DNA of 64,000 nt, taken from the NCBI RefSeq assembly GCF_900115225.1, contig NZ_FOVR01000005.1, forward strand, positions 1 to 64,000, written 5' to 3'. The notes beneath the pieces are model-generated. The model was not told where the DNA came from, ran no database searches, and worked only from the letters and a program-made list of their open reading frames with translations. Shown here in pieces: positions 1 through 64,000 of the stretch. Source of the stretch: Cohaesibacter marisflavi (GTDB lineage Bacteria; Pseudomonadota; Alphaproteobacteria; Rhizobiales; Cohaesibacteraceae). How positions within the stretch are numbered: the first letter of the stretch is position 1; each line of letters begins with the position of its first letter. A program made the position numbers and the translations under genes.

Positions 1-230
1 GACCACCAATCAAGCTTCTAAAAACGTAACGAGCTCTTTGTCTCATTCGGTCCATAAGGACCTCAAGACCAAGCCGTCCACGTTTCTCTTTAGTCATTCC
101 ATATTGTCAAAGATCAAAAAGCAAAATGCCTTTTCTTAGAACTCAAAGCCAACATTCTTAATCAGCCAAGTCCCAAATTTTGGGGCGAACCGCCCCGCCG
201 CCAGCAGCGCCGCCGCTGTCGATGGATCGG
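1..230 (-). other. rRNA operon leader, 16S gene just beyond left edge
   Basis: Read on the minus strand, this stretch has the features of an alphaproteobacterial rRNA leader. There is a boxA-like segment ending in CTTTGACAATATGGA at about 98-116, then the GAGAAACGTGGACGGC block typical of rhizobial rRNA leaders at about 73-88, then a small hairpin GGTCC-TTAT-GGACC at 49-62. A strong promoter lies just upstream at 231-259. The start of 16S rRNA itself is not in the window, so the 16S gene beyond position 1 is inferred from the leader. Confidence 0.72.
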
Positions 231-259
231 TTTATAGACCCCACCCCAATCAGAGTCAA
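231..259 (-). promoter_or_regulatory. rRNA-type sigma70 promoter
   Basis: On the minus strand TTGACT (254-259) and TATAAA (231-236) are separated by exactly 17 bases. The -10 is followed by a C- and G-containing discriminator, and an A+T-rich stretch upstream at about 260-330 could act as an UP element. The arrangement closely resembles rhizobial rrn promoters and fits the leader that follows. Confidence 0.75.
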
Positions 260-845
260 ACACTAAAATACATTTTTATGACATATATCCCCACCCATCG
301 GGATAAACATAAATATATAAATAAATTCAACAGCTTAGAGAAATCCACAATCCAAGATCCCAACCACAAAAATCCACCACAAACAAAAAAGCCCAGATTT
401 CTGCCATTCATAAGCAAACTGCCAAACAAGCCGCAATTACACCCTTCAAACACCCCTAAGCAATATCACTCATAAGTCGCGCATTACTCCTTCCGCTTGG
501 ACCATATTCCCCCTCCCAGAGGCGCCAGAAGCATCACAGGAGAGACTTTGCACGGTCATATTTAGTGGCTCCGTGCGTTTTCTCTCCTTTATCTCTATTG
601 TCATGGCCAAAGAAAACCAATGGACTAGTCTCATAAGATTAGCTCTATCACCTTCCACAAAGTGCTATATAAGAAGCCTAGATTTCATGGTATGAAGTCT
701 AGTCCCTTTTTTTGCCGTATTTGCGTGTTCCCTAGCGATGTCTTAAAAGAGGGTAAAGGATCTGGACCAAAGCGTGCGCGCTATCGCCGCTGACCCGTTT
801 CAGGGACCCAAATCCGCAACCGTTGTCTGATGAATTGAAAGCCAT
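260..845. other. intergenic region, no gene recognised
   Basis: About 590 bases between the rRNA promoter and the M23 peptidase gene. The left part is A+T-rich. Short open frames at 278-475 (+) and 470-658 (-) have low-complexity or unrecognisable translations and no convincing ribosome binding site. The promoter of the peptidase gene presumably lies in the right part, but I see no clear -35/-10 pair. Confidence 0.5.
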
Positions 846-2873
846 ATGAGCACAACAAGTTTGCCACAGGCGCCCTATCAAAAGGCGCCCCAAAAGAGAC
901 TGCAAGCTTCAGAGCGCCTCAGCAGCAAAATTAGTCTCGGACAGATGCCTGCGCTCCTGTCTCCATCTGCGCGGCTCAATCCACCCGATCGCCGTACTTT
1001 GAATATACGCTGGCTGGTTGGAACCGTTCTGACCGGTTGTACTTCTATTTTTTTGATGGGGGGAGCTCTTGTTGCCGGCATCCAAAGCCAGGACAAGATG
1101 ACCGAGCAGGCCTTCTATCAGCAGACGGAACAAGACAGAGAACTGGCCCCTGGCGAATTGATCACGGCAGGAACCAAAGGCAACCGCCTGTCGCGCTCCA
1201 TACGTCCGGTTTCCCACCGACGCGAAATTCAGGTCAGCACCATTTCGACCCTCGGCGACGAAAATTTGGTGACCACCAAGCCATTCATGCTTATCTCGGC
1301 CAGTCTTGAAACCAAGAAAAGCCTGAATGTGAATTTTCCGGCGTTTGATCCGGTTCGAATCTTTTCTTCCTCAGCAGAAAAGAAACCGCAAACGTCAAAC
1401 CTACAGGACGATCAGCTTTACTCAGCCAATGTAGAAGGCGAAATGCGCCTTCGCAGTGAGCCCCTCAACCTGGTCAGCAATTATAAGCTGGATGCGGGGC
1501 GCCCCAGCAATTTTGAAATTCGGCGTCTTGTTGATCAGTCCGCATTGTTCCTCTCCGCAGACAATGATCCGACAGAACCTGCCTTTGGCGTCATTGATCC
1601 GGGGCGGTTTGAATTCCCAGCCACATCGGTTGATGTGATGGCACCTTCCTATATCCGCATTGTGCCAGAAAATATGAGTTCCATCACCAAGACGGAACTC
1701 AATGGACAGGGCACCGAAACCGAGGAAAAGATCGTTGTTGCTGTACAGGGAGATACCGTCCGCAACCTGCTGCTAGAAAACGAAGCCACAGAAGAAGAAG
1801 CAGCCAATCTCGCAGACCTGTTTGCAAACAAGGCAGGCATCGAAGCGCTTTCCAATAACCAACGTATGCGCATTGTTTACCAGCTGGTGCATGATGGTAT
1901 CCGCGAGCGCAAGCCTCTGCGAATCAGTCTTTATCTTGGAGAAGAACATCAGATTACGGTCGCGCGTTCGGATCAGGGTACCTTCCAGGTTGCTGATGAG
2001 CCGGTGGAAAGCACACTTTCTCTTTCTGCCGCTGCAGAAAATCTGACCAATCTCCAGAGCGGCCCGCGTCTTTCGGTGTATGAATCGGTCTATCAGACAG
2101 CCCTTAACAATGGCATCGCGCCGGAGATGATCGATGAAATGATCAAGATCATGTCCTTCGATGTCGACTTCAATGCGAAGGTCAAACCGGGCGACTCTCT
2201 ACAGCTTTTCCATTCCGTACCGGAAGATGGCGATGCGGAAAAAGCAGAAATCATGTTCATCGAAATTCAGCTCAACGGTGAAACCAAGCGCTATTACCGC
2301 TATCGCACACAGGATGATGGCATCGTTGACTATTATGATGAGAATGGCCGTAGCGCGAAAAAATTCCTGATGCGCAAACCAGCACCCGGAGCCAAATTCC
2401 GCTCGCCCTTCGGCTGGCGACGCCATCCGATCCTGAAGATCATGCGTCTGCATAAGGGCGTTGACTGGTCCGCCCCGCGTGGCACGCCGATTCTTGCATC
2501 TGGCAACGGTCGCCTGATCACGCGCAAATGGTCCAGCGGCTATGGCAAATTCATACAGATCCAGCATACCAACGGCTATGCCACAGGTTACGCGCATATG
2601 ACGCGCTTCGAGCCGGGTCTTGAGGTTGGCGATTATGTTCATCAAGGCCAGATCATTGGCTATGTCGGCTCAACCGGCCTTTCGACCGGCCCGCATTTGC
2701 ACTATGAGGTGACGGTGAATGGTCGCCATGTGGACCCGATGCGCATTCGGCTGCCGCGTGGCCGCACCTTGAGTGGCGACATGCTCGCCAGCTTTACTCA
2801 GGAGCGGGAACGCATCAACGATCTTCTGGGCAAACCAAGCGAAGTGCAGGTAGCCCAGAACGATACAGACTAA
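846..2873 (+). CDS. M23 family metallopeptidase (membrane-anchored)
   Basis: A 675-residue envelope protein with a C-terminal M23 (LytM/peptidase M23) zinc peptidase domain, expected to cleave peptidoglycan cross-links or activate other hydrolases in the periplasm. The N-terminus is a cytoplasmic tail of about 53 residues followed by one hydrophobic segment (about 54-78), so it is probably anchored in the inner membrane. A long middle region without a recognised domain leads to the peptidase. The zinc ligands are visible as H536-x3-D540 (HKGVD) and H617-L-H619, so the site looks intact. The gene stands alone between the rRNA promoter region and clpB. Its 3' end converges on clpB across a bidirectional terminator. 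The family is certain; the substrate is not. Confidence 0.9.
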   Translation: MSTTSLPQAPYQKAPQKRLQASERLSSKISLGQMPALLSPSARLNPPDRRTLNIRWLVGTVLTGCTSIFLMGGALVAGIQSQDKMTEQAFYQQTEQDRELAPGELITAGTKGNRLSRSIRPVSHRREIQVSTISTLGDENLVTTKPFMLISASLETKKSLNVNFPAFDPVRIFSSSAEKKPQTSNLQDDQLYSANVEGEMRLRSEPLNLVSNYKLDAGRPSNFEIRRLVDQSALFLSADNDPTEPAFGVIDPGRFEFPATSVDVMAPSYIRIVPENMSSITKTELNGQGTETEEKIVVAVQGDTVRNLLLENEATEEEAANLADLFANKAGIEALSNNQRMRIVYQLVHDGIRERKPLRISLYLGEEHQITVARSDQGTFQVADEPVESTLSLSAAAENLTNLQSGPRLSVYESVYQTALNNGIAPEMIDEMIKIMSFDVDFNAKVKPGDSLQLFHSVPEDGDAEKAEIMFIEIQLNGETKRYYRYRTQDDGIVDYYDENGRSAKKFLMRKPAPGAKFRSPFGWRRHPILKIMRLHKGVDWSAPRGTPILASGNGRLITRKWSSGYGKFIQIQHTNGYATGYAHMTRFEPGLEVGDYVHQGQIIGYVGSTGLSTGPHLHYEVTVNGRHVDPMRIRLPRGRTLSGDMLASFTQERERINDLLGKPSEVQVAQNDTD

Positions 2874-2899
2874 GAACACAGCAATAGTGTGTGAATCAA

Positions 2900-2930
2900 A
2901 AAGCCCCGACAGCCAATCTGCCGGGGCTTT
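2900..2930. terminator. bidirectional terminator between M23 gene and clpB
   Basis: Perfect 9-bp stem AAAGCCCCG / CGGGGCTTT around a 13-base loop. It is flanked by an A run on the left and a T-rich stretch on the right, so it can end transcription of both convergent genes. Confidence 0.85.
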
Positions 2931-2973
2931 CTTTATCTGCTTTGCTTGCCTTAAGGCGAAAGAAGAGGCTCGT

Positions 2974-5559
2974 TTATTCTTCAACACCGAAGGTCAAAGC
3001 ATCATCCTTGACCACCACATGCACGCGTGACCCATCCAGAATACCGCCCGAGAGCAGTTCTTCGGCAAGGGGGTCCTGAATATAGCGCTGGATCACCCGC
3101 TTCAGCGGACGAGCACCATAAGCCGGATCATACCCCTTGTTGGCCACCCATTGGGTTGCTTCATCATCCAGCACCAACTCGATCTTGCGATCAGCCAGAA
3201 GGTTGGCCAGATGCTTCATCTGAATGGCCACGATGGAAGCCATATGCTCGCGCATCAGGCGATGGAAGATAATGATCTCATCGATCCTGTTGAGGAACTC
3301 GGGCCGGAAGGCAGCCCGGACAACGTCCAGAACCCGCTCCCTGTCGGCCTCGCTAAGATCCGTTTCCTCCTTGCCAAGCAGGAATTCGGCCCCAAGGTTC
3401 GAGGTCATGATGATCAGGGTATTGCGGAAGTCCACCGTACGCCCCTGCCCGTCAGTCAACCGGCCATCATCCAGCACCTGCAGCAGAACGTTGAAGACAT
3501 CCGGATGCGCCTTTTCGATCTCGTCGAACAGAATCACCTGATAAGGACGCCGCCGAACCGCTTCGGTCAACACACCGCCTTCTTCATAGCCCACATAGCC
3601 CGGAGGCGCACCGATGAGTCGCGCCACCGAATGCTTCTCCATAAACTCGGACATATCGAGCCGAACCATGGCATGTTCGTCATCGAACAAGAAATCCGCC
3701 AATGATTTAGTCAACTCGGTTTTGCCGACACCCGTTGGCCCAAGGAACATGAACGACCCGATCGGGCGATTCGGATCTTGCAGACCGGCCCGTGCACGAC
3801 GCACCGCCTTGGAAACGGCAGCAACCGCTTCCGCCTGCCCGATCACCCGTTCGCCAAGCTCGGCTTCCATACGCAACAGCTTGTCCCGCTCGCCTTCCAG
3901 CATCTTGTCGACCGGAATGCCGGTCCAGCGCGAGATGACATGGGCAATATGGTCAGACTGAACAGACCGATCGACCATGGCACCGCCCTGCTGGGTTCGT
4001 TCCTCCACTTCCGCAAGCGTCGCTTCAAGCCGCGGAATTTCGCCATAGGCCAATTCGCCAGCCTTGGCCAAGTCACCACGACGCTGAGCCTGTTCAAGCT
4101 GAACACGGGCTTCGTCGAGCTGCTCCTTCAGCTTGGTTGCATCGGAAAGCTTGTTCTTTTCCGCCTGCCAGCGCTGGGTCAGCCCTGCCGATTCTTCTTC
4201 AAGTCCAGCCAGTTCCTCTTCCAGCTTTTCAAGCCGATCCCGTGAGGCATCATCGTCCTCTTTCTTGAGGGCTTCGCGCTCGATTTTGAGCTGAATGATA
4301 CGCCGGTCCAATTCGTCCAGCTCTTCAGGCTTGGAATCCACCTGCATACGCAGCCTTGAAGCAGCTTCGTCCATCAGGTCGATGGCCTTGTCGGGCAAAA
4401 AGCGGTCGGTTATATAGCGATCCGAAAGCGTAGCGGCCGAGACTAGCGCGTTATCGCTAATTCGCACCCCATGGTGGAGTTCATACTTCTCCTTGAGGCC
4501 ACGCAGAATGGACACCGTATCAGCCACCGTCGGTTCATTGACCATAACAGGCTGGAACCGGCGAGCCAGCGCCGCATCCTTCTCGACATATTTACGATAT
4601 TCATCCAACGTGGTTGCACCAACGCAGTGTAGCTCACCCCGCGCCAGGGCAGGCTTGAGTAGGTTGGACGCATCCATGGCGCCATCAGACTTGCCAGCAC
4701 CCACAAGCGTGTGCATTTCGTCGATGAATAGGATCAGTTCACCACTGGCCGCTTCCACTTCGCTGAGCACAGCTTTAAGGCGTTCTTCGAATTCACCGCG
4801 ATATTTTGCACCAGCAATCAAGGCCCCCATATCCAGAGCCAGAAGACGCTTTTCCTTAAGGGATTCGGGCACATCACCATTGATGATGCGAAGAGCCAGC
4901 CCTTCGGCAATGGCAGTTTTACCCACGCCGGGTTCACCAATCAGAACCGGATTGTTCTTGGTCCGACGAGACAGCACCTGAATGGTACGGCGAATCTCGT
5001 CATCACGCCCGATAACCGGATCAAGCTTGCCGTCGCGCGCATCCTGCGTCAGATCGCGGGCATATTTCTTGAGCGCATCATAGCCCTCTTCTGCCGAAGC
5101 CGAATCAGCGGTGCGCCCTTTGCGAATTTCTTCAATTGCGCGATTGAGATTCTGCGGCGAAACGCCGGCCTTGTTCAGAATTTTGCCTGCGTCACTCTCA
5201 GTCAGCATGCTGATAGCCAGCAGCAACCGTTCCACAGTCACAAAGGAATCGCCGGCCTTCTTGGCAATTTCTTCGGCTTTTTCGAACAGTTTGGCCATAT
5301 CTGGTGATAGATAAAGCTGCCCCGCACCCGCGCCGGAAACGGACGGGATGGATTTGAGATGATCTTCCAGCAGCAGACGCACCTGCGCCGACTGGCCACC
5401 AGACCGGTCGATCAGACCAGAGGCCATGCCTTCCTTGTCATCCATCAATACCTTGAGAATATGCTCCGGCAAAAAGGCCTGATGCCCCTGCCCGATTGCA
5501 TAGGTTTGCGCTGACTGCATGAAGCCGCGCGCACGCTCCGTGTAGCGTTCCAAGTTCAT
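2974..5559 (-). CDS. clpB: ATP-dependent disaggregase ClpB
   Basis: An 861-residue hexameric AAA+ chaperone that works with DnaK/DnaJ to pull polypeptides out of aggregates in the cytoplasm. Visible in order: the Clp N-domain repeats (about 1-145), AAA1 with Walker [10 protein letters not shown] near residue 205, a long coiled-coil middle domain (about 405-520) that separates ClpB from ClpA/ClpX, AAA2 with Walker [10 protein letters not shown] near residue 605 and Walker [11 protein letters not shown], and the D2-small domain. Length is normal for the family. I start at the ATG at 5559, which has AAGGAGA seven bases upstream; a GTG two codons earlier lies within the spacer. It is transcribed alone. 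Heat-shock control is expected for the family, but I could not identify a convincing sigma32 promoter. Confidence 0.97.
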
Positions 5560-5834
5560 TGTCACTCTCCTTGTGCACAGTCCTGATCATCCAGCCTTGG
5601 CATGATCGAGATGCCACCCTTGAATTTGACTATCGCACAAGCTCCTGATCTGTTCCAGCGAGCAGCACGATGAGCCAGCCAGCCTCCCTGCTATCCTAGC
5701 CAAAGAGGTCTCCCCCTCAATATGGTGTTGCATTTGCGCAACAAAAGAGGCAAGTATGAATTAATTTCCAGCTTAGACTACCCCCTCCTCCTTGCCCCGA
5801 CATTGCGGGCCTTTTCCCGAAGGAAGCGCCTCCC

Positions 5835-6602
5835 ATGAGCATTTCTCTCAAAGCCATATATCGCTACCCAATCAAGGGATTTACCCCGCAGCCTCTGTCG
5901 CAGATCGAGATTTCAGAAGGCAAGCCGCTGCCATGGGACCGGGCCTTTGCCATTGAGAATGGAGCCAGCGGCTTTGATACCAAAGCCCCCGCCCATCTTC
6001 CCAAGATCCATTTCCTGATGCTGATGAAGCAGCCCGAGCTGGCAGCCCTCAAAACCGCGTTTGACCCGGAAACCGGCGCACTGACCATTAGCAAAGAGGG
6101 AGAAAGAGTGGCCGAAGGCAATCTGTTCAACCCCGAATCCATGCAAACCGCGCTCGACTATCTGTCCAGCTATTGCGCCAAACCTTTGCGCGGCACGCCA
6201 AGCCTGCTGCATGCTGAGAATTTCGCCTTCACCGATTCCAAAACGCAGGATATCACGCTCATCAATCTGGCATCTGTTGATGCCATCAGCGAGAAGGCCG
6301 GCAGCGTGCTAGATCCCTTACGTTTTCGCGGCAATTTCTATATTGAAGGAGCCAAGCCGTGGCAGGAGCATGACTGGGTTGGCAAGGATGTAACCATCGG
6401 CGGCCTTCGCTTCCATGTCCGCAAGCGCACCAGGCGATGCGCGGCCACCAACGCCAACCCCACTACCGGTGAACGCGACCAGAATATCCCGAAACTGCTG
6501 ATGACGCATTTCGACCATTGTGACTGCGGTATTCATCTGATGCCCTTGCAAAGTGGCGCCCTAAAACCCGGTGCTTCGCTGGAGTTCCCACCGGAGGAAT
6601 AA
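5835..6602 (+). CDS. MOSC domain-containing protein
   Basis: A 255-residue protein with an N-terminal MOSC beta-barrel segment (starting KAIYRYPIKGFTPQPL) and a C-terminal MOSC domain of the type found in molybdenum-cofactor sulfurases, YiiM and mARC-like proteins. The C-terminal part contains RCAATNANP and ends near CDCGIHLMPLQSG, both typical of cytosolic MOSC proteins of alphaproteobacteria. MOSC domains bind molybdenum cofactor or transfer sulfur; the specific reaction here is unknown. The gene is monocistronic, divergent from clpB and convergent with glpK. AAGGAAG lies about ten bases before the start. Confidence 0.85.
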   Translation: MSISLKAIYRYPIKGFTPQPLSQIEISEGKPLPWDRAFAIENGASGFDTKAPAHLPKIHFLMLMKQPELAALKTAFDPETGALTISKEGERVAEGNLFNPESMQTALDYLSSYCAKPLRGTPSLLHAENFAFTDSKTQDITLINLASVDAISEKAGSVLDPLRFRGNFYIEGAKPWQEHDWVGKDVTIGGLRFHVRKRTRRCAATNANPTTGERDQNIPKLLMTHFDHCDCGIHLMPLQSGALKPGASLEFPPEE

Positions 6603-6649
6603 GGCAGCCGTTTCTCTGTTCGTTTTTACTCATCAGAGAACAACAGGCA

Positions 6650-6681
6650 ATAAAAAGTGGGGCACCTTTTCGGGCGCCCCA
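6650..6681 (-). terminator. terminator of the glpFK transcript
   Basis: On the minus strand an 8-bp stem GGGGCGCC / GGTGCCCC (one G-U pair) with a six-base loop is followed by ACTTTTTATT. It lies about 45 bases past the glpK stop codon. Confidence 0.75.
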
Positions 6682-6724
6682 TCAACTCAGTCAAGGTAGA
6701 GGGTATTTATATGAGGGGAGTGCC

Positions 6725-8239
<1,515 letters not shown>

Positions 8240-8249
8240 CTACGAGGCA

Positions 8250-8265
8250 GGCGCCTTTCGGCGCC
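8250..8265 (-). other. intercistronic hairpin between glpF and glpK
   Basis: A perfect GGCGCC / GGCGCC hairpin with a GAAA loop when read on the minus strand. It sits in the 71-base glpF-glpK gap with no T tract after it. It could protect or process the polycistronic mRNA; terminator function is unlikely. Confidence 0.5.
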
Positions 8266-8289
8266 CGCAAATTGTTTTTTATTCACCAA

Positions 8290-8997
8290 TCAGGCAAAGA
8301 GAACCTGATAAAGCGCGGCGCCACAAATACCACCGCAGATCGGGCCGAGCACAGGAATCCACGCATAGCCCCAGTTGCTGCCGCCCTTGCCGGGAATGGG
8401 CAGAAGAGCATGGGCAATACGTGGGCCCAGATCACGGGCCGGGTTGATGGCGTAACCCGTTGTGCCACCCAAAGACAAACCGATTGCAACGATCAGGAAG
8501 CCGACGATCAGCGGGTTGACCCCATCAGCAAACTGGTTAGCACCGATGCCTTGCAGGCAGAAGAGCAGTACAGCCGTTCCGATGAATTCACTGATAAAGT
8601 TGGCAACAGGGCTCTTGATGGCAGGACCCGTTGAAAAGACGCCAAGCTTGGTGCCTTCATCTTTGGTTTCGGCCCAATGGGGACCATACATCAGCACGAT
8701 TATGGCAGCACCAAGGAAACCGCCAACCATCTGGCCGGCAATATATTCCGGCACCAGAGCCCAGGGGAAAGCCCCAACAGCGGCAAGACCAATGGTAACG
8801 GCCGGGTTGATGTGCGCGCCGGTGAATTTTCCGGTGACATAGACTGCCATGGCAACCGCAAAACCCCAGCCAAAGGCGATCACGATCCAACCGCCTCCCT
8901 TGCCATAGGATTTTTCCAAAGATGCGTTAGCGCACACACCGGCCCCAAAAATGATCAGCAGCATGGTGCCAATCATTTCACCAATAAAGTTTTCCAA
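8290..8997 (-). CDS. glpF: glycerol uptake facilitator (aquaglyceroporin)
   Basis: A MIP-family channel of 235 residues that lets glycerol diffuse across the inner membrane. Both NPA-type pore motifs are visible: NPAVT in the first half and NPARD in the second; the Asp after the second NPA is typical of glycerol-conducting members. Six transmembrane helices are expected. I place the start at a TTG codon (8997), because GGAGG lies five bases upstream and the protein then begins MENFIGEMIG like other GlpF proteins. A longer in-frame reading to 9078 would add 27 charged residues unlike any MIP N-terminus. It lies between glpD and glpK in the same orientation. Confidence 0.93.
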   Translation of the reverse strand: MENFIGEMIGTMLLIIFGAGVCANASLEKSYGKGGGWIVIAFGWGFAVAMAVYVTGKFTGAHINPAVTIGLAAVGAFPWALVPEYIAGQMVGGFLGAAIIVLMYGPHWAETKDEGTKLGVFSTGPAIKSPVANFISEFIGTAVLLFCLQGIGANQFADGVNPLIVGFLIVAIGLSLGGTTGYAINPARDLGPRIAHALLPIPGKGGSNWGYAWIPVLGPICGGICGAALYQVLFA

Positions 8998-9260
8998 TTC
9001 TTCCTCCACATGTATTTCTGCAACTGCAAGGAGCGCAAAGCGTCGCTCCTTTCCTTCCCCCGGCAGGCTGGCCGGCATCGTCCTCCCAAACGATGCCTAA
9101 GCACAGACGAAGGATATCTCTCCTTGGATGGAGCGGTGCAGGTGTTTCCAAATGGCCTGCCCGGATCCGGAACTCCGAGGAAAGAGAACAGCAAACGGCT
9201 TAACCCTATACAGAGGCACATTTAGTCGTGTGCTGAAACTTCTCTTGAAAACCGCTGCAA
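8998..9260. other. glpD-glpF intergenic gap
   Basis: A 263-base gap between two co-oriented glp genes, large for a tight operon. I see neither a convincing terminator nor a clear GlpR half-site pair. An internal promoter for glpFK is possible but not demonstrated. Confidence 0.35.
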
Positions 9261-10877
9261 TCAGAACGCAACCTCGATGCGCTTCATGACGGCCTGAGTT
9301 TCATTCGTGATGCGTGCTTCGTCCCATCCCAAAAGTTCGGCCATAAGAGCCACAACTCTCGGAACAGCGGACGCCGCCGCATTTTTATCGATCAATGCAA
9401 GAGTGATACGCCCGCAGATAAAGTCGGATGCAGAAACAGCAGCTTCCTTTTCAATGGCATAGGGCACTTCAGCCTCGATAAAGGCGTAGTCAGGATGCAG
9501 GCGCTGGTTCAACCCCTGCTCCTTGGCGAGGCGGGCAACATGCTCTGCCTGATCGCCATAGGCTTCATTCAGATGCTTGGCAACAGCCTCATCCAGATCA
9601 TAGATTTTGGCGATTACGCCAGCCTGATCAGGTGAGAAGGCTTCAGCACCGATCACTTTCATGTCGTGTGTGCGGCTTCCTCCGACAGATCCGAAAACAC
9701 CACCCTTGATGACGGTATCCACGGCCTGCTCGGCCATCAGACGATAGGTCGTCCATTTGCCGCCCGAAATGGTCACAAGACCGGAGTTGTCTTCGATGAT
9801 CACATGGTCACGCGCCAGCTGCGAGGTGTCCTTGGCATTTGGATTAAAGACCAGCGGACGAATGCCGCTCCAGGCTGACTTCACATCCTTTTCGGTCACA
9901 TCGATATCGAAATAGCGACGGACATAACTCAACAGATAGCTGATATCTTCCGGTGACACTTCCGGATGGGATTCCACCTTGCATTCATTGTCTGTCGTGC
10001 CCACAAGCGCCTGCCCCTGCCATGGCAGAATGAACAGCACGCGGCCATCATCAGTTTTCGGGATCAGCAGTCCGCCATCCGGCGGCACAAAGTTGGCATC
10101 GAGAATCATGTGAATGCCAGAACTGACCTTCAGGATAGGCTTGGCTGCCGCATCATCCATCTTGCGAATGCCATCGGCAAATGGACCCGTTGCGTTGATG
10201 ACCTTCTTGGCTTTGACATCCCATTCTTCGCCCGTATAGGCATCACGCACACGAGCACCCGCCACATTCTTTGCTTCATCATGCAGAAGAGACACAACTT
10301 CCACATGGTTGGCCAAAACGGCACCGGCACGCTCGGCAGTCATGGCAATGGAGATGGCCATGCGCACATCAACAAACTGGCCATCATAATAGAGAATGCA
10401 GGCTTTCAGGCCCTTGGCGTGCAGCATAGGAAAGCGCCGGATAGCTTCCTTGGCGCTGATGATCTTGCTGTGGCCGATATTCATCTTGCCAGACAGGATG
10501 TCATACATCTTGAGACCGGCATAAAGGTAAGGAACCTGCCACCAGGAATAGACTGGAGTAATCAGCGGCAAACGGTTGGACAGATGAGGCGCATTGCGCA
10601 AAAATGCGCCGCGTTCATGTAGCGCTTCGCGCACCAGATTATATTGTTCCTTGTCAAGCCGTTTAACTGCAGCTTCAAGATAGCGCACACCACCATGCAC
10701 CAACTTGGTGCAGCGACTGGACGTCCCTTCACAAAAATCATAGCGTTCAACAAGAGCCGTTCTCAGACCGCGTGTTGCCGCATCCAGAGCAATGCCACAC
10801 CCTGTCGCGCCACCACCAATCACAAGCACGTCAAATGGGGTGTCGTCATGCAATTTTTTCAGAGTTTCGGATCTCAT
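9261..10877 (-). CDS. glpD: aerobic glycerol-3-phosphate dehydrogenase
   Basis: A 538-residue flavoenzyme of the inner membrane surface that oxidises sn-glycerol 3-phosphate to dihydroxyacetone phosphate and passes electrons to quinone. The N-terminal FAD-binding Rossmann motif is clear (VIGGGATGCGIALDAATRG, about residues 19-37), followed by GTSSRCTKLVHGGVRYLE, a signature of the GlpD/GlpA family. The C-terminal helical domain is present and the length is normal. GGAGGAAG lies directly before the ATG. It heads glpD-glpF-glpK and is preceded by GlpR-like operator half-sites at 10937-11020. Confidence 0.97.
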   Translation of the reverse strand: MRSETLKKLHDDTPFDVLVIGGGATGCGIALDAATRGLRTALVERYDFCEGTSSRCTKLVHGGVRYLEAAVKRLDKEQYNLVREALHERGAFLRNAPHLSNRLPLITPVYSWWQVPYLYAGLKMYDILSGKMNIGHSKIISAKEAIRRFPMLHAKGLKACILYYDGQFVDVRMAISIAMTAERAGAVLANHVEVVSLLHDEAKNVAGARVRDAYTGEEWDVKAKKVINATGPFADGIRKMDDAAAKPILKVSSGIHMILDANFVPPDGGLLIPKTDDGRVLFILPWQGQALVGTTDNECKVESHPEVSPEDISYLLSYVRRYFDIDVTEKDVKSAWSGIRPLVFNPNAKDTSQLARDHVIIEDNSGLVTISGGKWTTYRLMAEQAVDTVIKGGVFGSVGGSRTHDMKVIGAEAFSPDQAGVIAKIYDLDEAVAKHLNEAYGDQAEHVARLAKEQGLNQRLHPDYAFIEAEVPYAIEKEAAVSASDFICGRITLALIDKNAAASAVPRVVALMAELLGWDEARITNETQAVMKRIEVAF

Positions 10878-10936
10878 CTCTTCCTCCCGAATAAACCGAC
10901 AAGGTCTGGTTTTCTTTGAAGCAGAGCCTCAAAATG

Positions 10937-11020
10937 TTCGTTTTTGTATCTTTTCTTTCGTTATTTATATCATTGCTCGAAATAATGTTCAATTGAGTAA
11001 TGTCGATCCATTAAACGAAA
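10937..11020. promoter_or_regulatory. GlpR-like operator half-sites upstream of glpD
   Basis: TTCGTTT at 10937-10943 and TTCGTTA at 10957-10963 lie 20 bases apart, and an inverted copy AAACGAAA occurs at 11013-11020. The TTCGTTT/AAACGAA half-site is the type bound by DeoR-family GlpR repressors. They lie 60-145 bases before the glpD start, where the promoter should be. Confidence 0.5.
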
Positions 11021-11234
11021 GAATAAGAACACCAACAGACGTTGTGCAGAAAAGACGAAACGCATCTGATTTTCTACATTAAAACAGAAGCTTATGTGAG
11101 ACAAGGGAAAGGAAGGCACCAAGAGAAAGAAGACACAAAAAGGAAGAGAACAGAGAAAAAGGAAAATGAAGCTTCTGAGGTACCAGAAAACAAACTATTC
11201 GAAAGGTGAGCGTAAAATTACTAGGTCCAAAATT

Positions 11235-11254
11235 TTCGTTTGAATAAAAACGAA
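11235..11254. promoter_or_regulatory. GlpR-like inverted repeat downstream of glpR
   Basis: TTCGTTT-GAATAA-AAACGAA is a perfect 7-bp inverted repeat with a six-base spacer. It lies between the glpR stop and glpD, far from glpD (about 360 bases), so it may be an auxiliary operator that allows looping. Confidence 0.5.
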
Positions 11255-11316
11255 CATACTCGGGACACCGCGTCTTTAAGACCCGAAAGACGTCAATCAC
11301 GGCCAAAGCCCAAAAT

Positions 11317-12117
11317 TCAGCTCTCTGACACCAGATGTGCCGTAACGGTAGAGGATTTGATAAGCTCGTCATAGGGTGCAGGAGGCAGGCAATCCAGAAA
11401 CAGACCATCAAGCTCCGTTATGTTGCCCAGTTTAACCATCGCACGCCGCCCGAACTTTGTGTGATCGGTTGCCAGAAAAGTCGTGCGAGAATTCTCTATA
11501 ATCGTCTGGGCGACCCGAACCTCCCGATAGTCGAAATCCAGCAAGGTGCCGTCTTCATCAATTCCGGAAATGCCAATCACACCGAAATCAACCTTGAACT
11601 GTTTGATAAAATCGATAGTCGCCTCACCAATCACCGCCAGATCTCGCGGACGCACATGCCCGGGCGCAATTGAAACATCGAAGCTTTCCTGCTGGCTCAG
11701 CTTGGCAGCAACGTTGATGTTGTTGGTCACCACATTGAGATTCTTGTGATTGAGCAGGGCATCAGCCACAGCTTCAGTGGTCGTACCGATATTGAGAAAA
11801 AGGGATGCTCCATCAGGGATATGAGCGGCAACCATCTGACCGATTCTGGCCTTCTCGTCCTTCATCACTTCGCGCCGTTCGGTGTAATCGACATTGCGCG
11901 TATTGGAAATCAGGCTCGCCCCCCCGTGATAGCGGCGCAAAATGCCATGATCACACAAAAGCGCGATATCCCGCCGGATTGTTTGTGGAGTGATGTCAAA
12001 GAGGGCAGCCAGTTTTTCAATGCCAACAAAGCCCTCAGAGCGCGCAATCTCAACGATCTTTTCCTGTCTCTGATTGAGCCCCTTCTGGGTTACGCTGGCA
12101 TTCTGGCCGGTTACCAT
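11317..12117 (-). CDS. glpR: DeoR-family transcriptional regulator, probable glycerol regulon repressor
   Basis: A 266-residue DeoR-family regulator. It has an N-terminal helix-turn-helix (about residues 17-70, with DITPQTIRRDIALLCDHGIL and then RYHGGA, the family signature) and a C-terminal sugar-phosphate sensor domain (DeoRC; NIGTTTEAVADAL). Family members of this type repress glp genes and are released by glycerol 3-phosphate. Its position directly upstream of glpD-glpF-glpK in the same orientation, with TTCGTTT repeats in between, supports the GlpR assignment. GGAGAAG precedes the start. Confidence 0.88.
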   Translation of the reverse strand: MVTGQNASVTQKGLNQRQEKIVEIARSEGFVGIEKLAALFDITPQTIRRDIALLCDHGILRRYHGGASLISNTRNVDYTERREVMKDEKARIGQMVAAHIPDGASLFLNIGTTTEAVADALLNHKNLNVVTNNINVAAKLSQQESFDVSIAPGHVRPRDLAVIGEATIDFIKQFKVDFGVIGISGIDEDGTLLDFDYREVRVAQTIIENSRTTFLATDHTKFGRRAMVKLGNITELDGLFLDCLPPAPYDELIKSSTVTAHLVSES

Positions 12118-12620
12118 TTTTCTTCTCCACTTTGATAAAGCCTGATTATTTCAAGCATATCCGCTTTCCTTATACACCGGATGGGCGAACGGGTTCCACC
12201 GATAAAGGGTAGCAATACGGAGATTAACCGAAGGTTTCCGGTGCTGCCAGCCTATCAAGGCCCAGACAGCTGCCACCGATACCGGTCAGTGTCTATCTGA
12301 CGCATCCCCGACTTTGATCCATTTACCCCGCGCTAAAGCAGCGGATGACTATTCAGGTTCACAAGCAGAAATCTCTCTTGAAAAGTCCATCAGCCTTCTG
12401 CCTGCCATTTTCAAAGCCCATTGAACCTGCTAGTCGTCCAACAAACAAAATGATATTCAAATTCGAAAATAGCTTTTATACGCGTCTCCTGAGCGTTACG
12501 GCGACCAAGATGATGACAAATCCAGAATAGAAGGGATATACAGTCCAGGCATCGCATGTAGTCTCGCAGATTGGACGCATCGAGTTCGCGCGCAAGCCAA
12601 AGGCAGTATTCCAGAATCAT
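12118..12620. other. intergenic region between divergent glpR and DUF707 gene
   Basis: About 500 bases without a convincing gene. Short frames on both strands lack recognisable domains and good ribosome binding sites. It should hold the divergent promoters of glpR and the DUF707 gene, but no clear promoter or operator stands out. Confidence 0.4.
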
Positions 12621-13532
12621 ATGAAAACAATCATTATCATGCGCTGCGCTCCCGATCTGGAGCATGAATTCTCTGGCGTCACGTCAGATGATATTTGTTT
12701 TCTGCCATCCTTCTATGGAGATACCGCGCCGCAGAAGACTAAGGACAGTCCCTATTTTCACTATTTCAAAGGCGGCAAATGGTCAGGCATTTATGACCTG
12801 TTCCAGAACTATCCCGAGCTGATCGACGGATTCGATTATTTCTGGTTCGTGGATGATGACATCCGCGCCTCCGGCCAGACCGCATTGGACTTCATCAATA
12901 TCGTCAGGGAAAACAACTTCCAGCTGGCTCAACCGGCGCTGACGAGCGACAGCTATTGGGCTCACCGGATCACGCTGGAAAACAGAGGCTTGCTCTACCG
13001 CAATACCAATCTCGTCGAGCTCATGATGCCAATCATGCATCGCGATTTCCTCAAGCGTGCGCTCCCCCTTTTCAAGGACCGCGACGCTGCCATGGGAATC
13101 GATTTCATGTGGCATCAGCTGACCAGTGATCCAGCAAGGGATGTCGCCATCATCGACGCCACCCCCATGCAGCATTCACGCCCGAGGCAAAAGCTCCTCA
13201 AAAATGCGATGAAAAAATGCAACAAGGATATTTTTGAAGAGCGAGACAACACGATCCGGCAATTCTCGATTAAAAGACAAATGCCAGTCGTCCTTGGTGC
13301 CAAAACCCGACAGAACCTGATCATCAAGCGGAATGCCATGCTGCTGCTGCGCCTTGCGTTGGAGCTGGGGCGATTGCGCGCTGACATGAAAATGCAAAAA
13401 CTCAGGCTTAGGGATTTTCGCAATCTCTTTATTCATCAGCTGTTTGGTAGAACTGATTCGGATACCTTTGATAGGCAATCACTCTCTTCCGCAAGGCGCC
13501 AGCTTTCAGCGACGAAGCCCCCCGAACGATAG
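12621..13532 (+). CDS. DUF707 family protein, glycosyltransferase-like
   Basis: A 303-residue protein resembling the DUF707 family, which is found in plants and scattered bacteria and is thought to be glycosyltransferase-like. The segment YFWFVDDDIRASG near residues 72-84 carries a DDD cluster of the kind that binds a metal and sugar nucleotide in GT-A folds. A second block, DAAMGIDFMWHQL, and an HSRPR segment near residue 188 are also present. The C-terminal 100 residues are basic and probably helical. There is no signal peptide. It stands alone between glpR and an aldo/keto reductase, so context gives no substrate. The ribosome binding site is weak. Catalytic activity is inferred only. Confidence 0.65.
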   Translation: MKTIIIMRCAPDLEHEFSGVTSDDICFLPSFYGDTAPQKTKDSPYFHYFKGGKWSGIYDLFQNYPELIDGFDYFWFVDDDIRASGQTALDFINIVRENNFQLAQPALTSDSYWAHRITLENRGLLYRNTNLVELMMPIMHRDFLKRALPLFKDRDAAMGIDFMWHQLTSDPARDVAIIDATPMQHSRPRQKLLKNAMKKCNKDIFEERDNTIRQFSIKRQMPVVLGAKTRQNLIIKRNAMLLLRLALELGRLRADMKMQKLRLRDFRNLFIHQLFGRTDSDTFDRQSLSSARRQLSATKPPER

Positions 13533-13669
13533 CCCTCCCCGTCGGGTCCACGCTCTATAAGCGCATGCATGGCCAGTACGACCTCATGCTTATTTTTCCT
13601 GTTATCCGGCGCAGATCGCGGTAAGCTCGATCTCCATCAGACTATGATGCGCCTTTCCTCTTACCCTGA

Positions 13670-14674
<1,005 letters not shown>

Positions 14675-14811
14675 CCCAAAAGCGAACAAGCAAGCTGCTG
14701 ATGCTCTTCAAACCAAACCTGAATCCATCGGCAGCAAATAAAATAGCACGCACAACTCCAGCGCCCGCTTTACTTAAGCGATTAAACGGACAGATTGTTC
14801 AAAAGAAGAAA

Positions 14812-14887
<76 letters not shown>

Positions 14888-15100
14888 TTACCAGTGTCCG
14901 GTCATGAGACCGATCCGTTTCTGGCCCCCGAAGCCTGCCTGCATCAAAAGCGTAATTCAACGCAAAGCCACTGATCAAACGATCAAAAACGGGGTGGCCT
15001 CTCTTAGCCAATTCCATGAACGAGAGCAAGAGGCAAAATCGCTTTGTGGTGGAAATTCCAGAAGGCGTGAACAGATCTGGTTAGAAAATCCTTCCAGACG

Positions 15101-15130
15101 AAAAAAGGGCCCGGTTTACCAACGGGCCCT
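15101..15130 (-). terminator. terminator of the heme operon
   Basis: On the minus strand an 8-bp stem AGGGCCCG / CGGGCCCT is followed by a run of T. It lies 25 bases beyond the hemY-like stop codon. Confidence 0.85.
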
Positions 15131-15154
15131 CTTGTATTATTGAGCTGCACAGAA

Positions 15155-16960
15155 TCAGAAAAGCTTGAACCGTTTTTCCGGTTTGTGCGCTGTGCCATCC
15201 TTCTTCGGTCCGGGATCGTCAGGAGGAAATGGCATCGGAAACTCGACTTCTTTCGGTTTTTCGATTTCAACCTTTTCAGCGGATTTTTCCACGCGCTCTG
15301 CTTTTGGTTCTTCCGCTTTGGCGTCCTTGGTTTCAGCCTCAGGCTTTTCCTCTTCTGCGCTTAGCATATCCTTGGCCGTCTCCGGCTCTTCTGGCTCAGC
15401 AGGAGGTGTCGAACCAGCTTCTTCTGCTGCGGCCTCTACAACATCGGATTCAGATGCGGCTTCCCTCTTCTCTTCTGTTTCGGCCTCGACGACAGGTTCT
15501 TTCTGCTGAGGCTCTTCAGGGGTGATTTCCTCTACAGTATCTTCAGAGACAGCGAAGGCCTTTTCCTTCTCTTGCGAGCCATCAGACGGAATGAGGACCA
15601 TTTTCTCTTCAGAGGCAGGTTCCAGCTCGCTGCTATCCAGAACAGGCTGTTCAGCATGAGCCGCTTCGCGTACAGGCACTTTCCACTCATAGGCATCAAT
15701 CTTCCCCGTTACAGGGGAAATCGGCTGCCAGACCTCGCTGATCTGCCCGTCAGCCGTCCATGCAGGGTCCCGATGAGCCCCCACAGCGCGAGCCAGCCAC
15801 TGGCGAACCAGACCGAAGTCATTCTTCTCGCCTTCTTCGAGCTCGGCCATCAACATGCAGATACGCGGTGTCAGATGGCTTTCAGCCATTGGCTCGAGCA
15901 AACTGCGGGCTTCTGCCCATTCACGTGCATCAATAAAGGCGCGTGCCATGGCAAGCTTGGATTCGACATTGTCTGGCATCAGACCAAACAGAACCCGCAT
16001 GCGCTTGAGCCGGTCCAGAGCGGTGTCCCCATCCTTAATATAGACATAGGCTTGGGCCAAATCCGGATGCGGCTCAATGCGCCAAGCCGCTTCAACCAGC
16101 TTGGAAGCTTTGCGATAATCCCGTGCGTCATTCAGAATGCGTGCTTGCATCGTGACAGCCGGAACAAGCCCTGGCGCCAGTTTGCATGCTTCGCTGAGCA
16201 ATGGCCGCATGGAAAGATCCGCATTGTCTTCCCCTTCCAGCTCCATGGCCTGAGCGGTCAGGATCACAGCGCGTTGACGGCGGAAATCCGCCTTTTCTAT
16301 ATGCTTGTTGGCGTAATTCTGCGAAAGCGTCACCAGAGCGCCCTGCCAATCCTCACCGGCGGTCTGCATATCGAACAGGGCAGCACCAGCCCAACCCGGC
16401 GCCTTTTTGCTCTCGTCCGTTGCAGCCTTGGCCATTTGCAGCGCTTCTTCCATATCGCCGCGCCGCTGCGCTTCGATATAGAGCCCTCGCCGACCAAGGG
16501 CGCGGGTTTCATCGGTATCAAGCATGGCCTCAAAGCTCTGACGTGCTTTGGTGGGCTCGCCTGCCAGCTGCGCTGTTTGCGCCTCCAGCATCAGGGTCAT
16601 CGGTTCCTGCCCGATCAGCTTGCGGGCCTTGGCGGCCTGCTTGCGTGCGAGAGCCAGATCACCAACGCCCACAGCAATCATGCCGGTGGAGAGCGCCTTA
16701 TAGCCCTTGTCACGACGACGGGAGGAAAAGAAGCCAGTCACCGAGCGTGGCGAATTCCAGATGCTTTTGATAACGATCCACAACACGACGGCAACGCCCA
16801 TCGCAGCCACAATGAGCAGAAAGCCCATCAGCAAAGAAACCTCGAAGCCCATATCGAGCCAAGGCCAGTTGATGATGATTTCCCCGGGGCGATCAGCCAG
16901 CCAGGCACCGCCAAACGCGATGGCCAGCAAGACAGCAAAAAAGATGAGTGCTTTAATCAT
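15155..16960 (-). CDS. hemY: HemY-like heme biosynthesis protein with TPR region
   Basis: A 601-residue inner-membrane protein with the HemY N-terminal domain: two hydrophobic helices (about residues 3-20 and 38-68), then RSVTGFFSSRRRDKGYKALSTGM and a helical TPR-type array to about residue 390. HemY proteins of this type are linked to late heme synthesis in proteobacteria, but their biochemical role is unsettled; this is not the protoporphyrinogen oxidase also called HemY. The last 170 residues are an extended Glu/Pro/Ala/Lys-rich tail, probably disordered. It is the last gene of hemC-hemD-mic60-hemY, 18 bases after the preceding stop, and ends at a strong terminator. Confidence 0.88.
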   Translation of the reverse strand: MIKALIFFAVLLAIAFGGAWLADRPGEIIINWPWLDMGFEVSLLMGFLLIVAAMGVAVVLWIVIKSIWNSPRSVTGFFSSRRRDKGYKALSTGMIAVGVGDLALARKQAAKARKLIGQEPMTLMLEAQTAQLAGEPTKARQSFEAMLDTDETRALGRRGLYIEAQRRGDMEEALQMAKAATDESKKAPGWAGAALFDMQTAGEDWQGALVTLSQNYANKHIEKADFRRQRAVILTAQAMELEGEDNADLSMRPLLSEACKLAPGLVPAVTMQARILNDARDYRKASKLVEAAWRIEPHPDLAQAYVYIKDGDTALDRLKRMRVLFGLMPDNVESKLAMARAFIDAREWAEARSLLEPMAESHLTPRICMLMAELEEGEKNDFGLVRQWLARAVGAHRDPAWTADGQISEVWQPISPVTGKIDAYEWKVPVREAAHAEQPVLDSSELEPASEEKMVLIPSDGSQEKEKAFAVSEDTVEEITPEEPQQKEPVVEAETEEKREAASESDVVEAAAEEAGSTPPAEPEEPETAKDMLSAEEEKPEAETKDAKAEEPKAERVEKSAEKVEIEKPKEVEFPMPFPPDDPGPKKDGTAHKPEKRFKLF

Positions 16961-16978
16961 AACGTTCCGTTCCCCACC

Positions 16979-18646
16979 TTAGCTCGCTTTATCGCTGGCG
17001 CCAGTGCCGAACTCAGCGCGAATGGTGTCCATCGCCGCATTCACTGCAATGCGAGCCTTCAATCCTTCAATCCAGTCGGCACCCGCTTTCGAAGTGCGGG
17101 CCGCTTCAGGCAAGGCGTCCCATTCTTCTGCGGCTTTCACCAGATCACCTTGTTTGATATGAAATTCGATAACGCCAAGCCGACTGGTCAGGCTATCGCC
17201 TTTCTGTTCACCATTGAGGGAGCGAACCTTGACCATGCTCTGAGCACTGATCAGGAATTTATCGAGCAAAGTCGTAGCCCCTGCGCCTTCCGCTTCGCGC
17301 AGGATATCGTCATATCTGGCGCGGAAGCCTGCAGCCAGCTGTTGCGCTGTTGGTGCGCCGGTTGCCGCATAGTCCTGAAGCGCAGTAACCGCCTCATGAT
17401 CACCAACCACATTGGCAAAGGTCTTGAGCGCCAGCTCATAATTGGCACCCGATGCAACAGCATTCTCCAAACCGGCCAAGGCAATCGTGCGAGCCGAGCT
17501 CTGCATCCGCTCGGACAGGTTATTCTCTTCAAGAGCGGTGACCCGCTCGCGCAAGGATGACGTTTCCGTGGTCATCTTTTCCGAGAAATTGGCAAGATCG
17601 ACAACCACATCATTGATGCGGCGATCGGCGGACGACAGAATGTCATCCCTTGCGGCTTGTAGATCCTCTTCGAGCTTGGCTGCCTGCTCGGCAGCCTTGC
17701 TTTCGATCAGCGCGCCCTGCTCTGCGGTCTGGGACTGCAAGGTCGCCAATTGAGCCTTGGCGTCAAGCAACTCCGTCTGCAGGGAATCAATGGCGCTAAC
17801 ACTTTCCTTCAACTCATCAATGCGACCGGCAAGCGCTTCAAGCTGCAAACCGACCGGACTGTTGCTATCCACCGGAGCAGCCTCTTCATCGCTGCCCCCT
17901 TCTTCTGATGCCGTTGCGCCACCATCAGCGCCGCCCAAAGCAGCAAGCTTGGTTTCAAGCGCTTCAATGCGTGCGCTCACGTCAGCAAGGTCCGCGGTTG
18001 GAATTTCTGAAAGACTGCTCTTGACGCTGGCCAGTTCCGACTGCACCCCATCGATCTTGCCAGTGTTGGCCTCAAGCCGAGCATCGACATTGGGCAGGGA
18101 AACCCAGCCCTGCTGCAAACCCACATAGCCAAGAGCGATAATCGCGACGCCACCGAGCAAACCACCCGCAAAGCCACCGCCAAAGCCGCCGCTTTTCGGC
18201 GCTTCGTCAGACCGGGGGGTTGAAGCCGGAGGCGCACCACTATCTCCGCCGCTACCAGCGCCCTGATCCATGGACGATTTCTCGCCAGTCACCTCGTCAG
18301 AGGCCTCGCTCTCGCCAATCCCCGTATCATCAACAGAGGACTCATCATCCGAAGCCGCGCTATCTTCAACAGCGCTGCGGGCCTCTTCATCCACTGGGTC
18401 CTTGGCAGGAGTCTTTTCATCTGGGCCGTCTGAAGCAACAGTCGTTTCTGAAGCCTTATCCCCCTCGGCACTGGCCTGTTCAGCCTTGGCAGCCTCTTTA
18501 GCTTCAGGCTTTGTTTTCTCTGCTTCTGTAGATGGCTTTTCAGCCGCAGGGGCTTCAGATTTGGTCACCTCTTCTGCGGTCAGATCAATGGTTTTGACCG
18601 GCTTACCTTTAGCCTCGGTCCTATTATTGGATTTGCGAGTTGTCAT
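16979..18646 (-). CDS. mitofilin/Mic60-like membrane protein (COG4223 type)
   Basis: A 555-residue protein with the layout of alphaproteobacterial Mic60. It has an acidic, low-complexity N-terminal region (about 1-155), one glycine-rich transmembrane helix (GGFGGGFAGGLLGGVAIIALGYVGL), a long coiled coil (about 190-390) and a conserved C-terminal mitofilin domain. Bacterial homologues shape intracytoplasmic or envelope membranes and are the ancestors of the mitochondrial cristae-junction protein; they commonly sit in heme operons, as here. I choose the ATG at 18646, which has GAGGA five bases upstream; a GTG at 18709 would add 21 residues. It is followed 18 bases later by hemY and preceded by a 279-base gap to hemD. 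Confidence 0.85.
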   Translation of the reverse strand: MTTRKSNNRTEAKGKPVKTIDLTAEEVTKSEAPAAEKPSTEAEKTKPEAKEAAKAEQASAEGDKASETTVASDGPDEKTPAKDPVDEEARSAVEDSAASDDESSVDDTGIGESEASDEVTGEKSSMDQGAGSGGDSGAPPASTPRSDEAPKSGGFGGGFAGGLLGGVAIIALGYVGLQQGWVSLPNVDARLEANTGKIDGVQSELASVKSSLSEIPTADLADVSARIEALETKLAALGGADGGATASEEGGSDEEAAPVDSNSPVGLQLEALAGRIDELKESVSAIDSLQTELLDAKAQLATLQSQTAEQGALIESKAAEQAAKLEEDLQAARDDILSSADRRINDVVVDLANFSEKMTTETSSLRERVTALEENNLSERMQSSARTIALAGLENAVASGANYELALKTFANVVGDHEAVTALQDYAATGAPTAQQLAAGFRARYDDILREAEGAGATTLLDKFLISAQSMVKVRSLNGEQKGDSLTSRLGVIEFHIKQGDLVKAAEEWDALPEAARTSKAGADWIEGLKARIAVNAAMDTIRAEFGTGASDKAS

Positions 18647-18925
18647 ACCATTCCTCAATTCCCGCGAGACGGGACGATCACTTCTCAGCTCTGCCCTCTT
18701 GGTCTTCACAAAGGGCCAGATTCAATAAATCTTCATATGCAGTATCGACCTGCCATAAGGGTCTGGTCAGGGTGCAAATAAGTACCGACCCCGACCTCAA
18801 GCCTCCAACCTTACGGCGATCTGATGTCATTTTTGCGGCCACAAAAGCCACAAAGCCTGCATAGTTTACAATCTTGTGCCTTCCGGCAACATAGCTGCCA
18901 CAAAAAATAAGCACTATTAGATTAA

Positions 18926-19639
18926 TTAGTTATGGCCATTTTGCACGCATGCAAGCAAAGATCGCTCATTTGGTGCCTCGGCCACAACCAAAGGATAGCC
19001 CAAGCCCTCCAATGGAAGCGCAACAGCAGGGGAAAGGCAATAGAAAATAGCCTTGTGTAAGTGTTCAGACAGACCCACTTGTTCAATTAATGAAAGAAAT
19101 ATCCGACAGCTACGCTGCGAATAGAGCAGAATTCCATCCAGCTGCTCGGTCCGGATCGCCTCGCAAACCTCATCGCTCAAGCATGTAAGAGCTTGGCTTT
19201 CATACACCTCACATAAGCGAACGGAAAAACCGTCAGCCGACAGGGCCTCGGCGAGGCGCCCCGAGCGCACCTTGCCTGACAGATAGAGAATTTCCCCTTT
19301 TTGTGGATCAAGCGCGCTCAGAAGCTGCTTTTCCAATTCCGCACCATTGGGGGCCACAAAGGCAATTTTAATAAATCCGAGCGCAGCGGCCAGATCTGCC
19401 GTGCGCTTGCCGACACAATAGAGAGGCACGCTTTTCAACCGCTCAAGCTGATCGCCCGCCACCATGCGCAGCCCGTTGCGAGAGGTCACAACAAGAGCCT
19501 GCCATGATGCATCCGGAAAAGAAAAAGAGAGCGGCACGATCTTCATGACCGGAGAGGCGAGCCCCTCCACACCGAGTGTTTCGAGCGCCTTGATGGTCTG
19601 GTGCTGATCGATTTCAGGTCGCGTGACCAGAATTTTCAA
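18926..19639 (-). CDS. hemD: uroporphyrinogen-III synthase
   Basis: A 237-residue enzyme that closes and flips ring D of hydroxymethylbilane to give uroporphyrinogen III, the branch point of heme, siroheme and cobalamin synthesis. The sequence starts MKILVTRPEIDQ and shows two alternating alpha/beta halves with VTSRNGLRM, GKRTADLAAALGF, and YLSGKVRSGRLAEAL, all typical of HemD. HemD is poorly conserved, but the position 41 bases after hemC settles the call. A 279-base gap follows before the mic60-like gene. Confidence 0.92.
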   Translation of the reverse strand: MKILVTRPEIDQHQTIKALETLGVEGLASPVMKIVPLSFSFPDASWQALVVTSRNGLRMVAGDQLERLKSVPLYCVGKRTADLAAALGFIKIAFVAPNGAELEKQLLSALDPQKGEILYLSGKVRSGRLAEALSADGFSVRLCEVYESQALTCLSDEVCEAIRTEQLDGILLYSQRSCRIFLSLIEQVGLSEHLHKAIFYCLSPAVALPLEGLGYPLVVAEAPNERSLLACVQNGHN

Positions 19640-19680
19640 CAGCCTATCCTTCCATGGCTTAAGTCTTGTGGGCCTTAGCT

Positions 19681-20622
19681 CTATTGACAGGCCGCCAATA
19701 CGGCGGCGAAGAAAGCTTCCCCTGCCTTTTCCTTGAGCCTGTTGGCCGCATTCACGCCAACCATTTCAGCTTCATCGGCTGATCCCGCAACGGTGATATC
19801 ATAATGCTCGCTGCCATCGGGCAAAAGCACCAAGCCCGAAAAGGTCAACCGGTCACCATCCACTTGCGCAAGACCTGCGATCGGTGTGCGGCAGGACCCA
19901 TCCAGCACACGCAGAAAGGCACGTTCGCAAGCAAGCTCCTTGGCGGTGGTCTCATGATGGATACCAGCCAGCAAACCGGAGATCATTTCGTCACCGATAC
20001 GAGATTCGATGGTAATAGCCCCCTGACCGACAGCGGGCAAAAATTGGTCCACCTCGATGGGAGCCGTGATCACATCTTCATCCCCGAGTCGCTTCAAGCC
20101 CGCGCACGCCAGAAGGGTCGCATCGGCCACCCCTTCATCAAGCTTTTGCAGGCGGCGCTGAACATTGCCCCGATAGGTGATCACCTTAAGATCTGGACGC
20201 AGCTTTTTTACCAAAGCCTGACGACGCAAAGAGGATGTGCCCACCACTGCCCCTTCGGGCATATCCGTAAGGCAGGTATATTTGCGCGAAATAAAGGCGT
20301 CTCGCACATCTTCACGGGGCAAGAAGCAACTAAGCTCCAGCCCATCCGGCAACCATGTGGGCATGTCTTTGGAAGAATGGACCGCCATATCGATTCGCCC
20401 ATCCAGTAGAGCGTCCTCGATCTCTTTGGTAAAAAGCCCCTTGCCCCCAGCTTCAGAAAGCGGGCGATCAAGGATACGGTCACCGGTGGTCTTGATTACA
20501 ACAATCTCGAAGTCATCCTCGCCCATGCCATGGGTAGCCATCAGCCGGTTGCGCGTCTCATAGGCCTGTGCCAATGCAAGTTTACTGCCTCGAGTGCCGA
20601 TTTTGATGAGTTTGGATTGCAT
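19681..20622 (-). CDS. hemC: hydroxymethylbilane synthase (porphobilinogen deaminase)
   Basis: A 313-residue enzyme that joins four porphobilinogens into hydroxymethylbilane on a dipyrromethane cofactor. Visible are [14 protein letters not shown] at the N-terminus, [20 protein letters not shown] with the catalytic/arginine cluster, [14 protein letters not shown], and the cofactor-binding Cys in [11 protein letters not shown] near residue 247. I start at the ATG at 20622, which gives the usual family length; an ATG at 20637 would add five residues and has no better ribosome binding site. The divergent gene is tsaD, with a 186-base shared promoter region. Confidence 0.96.
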
Positions 20623-20808
20623 CGAACGGGCCTTCATGCTCTTGTTGCGGTGTCCATCCCCGTTTCGCTTAAAGCGAGGCCCCACAAACAGGGCCCAAAA
20701 AAGGGGATGCCAATGATCTCTCTTTGCTCTAAAAGTCAGGCCATGCGGCATGTCGCTGCAAGCATCGCCTTTGAGGGGCACAATAAAGGCAATAAAGTAG
20801 TCCGCGCA

Positions 20809-21909
20809 ATGATCGTTTTAGGCATAGAAACAAGTTGTGACGAAACCGCCGCCGCGGTGGTTAGACGATATGATGACACATCAGGTGATGAGCGCAGCGG
20901 TCAGGGCGAAATTCTTTCCAATGTGGTGCTCAGCCAGATAGAAGATCACGCAGCCTATGGCGGTGTCGTTCCGGAAATCGCGGCCCGTGCCCATGTGGAA
21001 GCCCTCGACGGCATCATCAAGACCGCCATGGCAGAAGCCGGAATGCGCTTTGATCAACTCGATGCTGTGGCAGCAACCTCGGGTCCGGGGCTTATTGGCG
21101 GCGTGCTGATCGGCCTGATGAGCGCCAAGGCCATTGCCGCCGCGCATGATTTGCCCCTTATTGCTGTCAATCATTTAGAAGGCCACGCACTCACCGCGCG
21201 CCTAACCAACAATGCCCCATTCCCCCATCTCATTTTGCTGGTCTCTGGCGGGCACAGTCAAATCCTGCTGGTCAAGGGTGTCGGCGACTATGAACGCTGG
21301 GGCACCACCATCGACGACGCACTGGGTGAAGCCTTCGATAAAACCGCCAAACTGCTCGGCCTGCCCTATCCCGGCGGACCGGAAGTGGAAAAGGCGGCCC
21401 TCAATGGTGATAGCAAACGCTTTGCGCTGCCTCGCTCCATGAAGGGGCGCGATGGCTATGATTTTTCCTTCTCTGGCCTCAAAAGCGCGGTACGGCGGGA
21501 AGCGGAAAAGATCGCCCCGCTAAGTGATCAGGATATCGCCGATCTGTGCGCCTCTTTTCAGGCCGCCATTTGCGATATTCTCGCTGACCGCATCGACAAG
21601 GCCCTTGTTACCTTCTCCGAACGCTTCCCTGAGAAGAAAGAACCCCAATTGGTTGTCGCCGGAGGGGTTGCCTCCAACAAGGCCATCCGGGCAACGCTCG
21701 ACACGGTTCTGGCCAAGCGGGGCGCTAAACTGGTCGCGCCACCGATTAAACTGTGCACCGACAATGGCGTCATGATCGCATGGGCCGGTGCCGAACGCTT
21801 TGCGCTGGGCATGAGCGATCCTCTGGACGCTCCGGCACGCCCGCGCTGGCCACTGGACAAGGATGCCCAAGCCAAGATTGGCGCAGGCAGAAAGGGAGCC
21901 AAAGCATGA
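20809..21909 (+). CDS. tsaD: tRNA N6-threonylcarbamoyltransferase TsaD
   Basis: A 366-residue protein that, with TsaB and TsaE, transfers threonylcarbamoyl to adenosine 37 of ANN-decoding tRNAs. Visible are the ASKHA-fold N-terminus [17 protein letters not shown], the metal-binding HLEGH (in [12 protein letters not shown]), [21 protein letters not shown], and [12 protein letters not shown] near the C-terminus. The frame stays open 93 codons upstream, but those residues do not resemble TsaD, so the ATG at 20809 is preferred. It overlaps gpsA by four bases (ATGA), which implies translational coupling. Confidence 0.96.
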
Positions 21910-22958
21910 GTAAGCCGGTAGCAACGTTATCCGCATCAAATGTTTTCCAGCGCATTTCGGTGCTCGGCGCCGGTGCGTGGGGCACCGCTCTGGCGCTCAA
22001 TGCAGCCCGGGCAGGACGAGATGTCGTGCTTTGGGGCCGCAACGCAGAAAGCCTTGATTCCATCAGCACAAAGCGCCAGTTGCCCGCCTATCTGCCGGGC
22101 ATCACCTTTGATCAACCACTGGAAACCACCACGGATATCACCGAAGCCGCTGACGCAGACTGCATCTTGCTGGTCGCACCTGCCCAGATGACCGCAAGCA
22201 TCGCGGAAACCATCGGGCTTTATGTGCGCAAAGGCACGCCGGTGGTGCTGGCCGCCAAGGGTCTTGAAAAAGGCACCCAGCGCATGATGAGCGAAGTATT
22301 GGCCGACTATCTACCGCAAGCGACCCCGGCCATTCTGTCCGGTCCGTCCTTTGCTGCCGATGTCGCCCGCGGGCTGCCCACCGCTGTAACCATCGCAACC
22401 CCTTCTGCGCCGTTGGCAGACAAGCTATGCGCAACCCTTTCAAGCCAGTCATTCCGCCCCTATGCCAGCACAGACATGATTGGTGTCCAACTGGGTGGTG
22501 CGCTCAAGAATATTCTCGCCATCGCCTGTGGCATCGTGCTTGGCAAGCAGCTCGGCGCCAGTGCTCACGCGGCGCTCATGACCCGCGGTTTTGCTGAAAT
22601 GCAGCGCCTTGCCCTCAAGCTTGGCGCGCGTTCTGACACCCTGATGGGCCTTTCAGGCTTTGGCGATGTAGCGCTTTCCTGCTCCAATCATCAGAGCCGC
22701 AACTTTGCCTTCGGCTTCGCCCTTGGTGAAGGCAAGGCCTTGTCCGACCTCATGGCTCCGGGCGCCAAGCTTTCCGAAGGGGCCTATAGCGCTCGCGTTG
22801 CTTGCGAATTGGCCAACGCTCATGGTGTTGAACTGCCCGTCGCTCAGGCCGTAGCCGACGTACTGGAGCAGAAAGACAGCATCGACGAAGCCGTAACCAA
22901 GCTGATGAGCAGACCGCTACGCGCCGAGAGCGAAGTCCCTTCCAAACCGAATTCTTAA
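21906..22958 (+). CDS. gpsA: glycerol-3-phosphate dehydrogenase [NAD(P)+]
   Basis: A 350-residue cytosolic enzyme that reduces dihydroxyacetone phosphate to sn-glycerol 3-phosphate for phospholipid synthesis. The N-terminal Rossmann motif [15 protein letters not shown] starts near residue 18. [30 protein letters not shown] and the catalytic-lysine segment [14 protein letters not shown] follow. The start ATG overlaps the tsaD stop codon. A yciI-like gene follows after 22 bases. It runs opposite to the catabolic glpD in the metabolism of the same intermediate. Confidence 0.96.
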
Positions 22959-22980
22959 AGTCAAGAACAGGAGAACTCTC

Positions 22981-23265
22981 ATGTATTTCATCGTAAACTG
23001 CACCGATAAAAAAGGCGCCCTGAACATCCGCAAGGCAAACCGCGATGCGCATCTTGAATTCGCGCATGCCAATGCCGACACCATCAAGGTGGGTGGCCCT
23101 GTCCTGTCTGACGAAGGCGAAATGATCGGCTCCTGCCTCATCTGTGAAGTAGAAGACAAGGCAGCCCTTGATGCATTCCTCGCTCAGGACCCATATGCAA
23201 AAGCAGGCTTGTTTGAATCCGTCACCTCCCAGCCTTGGAAATGGGTTCTGGGCAAACCGGAATAA
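22981..23265 (+). CDS. YciI family protein
   Basis: A 94-residue single-domain protein of the YciI-like ferredoxin-fold family. It begins MYFIVNCTDKKGAL and contains the conserved D-x-H-type residues (RDAHLEFAHANAD) and the GPVLSDEGEMIGSCLICE strand-turn typical of the family; FLAQDPYAKAGLFESVTSQPWKWVLG closes the domain. Function is unknown; distant relatives are enzymes acting on chloromuconolactone-like compounds. It is the third gene of tsaD-gpsA-yciI-EVE, an order common in this bacterial order. AGGAGA precedes the start. Confidence 0.88.
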   Translation: MYFIVNCTDKKGALNIRKANRDAHLEFAHANADTIKVGGPVLSDEGEMIGSCLICEVEDKAALDAFLAQDPYAKAGLFESVTSQPWKWVLGKPE

Positions 23266-23298
23266 CAACAACCGCAATCAGATCAACCGGAGAGGCAT

Positions 23299-23718
23299 AT
23301 GGCTTACTGGCTTTTCAAATCCGAGCCCAACACCTGGGGCTGGGACCAGCAAATGGCAAAAGGCGAGGAAGGTGAACAATGGGACGGCGTGCGCAACTAT
23401 CAGGCACGCAACAACATGCGCAAAATGAAGCTCGGTGAAAAAGGCTTTTTCTATCACTCGGTGAACGAAAAGCAGATCGTCGGCATCATTGAAGTGTGCG
23501 CTGAAGTTCATCCGGACACGACCGATGACACCGGCAAATGGGAATGCGTTGACATCAAGGCCGTCAAACCGGTCAAGACACCTGTCACGCTGGAAGATTG
23601 CAAGAATCATCCCGAGCTTGGCAATATGATTCTGGTCAATAATTCCCGACTCTCCGTTCAACCCGTATCAGACGAAGAATGGAAAATCGTCTGCGAGATG
23701 GCTGGCGTTGATCCTTGA
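23299..23718 (+). CDS. EVE domain-containing protein
   Basis: A 139-residue protein consisting of one EVE domain, a PUA-like fold related to YTH domains and thought to bind modified bases in RNA or DNA. The start AYWLFKSEPNTWGWDQ and WDGVRNYQARNNMRKMKLGEKGFFYHS are hallmark segments of the family (Thy28/YhfL type). It ends the tsaD operon and is followed by a strong bidirectional terminator. GGAGAGG lies close before the ATG. The ligand is unknown. Confidence 0.9.
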   Translation: MAYWLFKSEPNTWGWDQQMAKGEEGEQWDGVRNYQARNNMRKMKLGEKGFFYHSVNEKQIVGIIEVCAEVHPDTTDDTGKWECVDIKAVKPVKTPVTLEDCKNHPELGNMILVNNSRLSVQPVSDEEWKIVCEMAGVDP

Positions 23719-23735
23719 GCGAGCAATAGATCAAG

Positions 23736-23772
23736 AAAAAGGGGAAGCCGGTTCATCCAGCTTCCCCTTTTT
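23736..23772. terminator. bidirectional terminator after EVE gene
   Basis: A 12-bp perfect stem AAAAAGGGGAAG / CTTCCCCTTTTT around a 13-base loop, bounded by A and T runs. It separates the EVE gene from the convergent small membrane protein gene. Confidence 0.88.
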
Positions 23773-23840
23773 CTTTGCCTTTATTCCCTTCCGCGCTTTT
23801 GACCAGAAGAACTGGTCACCACACACCAGCTCCCCCTCAT

Positions 23841-24071
23841 TTACGCCCTGACTGTGATAAATGCCTGCATCCGCTGCTGAATGAACGGGATGATGAGATA
23901 CACCATGGCGATCACCACGAGCGGCACCATGATCATCGCCCGTTGCCAAAGCTGCCATTGCGGTGTCATCGCCGCTATCCCATAAAGCAACAGGGTCACC
24001 AGCGGATAGACAAAAAGCAGAATCATCAGCGCAAAACGGGCGCGGGACGGTTTACGTGCAGTCATATTCAT
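23841..24071 (-). CDS. small membrane protein, two predicted helices
   Basis: A 76-residue protein that I do not recognise. The basic N-terminus MNMTARKPSRAR is followed by two hydrophobic segments (about 13-34 and 44-66, with an aromatic/Gln loop PQWQLWQRAM between them), so it is probably a two-pass inner-membrane protein with both ends inside. GGAAG lies a few bases before the ATG. It is divergent from a TetR regulator across an 82-base gap that holds two near-identical 16-base repeats, which suggests that the regulator controls it. Confidence 0.65.
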   Translation of the reverse strand: MNMTARKPSRARFALMILLFVYPLVTLLLYGIAAMTPQWQLWQRAMIMVPLVVIAMVYLIIPFIQQRMQAFITVRA

Positions 24072-24088
24072 GCGATCTTCCTTTCGAG

Positions 24089-24104
24089 ACGATCCGTTCC
24101 GTTT
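24089..24104. promoter_or_regulatory. putative TetR operator, copy 1
   Basis: ACGATCCGTTCCGTTT is nearly identical (one mismatch) to the copy at 24122-24137, starting 33 bases apart, about three helical turns. Both lie in the 82-base gap between the divergent small membrane protein and TetR genes. The core resembles the CGTTCCGTTT-type operators of many TetR-family repressors. Confidence 0.55.
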
Positions 24105-24121
24105 AATAGATCTTTATATGA

Positions 24122-24137
24122 ACGATACGTTCCGTTT
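24122..24137. promoter_or_regulatory. putative TetR operator, copy 2
   Basis: ACGATACGTTCCGTTT is the second copy of the repeat. It ends 16 bases before the TetR start codon, so a bound dimer could block that gene's own transcription. Confidence 0.55.
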
Positions 24138-24153
24138 CGTCAAGAGGAAAATC

Positions 24154-24759
24154 ATGACTACCGAAACTGAAGACCCGGACCACAAAGAAAACAAGAAAAC
24201 CCGCCACTCGATAGGGGCCAAAAAAAACCCCGATACCGAGACAGCTATTCTGGATGCGGCAGCTGATATCATCGCGGAAAAAGGCATCGGAGGCCTGCGC
24301 ATGGAAGCGGTTGCTCGCAAGGCCAAGGCAGGCAAGGCGACGCTCTACAGATGGTGGCCCAGCCGTGGCGCTCTTCTGCTTGCGGTCTACCAACGCAAGA
24401 AACCGTCCGTATGCTACAGAGATACAGGCTCGCTCTATGAAGATTTCCTGCATTTTGCAAAGGATCTTATAGAGATTTGGCAGGGAGAGAATGGGCTGTT
24501 TTTCAAAGCCATCATCGCTGAATCCCAGTCGGATCCAGATGTCGCGGAAAAACTGAAAGACTATCACGCCGAAAGGCTTGAAGCGCTAGCCGCTGTGGTC
24601 ACGCGCTCTCAACAGCGGGGCGAGATTCCCCAAAATGAAGATCCCACCACAAGAGCCGAGCTTGTCATCGGCCTATTGTGGCAAAGGCTGCTCAACAACC
24701 GGCTGGATGAGTCAATTGACGAGCATATCAAAATGCTCGCCAATAGTGATGAGACATAA
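24154..24759 (+). CDS. TetR/AcrR family transcriptional regulator
   Basis: A 201-residue regulator. The N-terminal helix-turn-helix is clear: ILDAAADIIAEKGIGGLRMEAVARKAKAGKATLYRWWPSRGALLLAVY (about residues 35-82). A TetR-C-type ligand domain follows, with NNRLDESIDEHIKML near the end. I start at ATG 24154 with AGAGG upstream; an upstream in-frame extension would read through the operator repeats. It is divergent from a small membrane protein and probably represses itself and that gene. The ligand is unknown. Confidence 0.9.
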   Translation: MTTETEDPDHKENKKTRHSIGAKKNPDTETAILDAAADIIAEKGIGGLRMEAVARKAKAGKATLYRWWPSRGALLLAVYQRKKPSVCYRDTGSLYEDFLHFAKDLIEIWQGENGLFFKAIIAESQSDPDVAEKLKDYHAERLEALAAVVTRSQQRGEIPQNEDPTTRAELVIGLLWQRLLNNRLDESIDEHIKMLANSDET

Positions 24760-24786
24760 GCCCCGAAGAAAAAGGGGTCATGTCTA

Positions 24787-25254
24787 TTATTGCACCTTGG
24801 TATGTTCTTCGTGAATGCCAATGCTGAGACGAATCGAAGCTGTCGTGGAAAGATGGGAAATTTCCGCAATCTTTTCCTGTTGCACCGCATTGGGGTCATT
24901 CCACTGCAGCTCAAGCCAGTTGCGCTCATAGCCGATTTTCACCAAGGCTTCGATGACGGACTTGGTCACACCAATGCCACGCGCATCATAATCGACATAC
25001 AGAATATCAACATGCCCGACCCGTTTGCCGGAAATGGTTTCTGGCAAATCAAAGAAGGTGCAGAACGCACTCAATTTACCATTCACATAAGCGCCTATAA
25101 CCTCTGCGGTCCGATCGGTCAGCAAGGTTTCCGCGTAAAACATATCTGGCTGGCGAGGTGCACCGCGTTTGCGCTCCTGTGCGTAAGCCGAAATCAAAGG
25201 AGCCAGCTCGAGGGCTGCATCCAGTTCCAGGATCTTGGTCAAAAATTCGCTCAT
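24787..25254 (-). CDS. GNAT-type acetyltransferase-like protein
   Basis: A 155-residue protein with features of the GNAT fold: a central strand KLSAFCTFFD, then VGHVDILYVDYDARGIGVTKSVIEALVKIGYERNWLELQWNDPNA, which looks like the acetyl-CoA loop and following helix although the Q/RxxGxG/A motif is degenerate (DARGIGV). The end RLSIGIHEEHTKVQ suits a small acetyltransferase. ATG 25254 has GGGAG five bases upstream. It is a single gene between the TetR gene and leuC. The substrate is unknown. Confidence 0.65.
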   Translation of the reverse strand: MSEFLTKILELDAALELAPLISAYAQERKRGAPRQPDMFYAETLLTDRTAEVIGAYVNGKLSAFCTFFDLPETISGKRVGHVDILYVDYDARGIGVTKSVIEALVKIGYERNWLELQWNDPNAVQQEKIAEISHLSTTASIRLSIGIHEEHTKVQ

Positions 25255-25440
25255 TCTCACTCCCGTATCGATTTAAGGCCACTAAAAATCTTGGCTGGCA
25301 AAACATGCCGGTTGCCTTCTATCCAGCAGCGATCAATTCATTAGACTATCTCTATGGTAAATAGTGCAGCAAATTACACAATCCATTGTGCAGCACCTTC
25401 CCCATTTATCCAAGCCGTACCAAACCAAAGCATAGGAACA

Positions 25441-25470
25441 AAAAAAGCCGGATCGCGCGACCCGGCCTTT
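25441..25470 (-). terminator. terminator of leuC
   Basis: On the minus strand a GCCGG/CCGGC stem extended by A-T pairs has a ten-base loop and is followed by seven T residues. It lies about 65 bases after the leuC stop. Confidence 0.75.
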
Positions 25471-25535
25471 CGTCCATGAAAACAGGCTATAAATCCAGCA
25501 GATCAGACCGAGATCCCAAATCCGCCGTAAGCCAA

Positions 25536-26951
25536 TCAGTCCAGATCGCGCACATCAACAAAATGACCCGCAACCGCAGCCGCAGCAGCCATGGCCGGAG
25601 AAACCAGATGGGTGCGGCCCTTGAAGCCCTGGCGACCTTCGAAGTTACGGTTGGATGTTGATGCACAACGCTCACCCGGAGCCAGCTTGTCAGCATTCAT
25701 GGCAAGGCACATGGAGCAACCCGGCTCACGCCATTCGCAACCAGCTTCGATGAAGATCTTGTCCAGACCTTCTTCTTCGGCCTGCACCTTGACCAGGCCC
25801 GAGCCCGGCACGATCATCGCATTGATGCCTTCCTTGACCTTGCGTCCCTTGAAGATATCAGCAGCAGCGCGCAAATCTTCAATGCGACCGTTGGTGCAGG
25901 AGCCAATGAAGATACGATCGACGGCAATGTCGGTCATCTTGGTGTTTGGCTTAAGACCCATATAGTCCAACGCACGCAGAACAGCATTGCGGCGTCCTTC
26001 ATCTTCAATCTTTTCCGGATCCGGTGTGGAACCATCAATGGTCGTCACATTCTCAGGGCTCGTGCCCCATGAAACGATTGGCGGCAACGATGCAGCATCC
26101 AGCGTAACAACCGTATCGAATGTGGCATCCTCATCCGTATAGAGGGTTTTCCAGAATTCCAGTGCCTTGTCCCAATCAGCCCCTTTCGGTGCTTTCGGGC
26201 GGCCCTTGATATAGTTGAAGGTTGTTTCGTCCGGTGCGATCAGACCAGCGCGTGCCCCGCCTTCAATGGCCATGTTACACACGGTCATACGGCCTTCCAT
26301 GGACAAGCCGCGAATGGCTTCACCACGGAATTCAATCACATGGCCGGTACCGCCTGCAGTGCCGATCTTGCCGATAATGGCCAGAACGATGTCTTTAGCT
26401 GTTACGCCTTCGCCCAGCTTGCCATTGACTTCGACCTTCATATTCTTGGCTTTTTTCTGCACCAGCGTCTGGGTCGCCAACACATGCTCGACCTCCGAGG
26501 TGCCGATGCCGTGAGCCAGAGAGCCAAAAGCGCCGTGGGTGGACGTGTGCGAGTCACCACAAACGATGGTCATGCCCGGCAGCGTAAAGCCCTGTTCCGG
26601 GCCAACGATATGAACAACACCTTGACGGTTATCCAGCTCGTCATAATATTCCACACCGAACTCGACAGCATTTGCGGCGAGCGTTTCCACCTGCAGCTTG
26701 GACTGCGGATCATCAATACCCTTGGTGCGATCGGTCGTCGGGACATTGTGGTCAACAACGGCCAGCGTACGCTGTGGTGCGCGCACCTTACGGTTTGCCA
26801 TGCGCAAGCCTTCAAAGGCCTGCGGCGAGGTGACCTCATGAACGAGATGGCGATCAATATAGAGCAGGCATGTGCCGTCTTCCTGTTGATCAGCCACATG
26901 GGAGTCCCAGATTTTGTCATAAAGGGTCTTAGGTGCAGACATGCTCGTCAT
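25536..26951 (-). CDS. leuC: 3-isopropylmalate dehydratase large subunit
   Basis: A 471-residue subunit of isopropylmalate isomerase, which converts 2- to 3-isopropylmalate in leucine synthesis and carries a [4Fe-4S] cluster. The three cluster cysteines are in FIGSCTNGR and [27 protein letters not shown] and the N-terminal [17 protein letters not shown] are also typical. I use ATG 26951, with AGAGG four bases upstream; ATG 26942 is also possible. leuD is not in the window, and the gene has its own terminator. No leucine-rich leader peptide was seen upstream. Confidence 0.97.
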
Positions 26952-27162
26952 CAGTCCTCTTAACAAACGATTTCGAAAATGGGCTGCATCTGTAACCTGA
27001 CTTTTTGGTCAAAAGACTGGTGGCAAATGGCTCTCTTTAGCGAGATAGACCCATCTTGCCAGACACGCCCAAATGTGGATTGTGTTTGTATTGCGATAAA
27101 TCGGTGGTCAAGGTCAAGCAATATTCTAATGAAAAATTCCGATCAGGCGCAATTTCGATACA

Positions 27163-27194
27163 AAAAAGCCCGACACCGGCACGGTATCGGGCTT
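27163..27194 (-). terminator. terminator of rplS
   Basis: On the minus strand GCCCGATACCG / CGGTGTCGGGC forms an 11-bp stem (one G-U pair) with a three-base loop followed by six T residues. It lies 36 bases past the rplS stop. Confidence 0.9.
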
Positions 27195-27229
27195 CTTCAT
27201 ATATTAACAATCAAACCGGACAGTCGGGC

Positions 27230-27688
27230 TTATTCAGCGTCAGCCTTGGCTGCAGCAGCTTCTGCTTTCTTGGCAGCGCGTGCTTCAGCAACCTTTGCCT
27301 TGGCAACGTCGTTCAGCTTGCGAGCGCGAGAGTTGGTTGCCTCAACGATACGAGCGGATTTACCACGACGACCGCGCAGATAGTAGAGTTTCGCACGACG
27401 GACTTTACCGCGGCGGATCACTTCAACACCTTCAAGCATCGGGCTGAAAACCGGGAATACACGCTCAACACCTTCGCCATAGGAAATTTTGCGGACGGTG
27501 AAAGCCTCGTTCAGGCCGCCGCCGGTACGAGCGATGCAAACGCCTTCATAGGCCTGCACACGGGTACGGGTACCTTCGGTCACGCGCACGTTTACGCGAA
27601 CAGTGTCGCCAGCGGAGAATTCAGGGATTTCGCGTTTTGCAGCGATTTCGGCCATTTGCTCTTTTTCGAGCTCTTCAATGATATTCAT
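27230..27688 (-). CDS. rplS: 50S ribosomal protein L19
   Basis: A 152-residue ribosomal protein at the 30S-50S interface. The body is standard L19 ([50 protein letters not shown]). The C-terminus carries an Ala/Lys-rich extension of about 25 residues found in many alphaproteobacteria. ATG 27688 has AAGAG upstream; a GTG three codons earlier is less likely. rplS normally follows trmD directly, but here three unrelated genes lie between, so it is probably transcribed from its own promoter in the 277-base upstream gap. Confidence 0.96.
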
Positions 27689-27965
27689 GATGTTCACTCT
27701 TGTTGTATCACTACGACCAGAGCGTCCTAAGCAGTCCCGTTGGGCTCATTGATGCCCGCCTTGCCACAAAGGCCCGTTTCGCCGTACTTGTTGGAAATCA
27801 GATTTGGGGGTCTATACCCAATGCAGCACCGTTTGTCACCCCCAAAAGTGACTCAAATCGGCGCTTTTCGGCACTAATTGCACCAGAAGCGCGAATGCAC
27901 CCGCTTTTGCTTCAATAACAACCTGTTTTCAAATCTCACCAACACAAATACACCTTACAAACCCT

Positions 27966-28940
27966 TTACAGGGAGCGGGTTTCTCCAATCTTCAGGATCA
28001 CGGCATTTTCCTCGCCAAAGCCCTGATCAATCGCAGCCTGACGAAAACGAACCGGTGCCTCGAACGGGTCCTCTGGTGTCAGCATGATGGTACCCCAATG
28101 CATACCGATGGCCTTTTTGGCCCCCACCGCGCGGGCAATGGAGATGGCCTCTTCTGGCGTTGCATGCACCTCAACCATGATGGAAGGTGGTTCATAGGCG
28201 CCAATACCAACAATGGCATAGTCAAACGGCCCCGCCTTCTCGCCTACATCCTTGAAAATCTCTCCGGCGGCCGTATCACCGGAAAACCAGATTTTCCCAT
28301 CGGGTGTTTCAATTGCAAAGCTGGCCCATAGGGTCTTTTTGCGATCAAACAAGCCGCGACCGGAGAAATGCACCGCTGGCAATGTCTTGATCGACAAGCC
28401 CGGCATCATCCATTCATCCCACCAGTCCTGCTCAACCACCCTCTTATAGCCACGGCGGGTGAAAAACGAACCCAGTCCGAGCGGGACGATCACCTGCGTC
28501 TCCCCCTTATAGGGATAAGCATCGATGGTCTTTTCATCCAGATGATCATAATGGTTGTGGCTCATCAGCAAAATATCAACCTTGGGCAGTTGCTCCACGC
28601 TCAAGGCTGCCGGCACGAAACGCTTCGGACCCATTCCCATTTTGCCGGCTCTTTCCTGCAAAAAGGGATCGGTGAGGAGAATTTTGCCACCGGTTCTAAT
28701 GAGAAAGGACGCATGGCCCAACCATGTTACGCTGGGATTGCTGGCGGATGAAAGCTGCGCTTGCGTCTCGCCATGGTCCACCACATGCCAATCAGGCACC
28801 TCCGGCGCCTTGGTCTTGAAGGTCTGCTGATACAGAAAACGGGCAAAATCGCCAAATGTTGCACCCCCTTTGGGGCTTCCCGGCGGATTTTGAAATCTGC
28901 CCTTCACACGATTGGATGCTTTTGCGTTTTTTTCTTCCAT
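27966..28940 (-). CDS. MBL fold metallo-hydrolase (UlaG/NAPE-PLD-like)
   Basis: A 324-residue metallo-beta-lactamase-fold hydrolase. The metal-binding signature is LLMSHNHYDHLDEKT (HxHxDH form), preceded by VTWLGHASFLIRTGGKILLTDPFLQERAG, which groups it with the N-acylphosphatidylethanolamine phospholipase D-like/UlaG-type branch. Further ligands are in LPAVHFSGRG, WFSGDTAAG and GMHWGTI. There is no signal peptide. The substrate is unknown; relatives act on phosphodiester or lactone bonds. It is co-oriented with trmD and rplS but separated from both. Confidence 0.88.
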   Translation of the reverse strand: MEEKNAKASNRVKGRFQNPPGSPKGGATFGDFARFLYQQTFKTKAPEVPDWHVVDHGETQAQLSSASNPSVTWLGHASFLIRTGGKILLTDPFLQERAGKMGMGPKRFVPAALSVEQLPKVDILLMSHNHYDHLDEKTIDAYPYKGETQVIVPLGLGSFFTRRGYKRVVEQDWWDEWMMPGLSIKTLPAVHFSGRGLFDRKKTLWASFAIETPDGKIWFSGDTAAGEIFKDVGEKAGPFDYAIVGIGAYEPPSIMVEVHATPEEAISIARAVGAKKAIGMHWGTIMLTPEDPFEAPVRFRQAAIDQGFGEENAVILKIGETRSL

Positions 28941-29104
28941 GAATCCATTGCCTTGAAATTGCTTTGCTCGATCAAAACCACGGCAGCTCTTAAGAGAAAG
29001 AAACAGCCGAATACAGACCTTCTATGCTTGATGAGGTATGTATGCTTTTGAAAAATGCAAGCAGAACAGGGCCCAGATCACACAGCCAGATGACACAGTG
29101 GAAA

Positions 29105-29551
29105 TCACACAGGCGGATTGCGCAGCGGCACGGGCTGGCGATGCACAATGCTGGTTTTGGTCCGCGCCATATCATGTAGTGGTCCGAGCAATCGGTCCAA
29201 GTCACCGATTTCGCGCAAAACCAGACGCGCAACGAAACAGTCTTCACCCGTTACGACAGAACATTCGACAATCTCCGGCAATGCCTCGAGCGTCTTCTCC
29301 ACGCTATGCAATTTGCCCGGCAGAGGCTCCACCCGCAAAATGGCTTCGAGCGTATAGCCCAGTTTACGCCGGTTGATCCGAATGCCAAATCCTTCGATCA
29401 CGCCCAGATCTTCCATCCGCAGAATACGATCACGAATCGAGGGCGCAGCCAGACCAACCGCAGCACCGATAGAGCGCAAGCTCATGCGGGAATCCCTGTA
29501 GAGCAAATCTAGGATGGCGCGGTCTATATCATCAGCAACAAAATCTGTCAT
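29105..29551 (-). CDS. Lrp/AsnC family transcriptional regulator
   Basis: A 148-residue regulator with an N-terminal winged helix (DIDRAILDLLYRDSRMSLRSIGAAVGLAAPSIRDRILRMEDLGVI) and a C-terminal RAM ligand/oligomerisation domain (SVVTGEDCFVARLVLREIGDLDRLL). I use ATG 29551; an in-frame upstream extension is hydrophobic and unlike the family. It is divergent from a PhzF-family gene 123 bases away, so that gene is the likeliest target. The effector, probably an amino acid, is unknown. Confidence 0.92.
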   Translation of the reverse strand: MTDFVADDIDRAILDLLYRDSRMSLRSIGAAVGLAAPSIRDRILRMEDLGVIEGFGIRINRRKLGYTLEAILRVEPLPGKLHSVEKTLEALPEIVECSVVTGEDCFVARLVLREIGDLDRLLGPLHDMARTKTSIVHRQPVPLRNPPV

Positions 29552-29674
29552 GTAAGCCAATTTATAGATTATACCTCTCAAGAACAATAAAATAGCGCAG
29601 AACGAGATAACAAACCACCGATACACCCCATCAGACATCTTCTATCATAGTGGCAACAAACAGGAGTGATAGAA

Positions 29675-30514
29675 ATGAAGATACAACGCATCGCGGCTTT
29701 TATAGAAAACGGCCTGGGTGGAAATCCGGCTGGCGTCGTCCTGCTCGACGCGCTTCCCAAGAATGAAGACATGCAGAAGGTGGCAGCCGAAGTTGGCTAC
29801 TCGGAAACGGTGTTTGCTGCGCCAGATGGCGAGAGTTGGACAACACGCTATTTCTCGCCCGAATCGGAGGTGCCCTTTTGCGGTCACGCAACAATCGCAT
29901 TGGGCGCTGTGCTCGCCAAAGAGCATGGAGCAGGACGCTATCAGCTCTCCCTCTCGGAGGGGGACATTGACGTAACCGCCAGCATGGAGAATGGACAAAG
30001 CCAGTCTACCCTCAGCTCACGGCCGACCCATAGTGAACCAGTCGGTGAGACCGTCATCGATGAAGCGCTTGACTTGTTCGGTTACAAACGGGACGATCTG
30101 GACCCCGTACTTCCGGCAAGGCGGATCAATGCCGGTGCGGCCCATCTCTTTTTTGCGCTGAAAAGCCGAGAACAGCTGGCTCGCATGCACTATGATCTCG
30201 CAGCTGGGCGCGCCTTCATGCAGCGACATGGTCTGGTGACGGTTGTCTTTGTCTGGCGGGAAAGCGAAGATCTGTTCCATGCCAGAAATGCCTTTGCCTC
30301 AGGCGGCGTTCTGGAAGACCCGGCAACAGGGGCTGCGGCCGCAGCCATCGCAGGCATGTTGCGCGACGAAGGCCTGACCGGGCGAACCGAGTTGACCATT
30401 CTGCAAGGCGCAGACATGGGCCGTCCTTCGCGCATCAATGTGCAATTTACCGCCCCGATAGGCAGTCCGGTTTTTGTCGGCGGAACATCCTCAGAGATTG
30501 AAGACCAGAGCTAA
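29675..30514 (+). CDS. PhzF family isomerase/epimerase
   Basis: A 279-residue protein of the PhzF/diaminopimelate-epimerase fold. The first half has MKIQRIAAFIENGLGGNPAGVVLLD and GYSETVFAAP, whose Glu corresponds to the catalytic acid of PhzF. PFCGHATIALG and, in the second half, FASGGVLEDPATGAAAAAIAG complete the active-site motifs. The natural substrate of most family members is unknown; phenazine synthesis is not implied, since no other phz gene is near. ATG 29675 has GGAG nine bases upstream. It is divergent from an Lrp regulator and convergent with trmD. Confidence 0.9.
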   Translation: MKIQRIAAFIENGLGGNPAGVVLLDALPKNEDMQKVAAEVGYSETVFAAPDGESWTTRYFSPESEVPFCGHATIALGAVLAKEHGAGRYQLSLSEGDIDVTASMENGQSQSTLSSRPTHSEPVGETVIDEALDLFGYKRDDLDPVLPARRINAGAAHLFFALKSREQLARMHYDLAAGRAFMQRHGLVTVVFVWRESEDLFHARNAFASGGVLEDPATGAAAAAIAGMLRDEGLTGRTELTILQGADMGRPSRINVQFTAPIGSPVFVGGTSSEIEDQS

Positions 30515-30539
30515 GTGAAAACAGAAAACGAGAGAGCGC

Positions 30540-31292
30540 TCAGCTCTCTCTCTTCGCTAGCCAAGATTCATAGAGATCAGGGCGGCGTTCTTTCGTCAGC
30601 TCGATGGCCTTTTTCTGCCGCCATTCGGCAATCTTGCCATGATGGCCAGAGGTTAGGATTTCGGGGATTTCCCGTCCTTCCCATTCAGTCGGGCGCGTGT
30701 AATGGGGATATTCCAGCAAACCGCTCTCGAAGCTTTCCTCTTCCCCTGAAGCGATCTTGCCCATGACACCGGGCAGAAGACGCACAACGGCATCCATCAG
30801 CACCATCGCGCCCAATTCGCCGCCGGAAAGGATATAGTCGCCAATGGAAATCTCTTCCAGTTCGCGACCGTCAATCACCCGCTGATCAACCCCTTCAAAC
30901 CGACCACAAAGCAGAATCACACCACCAGCCTCTTTAAGCTGGTGCACCTTTTCCTGCGTCAAGGCTTTGCCACGGGGAGACAACAGAATACGCGGGCGGG
31001 TATCCCCCTCACCCGTCACATGATCAATCGCGCGGGAAACCACATCGGGCCGCAACACCATGCCGGCACCGCCGCCAGCGGGCGTGTCATCCACGTTGCG
31101 ATGCTTGCCTTCGGCGAAGTCGCGGATGTGAACTGCCTCCAGCGACCAGATTTCATTCTCCAGTGCCCGTCCGGCAAGAGACGTGCCCAGAGGTCCGGGA
31201 AACATATCGGGATAAAGGGTCAGAACACTGGCACGCCAAGGCGTTTTCAAGCCTTCCGGCTCATCCTTCTCAAATGGATTTGCTTCCGACAT
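30540..31292 (-). CDS. trmD: tRNA (guanine-N1)-methyltransferase
   Basis: A 250-residue SPOUT-class enzyme that methylates G37 of tRNAs with a G at position 36, preventing +1 frameshifting. The deep-trefoil-knot SAM site is visible in [16 protein letters not shown] and [31 protein letters not shown]. The N-terminal [16 protein letters not shown] and C-terminal [16 protein letters not shown] are also typical. AAGGATC precedes the ATG. It follows rimM by 14 bases and is the last gene of the rimM-trmD pair. Confidence 0.97.
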
Positions 31293-31306
31293 GATCCTTG
31301 GAGTTC

Positions 31307-31918
31307 CTATTCTTTCTTGAGGCCATCCAGCAATTCAGGGGTCTTGGAAAAATCGACCCCCTCACCTTCCTGCGCCTTCTCGTCTTCGTCCGGCTCGTCC
31401 AGCAAACCTTCAGGCGGCATGACAAGAACATAGCCCTGCGAAACCTTCACTTCGGGCACAACCTCGCGGGTGAATGGAATATAGTAGCCTTTGCCACGTT
31501 TGGGCATGACATCAAGCATATCGCCTGCGCCAAAATCATGGATCGCCACGATGGAGCCAATTGACGAGCCATCTTCAAGCCGCGCGTCCAGCCCGATGAG
31601 ATCGGAATGATAGAATTCCTCCTCCTCAAGCTCGGGCAGCTGTTCCCGATCGACATAAAGCCGCGTTCCGGTGAGCGCTTCAACATCATTGCGATTGTTG
31701 AGCCCTTTGACGCGACAGACAAAAACGGTCTTGGATTCCCGCGCCGACAGAAATTCGAACTGGCGCGTCCCGTCCGCCGTTTCCAGAGGTCCATAAGCGA
31801 ACAAAGCATCGGGATCATCAGCAAACAGCTTGACCCGCACCTCGCCGCGTATTCCGTGCGCAGCTCCAAACTGGGCAATACAAACCTTGCCCTGAGGATC
31901 GGTAGGACCCTTGGCCAT
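31307..31918 (-). CDS. rimM: 16S rRNA processing protein RimM
   Basis: A 203-residue 30S maturation factor that binds S19 and helps assemble the 30S head. The N-terminal beta-barrel starts [20 protein letters not shown], and the C-terminal PRC-barrel contains [32 protein letters not shown] and [13 protein letters not shown] short acidic tail follows ([13 protein letters not shown]). AAGGAG lies eight bases before the ATG. It sits between rpsP, separated by a strong terminator, and trmD. Confidence 0.95.
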
Positions 31919-31962
31919 GACACTACTCCTTGCCGGCTGCCGGATTACAAGAATCCGGAATC

Positions 31963-31997
31963 AAAAAGGGAGTCCGGCCATAGCGGGCCGCACTCCC
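31963..31997 (-). terminator. terminator after rpsP
   Basis: On the minus strand GGGAGTGCGGCC / GGCCGGACTCCC forms a 12-bp stem (one mismatch) with a six-base loop followed by TTTTTGA. It lies directly after the rpsP stop and before rimM, so read-through or a new promoter is needed to express rimM-trmD. Confidence 0.85.
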
Positions 31998-32012
31998 TCA
32001 AAAAAGCGAAGA

Positions 32013-32420
32013 TTACTCAGCGCTTGCTTCTTCAGCCGGAGCTTCTGCTTCAGCAGCAGCCTCGGCAGCTGCAGCAGCTGCTTCTTCTTCTTTCATGCGC
32101 TGTTCTTCAAGACGTTCCTGAGCTTTCGCACCCGGCAGAGCTTTTTTCGGGTTGTTACGAGCAGGACGGGTTGCCAGACCAGCAGCATCAAGGAAGCGCA
32201 GAACACGGTCGGTCGGCTTTGCGCCTTTTTCGATCCAGTGCTGGATGCGCTCTACGTCGAGCTGAACGCGCTGTTCGGAATCTTTTGGAAGCAGCGGGTT
32301 GTAAGACCCAACTTTGTCGATGAAGCGGCCATCACGAGGAGAGCGCACATCAGCGATAACGATGCGGTAGTAAGGACGTTTTTTGGAGCCGCCGCGGGCC
32401 AGACGAATTTTCAGTGCCAT
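32013..32420 (-). CDS. rpsP: 30S ribosomal protein S16
   Basis: A 135-residue small-subunit protein. The conserved body ([54 protein letters not shown]) is followed by an Ala/Glu-rich C-terminal extension of about 45 residues, which is common in this bacterial order. I use the ATG at 32420 with AAGGAAA upstream. The gene lies 114 bases after ffh and ends at its own strong terminator. Confidence 0.97.
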
Positions 32421-32534
32421 GGAGTTTCCTTTCCAAATTCGGCATATTCTTGTTTCAATGGCCAACTTTTTAGCGACTGCCAGCAGTCCTTGGCCTTGTA
32501 TTGGATGCAAACGGGATCTTGGAACAGACCCGGC

Positions 32535-34091
32535 TTAGCGTTTCTTCTTACCTTTGCCGGGCATACCGCCCAGACCGGGAAATTTAGGGCCGCCCAGACC
32601 GGGAAGACCTGGCATACCGCCGGGTAATCCTCCTGGAAGACCACCGGGGAGACCGCCACCAGGCAGGCCACCGCCCATTCCTTTGGCCATATCACCCATA
32701 TCGGGCATCTGGCCGGATTTCTGCATTTCTTCAAGCTGGGCAGGATCTACCTGGGGCATGCCGCCACCGAACAGGCCGCCAAGGCCGCCCTTCTTCTTGC
32801 CCAGCATCTTCATCATGTCCGCCATCTGGCGATGCATTTTGAGAAGCTTGTTGATTTCGGACACCTGCACGCCAGCACCAGCGGCAACGCGCTTCTTGCG
32901 GCTTGCATTGAGCAGCTTGGGATTGCGCCGCTCGGCCCGGGTCATGGAATTGATGATCGCCACCTGACGGTTGACGACGGAATCATCAAGATTGGCAGCC
33001 GACATCTGCTTTTTCAGTTTGCCGATACCCGGCATCAATCCCATGATGCCGCTCATACCGCCCAGCTTGGCCATCTGGCCCAACTGATCCTTGAGATCCT
33101 CAAGATCGAATTTGCCTTTGCGCAGCTTTTCAGCAGCGGCGGCAGCCTTCTCGGCATCGATATTTTCGGCTGCTTTTTCAACCAGCGAAACGATATCGCC
33201 CATGCCCAGAATACGGCCGGCAATACGTTCGGGATGGAATTCTTCCAGCGCATCTGCTTTTTCGCCGGTACCCATCAGCTTGATCGGCTTGCCGGTAACC
33301 GCGCGCATGGAAAGAGCCGCACCACCGCGTCCGTCACCATCAACACGGGTCAGCACGATGCCGGTGACATCGCAGCGTTCGTCAAAGCTTTTGGCCACAT
33401 TGACGGCGTCCTGACCGGTCAGGCTATCGGCAACCAGCAGAATTTCATGCGGGTTGGTGACCTTGCGGATTTCTTCCATCTCAACCATGAGAGGCTCATC
33501 CACATGGGTCCGGCCAGCGGTATCGAGCATGACCACATCAAAGCCACCGAGCTTGGCGGCATTGATGGCGCGTTCTGCAATCTGTGTTGGCGTCTGGCCA
33601 GCCACAATCGGCAGCGTCGCGATGTCATTCTGTTCACCAAGCACCCGCAGCTGTTCCTGCGCGGCAGGACGGCGGGTATCGAGCGAGGCCATCAAAACTT
33701 TCTTGCGATCGCGGGTCTGCAAGCGCAACGCGATCTTGGCCGTCGAGGTGGTTTTACCAGACCCCTGCAGACCAACCATCATGATGGGCACTGGCGATGG
33801 CGCATTCAGATCAATAACCTTGGCATCGGCGCCGAGCATCTCGACCATCTGGTCATGCACCAGCTTGATCACCATCTGCCCTGGGCTGACCGACTTAATC
33901 ACTTCAACGCCAACCGCCTTCTGTTTCACCTGCTCGGTGAACTGGCGCACGACATCCAGAGCAACGTCCGCTTCGATCAGGGCGCGACGAACTTCGCGCA
34001 GGGCAGCATTGACATCGGACTCGCTAAGCGCACCGCGCTTGGAGAGCTTGTCAAAAATGCCGCTTAGGCGATCTGATAGCGATTCAAACAT
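32535..34091 (-). CDS. ffh: signal recognition particle protein Ffh
   Basis: A 518-residue SRP GTPase that binds signal sequences of nascent inner-membrane proteins and, with the 4.5S RNA and FtsY, directs ribosomes to SecYEG. The NG domain carries GLQGSGKTTSTAKIA (G1, about residue 107), DTRRPAAQEQLRVL, DTAGRTHVDEPLM and TRVDGDGRGGAAL. The methionine-rich M domain begins near residue 300 and includes the RNA-binding segment SMTRAERRNP. The last 45 residues are Gly/Pro/Leu-rich repeats ending in basic residues. AAGGAG precedes the ATG. The SRP RNA gene was not found in this window. Confidence 0.97.
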   Translation of the reverse strand: MFESLSDRLSGIFDKLSKRGALSESDVNAALREVRRALIEADVALDVVRQFTEQVKQKAVGVEVIKSVSPGQMVIKLVHDQMVEMLGADAKVIDLNAPSPVPIMMVGLQGSGKTTSTAKIALRLQTRDRKKVLMASLDTRRPAAQEQLRVLGEQNDIATLPIVAGQTPTQIAERAINAAKLGGFDVVMLDTAGRTHVDEPLMVEMEEIRKVTNPHEILLVADSLTGQDAVNVAKSFDERCDVTGIVLTRVDGDGRGGAALSMRAVTGKPIKLMGTGEKADALEEFHPERIAGRILGMGDIVSLVEKAAENIDAEKAAAAAEKLRKGKFDLEDLKDQLGQMAKLGGMSGIMGLMPGIGKLKKQMSAANLDDSVVNRQVAIINSMTRAERRNPKLLNASRKKRVAAGAGVQVSEINKLLKMHRQMADMMKMLGKKKGGLGGLFGGGMPQVDPAQLEEMQKSGQMPDMGDMAKGMGGGLPGGGLPGGLPGGLPGGMPGLPGLGGPKFPGLGGMPGKGKKKR

Positions 34092-34195
34092 GCATTGCTC
34101 CTTCGTTGCTTCCCATCAGTAAGACATCTTTCCAATTTGGGCCTTTCCGCCTCATCTGCCAAGCAGATCCCCTAAAGAAAACCGCATAGCAAAAA

Positions 34196-34230
34196 TACAT
34201 CCGAGGGCGCAACGCGCTGTCGGATGTGGA
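34196..34230 (-). terminator. hairpin/terminator upstream of ffh
   Basis: On the minus strand CATCCGA / TCGGATG encloses a GC-rich inner hairpin and is followed by TATTTTTGC. A second stem CCCGGT / ACCGGG lies next to it at about 34234-34265. The pair may be a second terminator of the HAD gene or a structured ffh leader. Confidence 0.5.
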
Positions 34231-34360
34231 CTTCCCGGTTCTCTTTACACCTTTGCGGGACCGGGTCAGTGGCTCAAATTGTCTTGTCTCGTGATGAGAA
34301 TGGGCGGTTTCTACGCAATATTGCTCTCTGCGTCAACTGGATTCAGCGCTGAATGCAATG

Positions 34361-34384
34361 AAAAGGCCAGATTTCAGGCCTTTT
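34361..34384 (-). terminator. terminator overlapping the HAD gene stop codon
   Basis: AAAAGGCC / GGCCTTTT is a perfect 8-bp stem with an eight-base loop. On the minus strand it begins at the stop codon of the HAD gene and ends in CCTTTTCATT. Confidence 0.65.
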
Positions 34385-35013
34385 TACAAAAGTTCAGCAC
34401 GCAATTCATCAATGGTGGCGACAATCTTGTCTGTTCCCGCCGTCTCAAACTCTTCTCTGGAGCCATAGCCCCAGAGCAGGGAAACGGTCTTCATGCCGTT
34501 GGCCTTGCCACCCAGAATATCATGCTTGCGGTCTCCGATCATCACCGAGCTTGACGCATTGGCGCCGGTCTTTTCTAGCGCATAGGTCAGAAGATCGGCC
34601 TTGTTGCCTCGTGTTCCATCCAGCTCGGCCCCGAACACGGCATCAAAATAGGAGGCCAATTCAAAGCGCTCCAGAATCGGATTGGCAAAGACATGCGGCT
34701 TGGAGGTTGCCACATAAAGCGGATGCCCTGCCGCCTTCAACTCACTCAGAAGCTCCGGAATGCCCGCATAGACCTCATTTTCATACAGCCCTGTCACCGA
34801 ATAATGCTCGCGATAGGCAAGGACCCCCTCTTCTGCGCGTTCGGGACCAACCATCACAGCAAAGCTTTCCGGCAATGGGGGGCCGATGACCCAGTCGAGA
34901 TCGTCCGGAACCTCGGAAATCCCGAGCTTGTCGAGAGCATAATGGGTGGAGCTGATGATGCCTGCCTTTGGGTCGGTCAGAGTGCCATCAAGGTCGAAGA
35001 ATAGAGAAGTCAT
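34384..35013 (-). CDS. HAD family hydrolase, phosphoglycolate phosphatase-like
   Basis: A 209-residue HAD-superfamily phosphatase with a cap domain of the Gph/PGMB type. Motif I is FFDLDGTLTDPKAG (nucleophile and acid Asp), motif II is VATSKPH, and the motif III/IV region includes KTGANASSSVMIGDRKHDILGGKANGMKTV. It probably dephosphorylates a small phosphorylated metabolite; phosphoglycolate is only one option. It lies 42 bases past the 3' end of a co-oriented GGDEF gene, so it may be co-transcribed with it, but the functions are not obviously linked. Confidence 0.85.
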   Translation of the reverse strand: MTSLFFDLDGTLTDPKAGIISSTHYALDKLGISEVPDDLDWVIGPPLPESFAVMVGPERAEEGVLAYREHYSVTGLYENEVYAGIPELLSELKAAGHPLYVATSKPHVFANPILERFELASYFDAVFGAELDGTRGNKADLLTYALEKTGANASSSVMIGDRKHDILGGKANGMKTVSLLWGYGSREEFETAGTDKIVATIDELRAELL

Positions 35014-35055
35014 GAAAAACCACTGTCATTGTCTGGCTGCGTTTGCGAAGAAAAG

Positions 35056-36315
35056 TCAGACAGCCTTGCTAATCATCGTCGGCTCGGAGAAAACACCGGC
35101 TGTCATGAGGTTGTCATCCATCACTTCGCGAATGCGCATGGAAGGTTTGTAGGCCAGAACGCGATTGCGTCCGTCCTTCTTGGCAAGATACATAGCATAA
35201 TCAGCTGCGGTGAACAGATGATCAAAGCTTTTCCCGACTGTTTTCACTGACACATAGCCTATACTCAAAGTGAAACTAATCGGGGCACCCTTATAATCAA
35301 AGGAGGTCTGCTCGATTTTACGTCGCACTCTCTCCAGAATGGCCGCGTGATCATATCCTTTGCCGCCCAAATAGATGGCAAATTCTTCCCCCCCCATACG
35401 CCCCATCAGAGCGGAGGTAGGCAATTGCAGTTTGGTAGTCTTCACAAAGTCGATGAGCACCTTATCGCCTGCATCATGACCATATGTGTCATTGATCGTC
35501 TTGAAATGATCAATATCCAGAATAGCCATAATAGCATCCGGTCCGCTATCAGGTAGTACGCCATTGATGCCTTTGACAAAGGCACGGCGATTGGAGATAC
35601 CAGTTAAATCATCTGTTTCGGATGCGATACGATGTCTCTTTTCAGCCTTGTCCTTGATGAGAATCACCGTAGATATCGCCATCATCGTTGTGTTGAAGAA
35701 AATTTCCAGCAAGAACAGCTTCCACCATCCCGCTTCCATGCGCCCATTGATCACGGCAGCTGGCTGGGTCAGTGTGAAGAAGACGACGAAGCCACGAATG
35801 ATGCCATGGACCACCAGGACGATTGATGTCGGCACTGCCATTGGCAAAGCCCGATTGCCAGCACCATTAAAGACAAGATGGGCATTGCTAAAGGCGACGC
35901 CCATGACAAACAGGGACTGCACCAAGGCATTCATATTCGGATCGGAATAGAGCCAGGGCGCCGCACCAGCCAAAATCAGATAGACAAACGGGGCAACAAA
36001 GAAAGGCCAAGTCGGCGTCTTGTGACCGTTAAAGGCCCGAAAACCGGCAATCATGCCCAAATTGGATGTAATCACCACAGCCGTGCATAACGCTGGAGCG
36101 AAGGATCCCAGTATCTCCTGCAATGCCAGAAAGGCAGCAGCCACAACACCCAGAACATAAGCCAACAACCAATATCCAGCGGCCGGTTCATCGGTATTGG
36201 TCCGCCAAACCACAGCCATCGTGGATGCCGAGACAAGCAAAGATAAAAATAGACAAGCATAAATAGACGCAATATCAAGCGCATTAAGCATAGATAAACG
36301 AGCCCCCAGTTGCAT
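35056..36315 (-). CDS. GGDEF domain protein, probable diguanylate cyclase
   Basis: A 419-residue inner-membrane protein. The N-terminal 230 residues contain about six or seven hydrophobic helices with no named sensor domain. The C-terminal GGDEF domain starts near residue 250 (DLTGISNRRAF), has AILDIDHFKTINDTYGHDAGD, and has the active-site signature GGEEF, so it should make cyclic di-GMP from two GTP. A clear RxxD inhibitory site was not seen. The start is uncertain between 36315 and the ATG at 36291 (eight residues shorter); neither has a strong ribosome binding site. No c-di-GMP effector lies nearby. Confidence 0.9.
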   Translation of the reverse strand: MQLGARLSMLNALDIASIYACLFLSLLVSASTMAVVWRTNTDEPAAGYWLLAYVLGVVAAAFLALQEILGSFAPALCTAVVITSNLGMIAGFRAFNGHKTPTWPFFVAPFVYLILAGAAPWLYSDPNMNALVQSLFVMGVAFSNAHLVFNGAGNRALPMAVPTSIVLVVHGIIRGFVVFFTLTQPAAVINGRMEAGWWKLFLLEIFFNTTMMAISTVILIKDKAEKRHRIASETDDLTGISNRRAFVKGINGVLPDSGPDAIMAILDIDHFKTINDTYGHDAGDKVLIDFVKTTKLQLPTSALMGRMGGEEFAIYLGGKGYDHAAILERVRRKIEQTSFDYKGAPISFTLSIGYVSVKTVGKSFDHLFTAADYAMYLAKKDGRNRVLAYKPSMRIREVMDDNLMTAGVFSEPTMISKAV

Positions 36316-36613
36316 GCAGGCTAATCCAAAACTCTAAAAATAATCATAATCGTTACGATGAAATCGATTGCATTTTGGCGAAAAGGACAAGCACTCTGCT
36401 TTCAGCGACGGCCCGGTCCACACAGCTTTTCAAGCAAAGCGCAATCCGGCCCGCGAACAGAATGCCAACGGGGCACACACAAATGATTTTTCCTCACAAG
36501 GCCGCCTCTATCATTTTTCGCCAAAAGCGGTACATTGTCGCCAACAACAAACACAATCTCCCCAAGCCGGAAAATAGGGACTTATGGAGATGAAAAAGCC
36601 TACGGAGCCCCCC

Positions 36614-37708
36614 ATGTCACCTACACCTTCAGATCAGAAAGCCCATTTCTGGCTACGTGACGAAGATCGCAGCACCGAACGCCGCACCGCATTGACACCC
36701 AAAAATGCCAAATTACTGATCGAAAAAGGATTTTCCGTAACGGTCGAGAAAAGCGAAAAGCGCGTCTGCACCAATGAGGACTATGAAGCCGTAGGCTGCG
36801 CCCTCGCCGAGCCGCGTTCATGGGTGGATGCTCCGAAGGAAACGGTTATTCTCGGTCTCAAGGAACTGGCAGAAACGCCGGACAAACTGCCTCACCGGAT
36901 GATCCATTTTGCCCATATCTACAAAGACCAGACCGGCTGGGAAAAGGAGATGGCTCGCTTCGTCAATGGCGAAGGCCTGCTTTATGACATCGAATTCCTG
37001 ACCAACGAAAACGGACGCCGCGTTGCCGCCTTTGGCTATTGGGCCGGATGGATGGGAGCCGCTCTGGGCGCATTCCGCCTCTTGGAACGCCGCGCTGGCC
37101 GCAATGAGATTACCAAGGGAGTCTCCCCGTTCGAAAGCCAGCAGGCGATCATAGACAGATTGAAAGCGTTGGCCGAAGAAGGCGAAGGCGATCTGCCAAC
37201 CGCCATCGTCATTGGCGCCAAGGGCCGTTCCGGCACAGGGGCTAGCGAATGCCTTGAAGCCATCGGCATGACAGTAACCAAGTGGGACATCGAGGAAACC
37301 CGCATCCTCGACCGGCGGGCTCTTCTCTCTCACGACATGATGGTCAACTGCGTGCTCATGTTTGGCCCGGGCCTGTTGCTCGCCAACAAGACCCATTTAG
37401 CGGCAGAAGGCGCAAAGATGAAGGTCATTTCCGACGTATCCTGCGATCCATTCTCCGATTTCAATCCCTTGCCGATCTACAATGCCCCGACCAGTTGGGA
37501 TGCTCCGGTGATTGAAGTGGCAAAGAATGGATTGGGCGACGCTGTTGAGGTCACCTCCATCGACAATTTGCCTTCCCTTTTGCCAGCTCAGGCAGCGGAA
37601 GAATTTTCAGACCAATTCATCACCTCGCTCCTGCGTTTTGATGATGGCATCGAGTGGAAGAACGCCAAAGCCAAATTCGAGGAAGTCCGCGCAAAAGCTA
37701 ATCTCTGA
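36614..37708 (+). CDS. saccharopine dehydrogenase (NAD+, L-lysine-forming), LYS1 type
   Basis: A 364-residue enzyme closely resembling yeast Lys1, which interconverts saccharopine with lysine and 2-oxoglutarate. Shared segments include the RTALTPKNAKLLIEKGF start, RMIHFAHIYKDQTGWE, the long NGRRVAAFGYWAGWMGAALG stretch, VIGAKGRSGTGA at the NAD site, and SIDNLPSLLPAQAAEEFS near the end. The ATG at 36614 has GGAG six bases upstream; frames to 36584 would add ten residues without a usable site. Most bacteria make lysine by the diaminopimelate route, so a degradative or osmolyte role is more likely than fungal-type synthesis. A terminator follows at 37754. Confidence 0.9.
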   Translation: MSPTPSDQKAHFWLRDEDRSTERRTALTPKNAKLLIEKGFSVTVEKSEKRVCTNEDYEAVGCALAEPRSWVDAPKETVILGLKELAETPDKLPHRMIHFAHIYKDQTGWEKEMARFVNGEGLLYDIEFLTNENGRRVAAFGYWAGWMGAALGAFRLLERRAGRNEITKGVSPFESQQAIIDRLKALAEEGEGDLPTAIVIGAKGRSGTGASECLEAIGMTVTKWDIEETRILDRRALLSHDMMVNCVLMFGPGLLLANKTHLAAEGAKMKVISDVSCDPFSDFNPLPIYNAPTSWDAPVIEVAKNGLGDAVEVTSIDNLPSLLPAQAAEEFSDQFITSLLRFDDGIEWKNAKAKFEEVRAKANL

Positions 37709-37753
37709 CAGCCTGTTCAAGGCCACAGGCCGACATTTCTTCTGACTTGTTTC

Positions 37754-37786
37754 AAGGGTGCGAGCAATTATCGCACCCTTTTTCTT
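37754..37786 (+). terminator. terminator of the saccharopine dehydrogenase gene
   Basis: AAGGGTGCGA / TCGCACCCTT is a perfect 10-bp stem with a seven-base loop followed by TTTCTTT. It lies 45 bases after the stop codon. Confidence 0.88.
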
Positions 37787-37905
37787 TGAACAATCCCGTC
37801 AGACCGACTTATTGCCAATCGAAAAATGATGAATTTTCACAAAACTGAAACCAAGGACTTCTCTACTTGCAGACGACCTTTCGAAAACTCTCACGGAAAG
37901 TTCAT

Positions 37906-37956
37906 TGATTGAATGCAATTAAACCATTCAATCAGTAGAAAGCCTGATTATATAAT
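37906..37956 (+). promoter_or_regulatory. inverted repeat plus TATAAT, cytochrome c' promoter
   Basis: TGATTGAATG (37906-37915) and CATTCAATCA (37925-37934) form a perfect 10-bp inverted repeat with a nine-base spacer. TATAAT lies at 37951-37956. The right arm falls where the -35 element should be (about 37928-37933), so a bound regulator would compete with, or contact, RNA polymerase. The cytochrome c' start codon is 64 bases downstream of TATAAT. Confidence 0.6.
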
Positions 37957-38019
37957 CTGAAGGCCATAAATTTTTGGCGAACCTGACCGGATTACTTAAT
38001 GCAATAATGGGGACCAACC

Positions 38020-38463
38020 ATGCATAAAATCGCTCTTGCTACCATCGCTTTGTCATTAATTGCTGCACCAGCCCTCGCTGGTCCGAAAGAAGACGCTGTT
38101 GCCGAACGCCAAGCCTACTTCAAAAAACTTGGTGGCAACATGGGCCCTCTGGCCAAGCTGCTCAAAGGCGACTATGACGCCGCAACCGCTCAGCAGCATG
38201 CAGATGCACTAGCAGACCTCACAACACAGGATATCAGTGGACTGTTTGTTGAAGGCACTTCCACCGAAGACATGCCCGGCAAAACCGAAGCGCTTCCGGT
38301 TATTTGGGAAGACATGGATGGCTTTGCCACCAAATATGAAGCATTGGCAACGGCAGCGGCCAACCTGAAGGCTGAAGCCGGCAAAGGCAAAGCCCAGCTG
38401 GCCGCCGCTTTTGGCCCTGTTGGTGCCTCTTGCAAAAGCTGCCACGATGGCTTCCGCGACTAA
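38020..38463 (+). CDS. cytochrome c' / class II cytochrome c
   Basis: A 147-residue periplasmic heme protein. The N-terminal signal peptide MHKIALATIALSLIAAPALA ends in a clean AxA site. The mature part is a four-helix bundle with a single heme-binding motif CKSCH close to the C-terminus, followed by DGF, as expected for class II c-type cytochromes (c'/c-556). Such proteins bind nitric oxide or act as electron carriers. GGGGA precedes the ATG. A cytochrome b561 gene follows, with a hairpin in the gap, so the pair probably forms an electron-transfer unit. The spacing in FVEGTSTEDMPGKTEALP is typical of the family. Confidence 0.93.
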   Translation: MHKIALATIALSLIAAPALAGPKEDAVAERQAYFKKLGGNMGPLAKLLKGDYDAATAQQHADALADLTTQDISGLFVEGTSTEDMPGKTEALPVIWEDMDGFATKYEALATAAANLKAEAGKGKAQLAAAFGPVGASCKSCHDGFRD

Positions 38464-38471
38464 TCAACAAA

Positions 38472-38510
38472 GGAGCCGGGTATAGGTTGATACCCGGCTC
38501 CACTTTATTT
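38472..38510 (+). terminator. terminator or attenuator between cytochrome c' and b561 genes
   Basis: A 12-bp perfect stem GGAGCCGGGTAT / ATACCCGGCTCC with a six-base loop is followed by ACTTTATTTG. It lies nine bases after the cytochrome c' stop and 31 bases before the b561 start, so it may make the downstream gene less expressed than the upstream one. Confidence 0.75.
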
Positions 38511-38540
38511 GATATTCATTTGCAGCACGAAACACAGGCT

Positions 38541-39155
38541 ATGACAATGAACGAACAGCCAGAACAAGACCCGAATCTGGAACGCATCCGTCTTTGGGAT
38601 CCAGCCATCCGCCTATTTCACTGGACCTTGCTCATTTGCGTTGTCGCCGCCTGGGGGCTGGGCGAATTTGGCCCGGATATCATGACCCTGCATTTCTATT
38701 TCGGCTATGCTGTTGCCGCGCTGCTGGGCTTTCGTCTGATCTGGGGACTGGTAGGGCCAAAAGTGGTGCGCTTTACCCATTTTATCTATAGCCCGAAAAC
38801 AACGCTCTCCTATGCCTCGAAAATCATGGAACGCAAACCCAGCTACTGGCGCGGCCATAATCCGGTCGGCGCTCTGGCAGTCTTTGCCTTGATGGGTATC
38901 CTCATCGCTCAGGTCGCAACAGGTCTGATGGGAGATCCCGATGATTATATCAATGTCGGTCCGCTGGCCAGTTATGTTGGCTATGACACCGCCACGTTGG
39001 CCATCGAGATCCACGAAACACTGGCACCTATCCTGCTCTTGCTGGTGCTCGTTCACGTCGCCGCTATCGGCTTTTACAAGGTCTGGAAACGCGAAGACCT
39101 GATCAAGCCCATGATCACCGGCTGGAAATGGGTCAAAAAAGCAGAAACCGACTGA
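38541..39155 (+). CDS. cytochrome b561 family protein
   Basis: A 204-residue inner-membrane di-heme cytochrome b of the prokaryotic b561/HupC type. The sequence opens RLWDPAIRLFHWTLL, where His is a probable heme ligand, and shows four hydrophobic helices. FLTHFIYSP-like linker residues (VRFTHFIYSPKTTLSYA), a histidine in YWRGHNPVGALAVFALMG, IEIHETLAPILLLLVLVHVAAIGFYKVW and a basic C-terminus match the family. It can pass electrons between quinone and the cytochrome c' encoded just upstream. I use ATG 38541; ATG 38547 is equally possible. Confidence 0.88.
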   Translation: MTMNEQPEQDPNLERIRLWDPAIRLFHWTLLICVVAAWGLGEFGPDIMTLHFYFGYAVAALLGFRLIWGLVGPKVVRFTHFIYSPKTTLSYASKIMERKPSYWRGHNPVGALAVFALMGILIAQVATGLMGDPDDYINVGPLASYVGYDTATLAIEIHETLAPILLLLVLVHVAAIGFYKVWKREDLIKPMITGWKWVKKAETD

Positions 39156-39177
39156 TTTCAAACACCGCTATCAGCGA

Positions 39178-39621
39178 TCAGATTGTGCTGAGCAGGATGC
39201 TTGTCTCACTGTTCAGCACCCCCTCGATCAAGCGGACCTCGCGCAGAACCCGGTCGAAATCCGACAGGGACGCTGTCTGGATTTCCGCTACAAGATCCCA
39301 CGCCCCATTCGTCGTATGCAATGTGTGAAGCTCCGGCATGCCACGCAGCTTCCGGATCACCTGCGACGTCGATTTCCCCACTACCTCAATCAGCATGATT
39401 GCGCGAATACCATCCAGCTCATAATCTTCGCGCACACGCACCGTGTAGCCAAGAATCGCACCTGACTCCATCAGACGATCAAGCCTGTTCTGCACTGTCC
39501 CCCGCGAGACTTGCAGAATATCGGCCAGTTTGGAGAGTGGCGCACGCCCGTCATGGCGCAAAAGCGAGATGAGATCCCGATCCAGCTGATCAAAAATATG
39601 CTTGGCCCCTTGCGTCACCAT
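39178..39621 (-). CDS. Lrp/AsnC family transcriptional regulator
   Basis: A 147-residue regulator with an N-terminal winged helix (LDRDLISLLRHDGRAPLSKLADILQVSRGTVQNRLDRLMESGAI) and a C-terminal RAM domain (IMLIEVVGKSTSQVIRKL, LHTTNGAWDLVAEIQT). It is divergent from an ornithine cyclodeaminase gene, about 250 bases between start codons. Lrp-type regulators are often found next to ornithine or arginine catabolic genes, which makes ornithine or arginine a plausible effector. Confidence 0.93.
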   Translation of the reverse strand: MVTQGAKHIFDQLDRDLISLLRHDGRAPLSKLADILQVSRGTVQNRLDRLMESGAILGYTVRVREDYELDGIRAIMLIEVVGKSTSQVIRKLRGMPELHTLHTTNGAWDLVAEIQTASLSDFDRVLREVRLIEGVLNSETSILLSTI

Positions 39622-39871
39622 GTAGTTTGCCCTCTCTCCCCTCGGAATATATGACCAATTCTGACGAATTGCCCAATTTTCACTTTAAATTTGTATAATC
39701 ACTTATCATTTATTGAAGGGTTTTGCCATTTTTTCTGAAAATTTGTCTCGCTATTCTAATAGGACAATCATGATCCATCCGCTGCGCCGACCATCATCAT
39801 GTCAGGTGCCCACAGAATGGATCCAAAGGCCTTCAGAGCCGCCTTCTTACAGATTTTCAGGAACGCATCCC

Positions 39872-40942
39872 ATGCCAGCACCACAGAAAGACACACTCAA
39901 TCTTGTTCCCTTTGTCAGCGTCGACAACATGATGAAGCTGATCCTGTCCATCGGCGTAGAAGAAGCAATCGAGGGGATAGCAGCCCAGATTGAAGCCGAT
40001 TTCAAACGCTGGGAAAGCTTCGACAAGACGCCCCGCATCGCATCCCATTCCAAAGAAGGCGTCATCGAACTGATGCCGACCAGTGACGGCGAAGTCTATG
40101 GCTTCAAATATGTCAACGGCCACCCGAAGAACACCAAGGAAGGCTTGCAGACGGTCACAGCTTTCGGGCTTCTGGCCGATGTTTATACCGGTTATCCGGT
40201 GCTGCTGACAGAAATGACCATCCTCACTGCGCTCAGAACCGCAGCCACCTCCGCCGTTGCCGCCAAATATCTTGCACCAAAGAATGCAAAGGTCATGGCG
40301 ATGATCGGCAACGGGGCACAATGCGAATTTCAGGCTCTGGCCTTCAAGCGCATTTGCGGCATCGATACCGTGCGCCTGTTTGACATTGACCCGATTGCCA
40401 CCGACAAGGCGGAATTCAATCTGAAGGATTCCGGCCTCAAGGTTGTGCGCACATCAAGCCATCAGGAATGCGTCTCCGGCGCGGATATCATCACCACCTG
40501 CACCGCTGACAAACAGTGCGCCACCATCCTGACCGACAACATGGTTGGCTCGGGCCAACATATCAACGCCATCGGCGGCGACTGTCCGGGCAAGACGGAG
40601 CTGCATGGCGACATTCTGCGCCGTTCGGATATTTTCGTCGAATATCCGCCACAAACACGCATTGAAGGCGAAATCCAGCAGCTGGATCCGGACCATCCGG
40701 TCAAGGAACTCTGGAAAGTGATGACCGGACAGGAAGAAGGACGCACCTCCGAAGGTCAGATCACCCTGTTTGATTCCGTCGGTTTTGCCATCGAAGATTT
40801 TTCCGCCCTGCGCTACATCCATGATGTCATCAAGGGCACGCCATTCTACGACGATCTCGACATGCTAGCCGACCCTGACGAACCCCGCGATCTCTACGGC
40901 ATGGTCCGCCGCGCAGAAAAGTCTCTGGCCGCTGCCGAATAG
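39872..40942 (+). CDS. ornithine cyclodeaminase
   Basis: A 356-residue NAD+-dependent enzyme of the ornithine cyclodeaminase/mu-crystallin family, which converts L-ornithine to L-proline and ammonia. Visible are the substrate/cofactor segment MPTSDGEVYGFKYVNGHP, LTEMTILTALRTAATSAVAAKYLAPKNAKVMAMIGNGAQCEFQALAFK with the Rossmann motif, and GQHINAIGGDCPGKTELH with the catalytic Asp. I prefer ATG 39872, because the 53 residues encoded upstream are Arg/Pro/Ser-rich and absent from the family. The divergent Lrp regulator is the likely controller. A probable terminator follows at 40984. Confidence 0.9.
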   Translation: MPAPQKDTLNLVPFVSVDNMMKLILSIGVEEAIEGIAAQIEADFKRWESFDKTPRIASHSKEGVIELMPTSDGEVYGFKYVNGHPKNTKEGLQTVTAFGLLADVYTGYPVLLTEMTILTALRTAATSAVAAKYLAPKNAKVMAMIGNGAQCEFQALAFKRICGIDTVRLFDIDPIATDKAEFNLKDSGLKVVRTSSHQECVSGADIITTCTADKQCATILTDNMVGSGQHINAIGGDCPGKTELHGDILRRSDIFVEYPPQTRIEGEIQQLDPDHPVKELWKVMTGQEEGRTSEGQITLFDSVGFAIEDFSALRYIHDVIKGTPFYDDLDMLADPDEPRDLYGMVRRAEKSLAAAE

Positions 40943-40983
40943 GCTTGGCATCCGGGCGAGAAGTAAAAAACGCGATCAATTTC

Positions 40984-41016
40984 AGGTCTCCACGCACTGC
41001 GCGGGGGCCTTTTCTT
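40984..41016 (+). terminator. probable terminator of the ornithine cyclodeaminase gene
   Basis: AGGTCTCC pairs with GGGGGCCT (two G-U pairs) over a short loop and is followed by TTTTCTT. Confidence 0.5.
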
Positions 41017-41398
41017 ATGCCCTCAACTGATATCCGGTTTTTCCCTTATACGAAAGAATGAACAGGCACAAATTGGTTATATTCCAAGTTTTTATTTGCC
41101 TACTGGTCAAGGAAATTCAGAAAATACAAGAATAAAGTGACAAAATTTTCCTAATTGTTTAGCGAAACCCTTTTTCCTTCATGATGCTCTAGGCAATTGG
41201 TGGAATATTTTCTGTCCCGACCTCAGATATCATACAATTATACCTCCATATTACATACCAAAGAGCAATACCGCACACGTAGACGCTCTGCTATCGCCTA
41301 AGCATAATAGTCTGAACAACAAACCGAGCATCACCGCACCAAACACGCTCAAAAGGGGATGGTGCACAATTTCAATAGACGAGTTCTGGGAGGAACGC
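41017..41398. other. acs upstream region, no gene recognised
   Basis: About 380 A+T-rich bases before acs. It should contain the acs promoter and any Crp or regulator sites, but no motif is clear enough to name. Confidence 0.4.
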
Positions 41399-43339
41399 AT
41401 GTCGGAGAACGTCTATCCTGTACCGACGGATGTGGCATCACATGCCCTGATCGATAACGATGCCTATTTGTCCATGTACAAGCAGTCAGTGGAAGATCCG
41501 GAAGCCTTCTGGGGAGAACACGGCAAACGCCTTGATTGGATCAAACCCTTTACCAAGGTGAAGAACACATCCTTCGATTATCACAATGTTTCCATCAAAT
41601 GGTTCGAAGATGGCACGCTCAATGTGTCCGCCAACTGCATCGACCGTCATCTGGAAAAACGTGGCGATCAGACTGCGATCATCTGGGAGGGAGATGATCC
41701 GGCTGACGACGAGCATATCACCTATAGTCAGCTCCATGAGCGGGTCAGCAAACTGGCCAACGCCTATAAGGAAATGGGCGTCGGCAAGGGTGATCGCATC
41801 ATTCTTTATCTGCCAATGATCCCGGAAGCAGCCTATGCCATGCTGGCATCGGCCCGCATCGGCGCCATTCATTCCATCGTCTTTGGCGGCTTTTCGCCCG
41901 ATGCGCTGGCTGACCGCGTCAACGGCTGTGAAGCCAAGCTTGTGGTTACAGCCGACCAGGGCCTGCGAGGCGGCCGGACCGTTCCGCTAAAAACCAACGT
42001 GGACACCGCGCTTGAAAAGGTCGATCACGACGTCAAGACACTTGTCGTCAAGCGCACCGGCGGCGACGTGCCCATGACCAGTGGTCGCGACTTCTGGTAT
42101 GAATATATGGTGGCCAAGGCCTCAGCCGATTGCCCGCCAGAACCGATGAATGCGGAAGATCCGCTCTTCATTCTCTATACGTCCGGCTCCACCGGCAAGC
42201 CAAAGGGCGTGGTGCACACCACTGGCGGCTATCTGGTTTACGCCTCCATGACCCATCAATATGTCTTTGACTATCATGAGGGCGATATCTACTGGTGCAC
42301 CGCAGATGTGGGCTGGGTCACCGGCCATTCCTACATTGTCTATGGTCCGCTCGCCAATGGCGCGACCACGCTGATGTTCGAAGGCGTGCCCAACTATCCA
42401 TCGCCTTCCCGCTTCTGGGATGTCTGCGACAAGCATAAGGTCAACATTTTCTACACGGCACCAACCGCCATTCGCTCACTGATGGGCGCCGGATCTGAAC
42501 ATGTTGAAAAAGCAGATCTTTCTTCTCTGCGCATTCTTGGCTCAGTGGGTGAACCCATCAATCCTGAAGCCTGGAAATGGTATTATGAAGTCGTCGGTAA
42601 AGAGAGATGCCCGATTGTCGATACATGGTGGCAGACGGAAACCGGCGGCATTCTGATCACGCCGCTACCCGGCGCCACCGATCTCAAACCTGGCTCGGCC
42701 ACGCGCCCCTTCTTTGGCGTTCAGCCAGTCATGCTCGATAATATGGGCAATGAAATCGGGGAAACCGCATGCGAAGGCGTGCTCTGCATTGCCGACAGCT
42801 GGCCGGGCCAGATGCGTACGGTCTATGGCGATCATGACCGCTTTGTCTCGACCTATTTCGAAACCTTCAAGGGCTACTATTTCACCGGTGACGGCGCCCG
42901 CCGTGATGCAGATGGCTATTACTGGATCACCGGCCGCGTTGATGATGTGATCAACGTTTCTGGCCACCGTATGGGCACAGCGGAAGTGGAAAGCGCTCTT
43001 GTGGCTCATGAAAAGGTATCCGAAGCCGCCGTGGTGGGCTATCCGCACGATATCAAGGGTCAGGGCATCTATGTCTATGTCACCCTGATGGAAGGCGAAG
43101 AGGAAAGTGAAGAGCTGCGCAAGGAACTGCGCAACTGGGTCCGCCATGAAATCGGCCCGATCGCTTCGCCGGACCTCATCCAGTTCGCTCCGGGCCTGCC
43201 GAAAACCCGTTCTGGCAAGATCATGCGCCGCATTCTGCGCAAGATAGCCGAAGACGATTTCGGATCACTGGGCGATACCTCGACACTGGCTGATCCAACT
43301 GTGGTGGAAGATCTCATTGATAACCGCCAGAACCGGTAA
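41399..43339 (+). CDS. acs: acetyl-CoA synthetase
   Basis: A 646-residue AMP-forming ligase that activates acetate to acetyl-CoA via acetyl-adenylate, used for growth on acetate and for scavenging overflow acetate. ANL-superfamily motifs are visible: the P-loop [63 protein letters not shown], and the C-terminal [17 protein letters not shown] whose Lys is the conserved acetylation target. Length equals the family norm. GGAGGAA precedes the ATG. The gene is monocistronic, with a bidirectional terminator after it. Confidence 0.98.
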
Positions 43340-43361
43340 GATCTGGACATAGACGCAAAAG

Positions 43362-43394
43362 AAAAACCCCGTCGGCCAATCCGGCGGGGTTTCT
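43362..43394. terminator. bidirectional terminator between acs and GNAT gene
   Basis: AAACCCCG / CGGGGTTT is a perfect 8-bp stem with A and T runs outside and a small inner CGG/CCG pairing. It separates convergent genes. Confidence 0.85.
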
Positions 43395-43402
43395 TTATGC
43401 CT

Positions 43403-43906
43403 TCAACGGTCTGCAGGCCGACAATAACGCATCAAATAGGTGGGAAAGATGATCCCGTTCGGCAGCTCGACCTCATCTTCACACACCGCTTCAAACCCAA
43501 GCGAATGGTAAAAGGACATCCCGCTCAAGGATGCCTGACAATCAAACTGGACAATATCGGGCGCTGCATTGAGACAACGATCAAAAAGCGCCCGACCGAT
43601 GCCATGACGCATCCAATCGGGATGCACGACGAACTGGCGGATATGACCAACGCCGGCGACGCTCGGCAGGCCATGATAATCACGGCTCCAGCCCCCTGCC
43701 CCAACCAACAGATCGTCATCAGCCTCAGCCACATACAGCTGGCCGGACTGAATAAGAGGTTTGGAAACCTGAGAAATAAAGGGAACGGATTGTTCAATTA
43801 GATCAGGAGCATAAGCACCAGACAGTCCGCTTGAAAAAGACAAGACGCTCAGATGAACAAGAGCTTCAAAATCAGAAAGTGTGGCTGATCGCAGACGGTA
43901 TGACAT
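43403..43906 (-). CDS. GNAT family N-acetyltransferase
   Basis: A 167-residue acetyltransferase. The N-terminal YRLRSATLSDFEALVHLS is followed by VGAGGWSRDYHG and the motif-A segment IRQFVVHPDWMRHGIGRALFDRCL (RHGIGRAL fits Q/RxxGxG/A). The motif-B region MSFYHSLGFEAVCEDEVELPNG follows, so acetyl-CoA binding looks intact. The substrate is unknown. ATG 43906 lies 23 bases after the stop of the upstream cNMP-binding gene, so the two are probably co-transcribed. Confidence 0.9.
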   Translation of the reverse strand: MSYRLRSATLSDFEALVHLSVLSFSSGLSGAYAPDLIEQSVPFISQVSKPLIQSGQLYVAEADDDLLVGAGGWSRDYHGLPSVAGVGHIRQFVVHPDWMRHGIGRALFDRCLNAAPDIVQFDCQASLSGMSFYHSLGFEAVCEDEVELPNGIIFPTYLMRYCRPADR

Positions 43907-43929
43907 CCCAGACACCCATTTTGCGCGCC

Positions 43930-44439
43930 TTATCCGCGTTTGACAAAGGCCTCAGCCTCTTCAAGGGACATCTCTTCCTCAGCCTCATGCCCGAGTTTTG
44001 AGCGTACCTTTTCAAGATCATCCACCAAACCGGCCAAACGCCCTGCAACGCGATCATGAATGATGGCGGCAAGCTCGGGATATTCATCCATCACACGCCG
44101 GAAAGTCACGCGTCTGATCTGGATGACTTTGACATCCTCAATCGCCGTAGCCATCGCCGAGCGGCGTGTTTCTGCCATCAAAGCCATTTCACCAATCAAG
44201 CTTCCAGGCCCGAGCACCTGGCTTTGGAGATCAAAGCCATTCTCGGAAATCGTCATGCGGATTTGGCCTTCGGTGATGACAAAACCGGAATCGGCCAGAT
44301 CACCCTGCCGAAAAATCACCTGCTTAGCCCGATAGGCGCGCATTTCGGCACCAAAGGCCAACAGCCGCAGTTGGTCATTGTCGAAATTGTCAAAGAAAGG
44401 GACCTGCTTGAGCAGGTCAATATCACTTGTCAGGCTCAT
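43930..44439 (-). CDS. cyclic nucleotide-binding domain protein without DNA-binding domain
   Basis: A 169-residue protein consisting of one Crp-like cyclic nucleotide-binding fold: VPFFDNFDNDQLRLLAFGAEMRAYRAKQVIFRQGDLADSGFVITEGQIRM, then the phosphate-binding cassette GSLIGEMALMAETRRSAMATA, whose ExxL...RRSA form resembles real cAMP or cGMP binders. After the C-helix there is an acidic tail and no helix-turn-helix, so it is not a transcription factor by itself. It may act as a sensor subunit for another protein. It precedes a GNAT gene by 23 bases; cNMP-regulated acetyltransferases exist as fusions in actinobacteria, which makes the pairing notable. Confidence 0.88.
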   Translation of the reverse strand: MSLTSDIDLLKQVPFFDNFDNDQLRLLAFGAEMRAYRAKQVIFRQGDLADSGFVITEGQIRMTISENGFDLQSQVLGPGSLIGEMALMAETRRSAMATAIEDVKVIQIRRVTFRRVMDEYPELAAIIHDRVAGRLAGLVDDLEKVRSKLGHEAEEEMSLEEAEAFVKRG

Positions 44440-44548
44440 TGATTCTTTTCAACCCGGTGAAATCCGAAAAACACCCCACTATAGGCGCGTCTCATCATTG
44501 CCTGTCAAGCAGCATCACCAAGCTCTGCCGCAGAAAGATCAATCATCT

Positions 44549-45232
44549 TCAGGGAACAAGCTTGTAGCCACCCGACTCGGTAATCAACAACTCCGCATTG
44601 GAAGGGTTTTTCTCGATTTTTTGCCGTAGACGATAAATATGGGTTTCGAGCGTATGGGTCGTAACGCCTGAATTATAGCCCCAAACTTCATGCAGCAGAA
44701 CATCACGGCTAACCGGCTTGTCCCCCGAGCGATAGAGATATCTCAAAATCGAGGTTTCCTTTTCGGTGAGCCGCACCTTGCCGCCGGATTCATCTGCCAG
44801 AATTTTAGCCGCCGGCTTGAAGGTATATTGCCCCACGGTAAAGGTGGCATCCTCGCTATTTTCGTGCTGACGAAGCTGCGCTCTTATGCGCGCCAGAAGC
44901 ACGGCAAAGCGAAAAGGCTTGGTGACATAGTCATTTGCCCCCGCCTCAAGACCAAGAATCGTATCTGAATCAGTGTCATGACCGGTGAGCATGATGATCG
45001 GAGCCCGGAAATCACCTTTCCGCAGCAATTTCACTGCTTCGCGCCCATCCATGTCAGGCAGGCCAACATCCATGATCAACAAGTCAAAATGATCCCCACG
45101 GGCAGCCTTTACGGCGCCAGCAGCACAATCGGCCTGAGTGATGTCGAATTCCTCATAGAGAGACAACTGTTCGATCAATGCTTCACGCAGCTCGGTGTCA
45201 TCATCGACCAACAAAATCTTTCTCGCTGTCAT
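44549..45232 (-). CDS. OmpR/PhoB family response regulator
   Basis: A 227-residue two-component regulator. The receiver domain has the acidic pair LLVDDDTE, the phospho-acceptor Asp in DLLIMDVGLPDMDG (about residue 55), Thr in IIMLTGHD and Lys in DYVTKPFR. The C-terminal winged helix has VRLTEKETSILRYLYR, VSRDVLLHEVWGYNSGVTTHTLETHIYRLRQKIE and a final GGYKLVP. AGGAG lies six bases before the ATG. No histidine kinase is encoded nearby, so the partner is unknown. Confidence 0.95.
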   Translation of the reverse strand: MTARKILLVDDDTELREALIEQLSLYEEFDITQADCAAGAVKAARGDHFDLLIMDVGLPDMDGREAVKLLRKGDFRAPIIMLTGHDTDSDTILGLEAGANDYVTKPFRFAVLLARIRAQLRQHENSEDATFTVGQYTFKPAAKILADESGGKVRLTEKETSILRYLYRSGDKPVSRDVLLHEVWGYNSGVTTHTLETHIYRLRQKIEKNPSNAELLITESGGYKLVP

Positions 45233-45419
45233 CTCATGCTCCTGGCGTTGTCTTAGTCAGAAAATCACAATGGCCTGATTCAAGTCACACTGCGTATTCT
45301 ATAGATAGAAACACTCACCGACCAGACAAGACCTAGCTCCACTTAAGGACAGCCTAAAGGAAATTCAATTCACAGCCAATCACGTCAGCGTCATGAACGC
45401 GTTATCCTTTTGCCATTGC

Positions 45420-45725
45420 TTAACAACACTCGATCTCGACCTTCTCAAGAAGAGCCATAGCCTCCTCGTCATCATACTCTTCAAACAGGTCCCGTATCAG
45501 GTTGATATGGGAGTGAACCAGAAACAAGGCATCTCCTGTTGCAGTATCGCCAGAGCGACTCTTTTCGATCTTTTCAAGAAAGGCTTGCCAATAAGCATTG
45601 TCGCTCGCTGGCCCCTTGGCCAACCGCTCGATGAAACCGACGATCCGTTCCGCATTCCTATCGCATTCAATGCCGATGAAACTGACATATCGATCCGTTG
45701 CTGTGTTGTCTTGGTCTTGTGACAT
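45420..45725 (-). CDS. cowN: CowN-like nitrogenase CO-protection protein
   Basis: A 101-residue protein that matches my recollection of the N2-fixation sustaining protein CowN. It has DRYVSFIGIECDRNAERIV, a middle YWQAFLEKIEK, then DALFLVHSHINLIRDLFEE and a C-terminal EALxLLE-type segment ending in two cysteines (EIECC). CowN of Rhodospirillum and Gluconacetobacter lets nitrogenase work in the presence of carbon monoxide by binding the MoFe protein. AGGTGA lies just before the ATG. No nif genes are in this window; the gene stands alone between the response regulator and an L,D-transpeptidase. The family call rests on memory of the conserved pattern, not on a search. Confidence 0.75.
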   Translation of the reverse strand: MSQDQDNTATDRYVSFIGIECDRNAERIVGFIERLAKGPASDNAYWQAFLEKIEKSRSGDTATGDALFLVHSHINLIRDLFEEYDDEEAMALLEKVEIECC

Positions 45726-46054
45726 CTTTCACCTTTGCCATCCACGGCAAATATTCCGCCGTCGCTTTTACATCTTGTTTCGCTGGTAGATCCACTCAGC
45801 TCCGATTTTGATGCAAGATGAATGCCGCTCAGTGGGCAGGCGAATAAAAATTTCAAAGACATAGATTCTTTTCACAATTGGCAGAAAAGAGCCAAAGGAG
45901 AAGAAAGATCAAAAGGATGATACATATTCCGATTGTAGCATTTATTTCCAGCCACCGACCTAACCACTGACAAAGAGCCCACAAAACGCACCTTTCGTTC
46001 TCTTTGCGACAATGCTACAGGCTTATAAGGAAAGACGGGTAAGGGGGAATAGAA
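45726..46054. other. divergent intergenic region cowN / L,D-transpeptidase
   Basis: 329 bases that must contain both divergent promoters. On the minus strand GGCGGAATATTTGC (45747-45760) fits the GG-N10-GC spacing and TTGC core of a sigma54 promoter but departs from consensus elsewhere. No NifA-type TGT-N10-ACA site was found. Nothing else stands out. Confidence 0.35.
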
Positions 46055-46585
46055 ATGGCAGGATTTTTAAGCACTATCACCATTCGCCAGAAACCGGGCT
46101 ATAACAGCAAAGGCCTGCTGACATTTGGCAACCAGACCCTCTCTTGTGCTCTTGGTCGCAGTGGCATGGGGCCAATCAAGCTTGAGGGCAATGGTGTCAC
46201 CCCCATTCTGACAACCCGCATGCTCTATGGTTTCTATCGCCCGGATAGAGAAAAGCGCCCTCTCTCCGCTATTCCCTTTTATCCCATGCAAACAGACATG
46301 GGCTGGTGCGACGAAGCAGAGCACAGATGCTATAACCGATTGGTTTCTTTGCCTTTTGCATCTTCACACGAGACCATGTGGCGCGAGGATCCACTCTATG
46401 ATCTGGTGATCGTGCTCGATATCAACATAGCCCCGCGCGCCAAAAGACGCGGCAGCGCGATTTTCATGCATGTGGCAAGAGAAGGCTATACGCCAACCGA
46501 AGGCTGTATCGCCTTGAAGAAAGGCGGTCTGCGGCGCTTGCTTGGCTGGATGTCTCCTGAAACCAGAATTGATATCGCCCGTTAG
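46055..46585 (+). CDS. L,D-transpeptidase (YkuD) family protein
   Basis: A 176-residue protein with the YkuD catalytic region near the C-terminus: SAIFMHVAREGYTPTEGCIALKKGGLRRLL, giving the His and the nucleophile Cys in TEGCIAL (family consensus HGC). There is no signal peptide or membrane segment, the N-terminus going straight into beta strands (STITIRQKPGYNSKG). Canonical L,D-transpeptidases cross-link peptidoglycan in the periplasm; this short, leaderless type is widespread in alphaproteobacteria and its role is uncertain. GGGGGAA precedes the ATG. It is convergent with the yggS gene. Confidence 0.82.
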   Translation: MAGFLSTITIRQKPGYNSKGLLTFGNQTLSCALGRSGMGPIKLEGNGVTPILTTRMLYGFYRPDREKRPLSAIPFYPMQTDMGWCDEAEHRCYNRLVSLPFASSHETMWREDPLYDLVIVLDINIAPRAKRRGSAIFMHVAREGYTPTEGCIALKKGGLRRLLGWMSPETRIDIAR

Positions 46586-46608
46586 ATCTTGGATCTGGAA
46601 AAAAGAAC

Positions 46609-46625
46609 GGAGGCTTGATGCCTCC
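46609..46625. terminator. bidirectional terminator between L,D-transpeptidase and yggS genes
   Basis: GGAGGC / GCCTCC with a five-base loop. It has AAAAAAGAAC on the left and TTAATCCTTCTTTT on the right, so both strands give a hairpin followed by T-rich sequence. Confidence 0.65.
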
Positions 46626-47300
46626 TTAATCCTTCTTTTGCTTACGATGACCGAAGATGGCACTGCCAACGCGGACATAGGTGGCACCCTGTTTGATGGC
46701 TTCGGTATAATCCGAGCTCATCCCCATGGAAAGCTCTTTGATGTCATTGCGTTTGGCAATCTTACGCAGCATTTTGAAGTGAGGCTTCGGGTCTTCATCA
46801 AACGGCGGAATGCACATCAAGCCGCGGATGCTAAGGCCCAACTCAACCTGGCAAAAACCAATAAAATCATCAGCTTCATCTGGCAGGATGCCGGCTTTTT
46901 GCGGTTCTGCACCGGTGTTGATCTGGATGAACAGATCCAGTTCCCGGCTTTGCTTTTCCATTTCCACCCGGATGGAACGCGCAATCTTCTTGCGATCGAT
47001 GGTATGAATGACGTCAAACAGCGCAACCGCATCCTTGGCCTTATTGGACTGCAGCGGCCCGATAAGGTGCAATTCAACACCCTCATAGGCTTCGCGCAAT
47101 TGGGGCCACTTGCCCTTGGCTTCCTGAACCTTGTTTTCGCCAAAGACCCTTTGACCGGCCTTCAAGGCCTTTTCGATCACGTCTGCATCGAAGGTTTTTG
47201 AAACAGCGATGAGTGTTACGCTCCCATCCTCCCGTCCGGCTTCCTTTTCGCACTCCGTTATGGCTTGTTGAACCTCTGCCAAATGGGACGATATACTCAT
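46626..47300 (-). CDS. YggS family pyridoxal phosphate homeostasis protein
   Basis: A 224-residue PLP-binding protein of the YggS/PROSC family, which buffers cellular pyridoxal phosphate and affects amino acid pools. The PLP lysine is in VTLIAVSKTFDADVIEKAL (about residue 34). RVFGENKVQEAKGKW, HLIGPLQSNKAKDA and the C-terminal LSMGMSSDYTEAIKQGATYVRVGSAIFG, which binds the PLP phosphate, are all present. Family members have no known catalytic activity. The gene is monocistronic and divergent from leuS. Confidence 0.94.
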   Translation of the reverse strand: MSISSHLAEVQQAITECEKEAGREDGSVTLIAVSKTFDADVIEKALKAGQRVFGENKVQEAKGKWPQLREAYEGVELHLIGPLQSNKAKDAVALFDVIHTIDRKKIARSIRVEMEKQSRELDLFIQINTGAEPQKAGILPDEADDFIGFCQVELGLSIRGLMCIPPFDEDPKPHFKMLRKIAKRNDIKELSMGMSSDYTEAIKQGATYVRVGSAIFGHRKQKKD

Positions 47301-47588
47301 CTTGATTTTTTATACCTCTTGAAAGCACTTTCGGCGATTTGATTGATAGCTCTAGCTCGAAAATGCGCCTAACTGATGCAGAATATGATAATTCCAGCGT
47401 CCACATCATATGGATGAGTTGTTCACTGGTCCAGACACTTTATGCGTTGATATGCCTGCATTATGCACGATAAATTAGCCTCAACGCGCTCTCATCGCAA
47501 GATTGAACCGCATCAGGGCCAGATCTCACCTTAAAGGACTTGACGGAAGGTATGAATTCTGTTGATGGTCGGGCCTGAAAGTGACTTG

Positions 47589-47691
47589 GAGCGCATCCCC
47601 GGAAAGTCGCTCGACTTTTTGCATTGGGATTCGCGTAAATACAGATGAATAGAGCATTTTCGCTGATTTCTGAATTACCGAAAATGCTCTA
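47589..47691. repeat. bipartite palindromic intergenic element
   Basis: The left part pairs GCGCATCCC (47591) with GGGATTCGCG (47626, one mismatch) around an inner AAAGTC-GCTC-GACTTT hairpin. The right part is a perfect 13-bp inverted repeat, arms at 47650-47662 and 47679-47691 (core AGAGCATTTTC / GAAAATGCTCT). The layout and AGAGCATTTTC core resemble the small palindromic elements dispersed between genes in Hyphomicrobiales. No second copy was noticed in this window, so repeat status is inferred. It ends 24 bases before leuS. Confidence 0.55.
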
Positions 47692-47715
47692 GAGACGAGG
47701 CATTGGCGACGATCC

Positions 47716-50334
47716 ATGGCTAATGAACGCTACAACGCACGCGAAGCGGAAGTTCGCTGGCAAAAGACCTGGGATACCCAGAAAATCTTCCAAACCACGA
47801 ATGAAGACCCACGACCAAAATATTACGTGTTGGAGATGTTCCCCTATCCATCCGGTCGCATTCATATCGGCCATGTGCGCAACTATACCATGGGCGACGT
47901 CGTCGCCCGCTATAAACGCGCAAAAGGCTTTAATGTCCTGCACCCGATGGGATGGGATGCATTCGGCATGCCGGCGGAAAATGCCGCCATGCAGAACAAG
48001 ATCCACCCCAAAGACTGGACTTACGAAAATATCGCAACCATGCGCGCCCAGCTGAAGCTGATGGGCCTGTCGCTGGATTGGGAACGCGAATTTGCAACCT
48101 GTGACGTGGATTACTACCATCGTCAGCAGATGCTCTTCCTCGATTTTGTCGAGAAAGGCCTCGCCTATCGCAAAAACGCCAAGGTCAACTGGGACCCGGT
48201 AGACCAGACGGTTCTGGCTAACGAACAGGTCATCGACGGCAAGGGCTGGCGCTCCGGCGCTGAAGTGGAACAGCGCGAACTGACACAGTGGTTCTTCAAA
48301 ATCACTGATTTCGCTGACGATTTGCTCTCCGAAATCGACAATCTGACCCGCTGGCCTGACAAGGTGCGCCTGATGCAGCGCAACTGGATCGGTAAATCCG
48401 AGGGCCTACAGGTCCGCTTCCAGTTGAGCGAAGAAGTGCATGGCCATAGTGAAGTGGAAATCTTCACCACCCGCCCTGACACGCTGTTTGGTGCATCCTT
48501 CATGGGCCTGTCGGCAGACCATCCACTGACCAAGGAACTAGCCAAGGACAATGCCGAGCTGGCAGCCTTTGTTGAAGAATGCCACAAGATGGGCACCTCC
48601 GCGGCAGAGCTGGAAACTGCCGAGAAATTCGGCTTCGATACAGGCCTGAAAGTTGTCCATCCTCTTGATTCTTCGATTGAATTGCCGATCTACGTCGCCA
48701 ACTTCATCTTGATGGATTACGGTACCGGCGCCATCTTTGGCTGTCCGGCCCATGACCAGCGTGACCTTGATTTCGCCCGCAAATACGGGCTGACGGTTAC
48801 CCCTGTTGTGCTGCCGAAAGACGCAGATCCGGCAAGCTTCACAGTCGCTGATGAAGCCTATACTGGCGAAGGTACCATCTTCAATTCCGAATTCCTCGAT
48901 GGCATGAGCATTGACGCTGCCAAAGATGCGGTTGCTTCCAAACTGGAAGCCGTCATCATCGACGACAAGCCTCAGGCCCTACGCAAGACCCAATATCGTC
49001 TGCGTGACTGGGGTATCTCCCGTCAGCGCTATTGGGGCTGCCCGATTCCGATGGTCCATTGCCCCGATTGTGGTGTGGTTCCAGAGAAAAAAGAAAACCT
49101 GCCAATCAAGCTGCCGGACGACATAAATTTTGACAAGCCGGGCAACCCGCTTGATCGTCATCCGACCTGGCGGGATTGCACCTGCCCCAAATGCGGCAAG
49201 GCAGCCAAGCGCGAAACCGACACCATGGACACCTTCGTGGATAGTTCCTGGTATTTCGCGCGCTTTACTGCGCCTTGGGAGACCAACCCGACCGACAAGA
49301 AGGCTGTCGATGAATGGCTGCCGGTTGACCAATATATCGGCGGTATCGAGCATGCTATTCTGCATCTGCTCTATTCCCGCTTCTTCGCCCGCGCCATGTG
49401 CGAAACCGGCCATATGACGGTAAAAGAGCCCTTCCAGGGCCTCTTCACCCAAGGCATGGTCGTGCATGAGACCTATAAAGGCGAAGATGGTCGCTGGGTA
49501 TCGCCTGCAGAGATCACCGTTTCTGAAAAAGATGGCAAGCGCAGCGCTGTCCATAAAGAAACCGGAGAAACCATCACCATCGGCTCCATTGAGAAGATGT
49601 CGAAATCCAAGAAGAATACCGTGGATCCGACTGACATCATCGAAACCTACGGTGCCGACACCGCCCGTTGGTTCATGCTCTCTGACAGCCCTCCGGAACG
49701 CGACGTCATCTGGACTGAAGCAGGTGCAGAAGGCGCCCATCGCTTCATTCAGCGCATCTGGCGTCTGACACTTGATGTATCTGAATTCCTTGACTTTTCT
49801 GCGCTCGAAAAGCCGGAAACCTTGTCTGGTGAAGCCCTCGCCCTGCGCAAGCTGACCCACAAAACACTGGCAACCGTGGAAAGCACCATCGAGCAACTCG
49901 GCTTCAACCGTGCCGTTGCCCAGATCTATCAGCTGGTCAATGCCATTGCGTCCGCAGCCAAGAAGGAAAAGCTCGATAAGGATGCATCCCTTTGCTGGGT
50001 TGTTGATGAATCCATGCAGCTTCTGTTGTTGATGTGCTCCCCGATGATGCCGCATCTGGCCGAGGAATGCTGGTCGCAGCTTGGCAAGGAAGGTCTCGTT
50101 TCCACGCAAAGCTGGCCACAAGCGGACAGCGCCATGTTGACGGAAGACGAAATTACGCTGCCCATTCAGATCAACGGAAAAAAACGCGGTGAATTAACCG
50201 TTGCCGCGGACGCAGATAAAGATACAATCGAAAAGGCTGTACTCGCATCTGAACCCGTACTCAAAGCACTGGATGGCAAGGCTCCGCGCAAGGTCATTGT
50301 CGTGCCCAAAAGGATCGTCAATGTTGTTATCTGA
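47716..50334 (+). CDS. leuS: leucyl-tRNA synthetase
   Basis: An 872-residue class Ia aminoacyl-tRNA synthetase. The catalytic motif [15 protein letters not shown] (HIGH type) lies near residue 44. The CP1 editing domain spans about 225-425 with [22 protein letters not shown] and [15 protein letters not shown]. The zinc-binding CPDCG...CPKCG segment and the second motif EKMSKSKKN near residue 630 follow, then the anticodon-binding and C-terminal domains. Length is normal. The ribosome binding site is weak, and a strong palindromic element ends 24 bases upstream. The last 14 bases overlap lptE. Confidence 0.97.
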
Positions 50335-50857
50335 CAATCATAACAAGACGAAAATTCTGACCCTGGCCCTCTTTGTGGGCCTGGGTCTTGGCCTTTCTGC
50401 CTGTCAGGTTCGTCCACTCTATTCCTCGAACACGACAACAGGCCAAACGCTTGCAACAGAGCTTTCCGCGGTAGAAATTGCCCCTGCTGACAATCGTATA
50501 GAGCAGGAAATCCGCAACAATCTGATCTTCTCCTTCACCGGTGGTGGGTCACCAGAAGCACCCGCTTACAAGTTGGTTCTGGATACCAAATCCACCAGCG
50601 ATGATCTGACCATTGAAAGCGGGACCGGCCTTGCAAAAACCACCCGTGTCAGCATGACCGCGACCTATACACTCATCAAGCTTTCTGACAAATCTCTGGC
50701 AACCAAGGGTTCCAGCTATTTTACGGCTGAATTTGCCCGCAGCACCCAGCGTTTTGCCAACGATCGAGCCAAGCTTGATGCAGAAAACCGTGCGGCTGAA
50801 CAAATTGCCAATGATATTCAGCTGCGCTTGTCTGCTTTCTTTGCGGCAGGCACATAA
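50321..50857 (+). CDS. lptE: LPS assembly lipoprotein LptE
   Basis: A 178-residue outer-membrane lipoprotein that plugs and supports LptD during lipopolysaccharide export. The signal peptide ends in a lipobox LSAC near residue 26 ([16 protein letters not shown]); the remainder is short and weakly conserved, as usual for alphaproteobacterial LptE. The frame extends upstream inside leuS, but ATG 50321 has AAAGGA at the right distance and precedes a proper signal sequence. It overlaps leuS by 14 bases and is followed by holA, the standard order in this group. Confidence 0.88.
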
Positions 50858-50867
50858 TATCGGATTA

Positions 50868-50898
50868 AGGCCGTCCGTATTTGAAGAACAGACGGCCT
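50868..50898 (+). other. hairpin between lptE and holA
   Basis: AGGCCGTC / GACGGCCT is a perfect 8-bp stem with a 15-base loop and no T tract. It lies ten bases after the lptE stop; it may process or protect the mRNA, or act as a weak terminator. Confidence 0.45.
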
Positions 50899-50944
50899 GA
50901 TGTCCTGTTTTCCGACTGCAAAACCCGTTTTTCAAAGGCAAACA

Positions 50945-51979
50945 ATGGCGCAAATCAAGACCAATATGGTCGATAGCTATCTGGTCAAACCCAATTATGC
51001 CCATAAGGTCATTTTGATTTATGGCCAGGATACGGGTCTTGTTACCGAACGCGCCGAACGCCTTGCAAAAACCTATCTCAAGGACAATTCAGATCCCTTT
51101 GCAGTGATCCGTCTGGATTCAACGGATATCGCCTCTGATCCTCTGCGTCTGGCCGATGAAGCCAATACCATTTCGATGTTTGGCGGCAACCGCGTCATCA
51201 CCATCCAGATGAGCGGCAGCAAATCGATCATGCCGGCGTTGGAACCCGTTTTGTCCACCCCACCTCAAGATGCCTTCATCATCATCAAGGCGGCTGACCT
51301 TAAAAAATCGGCCCCCTTGCGCAAGGCCATAGAAAAGGCACAGAGCGCAGTCACCCTACCCTGCTATATGGACGCCCGAGAGGCTCTCAACGGCATCATA
51401 GACGAAGAATTAGCCCTCTCACGCCTGTCCATCACAAAGAATGCCCGAGCGATGCTTCTGGACAATCTGGGCGCCGACAGAATGGCCTCCCGTGCCGAGG
51501 TTCAAAAGCTCTGCCTCTTTGCCATGGATGATGGGGAAATCACCGAGCAGCATATCGAAGATATCGTCGGCGATGCTTCCAACCAACAGATTGATATGAT
51601 TGTTGATTCTGCCGCGCTTGGAAGAACTGGCGAGTTGGATCGACGCCTTGAACAAATTCTAGGCTCCGGTAATCATCCTGCGGTTATCGGGTCGGCAGCT
51701 TTGCGTCATTTTCAGATGCTCGAGCGCGCCCTGAGCCTGATGGACAAAGGCACTCCGCCCTCCTCAGCGCTTGATAAGGCAGCCCCAATGCTTCATTTCA
51801 AGCGCAAACCGCTTATTCAGAGCCAATTACGTATATGGGACAGCAAAAAGGCGTCCCGCGCCTGTGAATTGCTCTCTCAGAGCCTGGCAAACAGCCGCAA
51901 GCATTATCAATTGGCCCCCACAGTGATCTCCGAGACCCTTCTAATGATTTCGGCAACAGCGCAGCGCAGCAACCGCTAA
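50945..51979 (+). CDS. holA: DNA polymerase III subunit delta
   Basis: A 344-residue clamp-loader subunit that opens the beta sliding clamp. The sequence has the delta fold: KVILIYGQDTGLVTERAERLAK, a middle DSTDIASDPLRLADEANTISMFGGNRVITIQ segment with the conserved clamp-contacting hydrophobics, and the C-terminal collar helices (LDNLGADRMASRAEVQKLCLF, RRLEQILGSGNHPAVIGSAALRHFQML). I choose ATG 50945 (AAGG six bases upstream); an upstream in-frame ATG lacks family similarity. It ends leuS-lptE-holA and is followed by two parS-like sites. Confidence 0.94.
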   Translation: MAQIKTNMVDSYLVKPNYAHKVILIYGQDTGLVTERAERLAKTYLKDNSDPFAVIRLDSTDIASDPLRLADEANTISMFGGNRVITIQMSGSKSIMPALEPVLSTPPQDAFIIIKAADLKKSAPLRKAIEKAQSAVTLPCYMDAREALNGIIDEELALSRLSITKNARAMLLDNLGADRMASRAEVQKLCLFAMDDGEITEQHIEDIVGDASNQQIDMIVDSAALGRTGELDRRLEQILGSGNHPAVIGSAALRHFQMLERALSLMDKGTPPSSALDKAAPMLHFKRKPLIQSQLRIWDSKKASRACELLSQSLANSRKHYQLAPTVISETLLMISATAQRSNR

Positions 51980-52003
51980 GCCATATTATTCCTGTCTGGA
52001 TAT

Positions 52004-52019
52004 TGTTTCACGTGAATCG
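52004..52019. promoter_or_regulatory. parS-like ParB binding site
   Basis: TGTTTCACGTGAATCG matches the parS consensus TGTTTCACGTGAAACA at 14 of 16 positions and keeps the CACGTG core. It lies 25 bases after holA and 1.7 kb from parB. Confidence 0.75.
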
Positions 52020-52155
52020 TTTTTTGAATCAGTAAGTTGCTTTTACCGATCTCTCATTTTGTGAAAACAAATAGAGATAGATCCCTCTGTACTCTCCTGA
52101 TCAGTATTTCAATGAATCACTAAGCCACAGCCAAGCCAGCACCCCAAGTCAAACT

Positions 52156-52171
52156 CGTTTCACGTGAATCA
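52156..52171. promoter_or_regulatory. parS-like ParB binding site
   Basis: CGTTTCACGTGAATCA matches the parS consensus at 14 of 16 positions, 152 bases from the preceding site. Its reverse complement has the same GATTCACGTGAAAC core as the sites near mnmG. Confidence 0.75.
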
Positions 52172-52362
52172 ACCCGATTGGTCCATGCGCCCTCTAGGTT
52201 CTAAACACGCGCCGAGAAAATAGCGCGAAGAACTCTCTCCACTGCCTTTTCACTGCCCGAGATTGACTTTAATTTTTAATCATTTGAACCTATTGCGACG
52301 AACAAAAGCATAAAGCCGATCGGGTAAGATTTGCAATACGACCCCAACGTCTGGAAAACATA

Positions 52363-53604
52363 ATGACACTCAACAGAATCCGGAAGAATGGGTCCCATGC
52401 AGCCTATTTTGCCATGATTACCGTCTTTTTGGATGCCTTCGGAATCGCCTTTATTTCACCAGTCCTACCGGATCTCCTGGAAGAAATAACAGGAAGCAAC
52501 TTGGGCAACGCAGCAATCTATGGCGGCTACTTGACTTTCATCTATGCTTTCATGCAATTCATTGTTTCGCCCATTTTGGGAAATCTCTCCGATAGCTTCG
52601 GCCGCAGACCAATCCTTGTTGTTTCCCTTGGCGCATTGGGCATTGATTATCTGATAATGGGTTTTGCCAATTCCCTTTGGCTGCTGTTTTTTGGCCGCTT
52701 TATTGCCGGGATTTTTGGCGCAACCCACGCCACGGCTTCTGCCTTCATTTCAGATATCTCGAACGGAAAGCAGCGCACACGCAATTTCGGCCTGTTGGGT
52801 GCCAGCTTTGGTGCCGGATTTGTTGCTGGCCCCTTGATTGGTGGCATGCTTACAGACTATGGCGTACGCGTGCCCTTTTTTGCAGCTTTCTTCTTGATAT
52901 TACTGAATTTTATCTACGGACTATTCATATTTCCCGAAAGCCTGCCCAAGGAGAAAAGGCGGAAATTTACGCTGACCGGCGTCAATCCCTTCAAGGGACT
53001 TGCCGAATGCACGCGCTTTCCATCCATAATGCCCCTGTTTCTGGCGCTCTTTCTCTTTCTCATCGCGGACCATGTTTATGTGTCTGTGTGGCCTTATTAT
53101 ACGCGCGAGGCCTTCGAATGGAGCAGCCGCCAGGTCGGACTAACCTTGGCCATCTTTGGCTTTTTTCATGCCCTTACACAGGCTTTTCTAGTCGGCGTTC
53201 TTCTCAAAAAACATGATGAATTGACCATCGCCTTGATTGGTATTGTCAGCAGCGCGGCAATCATGGCGACAATGCTCTTCATCACTCAGGGATGGGTCAT
53301 CTATGCCTTCTTGCCTTTCACCGCGCTTGGTGGATTGGCGACACCCGGACTGCAATCTCTCATGACCCAGAGAGTGCCGGCAACCCATCAGGGACAATTG
53401 CAAGGTGGAATTGGCAGCCTCACCAGTCTCACGACCGTTCTGAGCCCACTGATCATGACCCGCACCTTTTATTTCTTCACTCAGGACCATGCTGCCTACT
53501 ATCACCCCGCAGGCGTATTCGGCCTTTCTGCCTTCGTATGTCTGTTGGCAATAATCCCTCTGTCCTGTTTTACCAAACGCCATCGACGCAAAAACCAGCG
53601 TTAA
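52363..53604 (+). CDS. MFS transporter, TetA/TCR drug-efflux type
   Basis: A 413-residue inner-membrane carrier with 12 predicted helices. The N-terminal helix MITVFLDAFGIAFISPVLPDLL and the loop 2-3 signature GNLSDSFGRRPIL (GxxxDxxGRR) are clear, and SAFISDISNGKQRTRNFGLLGASFGAGFVAGPLIGG resembles TetA(TCR/Tet)-like exporters. Family members export tetracycline or other amphiphiles by proton antiport; the substrate here is unknown. It has a Lys/Arg-rich C-terminus. It stands alone after the parS pair and ends at a bidirectional terminator with parB. No regulator is adjacent. Confidence 0.9.
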   Translation: MTLNRIRKNGSHAAYFAMITVFLDAFGIAFISPVLPDLLEEITGSNLGNAAIYGGYLTFIYAFMQFIVSPILGNLSDSFGRRPILVVSLGALGIDYLIMGFANSLWLLFFGRFIAGIFGATHATASAFISDISNGKQRTRNFGLLGASFGAGFVAGPLIGGMLTDYGVRVPFFAAFFLILLNFIYGLFIFPESLPKEKRRKFTLTGVNPFKGLAECTRFPSIMPLFLALFLFLIADHVYVSVWPYYTREAFEWSSRQVGLTLAIFGFFHALTQAFLVGVLLKKHDELTIALIGIVSSAAIMATMLFITQGWVIYAFLPFTALGGLATPGLQSLMTQRVPATHQGQLQGGIGSLTSLTTVLSPLIMTRTFYFFTQDHAAYYHPAGVFGLSAFVCLLAIIPLSCFTKRHRRKNQR

Positions 53605-53652
53605 GTGCCTAATCTTCTGGCCAAAGACCGATATTTCAATAACGTAGGCAAC

Positions 53653-53681
53653 AAAAAAGGGAGCCTTTTTGGCTCCCTTTT
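53653..53681. terminator. bidirectional terminator between MFS gene and parB
   Basis: AAAAGGGAGCC / GGCTCCCTTTT is a perfect 11-bp stem with a five-base T loop and A/T runs outside. It separates the convergent MFS and parB genes. Confidence 0.9.
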
Positions 53682-53707
53682 CTACAAAATCTATCGATAA
53701 ACGCGAC

Positions 53708-54577
53708 TTATTGATTTTCCAAAATCGCGATAATCGCATCGAGCTGCTCAAGAGATTTATACTGAATCTTGAGCTCCCCACCCTTTTTCTTGGGTGCGAT
53801 AAAAACATTCCAGCCGAGGCGATCCGTCAAACGCTTTTCCAAGGCCACCGTATCCGCATCTTTTTCTTTTTTCGGCTTTGGTTCCTTGACCTTTTCCTTT
53901 TCCTGACCAGCCTTTTCAGCATCGCGTACTGTCATACCGTCTTCAACGATACGGCGCGCCAGCTCCTCGGGATTCTCTGCCGTGATCAAGGCGCGAGCAT
54001 GGCCAGCGGTCAGCTCACCCTTTTTGAGATAATCCTTAATGCTTTCAGGAAGCTTCAACAGCCGCAAGGTGTTGGCCACATGAGAGCGGCTCTTGCCAAT
54101 AACGTCAGCGAGTTCAGCCTGCGTATAATCAAACTCGGCGATCAACTGATCATAGCCAAGTGCTTCTTCCAGTGCATTCAGATCCGCACGCTGAACGTTT
54201 TCGATGATCGCGAGTTCAAGCGCTTCTTTGTCATTTACATCATGAATGAGAACAGGAACCTCGTGCAGGCCAGCTGCCTGGGCGGCGCGCCAACGGCGCT
54301 CGCCAGCAATGATCTCGTAGGAATCTTCTTCATCTTTCACCGCACGACAAAGAATAGGGTTCATGATCCCCTTTTCCTTGACCGATCGGGTCAGATCATC
54401 GAGATCTTTTTCAACGAAATCCTGACGTGGGTTCCGCGGGTTAGGCCGTAAAAACTCAATAGGAATACGCCGTTGAGAGCGAGCTCGCTCAATCGCCTGC
54501 GCTTCATTATCCATATCTCCGATCAGAGCCGCCAATCCACGCCCCAAACGTTTGCCTTCAGCTGGTTTTTTTGCCAT
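53708..54577 (-). CDS. parB: chromosome partitioning protein ParB
   Basis: A 289-residue CTPase clamp that loads at parS and spreads along DNA to build the origin segregation complex. Visible are LGRGLAALIGD at the N-terminus, the CTP-binding box with GERRWRAAQAAGL, ELAIIENVQRADLNALEEALGY, the helix-turn-helix region YTQAELADVIGKSRSHVANTLRLLKLP, and the basic linker before the C-terminal dimerisation domain. It is the last gene of rsmG-parA-parB. Seven parS-like sites occur within 5 kb of it. Confidence 0.97.
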   Translation of the reverse strand: MAKKPAEGKRLGRGLAALIGDMDNEAQAIERARSQRRIPIEFLRPNPRNPRQDFVEKDLDDLTRSVKEKGIMNPILCRAVKDEEDSYEIIAGERRWRAAQAAGLHEVPVLIHDVNDKEALELAIIENVQRADLNALEEALGYDQLIAEFDYTQAELADVIGKSRSHVANTLRLLKLPESIKDYLKKGELTAGHARALITAENPEELARRIVEDGMTVRDAEKAGQEKEKVKEPKPKKEKDADTVALEKRLTDRLGWNVFIAPKKKGGELKIQYKSLEQLDAIIAILENQ

Positions 54578-54660
54578 TTTTCCGCATTCCCATCAAACCC
54601 GTATAGCCCCTAAGCAACCGGGCCAGACTTCCCTTTGTCACAGTTATGCTGACCCGACAA

Positions 54661-55491
54661 TCAGGCAGCCTTGTTACGCAATTTCTTCTCGCGCTGGATA
54701 ATCTCCGATGCGAGTTTCAAATAAGCCTGACTGCCCGAGCATTTCAGATCGTAAAGCAAAGCCGGTTTACCATAGGATGGTGCTTCAGAAACGCGAACAT
54801 TGCGCGGAATAATCGTCTCATAGACTTTATCCCCCATATGCTCGCGCACATCTTCAACCACCTGATTGGACAGATTATTCCGGCTGTCATACATGGTCAT
54901 CACGATGCCATGGATAGAAAGTTCAGGGTTCAGTGCACCTTTGACCTGATTCACAGTTTGAATGAGCTGGGTCAAACCTTCAAGCGCGAAGAACTCGCAT
55001 TGCAGTGGAACAAGAATGGAGTGCGCTGCCGCCATCGCATTGATGGTCAAGAGGTTGAGTGACGGCGGACAATCGATCAACACATAAGTGAAACGCTTTT
55101 CTTCTGGGATCTCATCACCCATTTTTCCATGTGTTTCGATGGCCTTGCGCAAACGAAAAGCGCGGTCCTTATCACCCGAAATTTCTTGTTCAAGCCCGAG
55201 AAGATCCATCGTCGACGCTGCAACAGACAGACGCGGCACGGCAGTCGGGATGGCAGCTTCCATCAGCGTTGCTTCATTAAGAAGCAATTCGGCGGTAGAA
55301 ACCTGACGCGCCTGGCGATCGATACCCAATCCGGTACTGGCGTTGCCCTGAGGATCGACATCCACGATGAGAACCGTTTCTCCAATCGCCGCCAAAGCGG
55401 TACCCAAATTGATTGCAGTTGTTGTTTTCCCTACGCCGCCCTTCTGATTAGCAAGAGTCAGAACGCGGGGAGATTCAGGCAGTGAACTCAT
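54661..55491 (-). CDS. parA: chromosome partitioning ATPase ParA
   Basis: A 276-residue Walker-type ATPase that binds nucleoid DNA as an ATP dimer and drives the ParB-parS complex toward the cell pole. The deviant Walker A motif KGGVGKTTTAINLG is near residue 18, Walker A' is VDVDPQGNASTGLG, and Walker B is YVLIDCPPSLNLLTINAM. The C-terminal IPRNVRVSEAPSYGKPALLYD is typical of chromosomal ParA/Soj. GAGG precedes the ATG. It lies 28 bases after rsmG and 83 before parB. Confidence 0.97.
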   Translation of the reverse strand: MSSLPESPRVLTLANQKGGVGKTTTAINLGTALAAIGETVLIVDVDPQGNASTGLGIDRQARQVSTAELLLNEATLMEAAIPTAVPRLSVAASTMDLLGLEQEISGDKDRAFRLRKAIETHGKMGDEIPEEKRFTYVLIDCPPSLNLLTINAMAAAHSILVPLQCEFFALEGLTQLIQTVNQVKGALNPELSIHGIVMTMYDSRNNLSNQVVEDVREHMGDKVYETIIPRNVRVSEAPSYGKPALLYDLKCSGSQAYLKLASEIIQREKKLRNKAA

Positions 55492-55519
55492 AAAGTGGCC
55501 TCACTTCGCATTTGTTTCA

Positions 55520-56167
55520 CTATGCGTTTTTGGGTGATAAGCGGCGCAGAATAACGATCCGCGCTTCGGGATCCGTTCTGCTCACTTGTTGTACCAGATC
55601 TATATTCCAGCTAACACTGGCCTCACGCAATTCTCGATCAAAGTCCCGACCTTTGTGGAAAACACCCACACAAGTTTCACAAATGTGGGGATGAACAAAA
55701 GAACAGAGTTTATCGAGAGAAGCCAGGGCTCGGGCGCTAAAGGCATCCACCGGACCAGACCAGTCTTTTAATACCGATTCGATCCGATCTCCATGAACGA
55801 CGACATTGAGCCCCAACTCGCGGGCAACTGTCTTGAGAAATGCACCCTTCCGGCCATTGCTTTCGATCATGTGAACCGAGTAATCCTCACCCGTATCAGC
55901 CAGCAGAATGGCAGTGACCAGCCCCGGAAATCCGGCACCAGACCCAAGATCAATCCAATGGCGCGCTTGAGGATAAGCCGCATAGATCTGCACACTGTCC
56001 GCTATGTGGCGCACCCAAATTTCATCAAGGGTTTTCGGAGCCACAAGATTCTGCGCTGGCTGCCACTTACGCACCAGAGCCTCATAGCGACCTAGCTTTT
56101 CCAGTGATTCACGTGAAACCGGAAGCATTGAATTGATCAACTCAATACCACGTTCCTTAGCGTCCAT
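55520..56167 (-). CDS. rsmG: 16S rRNA (guanine-N7)-methyltransferase RsmG
   Basis: A 215-residue SAM-dependent enzyme (GidB) that methylates G527 of 16S rRNA, the streptomycin-sensitivity position. Seen are WQPAQNLVAPKTLDEIWVRHIADS, the SAM motif WIDLGSGAGFPGLVTAILLAD, and FLKTVARELGLNVVVHGDRIE. The gene lies between mnmG and parA, the classical origin-proximal order. A parS-like 16-mer is embedded in the coding region at 56105-56120. Confidence 0.95.
   Translation of the reverse strand: MDAKERGIELINSMLPVSRESLEKLGRYEALVRKWQPAQNLVAPKTLDEIWVRHIADSVQIYAAYPQARHWIDLGSGAGFPGLVTAILLADTGEDYSVHMIESNGRKGAFLKTVARELGLNVVVHGDRIESVLKDWSGPVDAFSARALASLDKLCSFVHPHICETCVGVFHKGRDFDRELREASVSWNIDLVQQVSRTDPEARIVILRRLSPKNA
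56105..56120. promoter_or_regulatory. parS-like site inside rsmG
   Basis: TGATTCACGTGAAACC matches the parS consensus at 14 of 16 positions and keeps the GATTCACGTGAAAC core of the intergenic sites. It falls in rsmG near its 5' end, where it encodes the Ser-Arg-Glu-Ser stretch around residue 19. Confidence 0.65.
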
Positions 56168-56243
56168 ATGATCTTTCCATTTCCTTCAAACCGTCTGTAG
56201 GAGCGCAGCACCCTGCCCGCCAGAAAGCCGGTATCTATCAACA

Positions 56244-58088
56244 TTACATACGCTTGCTATGTGCCAGAACAAGCGTCAAAGCCGCCGGCGTCATTCCATC
56301 GATACGCGAGGCCTGTCCAAGGGTCTGCGGACGGACATGCTTGAGCTTCTGCTTTAATTCGTTGGACAGTCCGTTGATATCTTCAAAGACAAGACTGGAT
56401 GGAATCACCAAGGCCTCATCCTTCTTGAAGGTCTCGATATCATCAGTCTGCTTTTTCATATAGACCTGATAGAGCGCTTCGATCTCAAGCTGCTTGCGAA
56501 CCTTGGGTGAAAAATTCCCAAATTCGGGCCACACTTCGGTCAATCGATCAAGGGTCAAATCCGGATAAGCCAGAAGCTCATAAGCTGTGCGGCGCTGACC
56601 ATCCTTGTTGATTTTAAGACCAACCCGTTCCGCTTCATTTGGCGTCAGACTCTTTTCCTGAGCAAGAGCTGTAATGGCCTGAAGTTCTTCTTTCTTCTGT
56701 CCGAAAGCCTTACGCCGTTCTTCGCCGATCAGACCCCACCCATCAGCCAGATCCGTCAGGCGCTGATCGGCATTGTCCGCACGCAGAGAAAGACGATATT
56801 CCGCCCGCGAGGTAAACATCCGATAGGGTTCCATCACACCGCGTGTAATCAGGTCATCGATCATCACGCCGATATAGGCATCGGATCGTCCGAGAACCAC
56901 ACCATCCTGATCACCACATTGACGCGCCGCATTCATGCCCGCAATCAAACCTTGAGCCCCGGCCTCTTCATAGCCGGTCGTCCCATTGATCTGACCGGCC
57001 AGATACAAACCGGACACGCGCTTGGTTTCAAGCGTCGCCTTCAGCTCGGTCGGATCGATATAGTCATATTCAATCGCGTAACCATATTGCTTGATCTCGA
57101 CATTCTCGAGACCCGGGATAGACCGGATATAGGCATCCTGCACATCTTCCGGTAACGAGGTTGAAATACCATTGGGATAGATCGTGTCAAAGTCGAGCCC
57201 TTCAGGTTCAAGAAACACCTGATGCCCATCCCGATCACCAAAGCGATTGATTTTATCTTCGATAGACGGACAGTAGCGCGGCCCTACCCCTTCGATTTTA
57301 CCCGAATACATCGCAGACTTATGGATATTCTCACGAATGATCTGGTGTGTCTTAGGAACGGTACGGGTCACATGACAATCAATCTGCGGTGTCGCGATAG
57401 CATTCGTCAGGTAGGAAAAAGCCACAGGCTCATCATCCCCTGGCTGTGTACCAAGAGAAGAATAGTCAATCGTGGCACCATTCAGCCGCGCCGGAGTTCC
57501 TGTCTTCAAACGCCCTAATCGAAAATTCTCCGACATCAAACGCAAAGACAGATCATTGGCCGCTGGATCGCCCATGCGCCCAGCCGAGAAACTTTTTTGC
57601 CCGATATGAATAAGCCCACGCAGGAAAGTCCCTGTCGTCAAAACGACCGCACCGCAGGCAATTTCCTTGCCACCAGACAAAGTCACGCTGGTGACGCGCC
57701 CTTCATCAATGGACATATCGGCGACTTCCCCATCGACAATAATAAGATTGGGAATGTCAGCCAGAAGCGCCTGCACGGCATCTCGATAGAGCTTACGATC
57801 TTCCTGCGCGCGCGGTCCCTGAACCGCAGGCCCCTTGCGCCGATTAAGCAGACGAAACTGGATCCCGCCCCTATCCGCAGCAAGCCCCATGACACCGCCC
57901 AGAGCATCGATCTCACGAACGAGGTGACCTTTACCCAATCCACCGATTGCCGGATTGCAAGACATCACACCGATTGTCTGTCGACTATGAGTCACCAACG
58001 CAACCGTCGCACCAACACGCGCAGCGGCTGCTGCAGCTTCAGCACCTGCATGACCACCACCAACAACCACTACATCAACTCGGTTCAT
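56244..58088 (-). CDS. mnmG: tRNA uridine-5-carboxymethylaminomethyl modification enzyme MnmG
   Basis: A 614-residue FAD protein (GidA) that works with MnmE to build cmnm5U34 in tRNAs decoding NNA/NNG codons. The N-terminal FAD motif [21 protein letters not shown] is followed by [24 protein letters not shown], the insertion domain with a conserved Cys in RYCPSIEDK, and a C-terminal helical domain that contacts MnmE ([16 protein letters not shown]). Length is close to the norm. GAGG lies nine bases before the ATG. The 309-base upstream gap holds four parS-like sites. Confidence 0.97.
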
Positions 58089-58247
58089 CCATATCCTCTT
58101 ATGTCTTTAGTCAACATCGAACAGAGCATTGTCATCGGTACGAGCCCGAACGCCAAGAAGACCTTCCCTAAAGCGTTAACTCGCAGACCCCAATTCTTCA
58201 GAACTTGTTTACATCCCTCATGATAGCCTGAATCGGGTCGAAATTCA

Positions 58248-58263
58248 GGATTCACGTGAAACA
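58248..58263. promoter_or_regulatory. parS-like site 1 of mnmG-mnmE cluster
   Basis: GGATTCACGTGAAACA, 14 of 16 to the parS consensus. The right half is the perfect GTGAAACA; the left half carries the GATTC variant. Confidence 0.78.
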
Positions 58264-58295
58264 CGTCAAACCCGCAGATTTTCGCTATATAGCAC

Positions 58296-58311
58296 GGATT
58301 CACGTGAAACT
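58296..58311. promoter_or_regulatory. parS-like site 2 of mnmG-mnmE cluster
   Basis: GGATTCACGTGAAACT, 48 bases from site 1, same orientation of the asymmetric core GATTCACGTGAAAC. Confidence 0.75.
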
Positions 58312-58334
58312 ATTGGGACAAATTCCTCGTTTGA

Positions 58335-58350
58335 TGATTCACGTGAAACA
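58335..58350. promoter_or_regulatory. parS-like site 3 of mnmG-mnmE cluster
   Basis: TGATTCACGTGAAACA, one mismatch from the consensus, 39 bases from site 2, same orientation. Confidence 0.82.
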
Positions 58351-58376
58351 GAGTCAATCCTGAATTTAAAAAACTA

Positions 58377-58392
58377 TGTTTCACGTGAAACG
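58377..58392. promoter_or_regulatory. parS site 4 of mnmG-mnmE cluster (symmetric)
   Basis: TGTTTCACGTGAAACG, one mismatch from the consensus and the only copy with the fully palindromic GTTTCACGTGAAAC core. It lies five bases beyond the mnmE stop codon. Confidence 0.85.
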
Positions 58393-58397
58393 ATCCA

Positions 58398-59741
58398 CTA
58401 TTTACCCACACAGAACTGTGAAAAAATCACGCCGAGCATTTCCTCGACATCAATTCTTCCAGTGATCTTCCCCAACTCATCCCCAGCTTGACGCAAGAAT
58501 TCTGAGCGAATTTCTATAGGCGACTCTGTATAGATAAGGGAATTATTAACATTATCCACACAGGAGAGCAGATATTTTCTGTGACGCTCACGGGTTATAA
58601 GTACATCTTCAGCCCCATCAAACAGGGACTCTATTTGTTTCACAAACGAATCGTAAAGGAAATCCATCCCTTTGCCTGTTTTAACCGAGGCTGAAAAGAC
58701 CATTTCCTTATCATCGCCTTTACCATTGGCATGAAACGGATCCGAATCGATTCGATCCTGTTTGTTAAACAGAACCATTCGTCGTGCGTGACTGCTCAGC
58801 TCCACCCGTTCCTCAGGATGCGTACCATCCACAACTTCAATCAACAGATCCGCATTCTCGCTTTTTTCCAAAGCGCGACGTATCCCTTCCCGCTCGACGA
58901 CATTGTCTGACTCTCGCAAGCCAGCCGTATCAATCATCGTCACCGGGTAGCCTTCGATATCCAGATGCAGTTCCAAAAGATCGCGCGTCGTTCCGGCTTC
59001 TTCGGTCACGATGGCCACATCCCGTTTGGCAAACCAATTAAGCAAGGACGATTTTCCCGCGTTGGGATGACCGGCAAGCACCACGGTCAATCCGTTGCGC
59101 AGGCGCTCCCCATGATCGGCCTTGGAAAGGTGACGTTCGATATCAGCTTTCAACTCTCTCAACTTGGGCCAGATCACATCGGAAATCGCGCCCGGAATAT
59201 CTTCTTCATCAGAGAAATCCAGTTCCGCTTCAATCATGCTTCGTGCCTGAAGCAATATCTCTCGCCAACCATCAATGACACTCTTATGTGCCCCGCTCGC
59301 CTGACGGATTGCCTGCTTGCGCTGATTTTCGGTTTCGGCCTGAATGAGATCAGCCAGCCCTTCGACAGCTGTCAGATCATATTTCCCATTTTCAAACGCC
59401 CGCCGTGTGAACTCCCCTGCTTCAGCCAGACGACAACCTTCGAACCGACCCAGAATTTCGAGCATGGCCTTAACCACTGCCCGCCCGCCATGAAGATGAA
59501 ACTCGACGGCCTCTTCACCAGTGAAGGATTTGGTATCAGGGAAAACAATAACCAGTGCCTGGTCGATGATATCTCCACTATCAGGATCAGACAGATAACG
59601 CAGGGCCGCAAAACGGGGTTTGGGTTCCTTGTCAATCAGCTTGTTCATGACGAACCGCGCCTTGGGGCCGGACAAACGAATCACGGCAACACCAGCAGGA
59701 ACCGCTCCGCTGGAAAGGGCAAAAATGGTATCTTGCGTCAT
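58398..59741 (-). CDS. mnmE: tRNA modification GTPase MnmE
   Basis: A 447-residue GTPase (TrmE) partner of MnmG in U34 modification. The N-terminal folate-binding domain begins TIFALSSGAVPAGVAVIRLSG and contains FTGEEAVEFHLHGG. The G domain has GHPNAGKSSLLNWF (G1), EEAGTTRDLLE (G2), MIDTAGLRESDN (G3) and FNKQD (G4). The protein ends with the family's FCVGK C-terminus, where Cys is catalytic. It lies between rho and mnmG. Confidence 0.97.
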   Translation of the reverse strand: MTQDTIFALSSGAVPAGVAVIRLSGPKARFVMNKLIDKEPKPRFAALRYLSDPDSGDIIDQALVIVFPDTKSFTGEEAVEFHLHGGRAVVKAMLEILGRFEGCRLAEAGEFTRRAFENGKYDLTAVEGLADLIQAETENQRKQAIRQASGAHKSVIDGWREILLQARSMIEAELDFSDEEDIPGAISDVIWPKLRELKADIERHLSKADHGERLRNGLTVVLAGHPNAGKSSLLNWFAKRDVAIVTEEAGTTRDLLELHLDIEGYPVTMIDTAGLRESDNVVEREGIRRALEKSENADLLIEVVDGTHPEERVELSSHARRMVLFNKQDRIDSDPFHANGKGDDKEMVFSASVKTGKGMDFLYDSFVKQIESLFDGAEDVLITRERHRKYLLSCVDNVNNSLIYTESPIEIRSEFLRQAGDELGKITGRIDVEEMLGVIFSQFCVGK

Positions 59742-59969
59742 GAGATCAATCCCTGCGCCCCAAAAGATGCGGGTCGCATGCTGTGCATTTGCAATGTTGA
59801 TTGTTTCAGAACCGAATCCATCTGCATCAACCGGCCTGCCAAAAGGTCAGATCTACGCCCGTTATGCGGACCTGACCATCAGGCTGACAATCTGGTTATC
59901 CCATCGATTTCGCAGAAGATCCGAATATATCAAGAGCAGGTTTTTCGGTGATCCAGAAGAGAAGATCAC

Positions 59970-60006
59970 AAAATGAAAGCCGCCCAACGACTGTCAGACG
60001 GCTTTC
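59970..60006 (-). terminator. terminator of rho
   Basis: GAAAGCCG / CGGCTTTC is a perfect 8-bp stem with a 16-base loop and, on the minus strand, is followed by ATTTTGTG. It lies about 50 bases beyond the rho stop. The rest of the rho-mnmE gap (59742-60058) shows no gene. Confidence 0.65.
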
Positions 60007-60058
60007 TAATCTTTTACATGCGATTGGGCAAGCCCAATTTACAAGCGGATGCAGGACA

Positions 60059-61324
60059 TCAGGTATTCATATTGTCGAAGAATTCCGCATTGTCCTTCGT
60101 TGCACGCAATTTATCGAGCAGGAACTCGATGGCATCAACATTGCTCATGGCACCAAGAATACGACGCAGAACAAAGACCTTCTGCAAATCTTTCTTGTCG
60201 ACCATAAGCTCTTCCTTACGGGTACCCGATTTGAGGATATCCATGGCAGGGAAGATACGCTTGTCGGAAACCTTACGATCAAGAACGATTTCGGCGTTAC
60301 CCGTGCCCTTGAATTCTTCGAAGATAACCTCGTCCATACGGCTACCCGTATCAATCAGGGCGGTGGCGATGATCGTTAGCGATCCACCTTCCTCGATATT
60401 ACGGGCTGCACCGAAGAAGCGCTTCGGACGCTGCAACGCGTTGGCATCCACACCACCGGTCAAAACTTTACCGGAAGAAGGAATAACCGTGTTGTAGGCA
60501 CGCCCAAGACGCGTGATGGAATCAAGCAGAATAACCACATCACGGCCGTGTTCGACCAGACGCTTGGCTTTTTCGATCACCATTTCGGCAACCTGCACGT
60601 GACGGGAAGCCGGCTCATCAAACGTAGATGAGACCACTTCACCATTCACCGTCCGCTTCATGTCGGTCACCTCTTCGGGGCGCTCGTCAATGAGCAACAC
60701 GATAAGGCAACTGTCCGGATGGTTGGCCGTGATTGATTTTGCGATATTCTGCAAAAGAACGGTTTTACCGGTACGCGGCGGCGCAACGATCAAAGCACGC
60801 TGACCCTTACCAAGCGGAGCGACCAGATCGATCACTCGACTGGACATGTCTTTCCCGGTTGGATCAGTCGCCTCAAGTTTGAAGCGGTCATCAGGATGCA
60901 ACGGCGTCAGATTATCGAAATGAACCTTGTGACGCGCCTTGTCCGGATCTTCGAAATTGACAGTATTCACCTTCAGAAGGGCAAAGTAGCGTTCGCCTTC
61001 CTTCGGGCTGCGAATATGTCCTTCCACCGTATCCCCCGTACGCAAGGAAAAGCGCCGGATTTGGGAAGGTGAAATGTAGATATCATCCGGGCCAGGCAGA
61101 TAGTTTGCATCTGGCGACCGCAGAAAACCGAAACCGTCCTGTAGTACCTCGACGACACCTTCGCCGATGATATCTGTTTCTCTTTCTGCAAGCTGTTTGA
61201 GGATCGCAAAAAGCAGTTCCTGCTTTCGCAGCGTACTGGCATTTTCGACCTCGAGCTCTTCAGCAAAATTCAGTAGCTCTGTTGGAGATTTTTTTTTGAG
61301 TTCTTTTAGTTTCATTTCGCGCAT
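60059..61324 (-). CDS. rho: transcription termination factor Rho
   Basis: A 421-residue hexameric RNA helicase that ends transcription at untranslated RNAs. The N-terminal Rho domain starts [39 protein letters not shown]; the cold-shock RNA-binding fold follows ([31 protein letters not shown]-like). The ATPase core has Walker [25 protein letters not shown] and the Q/R loops. I start at ATG 61324 with GAGAG eight bases upstream; the open frame runs 21 codons further. Autoregulation through the 200-base leader is typical of rho but not provable here. Confidence 0.97.
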
Positions 61325-61591
61325 AGCGAAACTCTCATATAAGGGATAAGCAACCAAGGGAAAAAAGGTAGGAAGAAAACAAGGCACTGTTGTTTGTTAT
61401 TGTGCCTCGCTAGAACCCCGGAAAACAAAGGAAAGAAAGCGTCTCCAAGGTATTCATCGTTAGAAACGATTTCGCGGAACATAGCTGCTTCGCATAGACT
61501 GGGCAAGCCCTGTGATACAAAAATATGACGCGAGACCAGATGAAAGAGCCAAATTGAGACGAATTGCTAGTCTCAAACCCCGAATTTGCCG

Positions 61592-62044
61592 TCAGTAAAA
61601 GGGTTTAACAACAGCCAGAATGACGATAGCCACCATCAACAGCGTGGGAACTTCGTTGAAATAACGATAGTAGACATGGTCTTTGCGATTTTCATCAGCA
61701 GCAAAGACACGCACATAGCGTGCACACACCATATGGTAAGCGGTCATCAGGCTTACAAGAAGAAACTTGATATGAAGCCAAATGGCATCAGCAGTCCAAA
61801 TGCCATGACCAAAGGCCAGCCACAAACCGAAAATCCAAGATGCAATCAGAGAAGGGTTCATGATGCCCTTCAGCAATTTTCGTTCCATGACCTTGAATAT
61901 TTCAGATTTCTCAGACCCGACCTCAGACATTGCATGATAGACAAACAATCGCGGCAAATAGAAAATCCCTGCCATCCATGTGATGACAGAGATGATGTGC
62001 AGGGCCTTTGTCCACTCATAGGGAAGAAATTCCAGAAAATCCAT
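61592..62044 (-). CDS. hemJ: protoporphyrinogen IX oxidase HemJ
   Basis: A 150-residue inner-membrane protein of the UPF0093/HemJ family, which oxidises protoporphyrinogen IX to protoporphyrin IX in bacteria that lack HemG and HemY-type oxidases. Four hydrophobic helices are visible; conserved residues include the His in WTKALHIISVITWMAGIFYLPRLFVYH and a Lys-rich segment FKVMERKLLKGIMNPS. GAGG precedes ATG 62044. It lies between hemE and rho, a linkage shared by many alphaproteobacteria. Confidence 0.92.
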   Translation of the reverse strand: MDFLEFLPYEWTKALHIISVITWMAGIFYLPRLFVYHAMSEVGSEKSEIFKVMERKLLKGIMNPSLIASWIFGLWLAFGHGIWTADAIWLHIKFLLVSLMTAYHMVCARYVRVFAADENRKDHVYYRYFNEVPTLLMVAIVILAVVKPFY

Positions 62045-62101
62045 TTCAGTCCTCAATTCACTTGAACAAAAGCCCGGTCATTTGCTCGTTCAATATCAAG
62101 C

Positions 62102-63133
62102 TTAGCCCCTATAGGAACGCACCCGCTGAATCAGTCGATGAACCAGATCGATATTGCCTTGCGGGGAAATACCATGACCCAGATTGAAAATAAAAGGTCC
62201 GTTGCTCCAAGACGCCATGATCCGGTCAATGGATTCATCCAGATGTCGTTCATCAGACATCAACAAGGTCGGATCCAGATTACCCTGCAAAGCCACTTTC
62301 GGCTGCAAGACATCCCGCGCCCAGTCCAGTGGTACGGTCCAGTCCAACCCGATGGCATTTACGCCTGTGGCCTCAACAAAATCAACGAGCCGCACACCCG
62401 CCCCTTTTGGAAAGCCGATAATCTTCGCGCCCGGAATTTGAGCGCGGACACCCGCCACAATTCTGGCGATGGGATCACGGGAAGCCGAAAGATAGAGCGC
62501 ATCATCCAGCACGCCCGCCCAGCTATCAAAAATCTGCACCGCGTCAGCGCCTGATTGCAGCTGTTTGACCAGATACAGGATGGATGCTTCAACCAGCACA
62601 TCGATCAAGGCATGAAAAGCTTCGGGATACTTGCGAGCGAACAAACGGGCAGGAGCCTGATCCGGTGTGCCATGGCCTGCGATCATATAGGTGGCAACGG
62701 TCCAGGGAGCACCACAAAAACCAAGAAAGGTGGTTTCCCCTGGTAGCCCTTCTCGAATCTTTCCAATTGCTTCAAAAACCGGATTTAGATTCTCCAGAAC
62801 GATCGAAGGGTCGAGATCCTTGATTTCTTCAGGAGAGATCGGATCAAGCTGCGGACCTTCCCCTTGAACAAACCTTACCGAACGCCCAAGTGCATCGGGA
62901 ATTACGAGAATATCGGAAAACAGAATGGCTGCATCAAATCCAAATCGACGGATGGGCTGAAGGGTTACTTCGCAAGCCAAATCAGGATTGTAGCAAAGGG
63001 AGAGAAAACTCCCTGCCTCTGCTCTGGTAGCACGATATTCAGCAAGATATCTTCCCGCTTGCCTCATCAACCAGATAGGAGGAACTTTCTCAGTCTGGCC
63101 ATTGAGCACGTTCATCAAGCGTCGATTGTTCAC
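62102..63133 (-). CDS. hemE: uroporphyrinogen decarboxylase
   Basis: A 343-residue cytosolic enzyme that removes four carboxyl groups from uroporphyrinogen III to give coproporphyrinogen III. The signature PPIWLMRQAGRYLAEYRATR is near residue 18, and CYNPDLACEVTLQPIRRFGFDAAILFSDILVIPDALG follows; GFCGAPWTVATYMI and IFDSWAG are also conserved. The start is probably GTG at 63133 with GGGGAG ten bases upstream; an ATG six codons later has no such site. hemE borders the replication origin in Caulobacter and rhizobia, as it seems to here. Confidence 0.96.
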   Translation of the reverse strand: MNNRRLMNVLNGQTEKVPPIWLMRQAGRYLAEYRATRAEAGSFLSLCYNPDLACEVTLQPIRRFGFDAAILFSDILVIPDALGRSVRFVQGEGPQLDPISPEEIKDLDPSIVLENLNPVFEAIGKIREGLPGETTFLGFCGAPWTVATYMIAGHGTPDQAPARLFARKYPEAFHALIDVLVEASILYLVKQLQSGADAVQIFDSWAGVLDDALYLSASRDPIARIVAGVRAQIPGAKIIGFPKGAGVRLVDFVEATGVNAIGLDWTVPLDWARDVLQPKVALQGNLDPTLLMSDERHLDESIDRIMASWSNGPFIFNLGHGISPQGNIDLVHRLIQRVRSYRG

Positions 63134-63436
63134 GAATTTTGTCTCCCCGTTTGCAGTCCGAATTGAGCACGATTCCCAACAAACTTCCTAATAAAATATT
63201 TAAGTTTTAGAATCTGTTTCTTCTTTTAGACCGTGGATTGTGGGAGTTATTTTTGGCCCACACATTGCCCACAATGACTCTTGAACAACTGTGATTCAAC
63301 AGTCCTTACCTTCTAGTAACTTTTAGGGACCAATGGGGACAAGTCTTGTCTGAGGCAGAATTCTGCGGAGTCTTCTGTGGTCAAATCTGGGGGCTTTATG
63401 GAGACAGAAATTGAGCAAAGTTTAACAAAGTGTGTA

Positions 63437-63452
63437 TTAACTGTTTGTTAAC
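63437..63452. promoter_or_regulatory. CtrA binding box 1
   Basis: TTAA-CTGTTTG-TTAAC is an exact match to the TTAA-N7-TTAAC CtrA consensus. Confidence 0.72.
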
Positions 63453-63504
63453 CTCAGTAAACAGAGTGTTAATAAAACAGGCGTTGCTCAACTCAGCTTG
63501 GGGA

Positions 63505-63520
63505 TTAATAAATGGTTAAC
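63505..63520. promoter_or_regulatory. CtrA binding box 2
   Basis: TTAA-TAAATGG-TTAAC is a second exact TTAA-N7-TTAAC match, 68 bases from the first and in the same orientation. Confidence 0.72.
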
Positions 63521-63770
63521 GGGCATGAAAAGCCAAGCTCGGGAAAAACGGCTTGATTATCCCCTGTTGCCCACACCCCCTGTTGAAGAATCGATTGTTG
63601 GAGCCGGTCTTAACCCTCTATTAAGACAGTCTCATGACGGAAATTGCTGTTTTCCGGCCTTTTCAGCCTGTGTAAATCGTGACAGAGGGGAAAGATCCAC
63701 AACAGCCGTTTTGTTTGACGCCTGCTTGCTCTAAAACTCGGATCATCTTCTCAACGGTTGGACCTTTTTC

Positions 63771-64000
63771 ATGATTCCATTGATTCTAGCTTCCAAAAGT
63801 CAGGCTCGGGCACAGCTCTTGTCCAATGCCGGCCTTTCATTTGAGACATCGGTTGCGCAAATTGATGAGCGCGCCGCCGAACAGCCTCTATTGGCAGCAG
63901 GGGCCTCTCCTGCCGATATCGCAACTCTGCTTGCTCAGGTGAAAGCAACCGAAGTGTCCGTTCGCAATCCTGGTGCGCTGGTCATCGGTGGGGATCAGAC
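63771..64000 (+). CDS. Maf family nucleotide pyrophosphatase (partial, cut by right edge)
   Basis: The first 76 codons of a Maf/YhdE-like protein. The start MIPLILASKSQARAQLLSNAG is the family's substrate-binding N-terminus (SxSPRR-like, here SKSQAR), and the fragment ends at VIGGDQT, the conserved (A/G)xDQ motif with the catalytic Asp. Members hydrolyse modified or canonical nucleoside triphosphates. The gene continues beyond the window; aroE and coaE would be the expected next genes in this group. It is divergent from hemE. Confidence 0.88.
   Translation, partial: MIPLILASKSQARAQLLSNAGLSFETSVAQIDERAAEQPLLAAGASPADIATLLAQVKATEVSVRNPGALVIGGDQ

Follow-up and report, generated by a model that had tools for sequence, protein, structure and literature searches.

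The hemE-maf gap of Cohaesibacter: a probable chromosome origin with putative CtrA boxes set in a fixed-distance scaffold

The gap between hemE and maf in the Cohaesibacter genome analysed here is very probably the chromosome origin of this species, and its anatomy and conservation are best read as a Caulobacter-like switch, in which CtrA and DnaA would probably exclude each other inside a rigidly phased origin. The observations behind this reading are a GC-skew minimum, exact CtrA boxes, DnaA-like words that overlap them, the conservation and fixed spacing of these elements, and the ctrA and dnaA genes of the genome. The window, which is the whole stretch analysed, covers the initial 64 kb of contig C20 (284,617 bp) from an assembly of 5,339,722 bases in 41 contigs, and all positions are those of the window (Table 1). 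A search with HemE gave Cohaesibacter as the closest relatives; one record titled Bacillus subtilis SK6B4 (L048; HemE 58% identical to the query) stood amid alphaproteobacteria and is probably mislabelled. Neither a description of a Cohaesibacter origin nor an order-wide count of CtrA boxes at origins was found in the literature searched, most subscription papers being outside its reach.

Table 1. Features of the putative origin and its surroundings in the window
Feature	Position	Strand	Remark
Partition genes parB (53708-54577) and parA (54661-55491), some 8 kb away from the gap	53708..55491	-	
Cluster of four parS-like sites, mnmE-mnmG interval	58248..58392	+	by consensus match
hemE, left flank of putative origin	62102..63133	-	passes cut-off of NCBIfam TIGR01464 (390 bits)
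hemE-maf gap, putative chromosome origin	63134..63770	.	GC-skew minimum; gap alignments (9 and 16 family gaps)
Candidate unwinding element, A+T-rich	63189..63232	-	63214-63228 reads TAA AAG AAG AAA CAG (DnaA-trio-like), 4-base spacer
Anchor GTGGATTGTGGGA, degenerate DnaA-like boxes beside trio	63233..63245	-	GTGGAT in 20/20 family genomes
CCCACA twice, as DnaA-like cores at anchor +24 and +35	63257..63273	+	TTGCCCACA at 63265-63273
TCCCCA, the Caulobacter W-box consensus, anchor +101	63334..63339	-	GGGGA at +102/103 in 18/18 Cohaesibacter
DnaA-like nonamer TAATACACA, overlaps CtrA box 1 by three bases	63431..63439	-	
CtrA box 1 TTAACTGTTTGTTAAC, anchor +204	63437..63452	+	
CtrA site 2 TAAACAGAGTGTTAAT, starts 21 bp (two helical turns) after box 1 start	63458..63473	+	degenerate in window
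DnaA-like TTATTAACA over right half of site 2	63467..63475	-	one mismatch to TTATNCACA; this register in 6/20 genomes
TAATCCCCA, W-box-like, overlaps CtrA box 3	63499..63507	-	TCCCCA at register in 14/18 Cohaesibacter
CtrA box 3 TTAATAAATGGTTAAC, clade-specific	63505..63520	+	exact in 9/18 Cohaesibacter, absent in 9
Right DnaA-like cluster TTATCCCCTGTTGCCCACA	63557..63575	+	
GAATC (GANTC site), right edge of phased core	63588..63592	.	
CtrA box 4 TTAACCCTCTATTAA, outside phased core, clade-specific	63610..63624	+	exact in 6/18 Cohaesibacter
maf, 5' part, continues past window end	63771..64000	+	Pfam PF02545, 50.5 bits, over cut-off

Strand composition and gene neighbourhood of the gap

Cumulative GC skew over the whole of contig C20 reaches its minimum at 63313, inside the gap that the first-pass annotation had proposed as an origin and for which it had named the skew as a check. 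The switch is also present in a very closely related genome whose chromosome is complete (G017; HemE 98% identical) and which was profiled by sampling 400 kb of its 5.39 Mb in 20 pieces of 20 kb: skew was negative in 10/10 samples on the hemE side and positive on average on the maf side, where 2/10 samples were slightly negative, and it switches near the hemE-maf locus and a second time on the opposite side of the chromosome. Skew strength is unequal between the two replichores of this relative, at about -0.068 on the hemE side versus +0.017 on the maf side, and contig C20 follows the same trend. Two sequence marks of hemE-linked origins are found here: hemE on one side with maf or COG1806 on the other, and a switch in strand composition. 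A COG1806/PpsR-like gene sits between the origin and maf in C. celericrescens (L013, 4608-5477) and is present in 9/20 genomes of the family, and no match to it was obtained in 11/18 Cohaesibacter genomes, that of the window included. This absence, by which the window clade differs from the Caulobacter origin (Cori) with its COG1806 neighbour, is probably a clade-wide loss at the edge of the origin.

The neighbourhood of hemE, hemJ, rho, parAB and parS that had been put forward in favour of an origin is largely borne out. Curated family cut-offs are passed by hemE, hemJ, rho, mnmE, mnmG and rsmG, and parB exceeds that of the ParB domain model TIGR00180; the exception is parA, whose best family is ParA_partition at a score under the cut-off. 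Seven parS-like sites with at most three mismatches to a parS consensus lie within 52004-58392, where 0.30 are expected. The gene next to parB (52363-53604) falls short of the cut-off for the Tet(A)/Tet(B)/Tet(C) efflux family (347 of 475 bits) and probably encodes an ordinary efflux transporter. The A+T-rich core described by the first-pass annotation is real, with a G+C content of 0.36 at 63410-63530, compared with 0.43 in the gap and 0.53 in the whole window.

Both proteins of the proposed switch are encoded. The dnaA gene (Pfam PF08299) lies about 151 kb from the gap, and ctrA scores 428 bits against NF045991 (cut-off 350), its product being 82% identical to the C. crescentus CtrA sequence used as query. 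The same query had 11 further matches in the genome with E<1e-18, which are other response regulators, and the next best of them is 39% identical. One gene of the genome matches the N6/N4 methyltransferase family PF01555, of which CcrM is a member.

Unwinding block, fixed spacing and CtrA boxes

The anatomy of the gap was worked out from alignments of 9 and 16 family gaps and a scan of 20 family genomes. A conserved block at 63189-63273 combines A+T-rich DNA, minus-strand triplets, a 4-base spacer, degenerate DnaA-like boxes and two CCCACA cores. All 20/20 family genomes have a run of five to six consecutive NAN triplets, which is how DnaA-trios were recognised in PMC8287927, when the frame is picked to maximise triplets; because shuffles of the same DNA contain five such triplets in 299/3600 cases (8.3%), the trio pattern by itself departs only slightly from chance, and it is the conservation of the trio-like run that matters. 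A basal unwinding system of the DnaA-box/DnaA-trio kind, for which the gap is a candidate, was defined as at least three NAN triplets near a DnaA box with no more than two mismatches. In the window species the DnaA-like box adjoining the trio departs from TTATCCACA at three bases, and only 4/20 genomes have two or fewer mismatches there. In the order at large, 24/59 genomes match the anchor pattern GTGGATTACCGGGATT with four mismatches or fewer, compared with 5/295 shuffles.

Registers were counted from the GTGGAT at 63233 (the anchor). The distance from the anchor to CtrA box 1 is +204 in 14 and +205 in 4 of the 18 Cohaesibacter genomes (SD 0.42), and is 209 and 210 in the two sister genera. 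Besides the GGGGA at +102/103 (Table 1), [TG]GTTAA at +234/235, GGGGA or GTTGAT at +267/268 and TATCC or TGTCC at +325/326 are kept in 18/18 Cohaesibacter, and GAATC, a GANTC site and as such a target of CcrM-type methylation, lies at +355/356 in 16/18 and at +365 in 2. Since landmarks on either side of box 1 stay in register to one or two bases in nearly all genomes, box 1 appears to be tied to the origin scaffold and not to a promoter. The DNA between anchor and box 1 has nonetheless diverged: over the 140 bp from +45 to +185, ungapped identity averages 0.475 (lowest 0.31) in 55 pairs of 11 dereplicated genomes, and identity falls to means of 0.23-0.32 when one member is shifted by 1-4 bases. 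The hemJ-rho gap, which is of equal length, served as control; projected from protein matches in these same genomes, it varies from 172 to 207 bp (SD 8.0), a spread in which gene-end changes are included. The two length spreads differ with a Levene p of 0.0014 in 18 genomes and 0.03 in the 11 dereplicated ones, where the former treats related genomes as independent and the latter removes relatedness incompletely. From hemE residue 1 to the anchor the distance ranges over 89-115 bp (SD 5.7; Levene p 0.014 versus the core, again with relatives counted as independent), and because it is 99-100 bp in 12/18 genomes, part of the length stability may reflect shared ancestry.

Spacing changes of part of a helical turn are detrimental in E. 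coli oriC (PMC4285127), and hence phasing of DnaA assembly is the simplest reading of the fixed length, with box 1 belonging to the phased set; the Cohaesibacter gap would differ from the E. coli case in that a response-regulator site shares the fixed register. Two other causes of the fixed length were tried and rejected: RNA structure, for which 0/9 predicted pairs on one strand and 0/17 on the other, within a 230-bp interval, showed compensatory change in 11 genomes, and IHF bending, for which two consensus patterns, which a weak site could escape, found no site in the gap. Rfam gave no match up to E=1 in 62000-64000.

The two exact TTAA-N7-TTAAC sites of the first-pass annotation, boxes 1 and 3 of Table 1 (the latter its second box), are present as it described them, 68 bp apart. 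They are the only two in 64 kb, where 0.19 are expected and 4/100 whole-window shuffles reach two, and both fall within 1% of the window. The shorter TTAA-N7-TTAA has three matches in 64 kb, all of them in the gap (expected 0.37; 2/100 shuffles reach three), and the third, at 63610, had been overlooked. Over the whole genome TTAA-N7-TTAAC is not enriched, with 48 matches versus 54 for the reversed pattern, so that clustering and conservation are what count. Other close pairs of this pattern in the same genome (G000:C15:155958-155997, C19:238729-238847 and C26:183701-183728) are possible CtrA targets.

A skew minimum elsewhere and loss of both boxes in close relatives had been named as findings that would speak against the proposal. 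Neither was observed, but the two boxes fared differently. Box 1 is kept in 18/18 Cohaesibacter, exact in 14 and as TTTA-N7-TTAA in 4, and the box at 63505 is clade-specific (9/18). The conserved partner of box 1 is instead the overlooked site 21 bp away, site 2, which is an exact TTAA-N7-TTAAC in 3/18 genomes (G015, G004 and G001) and also in C. celericrescens L013, and has TAAA as its left half in the other 15, including the window. When the spacer of TTAA-Nk-TTAA was varied near the anchor in the 18 genomes, k=7 gave 34 sites, k=11 gave 6, k=6 gave 3 and k=8 gave 1, and the other twelve values in 0 to 15 gave none. Exact TTAA-N7-TTAA boxes, a trait of Cori-type origins, are found inside the gap. 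The gaps of G008 and G009 (L117 and L118) carry an extra exact TTAA-N7-TTAAC 133 bp hemE-ward of box 1, as the only two of 24 rows to do so.

A further Cori-type trait, the overlap of CtrA boxes with DnaA sites, is likewise present as far as predicted sites can tell, with a DnaA-like nonamer over box 1 in 18/18 Cohaesibacter. This nonamer keeps TGTG.ATT throughout, or TAAT[AG]CACA or AAAT[AG]CACA as the gap reads, and differs from TTATNCACA by one base in 14 genomes and by two in 4; the two sister genera are without this nonamer. Over box 3 the overlapping word is W-box-like, and because TCCCCA, the W-box consensus of Caulobacter (PMC4285127), is kept at its register more widely than the box itself (Table 1), the clade with the 63505 box seems to have placed a CtrA box onto a pre-existing DnaA-like site. 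The word TTGCCCACA does occur twice, at 63265 and 63567, as had been reported, but 28/100 shuffles reach two copies, and the pair was rejected as evidence by itself. The gap holds no exact copy of the Caulobacter G-box TGATCCACA; AGATCCACA at 63693 comes closest, with a single mismatch, and this G-box-like word stands at its register in 3/20 genomes.

CtrA boxes upstream of hemE in the Hyphomicrobiales

For the order as a whole, 160 genomes were searched with HemE and 155 matched; 1.2 kb upstream of hemE was taken for 60 genomes outside the family, and one with 48 bases only was dropped, giving 59 genomes of 42 families. An exact TTAA-N7-TTAA lies within 700 bp upstream of hemE in 21/59 genomes and 17/42 families, compared with a Markov expectation of 0.96 sites over 60 and with 0-5 sites for the other spacers from 0 to 15, and from 700 to 1200 bp upstream there are zero sites for spacers 5-9. 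The first-pass annotation was right that a CtrA-controlled origin is not universal in Hyphomicrobiales, yet hemE often has such a box upstream of it there. The box is also present in 15/20 genomes of a second set, drawn from nine families (19 sites, with at most 1 for each of the other spacers between 3 and 15); this set is biased because its families were chosen for a box in their first genome. The TTAA-N14-TTAA pattern is over-represented too, with 5 sites in the 59 genomes and 6 in the set of 76 loci described below, where the remaining spacers, N7 aside, give 0-3.

Distances within families are suggestive of separate registers. In family f42 the box stands at +145, +145, +145 and +144 from the anchor in 4/4 genomes, and in f41 at about 246-256; one genome of f45 has it at +143 and two have it near -30, and f35 has it at +53 in three genomes and at +77 in a fourth. 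Shuffled DNA gives as many anchor matches at 5 or 6 mismatches, so the f41 and f35 distances are less sure than those of f42. Skew was sampled in four genomes of other families that have the box (five 20-kb samples each), and a clear switch at hemE was seen in G098 only; in G162 skew changes sign somewhere from +40 to +150 kb, and G134 and G073 are without a clear switch. Because just one of the four is clear, the hemE gap is not proven as the origin in other families.

The chromosome origins of S. meliloti and B. abortus adjoin hemE. These species belong to the same order as Cohaesibacter, but the S. meliloti origin is reported to be without a CtrA motif and without CtrA binding (PMC4433202), and B. 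abortus CtrA is reported not to bind the origin (PMC2877005). In agreement with these reports, among 76 named loci outside Cohaesibacter, with titles mostly of Rhizobiaceae and Phyllobacteriaceae, only 7 have the box, versus 6 for TTAA-N14-TTAA. Rhizobium loci and one locus of the Brucella group have, upstream of hemE, a T-rich block similar to that of Cohaesibacter. We tentatively suggest that direct CtrA control may be no peculiarity of Caulobacter but a common, repeatedly re-registered module of Hyphomicrobiales origins, in which each lineage would lock its own near base-exact distance from box to unwinding block (204/205 in Cohaesibacter, 144/145 in f42, about 246-256 in f41) on a rigid scaffold with free spacer sequence; S. 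meliloti and Brucella, although studied most closely, would then be exceptions.

The predicted switch, its alternatives and its meaning

In the switch that we favour, DnaA would bind the anchor and the boxes of the phased scaffold (about 63214-63592) and open the A+T-rich, trio-bearing DNA beside hemE. CtrA, presumably phosphorylated, would bind box 1 and, in the window clade, also the 63505 and 63610 boxes; by covering the DnaA sites that overlap boxes 1 and 3 it would block DnaA assembly, and its removal would license initiation. CtrA binding, its dependence on phosphorylation, the exclusion of DnaA and the effect on replication are what we infer from the conserved arrangement of motifs. The Cori of Caulobacter crescentus is alike in adjoining hemE, in being A+T-rich, in its exact TTAA-N7-TTAA boxes and W-box TCCCCA, and in having CtrA boxes over or near weak DnaA sites (PMC4468827, PMC4285127, PMC1914354). 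It carries five CtrA sites together with a pair of G-boxes and an IHF site, whereas the Cohaesibacter gap is without an exact G-box or IHF match and has one CtrA site conserved throughout the genus, one that is degenerate in most genomes and others that are clade-specific. In C. crescentus, removing CtrA sites perturbed the cycle just mildly (PMC4468827), and hence CtrA sites need not be the main switch. CtrA also binds beside the origin of Hyphomonas neptunium, a member of another order, by ChIP-seq (PMC7200025), a likeness at the level of the region and not site by site. The putative origins of Rickettsia and Wolbachia are hemE-linked gaps with predicted CtrA boxes, from none to seven by in silico prediction (PMC1914354), whereas the Cohaesibacter register is fixed to a base across the genus.

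That the gap is the origin but its CtrA boxes serve transcription, from a hemE promoter or for a CcnA-like small RNA, is unlikely, although in C. crescentus both replication and transcription are reportedly influenced by the CtrA boxes of Cori, from which CcnA is transcribed (PMC8959179). A search for promoters of the sigma-70 type found none, and no terminator-like site, in 63000-64000, the Rfam and covariation results given above offer no sign of a small RNA, and the spacing is frozen toward the DnaA landmarks more than toward hemE. That another regulator with a CtrA-like site binds the TTAA-N7-TTAA sites is very unlikely: the genome does hold 11 further matches to the CtrA query, but the next best is less than half as identical to it as ctrA, and N7, the spacer of the CtrA consensus, outnumbers all others near the origin in the genus (34 versus at most 6).

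The coming and going of the 63505 and 63610 boxes among clades, and the lack of genome-wide enrichment, are what might be expected if the boxes were chance A+T-rich words without function. We regard this as extremely unlikely, since box 1 is kept in every Cohaesibacter genome and k=7 outnumbers each of the 15 spacers compared with it in the order set (21 versus at most 5) and each of 12 in the second set (19 versus at most 1). An origin elsewhere, with the gap as an ordinary regulatory region, is barely conceivable; with 41 contigs in the assembly, the skew profile of this genome covers contig C20 and not the whole chromosome, but the minimum falls in the gap, the complete relative switches at the same locus, the anchor and trio-like block are present in 20/20 family genomes, and par genes and parS-like sites are close by.

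The predicted CtrA/DnaA switch therefore remains the best reading for Cohaesibacter. A broad published statement has it that CtrA sites are absent from other origins (PMC4468827), and the frequency of boxes upstream of hemE in the order set does not fit it. CtrA-box origins may be commoner in this order than that review states. If many of the boxes at Hyphomicrobiales origins bind CtrA, direct coupling between the CtrA cell-cycle circuit and replication would be far wider than the published statement allows, and the absence of CtrA from the origins of S. meliloti and Brucella would become the point that needs explanation.
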